Under the pieces are notes generated by a model that had not been told where the DNA came from, made no database searches, and saw only the letters and a list, made by a program, of their open reading frames with translations. Position numbers and translations under genes: made by a program. Positions 1 to 13,476 of a stretch of DNA of 13,476 nt are shown one piece after another. The DNA is from an uncultured beta proteobacterium. Lineage in GTDB: Bacteria; Pseudomonadota; Gammaproteobacteria; Burkholderiales; Rhodocyclaceae. The stretch's first letter is position 1, and each line of letters begins with the position of its first letter. The stretch spans positions 1-13,476 of the forward strand of contig CAIVZW010000113.1 in assembly GCA_903910495.1 (NCBI GenBank), written 5' to 3'.

Positions 1-957
1 CCCTGGATCAACCGCGAACCCATGGTTCTGACTGGTGATCAGTACCTGCTGGGTGTCGAGATCCTTGACCGGGTGGTTGGCACCATGATGACCAAACTTC
101 ATCTTGATCGTCTTTGCGCCGGAAGCCAGAGCCAGTAACTGGTGACCGAGACAGATACCGTAGGTCGGCACACCAGCAGCCAGCAGTTGGCGAATGGCGG
201 TAATGGCGTAGTCGCAAGGCTCGGGGTCGCCCGGCCCATTGGACAGGAAAACGCCGTCCGGCCGGTATTCGAGCACCTCAGCCGCAGGGGTCTGTGCCGG
301 CACGACAGTCACCTTGCAGCCACGAGCAGCCAGCATGCGCAGAATATTGCGCTTGACACCATAGTCATAGGCCACAACGTGGAACTTTGCCGCAGGGGCC
401 GGCTGATAGCCTTTCAAGGACCACTCACCCTCGTTCCATGCGTAAGGCGAGTCGACACTGACCACCTTGGCCAGATCCATTCCGGCCAGACCGGGGAAAG
501 CACGTGCCTCGGCAATGGCTTTTGTCTCGTCAACCGCAACGGCCATGATGCAACCGGCCTGCGCACCTTTCTCGCGCAGGATGCGTGTCAGTTTGCGCGT
601 ATCAATTCCGGCAATGGCTACTATGCCATGCTTTTTCAAATAATCGGGCAAGTTCCCCTGCATACGCCAGTTTTCAGCGCGAATCGGCAGATCACGAATG
701 ACTAGTCCGGCCGCAAAATTGGCACGCGACTCGAAGTCCTCGTCATTACAACCGGTATTGCCGATATGCGGGTAGGTCAAGGTGACAATCTGCCGGCAAT
801 AGGAAGGATCGGTAAGAATTTCCTGATAACCGGTCATCGCCGTATTGAACACCACCTCGCCACTGGTGATGCCTTGGGAACCAATGGCGTGACCACGGAA
901 TACAGTGCCATCAGCAAGGGCGAGAAGCGCGGGCGGAAGCGAGGGTAGCAGCGACAC
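1..957 (-). CDS. carA: Carbamoyl-phosphate synthase small subunit (glutaminase), 3' end cut off by window edge
   Basis: This subunit hydrolyses glutamine and passes ammonia to CarB, giving carbamoyl phosphate for pyrimidine and arginine synthesis in the cytoplasm. The frame opens with GTG at 957, preceded by AGGAG with about 7 bases of spacing, and reads [20 protein letters not shown]. 319 codons are visible of the roughly 375-380 usual for the family. The N-terminal CPSase small-chain domain is followed by the class I glutamine amidotransferase domain. The nucleophile Cys lies in GICLGHQ at codon 269, the same number as in E. coli CarA. The SQNHGFAV stretch is near the left edge. The catalytic HPE His/Glu pair would lie beyond the window and cannot be checked. 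No frameshift is seen. carB is expected next, outside the window. The non-ATG start is supported by the Shine-Dalgarno and by family N-termini. Confidence 0.96.
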
Positions 958-988
958 AAAAGACTCCTGATCCGTAGCTTAGATATGC

Positions 989-1020
989 AAAAGCGGGACG
1001 GGCATGCAGCCCTCCCGCTT
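989..1020 (-). terminator. GC-rich hairpin with short T run: terminator of the dapB-kinase unit and/or attenuator-like element in the carA leader
   Basis: AAGCGGGA (991-998) pairs with TCCCGCTT (1013-1020). Inside it GGGC (1000-1003) pairs with GCCC (1009-1012) around a 5-base loop, with one bulged base at 999. The result is a 12-bp, strongly GC stem. Read on the minus strand it is followed by TTTT and then G (992-989 region), so it is a plausible but not ideal intrinsic terminator. It lies downstream of the carA promoter candidate and 31 bases before the GTG, so it would form in the carA mRNA leader as well as ending the upstream transcript. Confidence 0.6.
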
Positions 1021-1040
1021 AAACACTTGAATAGTTGCAG

Positions 1041-1069
1041 ATTATACCTGAGAGCCCCTATTACGGCAA
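1041..1069 (-). promoter_or_regulatory. Candidate sigma70 promoter of carA
   Basis: On the minus strand TTGCCG (1069-1064) is followed by a 17-base spacer and a perfect TATAAT (1046-1041). Transcription would begin near 1034, giving a leader of about 75 nt before the carA GTG at 957. The box lies just downstream of the kinase stop codon (1088-1090), so carA need not depend on read-through from dapB. Assignment is by consensus only; no ArgR or other operator was recognised. Confidence 0.65.
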
Positions 1070-1087
1070 TTCTTCAGCCCTGCAGGT

Positions 1088-3637
1088 CTAATGCGCAAGC
1101 TCGCCGCGAACAAATTGTTCCATCTCCGGCTTCAGTCGAGTCATCTCCAGAGACAGGGCGTTGGCCAGTTGTATGCAACGTTCCCAGTTAACGCCATCGC
1201 TCGCCCTGGCTGCATGCTCCAGATCAAGCGCGATTCGACGCGCCGTTTCGCCGTGGAAAATGGCCAGCAGGCTCTTGACCGTGTGTGCATCCATACAAAG
1301 TTGAGCGGCATTCCTGTCACTCAAATCGGCTTGAATCCGTGACAAATGCCCATCCCATTCATTGATCAGCATGCCGGCCATGGTCTGCAACAGATCACGA
1401 TCTCCCAGATCGCGCATTGCCGCACGCAGATCAAGCGAGGTATCAGTGATTGAGTGTGCAGACTCGGGCACTGCCGGATCCTCCGAACTGCTCTCCACAC
1501 CAAGACCCCGATCGATAGCCGCGTAAAACTCCTGCGGCTTGATCGGCTTGGATACGTAATCGTTCATTCCAGCCTGCAGACAGCGATCCCGATCCCCATC
1601 CATGGCATTGGCTGTCATGGCAATGATATAGACCTGCTTGAATTCCTGCGAGATCACCCAGCTCCGACGCATTTCACGCGAACGAATCGATTCGGCGGCT
1701 TCAATGCCGTCCATGACCGGCATCTGCATATCCATGAAAATAAGATCGAAATGGTGTTTCTCGAAGTAGTCCACCGCCTCGGCACCATTATTGGCCAAGG
1801 TGACGCGATAACCCCGTTTTGTCAGCAGGCGCTCGGCAAGTTCCTGATTTACCGGATTGTCCTCGACCAGCAATACTTCGAGTCGGTTTGTTTCATCAAC
1901 CTCAAGTCGTGCATCGAACTCGAAGGGAGCAAGCAGGTGATCCTGTTCCGCTTTCTGGCCTGATACAAGTTTCAATGCCTCAATCAGATCTTCGGGCGCA
2001 ACCGGCTTGACCAGATGGGCAGCAACGCCAAGTTCGCGCAGATGTTTCAGATTCTGACGCTGCTGCTCGGTATTGAGCAGCATGATCAGCTTCTCGGAAT
2101 GATTTCCGTCCGGCCACGATTCGGCCAGTGCCATTCCTCCTGGCGCCGGCATCTGTGCATCAACCAGCACAAAATCGTAAGGAAAGCCAAGATCATGGGA
2201 CTTCTTGAGCGCGTCAAGCGCCTCTTGGGTTTCGATAATATGCGTCGTCAGCAAACCGGTCTGAGCAAGAAAAGCCAATAATTGCGCCGCAACTGCCGGA
2301 TTGCTTTCAAGCAACAGGGCTCGCTGACTGCTGAACTGCTGATCCGGAAGAATGGCTACACTGCTTGCATCGATACCAAAGCGGCCGTTAAAGAAAAAGC
2401 AGGAACCCAGGCCTTCAGTACTCTCGAGCCAGACCCGCCCTCCCATCATCTGGGCCAGATGAGAACAGATCGTCAAACCCAGGCCGGTTCCACCAAAACG
2501 TCTTGTCGTCGAATCATCAACCTGGGAAAAGGCCTCGAAAATTGCCCCCTGCCGTGAAGCCGGAATACCAATCCCGGTATCCCGGACCGCAAAGCGGAGA
2601 GACACGGAAGAAGACGAGCGTTCCTCAAGCGAAACCTCAACCGAGATATCACCCCGATCGGTAAACTTGACCGCGTTTCCGACCAGGTTGGAGATCACCT
2701 GACGCAGGCGTGTCGGATCCCCCAGTACACGGGAAGGCACATCTGGCGCCAGCGAAACGATAACTTCCAGTTCTTTCTTATGCGCCGCCACCGCCTGGGT
2801 ACGAACCGCTTCAAAAACCAGACTGGATAGTGAAAAAGGAATCTCTTCGAAGTGCAACTTACCGGCTTCGATCTTCGAAAAATCGAGGATATCGTTAACA
2901 ATGGCCAGGAGTGATTCGGCGGATGACTTGACCGTCCTCAGATAGTGTCGCTGCTCGGCATCGAGTTGGGTATCGAGCGCCAGTTCGGTCATGCCGATAA
3001 TCCCGTTCATCGGCGTCCGTATCTCGTGACTCATATTGGCCATGAAATAGCTGCGCGCCCGATTGGCCGCCTCGGCCGATTCCTTGGCCGACAGCGCTTC
3101 CGCTTCAGACGATCTGAAACGGGTAATATCTCGCTGTAACAGCAAGAGTCGCACGGGTTCTCCGCCAGCATCACGGGCGACAACCAGACCCTTGAGGAAC
3201 AGCCACTTCCAGTGCCCGGCCTTGGTTTTCAGTCGGCATTCAGACTGGAAAGAACGGGATTGCCCCTGCACGTGACTGGCAATTGCCGTGTCAAAGGCCA
3301 GCAGATCTTCCGGCTGTACCAGGCGTCGCCAACCGGCGATGCTGTCATCCAGTTCGCCTTCGGCGAAGCCAAGCAGTGCTTTCCACTGTTTCCCCGAATC
3401 GATGCAGCCGCTTTTGAGGTTCCAGTTCGAAAAAGCATCCTCAGAGAGATCCGACTGGACCTGATGCACGCCGACAAGCTGGGCGATCACTCCATCCGTA
3501 ACTTCCAGCACTTTCGCCATTCCGTGCGCCAGATCCGGATGATCCTTTGCCGCAGCCATCAGCAACTGCTTGCATACTGTTTCACCGTCTCCGCCAAATA
3601 TCTCACGGAGTTTTCCGGCCAGCAGTGGGGATTTCAT
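1088..3637 (-). CDS. Soluble hybrid sensor histidine kinase (PAS-HisKA-HATPase-REC-REC-HPt)
   Basis: An 849-residue multi-step phosphorelay kinase of the BarA/ArcB tripartite type, but with no membrane segment or signal peptide, so probably cytoplasmic. In order: an N-terminal region of unknown fold (1-65), a PAS domain (about 68-172, ending in the typical [10 protein letters not shown]), a short coil, and a HisKA dimerisation domain with the phospho-acceptor His204 in [11 protein letters not shown]. The HATPase follows with the N box ([10 protein letters not shown], 317-326), DTGIGIP, the F box and GGTGLGL. The first receiver (about 438-555) has Asp493 and Lys544, but its acidic pair reads ES rather than ED/DD. 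The second receiver (about 587-710) is complete, with EDN, Asp636 and Lys697. An HPt domain carries His785 in AHTVKS. The start is the first Met after dapB and has only a weak Shine-Dalgarno; dapB ends 35 bp upstream. The signal and the partner regulator are unknown. Confidence 0.93.
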
Positions 3638-3672
3638 TCTTGACGCCCGGATTGTTGTTTGATCAGGAGTTC

Positions 3673-4957
<1,285 letters not shown>

Positions 4958-5085
4958 GCTTGGAAAATTTCTTGGTAAATAGTCGGAACTACGTTTTGAA
5001 ATGAAACCAGAGGGCTTAAAGCACTATCATGCGGTATATCATAACCGAAAATAATGACTTCTTTCTGCGTCAATATTGACAAGCT
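4958..5085. other. AT-rich intergenic region between bamE and the fur relic
   Basis: This 128-bp stretch is noticeably more AT-rich than the flanking genes and should hold the bamE promoter. TATGAT- and TTGACG-like hexamers occur on the minus strand but not at a convincing spacing. No good 19-bp Fur box and no small gene were found. An open minus-strand frame here (4954-5163) resembles nothing recognised and overlaps the fur relic, so it was not called. Confidence 0.4.
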
Positions 5086-5414
5086 TTGAGCAAAGCCACC
5101 GACTTGAAGAGCATGGGGCCAAAAGCCACGCACCTTCGCCTGTAGGAACTCGATTTTTGACAATGCCGTGGTACGCCAGCCCGAACCCCATCATTTCGAG
5201 TCAAACGAGGCCGTTTTCGAGATCAAAACCGGACACATCTGCTGTATATCGATTTTGGACGTGTTGAAGTGTGCTGCGACAAGGGAATCGAGCAGCGACA
5301 GAAAGGATCGCCAAGGGACCGGGTTTTGTCGTTCAGGAACAAACGCTCCACTTCTCCGCAGAAAGCTCCAAGGATGAACGCCCGCATCGCGGCAACCCTG
5401 AAATGCCCGACTGA
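5086..5414 (+). pseudogene. fur: Decayed ferric uptake regulator gene (fur relic)
   Basis: Fur is the iron-sensing repressor of iron-uptake genes. Four adjoining pieces align in order with Fur. Frame A, 5086-5157, reads (TTG)SKATDLKSMGPKAT, then HLRL, a TAG stop at 5143-5145, and ELDF, matching the Fur N-terminus (compare E. coli GLKVTLPRLKILEVL). Frame B, 5189-5236, reads HHFESNEAVFEIKTGH. Frame A returns at 5236-5306 with HLLYIDFGRVEVCCDKGIEQ then RQK. Frame C, 5307-5414, reads IAKGPGFVVQEQTLHFSAES and ends at TGA 5412-5414. Between the first two pieces about 100 bp is missing relative to E. coli Fur, which removes the DNA-recognition helix. Both cysteines of the zinc CxxC (ICLDCG in E. coli) are lost (LYIDFG), and most of the HHHDH metal-binding cluster is gone. 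It is divergent from bamE, the usual fur position. Multiple independent lesions make sequencing error unlikely. Confidence 0.88.
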
Positions 5415-6020
5415 TCAGGCAAAGGAATCCAGAAGCGCGCCCATCTGGGCGCTTCCACCGCCGCTTTGCTCGACACTCCGATACAAGCGGGTATTGCCCT
5501 GATCGGCATTTGCCGATTCTTCCCGCTGCTGCACGGCAACCGCTATCCGTGCCTCACCTTCCATACGGCTGGCCTGGGCTGCGACACTCTGATCCTGAGA
5601 GGAAGGGTCGACGGGGGCCAGGGCCGTGGCGCGAATATGCTGGGCCTTGGGAATGGTGTCTTCCGGCGTCCGGCCGGGAGACGTATCTATCGAAACTTCG
5701 CCGCCAACGGCATAGCGTTGATTGTCAGGCCCGATTTGATAGCTGTAGGACGGACCACCGCGCACCAGATCAGCGCCAACGGCAAGATGAGCCTGTTCAT
5801 GCGCACGGACTTTGCGGTCGATCTGCTTGAGTTCCTGAACCTGCTGCTGCTCATCAGCCGTCAATTCAGTGACCTGACCAGAATCAGAAGCTGAAGAAAG
5901 AACAGCGCGACCTGTTCGGGAACCCGAATCCACCTGCTTCAGACCCTGCTGGCTGATGCGGGAGAGGTTTTCAAAACCGGAACCCGTCTGGATCGTAGTG
6001 CTTGCTGTACTCTGAATCAT
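5415..6020 (-). CDS. SprA-related protein, putative metalloprotease (HEQAH motif)
   Basis: The 201-residue product resembles the SprA-related family of proteobacteria (Pfam SprA-related; sometimes labelled catalase- or metalloprotease-related), whose function is not established. The N-terminal 50 residues are Ser/Thr/Gln-rich and look disordered, and there is no signal peptide. A basic/acidic helix leads to RKVRAHEQAHLAVGADL, with an HExxH-like HEQAH at 74-78. The family block follows: GGPSYSYQIGPDNQRYAVGG, then EVSIDTSPGRTPEDT, then ALAPVDPSSQD (about 88-143). The C-terminus is low-complexity. Proteolysis is inferred only from the HEQAH motif. The stop codon directly abuts the end of the convergent fur relic. 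recN ends 83 bp upstream on the same strand. Confidence 0.85.
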   Translation of the reverse strand: MIQSTASTTIQTGSGFENLSRISQQGLKQVDSGSRTGRAVLSSASDSGQVTELTADEQQQVQELKQIDRKVRAHEQAHLAVGADLVRGGPSYSYQIGPDNQRYAVGGEVSIDTSPGRTPEDTIPKAQHIRATALAPVDPSSQDQSVAAQASRMEGEARIAVAVQQREESANADQGNTRLYRSVEQSGGGSAQMGALLDSFA

Positions 6021-6065
6021 TGCAGAAATGACCTTGAAGGCAGCGGACCATACGCTTCAGGTTAG

Positions 6066-6071
6066 ACTATA
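6066..6071 (-). promoter_or_regulatory. Possible -10 box for the SprA-related gene
   Basis: TATAGT on the minus strand lies 45 bases before the ATG at 6020, with a 17-base spacer to TTAGTT, a poor -35 match. No terminator hairpin was seen after recN, so read-through from recN is equally possible. Confidence 0.3.
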
Positions 6072-6103
6072 AGCCGGTGATTTTCCAGAACTAAAAGCCC
6101 GAA

Positions 6104-7759
6104 TCAGGTGATGCTCAGCATCTCTTTTGCATGCTGCCGGGTAATCGCCGTAATCTCGACGCCACCGAGCATTCGGGCAATTTCTTCAACCCGCGCATCG
6201 TCGTCAAGCGACTTGACACGGCTACGAATCTGTCCATCCTCGGCACTCTTGATCACCTGCCATTGCCAGTTGGCGCGTGCGGCGACCTGGGGTAAATGGG
6301 TCACGCACAGGACTTGCCGTTCGGCACCCAATTCTCGCATCAGGCGGCCAACAACCTCGGCCACTCCGCCGCCAATGCCGACATCAACTTCGTCGAAAAT
6401 CAGCGTCGGCACGCTCGCGGCCTGACTCGTCACCACCTGAACGGCCAGACTGATACGCGACAGCTCGCCACCGGAAGCAACCTTCGCCAATGAACGCGAT
6501 TCGCTCCCCGACAAACCGGAAATACGGAACTCGATCTGCTCCATGCCGTACGCACTACCGGCCTCAACGGGCACCAGCCCGATCTCGAAGCGGCCGCCAC
6601 CCAGCGCCAGTTGCTGCATCACCTGACTGACCTCGACGCCAAGCGCAGCAGCAGCCTTGGCGCGGCTCTTTGAAAGTTTCCTGGCCACTTCATCGTACTG
6701 TTTGTGCGCTGTCGCAACACGCATCTCCAGCGCGGCAATATCGGCAGTCTCGCCAAGAACAAGCAACCGTTCTTTCCAGCGGGCAAGCAGAACCGGCAAC
6801 ATTTCCGGAGTTGAGCGAAATTTGCGCGCACAGCCGAGCACGGCCTCGATCCGGTGCTCGACCTCGCCCAGTCGCTGCGGGTCGAGTTCAACCCGATCCG
6901 CGTAACGGCGCAGCGCCGAAACCGCTTCGGCAAGTTCCGCCTGCGCCGATTGCAGTAAGGTAGCAACCTCGGCCAGGGCAGGATCGTAGCCGGCCAGGCT
7001 ATCGAGACGGCTGGCCACGGTATCGATCTGCAGTTCACAGGCCGCATCGCCTTCTGCCAGAAGTGCCAGCGAAAACTGGGCGCCTTCGACCAGACTGGCG
7101 GCATGCGCCAGGCGCTTGTGCTCAATATTCAGGGTTTCCCATTCATCCAGCGAGAAGCCGAGAGTCTCCAGTTCCCTGACCTGCCACTCAAGCTGCTCGC
7201 GTTCCTGGGCCAGTTCCACTGCACCGACGGCTGCCGCATCGAGCAGCGCTTTGGCTTCCCGCCACTGACGCCAGGCGGAGGAAACTTCGTCCAGTTGGGG
7301 ATTGAGCCGGGCGTGGGAATCGAGCAGGGCCCGCTGCGCGTCGCCGCGCAGCAAGGACTGATGGGCGTGCTGCCCGTGAATATCGACCAGCGACTCGGCC
7401 ACTTCCCGCAATTGCTGAAGCGTAACCGGCGAACCGTTGAGATAAGCGCGGGAACGGCCAGTGCCATCGAGTACCCGGCGCAGCAGCAAGCCTTCACCGG
7501 TATCGAGATCTTGTTCACTCAACCAGCGGGTAGCTGCCGGCAAGTCCTGAAGATCGAACTCGGCACTGACTTCGGCCCGTTCGCTACCGCTCCGGATCAG
7601 GCCGGTGTCGGCACGTTCGCCAAGGGCGAAAGCCAGCGCATCGACGAGAATCGATTTACCGGCGCCAGTCTCACCAGTCAGGGTACCGAAGCCCGTCCCG
7701 AACTCAAGTTCCAGACGATCAACCAGCACAAAATCCCGGATTGTCAGACGACGCAGCAT
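6104..7759 (-). CDS. recN: DNA repair protein RecN
   Basis: RecN is an SMC-like ATPase that acts on broken DNA during recombinational repair of double-strand breaks. The protein has 551 residues, the usual length. The Walker A GETGAGKS is at 29-36. A central coiled-coil region rich in Leu, Glu and Ala (about 150-370) is followed by the ABC signature KVASGGELSRI and the Walker B TLIFDEVDVGIGG, then the VLCVTHLPQVA switch His. The ATG at 7759 begins the family's typical MLRRLTIRDFVL. Its Shine-Dalgarno (AAAGG) is 14 bases away and suboptimal. nadK ends 26 bp upstream, so the two are probably co-transcribed. No LexA-type CTGT-N8-ACAG box was seen in the gap. Confidence 0.97.
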   Translation of the reverse strand: MLRRLTIRDFVLVDRLELEFGTGFGTLTGETGAGKSILVDALAFALGERADTGLIRSGSERAEVSAEFDLQDLPAATRWLSEQDLDTGEGLLLRRVLDGTGRSRAYLNGSPVTLQQLREVAESLVDIHGQHAHQSLLRGDAQRALLDSHARLNPQLDEVSSAWRQWREAKALLDAAAVGAVELAQEREQLEWQVRELETLGFSLDEWETLNIEHKRLAHAASLVEGAQFSLALLAEGDAACELQIDTVASRLDSLAGYDPALAEVATLLQSAQAELAEAVSALRRYADRVELDPQRLGEVEHRIEAVLGCARKFRSTPEMLPVLLARWKERLLVLGETADIAALEMRVATAHKQYDEVARKLSKSRAKAAAALGVEVSQVMQQLALGGGRFEIGLVPVEAGSAYGMEQIEFRISGLSGSESRSLAKVASGGELSRISLAVQVVTSQAASVPTLIFDEVDVGIGGGVAEVVGRLMRELGAERQVLCVTHLPQVAARANWQWQVIKSAEDGQIRSRVKSLDDDARVEEIARMLGGVEITAITRQHAKEMLSIT

Positions 7760-7785
7760 GGGCAGGAAGCAACCTTTTGAATAGC

Positions 7786-8712
7786 CTAGTGGATTTTGGG
7801 CTGCTCACTCCAGTGCAGCTTCTGACGCAACATGGCGAAATAGCTGTAACCGGGCGGATGAAGAAAACAAATCGTAAATTCCGAACGACTGATACGCACC
7901 GAGTCTTCCGGCCTCAGGTCAAAAGTGACCTGGCCGTCAAAGTGCACGCGCGAATCCGTAGCGCGGACGACGCGGATTTCAATTTCGTTGCGATCACCCA
8001 CCAGAATTGGCCGATTGGTCAGCGAGTGGGGACAAAGCGGCACCAGCGCAATCCCGGAAACATGCGGATGCAGAATGGGACCGTTGGCCGACAGCGAGTA
8101 AGCCGTCGAGCCGGTCGGCGTTGAAGCAATCAGGCCGTCCGAACGCAGGTTGTAAATAAATTCGCCATCAATGAACAGTTCAAACTCGATGAGACGGCCA
8201 ATCGCCCCTTTGTCGACAACGACTTCATTAAGCGCAAGACTGGAAGCAATGCTTTGTCCGCCACGCAAGACCTCGGCTTCGAGCAACATGCGGCGTTCCG
8301 GCGTAAACCTGCCGCCGAGCAGATCATCAATGCAGGTCAGCATGTCGCTGCGTGCAATATCCGTCATGAATCCGAGGCGTCCCTGATTTACACCGACCAG
8401 AGGGACTTCATAGCGTGCCAGCTGGCGCGCAGCATTGAGCATGGTTCCATCGCCGCCAAGAACGATAGCCAGATCAGCCTGCCCGCCAATGGCCGAAAAA
8501 TTGCAAGTTTCCCAGTTGCGCAGATCTACCGGCGCTTCGGATAGGCTCGCCGTAACTTCTTCGATAATCACCGTAATTCCACGCGCGTTGAGGTTCTTTG
8601 CCAGCAGACACAAGGACTCGGCAATCTCGCGACTATGGTACTTTCCGATCAGCGCAATGGTTTTGGGCGGGAACAGCGCAAAATCCGGGGAAGAAGCGGC
8701 ATCAGCATTCAT
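7786..8712 (-). CDS. nadK: NAD kinase
   Basis: NadK phosphorylates NAD to NADP in the cytoplasm using ATP. The 308-residue product contains [11 protein letters not shown], the catalytic GGDGT at 86-90 (Asp87), GRLGFMTDI, the LNEVVV substrate loop at 161-166 and [16 protein letters not shown] at 197-212. The ATG at 8712 is taken as the start because the enzyme core begins about 16 residues later. An upstream in-frame ATG at 8796 would add 28 residues with no family resemblance, and a TATATT box (8785-8780) lies between the two. No clear Shine-Dalgarno supports either. recN follows 26 bp downstream; hrcA is divergent. Confidence 0.95.
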
Positions 8713-8899
8713 GAGTCGAATTAAACCACAAATCGGATCGTTTTCGCCGCTGCCAAGCGAATACCGGGCGCCAAGCCGTAATATAGAAGACCACATTCAG
8801 GCAAAGTCGGATATCTTAGAACAACCAGTTTTTTCCTTATTCTTCATATTCTCCGCGTTCTTCGTGGTTAAACGTTCTTTCTTTTTGTAGAATTGCCCC
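8713..8899. promoter_or_regulatory. Divergent nadK/hrcA promoter region
   Basis: This 187-bp gap separates two outward-facing genes. On the plus strand TAGAAT (8888-8893) precedes the hrcA ATG by 6 bases; the hexamer 17 bases upstream, TGGTTA, is a weak -35. On the minus strand TATATT (8785-8780) is a possible nadK -10, without a good -35. The part next to hrcA (8816-8895) is T-rich. No CIRCE inverted repeat and no convincing sigma32 promoter were found. Confidence 0.45.
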
Positions 8900-9927
<1,028 letters not shown>

Positions 9928-9928
<1 letters not shown>

Positions 9929-11031
9929 TGCCAGGCTATCTGCCCGAACCAGACTTCCATCACGGCACGGCGGGAAAGACCGCCGTCCTGCTGATAAACC
10001 TGGGCACACCGGATGCGCCGAGCGCTCCAGCGGTGCGGCGCTATCTCAAGGAATTTCTCTCCGACCCGCGGGTTGTCGAGATTCCGCAGGCGATCTGGTG
10101 GCTGATTCTGAACGGCATCATCCTCAATGTGCGGCCAAAAAAATCGGCGGCAAAATATGCCCTGGTGTGGACAGCGGAGGGTTCGCCTCTGAGAGTGCAC
10201 AGCGAACGCCAAGCCAAACTATTGCGCGGCTTTCTCGGCGAAGCCGGACATCATGTGGTGGTCGATTTCGCCATGCGTTACGGCCAGCCCTCGATTCCGG
10301 CAACCCTCTCGCGCCTGAAGGCTGAAGGCTGCACGCGCATCCTGCTGCTGCCGCTCTACCCGCAATACTCGGCCAGCACGACTGCAACGGCGTTCGACGC
10401 CGCCTATGCCTGGGCTCGTTCCATCCGCAACCAGCCGGAAATCCGGACGATCCGGAGTTTTGCCGGGCACCCGGGCTACATCGAGGCACTGGCGGGCAGT
10501 GTGCGCGAGCACTGGACGACCTGCGGCCACCCGCCCTCGTCCTACCGGCTACTCATGAGCTTTCATGGCGTCCCTCGTTATACCCTCGACAAAGGCGATC
10601 CCTACCACTGCGAGTGCCATATAACCGGCCGGCTGCTGGCCGAAGCCTTGAATCTTGACGCTGATCAGTATCAGATCTGCTTTCAGTCCCGCTTCGGCCG
10701 TGCGCAATGGCTGCAACCCTACACTGCACCGACGCTGGCGGCACTTGGCAAGCAAGGCGTACAGCGTATTGATGTCATCTGCCCCGGTTTTCCCGCCGAC
10801 TGCCTTGAAACACTTGAAGAAATTGCCATGGAAGGCAAGGCTGAGTTCATCCAGGCGGGCGGCAGGGAGTACCACTACATTCCCTGCCTGAACGAGCGCG
10901 ATGACTGGATTCACGCACTGGCCAACCTGGCCGCCACCCATCTTCAAGGCTGGCCAACCCTAATCATCCCTGACCCGGCCGCGCTCGAAACCTCTGCCTT
11001 GCGTGCCAGGGCACTGGGCGCCAAGGCCTGA
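9928..11031 (+). CDS. hemH: Ferrochelatase
   Basis: HemH inserts ferrous iron into protoporphyrin IX, the last step of protohaem synthesis. The 367-residue product opens with a short leader, then [13 protein letters not shown] at 19-31. [12 protein letters not shown] is at 140-151, the metal-site His213 lies in SFHGVP, and [14 protein letters not shown] (285-298) carries the conserved catalytic Glu294. The ATG at 9928 overlaps the hrcA stop; a longer upstream frame (from 9769) lies inside hrcA and lacks family resemblance. In related betaproteobacteria hemH commonly lies between hrcA and grpE, but no grpE follows here. Confidence 0.97.
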
Positions 11032-11061
11032 AGCCGTTCAAACAAATCCCCGCACAATTTC

Positions 11062-11089
11062 TCAAGTCATGGCCTTCCGCAGCCGTTAA
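11062..11089 (+). promoter_or_regulatory. Sigma28 (FliA)-like promoter candidate upstream of the calcium-loop protein gene
   Basis: TCAA (11062-11065), a 16-base spacer and GCCGTTAA (11082-11089) resemble the flagellar sigma28 consensus TAAA-N15-GCCGATAA. The -10 part matches 7 of 8 and the -35 core 3 of 4, with the spacer one base long. The ATG lies about 40 bases downstream. Found by eye in a 97-bp gap. Confidence 0.35.
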
Positions 11090-11128
11090 CCCTGTTCAGG
11101 GAATTACCGGATGCCGAAGGAGATCACG

Positions 11129-12217
11129 ATGAGAATAGCCAGCGCTGCTGTGCAGATGGATTCCAGCCATGCTGCTCTGCAACAGCATGAATTGAAAGAA
11201 ACCCTGAGATCCTGGATCGGAAATCGCCGCCCTGATCTCGAAGGAACCCAGCGCGGGAACCAACAAACTTCGCCTGCAATCCCGGTTTCCACACCGTCAG
11301 TTCAGATTTCCGACGCCGGGAAAACGGCTCAATCGAGCGAAGCCAACGCCATACAGGACAGTATCGACGCCGTCAGGAACGACCCGATGCTGCGCCTGAT
11401 CCTGGACATGATCGCCATGTTGACCGGCCACGAAGCCCGGGTTTTTGACGCCAGCACCCTGCAAGTCGATTCTCCGACACCCTCAGTACAAGTTCCGGAT
11501 CAATCCGGAGAGTCAGGTCAGACCCAGGCTCCGCAACAGATCGCTGGCTATGGTATCGAATATGATCGGCACGAGTCCTACAGCGAATCCGAGCAGACCC
11601 GTTTCCAGGCGACTGGCGTTGTTCATACAACGGACGGCAAGGCCATCAATTTCAGCGTTGCGCTGTCGATGGCGCGCAGTTATCACGTGGAATCGGATGT
11701 CAGCATCCGCGAAGGCGATGCCCGCAAGAAACAGGATCCGCTGGTGCTCAACTTCAATGGCTCAGCGGCCCAGTTGACCAGCCAGCGCTTCAAGTTCGAT
11801 CTCAATTCCGATGGCAAGAGCGAAGACATCAACTTCGTCACCGGTGGCAGTGGTTTTCTTGCCGTTGACCGGAACGGCGACGGCAAGATCAACAACGGAT
11901 CTGAGCTTTTTGGAGCCCAAAGCGGAGATGGCTTTGCCGAACTGTCTGCGCTCGACTCGGATCACAACGGCTGGATTGACGAGAATGATGCGGCTTTCAG
12001 CGAACTGAGGGTGTGGACCAAGGACAGTAGCGGCAATGATCGACTGTCAACTCTCAGCCAGACCAATGTCGGCGCGCTGAATGTCGCAAACATCGCCACC
12101 CCCTTTGACATCAAGGACAGCAGCAACGCTCTCCAGGGCCAGATCAGGGCTAGCGGTATTTTTATTCTGGAAGACGGCAGAGCCGGAACGCTGCAGCAGA
12201 TCGACCTGACGGTTTGA
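11129..12217 (+). CDS. EF-hand/VCBS-like calcium-binding protein of unknown function
   Basis: The function is not known. The start is the ATG at 11129, which has AAGGAG 6 bases before it; the ATG at 11111 lies ahead of that site. The 362-residue product has no signal peptide or membrane segment. Residues 1-35 (MRIASAAVQMDSSHAALQQH then ELKETLRSWIG) are followed by a Ser/Gln/Thr-rich linker (40-75), a helix around DPMLRLILDMIAMLTGHE (85-102) and a second linker to about 140. The C-terminal half holds three Asp/Asn-rich calcium loops: DLNSDGKSEDIN (224-235), DRNGDGKINNGSE (247-259) and DSDHNGWIDEND (276-287), followed by LRVWTKDSSG. This arrangement also occurs at the ends of large RTX-type secreted proteins. 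It lies 97 bp after hemH and may have its own promoter. Calcium binding is inferred from the loops. Confidence 0.85.
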   Translation: MRIASAAVQMDSSHAALQQHELKETLRSWIGNRRPDLEGTQRGNQQTSPAIPVSTPSVQISDAGKTAQSSEANAIQDSIDAVRNDPMLRLILDMIAMLTGHEARVFDASTLQVDSPTPSVQVPDQSGESGQTQAPQQIAGYGIEYDRHESYSESEQTRFQATGVVHTTDGKAINFSVALSMARSYHVESDVSIREGDARKKQDPLVLNFNGSAAQLTSQRFKFDLNSDGKSEDINFVTGGSGFLAVDRNGDGKINNGSELFGAQSGDGFAELSALDSDHNGWIDENDAAFSELRVWTKDSSGNDRLSTLSQTNVGALNVANIATPFDIKDSSNALQGQIRASGIFILEDGRAGTLQQIDLTV

Positions 12218-12227
12218 ATCCCGCAGC

Positions 12228-13476
12228 TCAAGGCGGCGTGAGTTCCAGATCGCAGGCTGAGCTGCTGCCCTGTACCGCAGGTTGCCCCAACTTGGCGAGC
12301 GCCTTGTTGGCCCCGCGCAGGCGGCCCAGCACCTTGGATACCAGGGTCTTCTGGAATTGCTCCTGGACCTCATCCGAACTCAGCTCCAGTGCCGAACTGT
12401 TCACCTCGAGGAACAGGCAAGGTTCAAGGGTTACTACCGTTGCCGATCGCGTCGTATCCCGCGGATGAAGAAATGCCATTTCACCAACCACTTCACCGGC
12501 GCCAAGACGGCATACGGACTTGCCCTCTACCGAAACCTCGACAAAACCACTGACGAGGATGCCGAAGATACGATTATTGTCGCCCTCGCGTATCAAAATG
12601 ACCTTCTCTGACAGCTCACGCCAGACGCTGATGCGCAGGACTTCCCACAACTCGATGTCCTCGAACTCGGTGAAGAATTCCAGCTTGCGCAATCTGCTGA
12701 AATGCGACATGTCCTGCTGTGTCGAATCCTCGTCGAGCATCTGATACCTGACGGCCGAAAGATCCTTGGCAAACTCTGCTCCGTTGCGATAACGACTGTA
12801 TAGGTCCTTCTCCAGTGCCTTCTTCAGAATCGGATCGAGAGCAGCCGGCAGATTCGGATTGAGAGCGCACACCGAGGGGGTATCGGCATTGACGATCTTG
12901 TAGACCAGTGCGCCCTGATTATTGGCACGAAACGGAAGGCGCCCCGTCAGCAACTGGAACAACAGGACGCCCAGCGAATAAAGATCGGTTTTCTGGTTCA
13001 GCGGATAGTTCTTGATCTGCTCGGGCGACATGTACGCCGGCGAACCGACCCCCATGACGAAGGTCGAATCCTTGTTCATATCCTTGTGCAGATTCAGCGC
13101 CAGTCCAAAATCGGTGATCTTGGGATTGTCGTCCTTGTCGATCATGATGTTGGCCGGCTTGATGTCCCGGTGCACGACCCCTTGCCGGAAGGCATGGTCA
13201 AGCGCCAGACAGCACTTGAAGATGATGCCGATCACCCGATGCATGGGCAGCAGCTTGTTGATCGAGCAATACTGATCCAGAGCCGTGCCTTCGATGAACT
13301 CCATGACGATATAGGCGCGATCGGCTTCAATCACAGCATCGTACAGTTTAACGATATTGGGGTGATCCAGACGCCGGCCGATCGAACCCTCGGTCTGAAA
13401 AAGTTTGCGCAGCCGCCGAGACATGGCCGCGTTATCCTCGCCAAACAGAATCAGCTTGACTGCGACTTCACGATTC
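12228..13476 (-). CDS. Ser/Thr protein kinase with C-terminal cyclic-nucleotide-binding domain, 5' end beyond window
   Basis: The frame is open to the right edge. The first visible residues, NREVAVKLILFGEDNAA, contain the ATP-binding Lys (AVK, visible residue 7), so an internal Met at 13424 is not the start and the glycine-rich loop lies outside the window. 415 residues are visible. The Hanks-type kinase domain shows the alpha-C Glu in QTEGSIGRRLDHPNIVKLYD, the catalytic HRDIKPAN (about 102-109), ITDFGLAL (120-127), GSPAYMSPEQ and DLYSLGVLLFQLLTGRLPF. After a linker, a cNMP-binding domain (about 275-380) contains ILIREGDNNRIFGILVSGFV and the phosphate-binding-cassette-like VGEMAFLHPRDTTRSATV, with the Glu and Arg of that motif kept. 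No transmembrane segment is visible. It converges on the calcium-loop gene with a 10-bp gap. Confidence 0.93.
   Translation of the reverse strand, partial: NREVAVKLILFGEDNAAMSRRLRKLFQTEGSIGRRLDHPNIVKLYDAVIEADRAYIVMEFIEGTALDQYCSINKLLPMHRVIGIIFKCCLALDHAFRQGVVHRDIKPANIMIDKDDNPKITDFGLALNLHKDMNKDSTFVMGVGSPAYMSPEQIKNYPLNQKTDLYSLGVLLFQLLTGRLPFRANNQGALVYKIVNADTPSVCALNPNLPAALDPILKKALEKDLYSRYRNGAEFAKDLSAVRYQMLDEDSTQQDMSHFSRLRKLEFFTEFEDIELWEVLRISVWRELSEKVILIREGDNNRIFGILVSGFVEVSVEGKSVCRLGAGEVVGEMAFLHPRDTTRSATVVTLEPCLFLEVNSSALELSSDEVQEQFQKTLVSKVLGRLRGANKALAKLGQPAVQGSSSACDLELTPP

What the first reader, a model, noticed from the sequence alone, without database searches (positions are those of the whole stretch)
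5086..5414. fur is a pseudogene at its canonical locus divergent from bamE
Fur-like protein is readable in three frames in the right order, but with an in-frame TAG, at least three frame changes, about 100 bp lost across the recognition-helix region, and Cys-to-Tyr and Cys-to-Phe changes in the CxxC zinc site. Fur is normally retained in free-living proteobacteria, so its decay suggests replacement by another regulator, a second fur copy, or a lineage with relaxed iron control. Automatic callers would report hypothetical ORFs or an empty gap here.
Basis: partly seen in the sequence, partly recalled or inferred. Interest (0 to 1): 0.75.

Follow-up and report, generated by a model that had tools for sequence, protein, structure and literature searches.

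The report
Decayed iron regulator gene fur
An uncultured bacterium related to Propionivibrio carries only a rotted remnant of its master iron-control gene, fur, at the place where the relatives examined almost always keep a working copy, so it may be a natural case of life without this regulator.

Summary
Window 5086-5414 (+) is a 329-bp remnant of the 444-bp fur gene, divergent from bamE and abutting sprA, as in the nearest relative held (L001, intact 147-aa Fur). It has a TTG start, an in-frame TAG, deletions of 2, 102, 10 and 1 bp (three frame changes; recognition-helix and HHDH codons gone), and both Cys pairs lost. This is real decay, not sequencing error: differences from L001 are flat over codon positions (21/110, 20/110, 23/109), while ten intact neighbours show selection. 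At positions 1+2 fur has 32 window-derived against 2 L001-derived changes (30:3 by the neighbours' stricter rule); nine neighbours have 55:67. So the decay is specific to fur and about as old as the split from L001 (inference). Fur is otherwise usual here: open in 65 of 66 informative dapB-bamE loci; 25 of 28 genomes of the genus have one Fur over the cut-off, none two. Fur is missing from this locus in two other family genomes: G032 (no Fur-family protein found) and G332 (other Fur-family proteins present). The window's own genome is not held, so a second Fur is not excluded.

The parts
5086..5414 (+). fur remnant (pseudogene), 329 bp against 444 bp in L001
   Evidence: tblastn in three frames; alignment with eight intact fur genes
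5143..5145 (+). in-frame TAG in the N-terminal part
5178..5179 (+). junction of the 102-bp deletion that removed about 34 codons, including the stretch GLATVYR..TQFEQAG of L001 (recognition helix by recall)
5235..5236 (+). junction of the 10-bp deletion over the HHDH metal-site codons
5245..5256 (+). former first CxxC site, now Tyr-x-x-Phe
5364..5381 (+). former second Cys pair, now Ser and Arg
4958..5085 (.). bamE-fur divergent spacer; 17 of 128 bases differ from L001; block 5033-5043 invariant in the window and seven relatives, probably the bamE promoter
   Evidence: its core is also kept in fur-less L015
4481..4957 (-). bamE, intact neighbour
   Evidence: 73.6 bits to the BamE model, below its cut-off of 93; 92% to L001
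5415..6020 (-). SprA-related gene (PF12118), intact, abuts the fur remnant tail to tail
   Evidence: 88% to L001

Best explanation
The interval is a unitary pseudogene of the canonical ferric uptake regulator gene fur, in an uncultured Rhodocyclaceae bacterium close to Propionivibrio. The gene is intact in relatives, here has frameshifts, an in-frame stop and loss of the DNA-recognition and metal-binding codons, and shows no trace of purifying selection (shown). It probably lost function near the time this lineage split from L001 and has decayed freely since (inferred from the rates). The ten other genes tested in the window are open and under selection, so the loss is specific to fur within this stretch (shown). 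Most likely the cell has no canonical Fur, so its iron-uptake genes are either constitutively derepressed or under other regulators (inferred). The bamE promoter lies in the shared spacer and is kept for bamE (inferred).
For: Lesions. Open fur in the same position in L001 and in 65 of 66 informative loci, L001 included, out of 80. Flat codon-position differences of 21/110, 20/110 and 23/109 in fur, against 235 at positions 1+2 and 580 at position 3 in ten neighbours, Fisher p 3e-8. Window-derived to L001-derived changes at positions 1+2: fur 32:2 (any of seven relatives as outgroup) or 30:3 (L002, L005, L009 agreeing, as for the neighbours), nine neighbours 55:67; p 1e-7 and 1e-6. At columns invariant in seven relatives the window has changed 30 of 170; the same test on each of eight intact genes against the other seven gives 4-12 of 169-177. 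Ten neighbours open, dN 0.005-0.061, dS 0.20-0.35. No genome of 28 in the genus has two canonical Fur over the cut-off.
Against: The window's genome is not held, so absence of Fur from the cell is inferred, not seen. No reads could be checked. Window-derived change at fur positions 1+2 (32/220, 14.5%) is higher than half the neighbours' corrected 4-fold distance (0.191/2, about 9.6%), so neutrality at the 4-fold rate does not fully fit; small numbers, alignment near gaps and selection at synonymous sites may explain it. With L002 alone as outgroup the fur contrast is weaker, 32:5 (p 8e-6).
Confidence: 0.93

Rival explanations
1. fur is broken here, but a second intact Fur sits elsewhere in the genome (moved, duplicated or acquired), so iron control is kept.
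For: More than one Fur-family protein per genome is common; the nearest relative G001 has a second, Zur-like one, and one genome of the family has seven PF01475 matches. G332, which lacks fur beside bamE, has two other Fur-family proteins (88 and 30 bits).
Against: 25 of 28 genomes of the genus have exactly one match over the Fur cut-off, 3 of 28 have none (in one of these, G024, fur is split by contig ends) and none has two. G001's second member scores 34.6 bits to Zur (cut-off 167) and does not match NF006999 at E 0.01. The closest other Fur in the protein database (P0001, 95% to L001) has a longest contig of 2924 bases, the same as a BamE 88% like the window's (P0244), so it is most likely another species' canonical copy (inference).
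Confidence: 0.1
2. Sequencing or assembly error has broken an intact gene.
For: No genome is held for the window, which may be a metagenome record; frameshifts are typical errors.
Against: 64 substitutions over 329 columns, flat over codon positions, plus 102-bp and 10-bp deletions, in a contig whose ten other tested genes are open. The transition:transversion ratio in fur (40:24) does not differ from that at neighbours' 4-fold sites (182:147), p 0.34. Error does not remove both Cys pairs, HHDH and the recognition helix together.
Confidence: 0.02
3. The window comes from a genome in general decay (host-bound or very small population), and fur is one of many lost genes.
For: Loss of Fur is known from reduced genomes (recalled).
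Against: Ten neighbours have dN/dS of 0.02-0.24 against L001, and nine show no excess change on the window branch (55 against 67 at positions 1+2; 138 against 138 at position 3). Only fur is broken among the genes tested; the partial carA was not tested.
Confidence: 0.06

Closest known systems
Canonical proteobacterial Fur (NCBIfam NF006999/PRK09462; Pfam PF01475)
   Same: Same locus, orientation and order of segments; the remnant aligns over its whole length with intact Fur genes of relatives.
   Different: Frame broken three times, stop inside, recognition helix and metal-site residues lost; no Fur model matches any of the four overlapping ORFs tested.
Missing fur at the same locus in Rhodocyclaceae MAG CTSoil_117 (L015 = G032)
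   Same: No fur between bamE and recN while the bamE promoter core is kept; no PF01475 match in a 4.1-Mb assembly.
   Different: No remnant and a more distant lineage; an independent loss (inference). No DtxR-type match; two Rrf2 proteins present.
Fur of Nitrosomonas europaea (betaproteobacterium; PMC3050691)
   Same: Canonical Fur of a free-living betaproteobacterium.
   Different: There attempts at a fur knock-out failed and its loss is said to be possibly lethal; a promoter mutant was obtained (abstract and passages seen). Here the gene is lost in nature.

Membership tests
Functional canonical Fur | One open frame of about 145 aa matching PF01475 / NF006999 | tested here: not met
Functional canonical Fur | Winged-helix recognition helix (its place recalled) | tested here: not met
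   102-bp deletion
Functional canonical Fur | HHDH metal site and two Cys pairs | tested here: not met
   10-bp deletion and Cys to Tyr, Phe, Ser, Arg
fur pseudogene (unitary) | Homology to fur in syntenic position with intact orthologues in relatives | tested here: met
fur pseudogene (unitary) | Loss of purifying selection on the gene's own branch | tested here: met
fur pseudogene (unitary) | No intact functional copy elsewhere in the genome | not testable with these tools
   No genome held; base rate only

The most novel reading that the evidence does not exclude
A free-living betaproteobacterium has lived without any canonical Fur for about as long as it has been a separate lineage, with its former Fur regulon derepressed or rewired to other regulators; together with the losses at the same locus in G032 and G332 it would show that Rhodocyclaceae can repeatedly dispense with a regulator thought near-essential in some proteobacteria.
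Probability: 0.7. Interest if true: 0.5.

Novelty: new member of a known kind. Interest (0 to 1): 0.38.

Why it matters
Fur is the usual master switch of iron uptake in proteobacteria, and in some (Nitrosomonas europaea; also Pseudomonas aeruginosa, P. putida and the gonococcus as cited in PMC3050691, passages seen) attempts at null mutants failed. A natural, old and gene-specific loss, with a close intact relative and other losses in the same family, gives a comparison set for asking what becomes of a regulon when its repressor goes: Fur boxes in the lost lineages should decay, shift to another regulator, or stay for an unseen second Fur.

Tried and rejected
Tried and of little use. (1) Absence of Fur proteins for sister species in the protein database (the best 120 of each search are listed): one contig length (4812) recurs for a sister SprA (P0125) and BamE (P0243) with no Fur of that contig length listed, but clustering at 90% and incomplete contig counts (L001's own Fur is not listed either) make this no evidence. 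(2) Reading the 24 of 395 family genomes without a good Fur match (14 none, 10 with best E between 1.8e-12 and 1.3e-4, by my reading of the table) as losses: 17 of these 24 have no DapB match either, 6 of the other 7 seem to reach a contig end before fur (judged), and only G032 has the locus assembled without fur. (3) G105, 93% in part of DapB, as a close relative with the same loss: DNA identity is 74%, the bamE-side contig ends in dapB and the sprA-side contig begins in another gene, so fur is not seen. (4) G024 and G390 as split fur genes: the pieces of G024 lie at contig ends, and one piece of G390 does too. (5) A flag for broken fur in L026, L041, L052 came from the alignment running past the true stop; their genes are open. 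(6) RNA families in the window: none at gathering score. (7) A DtxR-type replacement: no match in G001, G008, G012, G032. (8) Papers: the ten searches listed no paper on a natural fur pseudogene in Rhodocyclaceae or Propionivibrio, as far as titles and starts of abstracts show; searches found no paper at all, and 'fur pseudogene' occurred in none of the 15 papers listed. This covers open-licence PMC papers only. PMC2851614 was looked at in passages and did not bear on the locus.

Full report
What is in the window. The window carries, on the - strand, carA (cut), a hybrid histidine kinase, dapB, bamE, an SprA-related gene, recN and nadK, then hrcA, hemH and an EF-hand gene on the + strand and a cut kinase/cNMP gene on the - strand (the names carA, recN, nadK, hrcA and hemH are my reading of the translations). 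No whole genome is held. A DapB scan of genome contigs kept the best 80 of 233 relatives. The nearest by full-length DapB identity is L001 (94%, MAG labelled Accumulibacter sp. bin_122), then eight loci at 85-87% labelled Propionivibrio, Accumulibacter or unclassified betaproteobacteria. L001 has the same gene order.

The observation. L001 has an intact 147-aa fur at the matching place (8966-9409), a canonical Fur by NCBIfam NF006999 (184.5 bits, cut-off 146). It hits the window at 5183-5411 in three frames. Alignment with eight intact fur genes of relatives shows the window remnant to be 5086-5414: TTG in place of ATG, in-frame TAG, deletions of 2, 102, 10 and 1 bp. The 102-bp deletion takes the stretch that holds the DNA-recognition helix (position of the helix recalled); the 10-bp deletion takes the HHDH codons; both Cys pairs are changed.

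Real decay, not error. In fur the differences from L001 are 21/110, 20/110 and 23/109 by codon position; in ten intact neighbours they are 235 at positions 1+2 and 580 at position 3 (Fisher p 3e-8). With seven relatives as outgroups, fur has 32 window-derived and 2 L001-derived changes at positions 1+2 of 220 sites, with 7 left ambiguous. Nine neighbours have 55 and 67 of 6275 sites, and 138 and 138 at position 3 (the EF-hand gene and carA were not used; five genes had L002 as the only outgroup, four had L002, L005 and L009, which had to agree). The neighbours' stricter rule applied to fur gives 30:3 of 185 sites, and L002 alone gives 32:5 of 220; the contrast stays (p 1e-6 and 8e-6). Of 170 columns invariant in seven relatives the window has changed 30, while each of eight intact genes changed 4-12 of 169-177 in the like test. 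The neighbours' pooled 4-fold difference is 0.169 and fur's overall difference 0.195. So fur has been free of selection for about the whole time since the split from L001 (inference). It has changed somewhat faster than half the 4-fold distance predicts, which I cannot fully explain. Mutation type does not set it apart.

How usual is fur here. Of the 80 loci, 66 have bamE just before dapB with at least 620 bp beyond it; 65 of these have an open fur divergent from bamE and one, L015, has none (three loci first flagged as broken proved open). The 14 left out lack a bamE hit, have it elsewhere or are cut. In the family of G001, 381 of 395 genomes have a Fur-family match. Of 24 without a good one, only G032 (L015) has the locus assembled without fur, and 17 of 24 have no DapB match. 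G332, whose best Fur-family match is weak for a canonical Fur (88 bits), has more than 1 kb assembled beyond bamE with no Fur hit; an aminotransferase-like frame (my reading) lies there instead, and two Fur-family proteins lie on other contigs. The other genomes of the 395 were not checked at the locus, apart from those behind the loci named here. In the genus, 25 of 28 genomes have one Fur over the cut-off, G024 has its fur split by contig ends, and G009 and G026 have neither a canonical Fur nor a DapB match. No genome of the genus has two. G032 has no Fur-family match in a 4.1-Mb assembly; its completeness is not told. The stretch of about 110 bp between recN and bamE there keeps the TATGATATA core found in the bamE-fur spacer of the window and seven relatives, so that core most likely serves bamE.

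What it means. The best reading is a unitary fur pseudogene and, most likely, a cell without canonical Fur. A Zur-like paralogue is present in G001 (far below the Zur cut-off) and may be kept. In G032 no DtxR-type match was found and two Rrf2-family proteins were, so no obvious replacement shows. In Nitrosomonas europaea attempts at a fur knock-out failed, while a promoter mutant grew like the wild type at 0.2 and 10 uM iron, poorly at 500 uM and not above (PMC3050691; abstract and passages). A life at steady, moderate iron would fit loss, but this is inference.

Limits. Whether Fur is missing from the whole genome is not tested. Kinship rests on DapB and the neighbouring genes; 'free-living' rests on the ordinary selection seen in ten genes and on named relatives. 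Database contig counts are not complete and were not used as evidence of loss.

Noticed in passing
L015 9390-9520: No fur between recN and bamE in a Rhodocyclaceae MAG (CTSoil_117) whose genome (G032) shows no Fur-family match; probably an independent loss.
   Followed up: partly
L116 2749-3804 (G332): No fur beside bamE in this family genome; an aminotransferase-like frame lies there, and two divergent Fur-family proteins are on other contigs.
   Followed up: partly
window 5033-5043: GGTATATCATA block invariant in the bamE-fur spacer of the window and seven relatives, its core kept on the bamE strand in fur-less L015; likely overlapping divergent promoters.
   Followed up: partly
window 1088-3637: The hybrid histidine kinase gene between dapB and carA is missing in some relatives (for instance L003, L010, L012).
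   Followed up: no
window 5415-6020: The SprA-related gene (PF12118) is found near fur and recN in 11 of the 45 loci shown and evolves fast (88% to L001 while DapB is 94%).
   Followed up: no
window 12228-13475: Ser/Thr kinase joined to a cyclic-nucleotide-binding domain, 98.6% identical to L001, next to the EF-hand gene.
   Followed up: no
G001: The nearest relative's genome shows no Rrf2-family (IscR-type) match over the cut-off; it may be incomplete.
   Followed up: no
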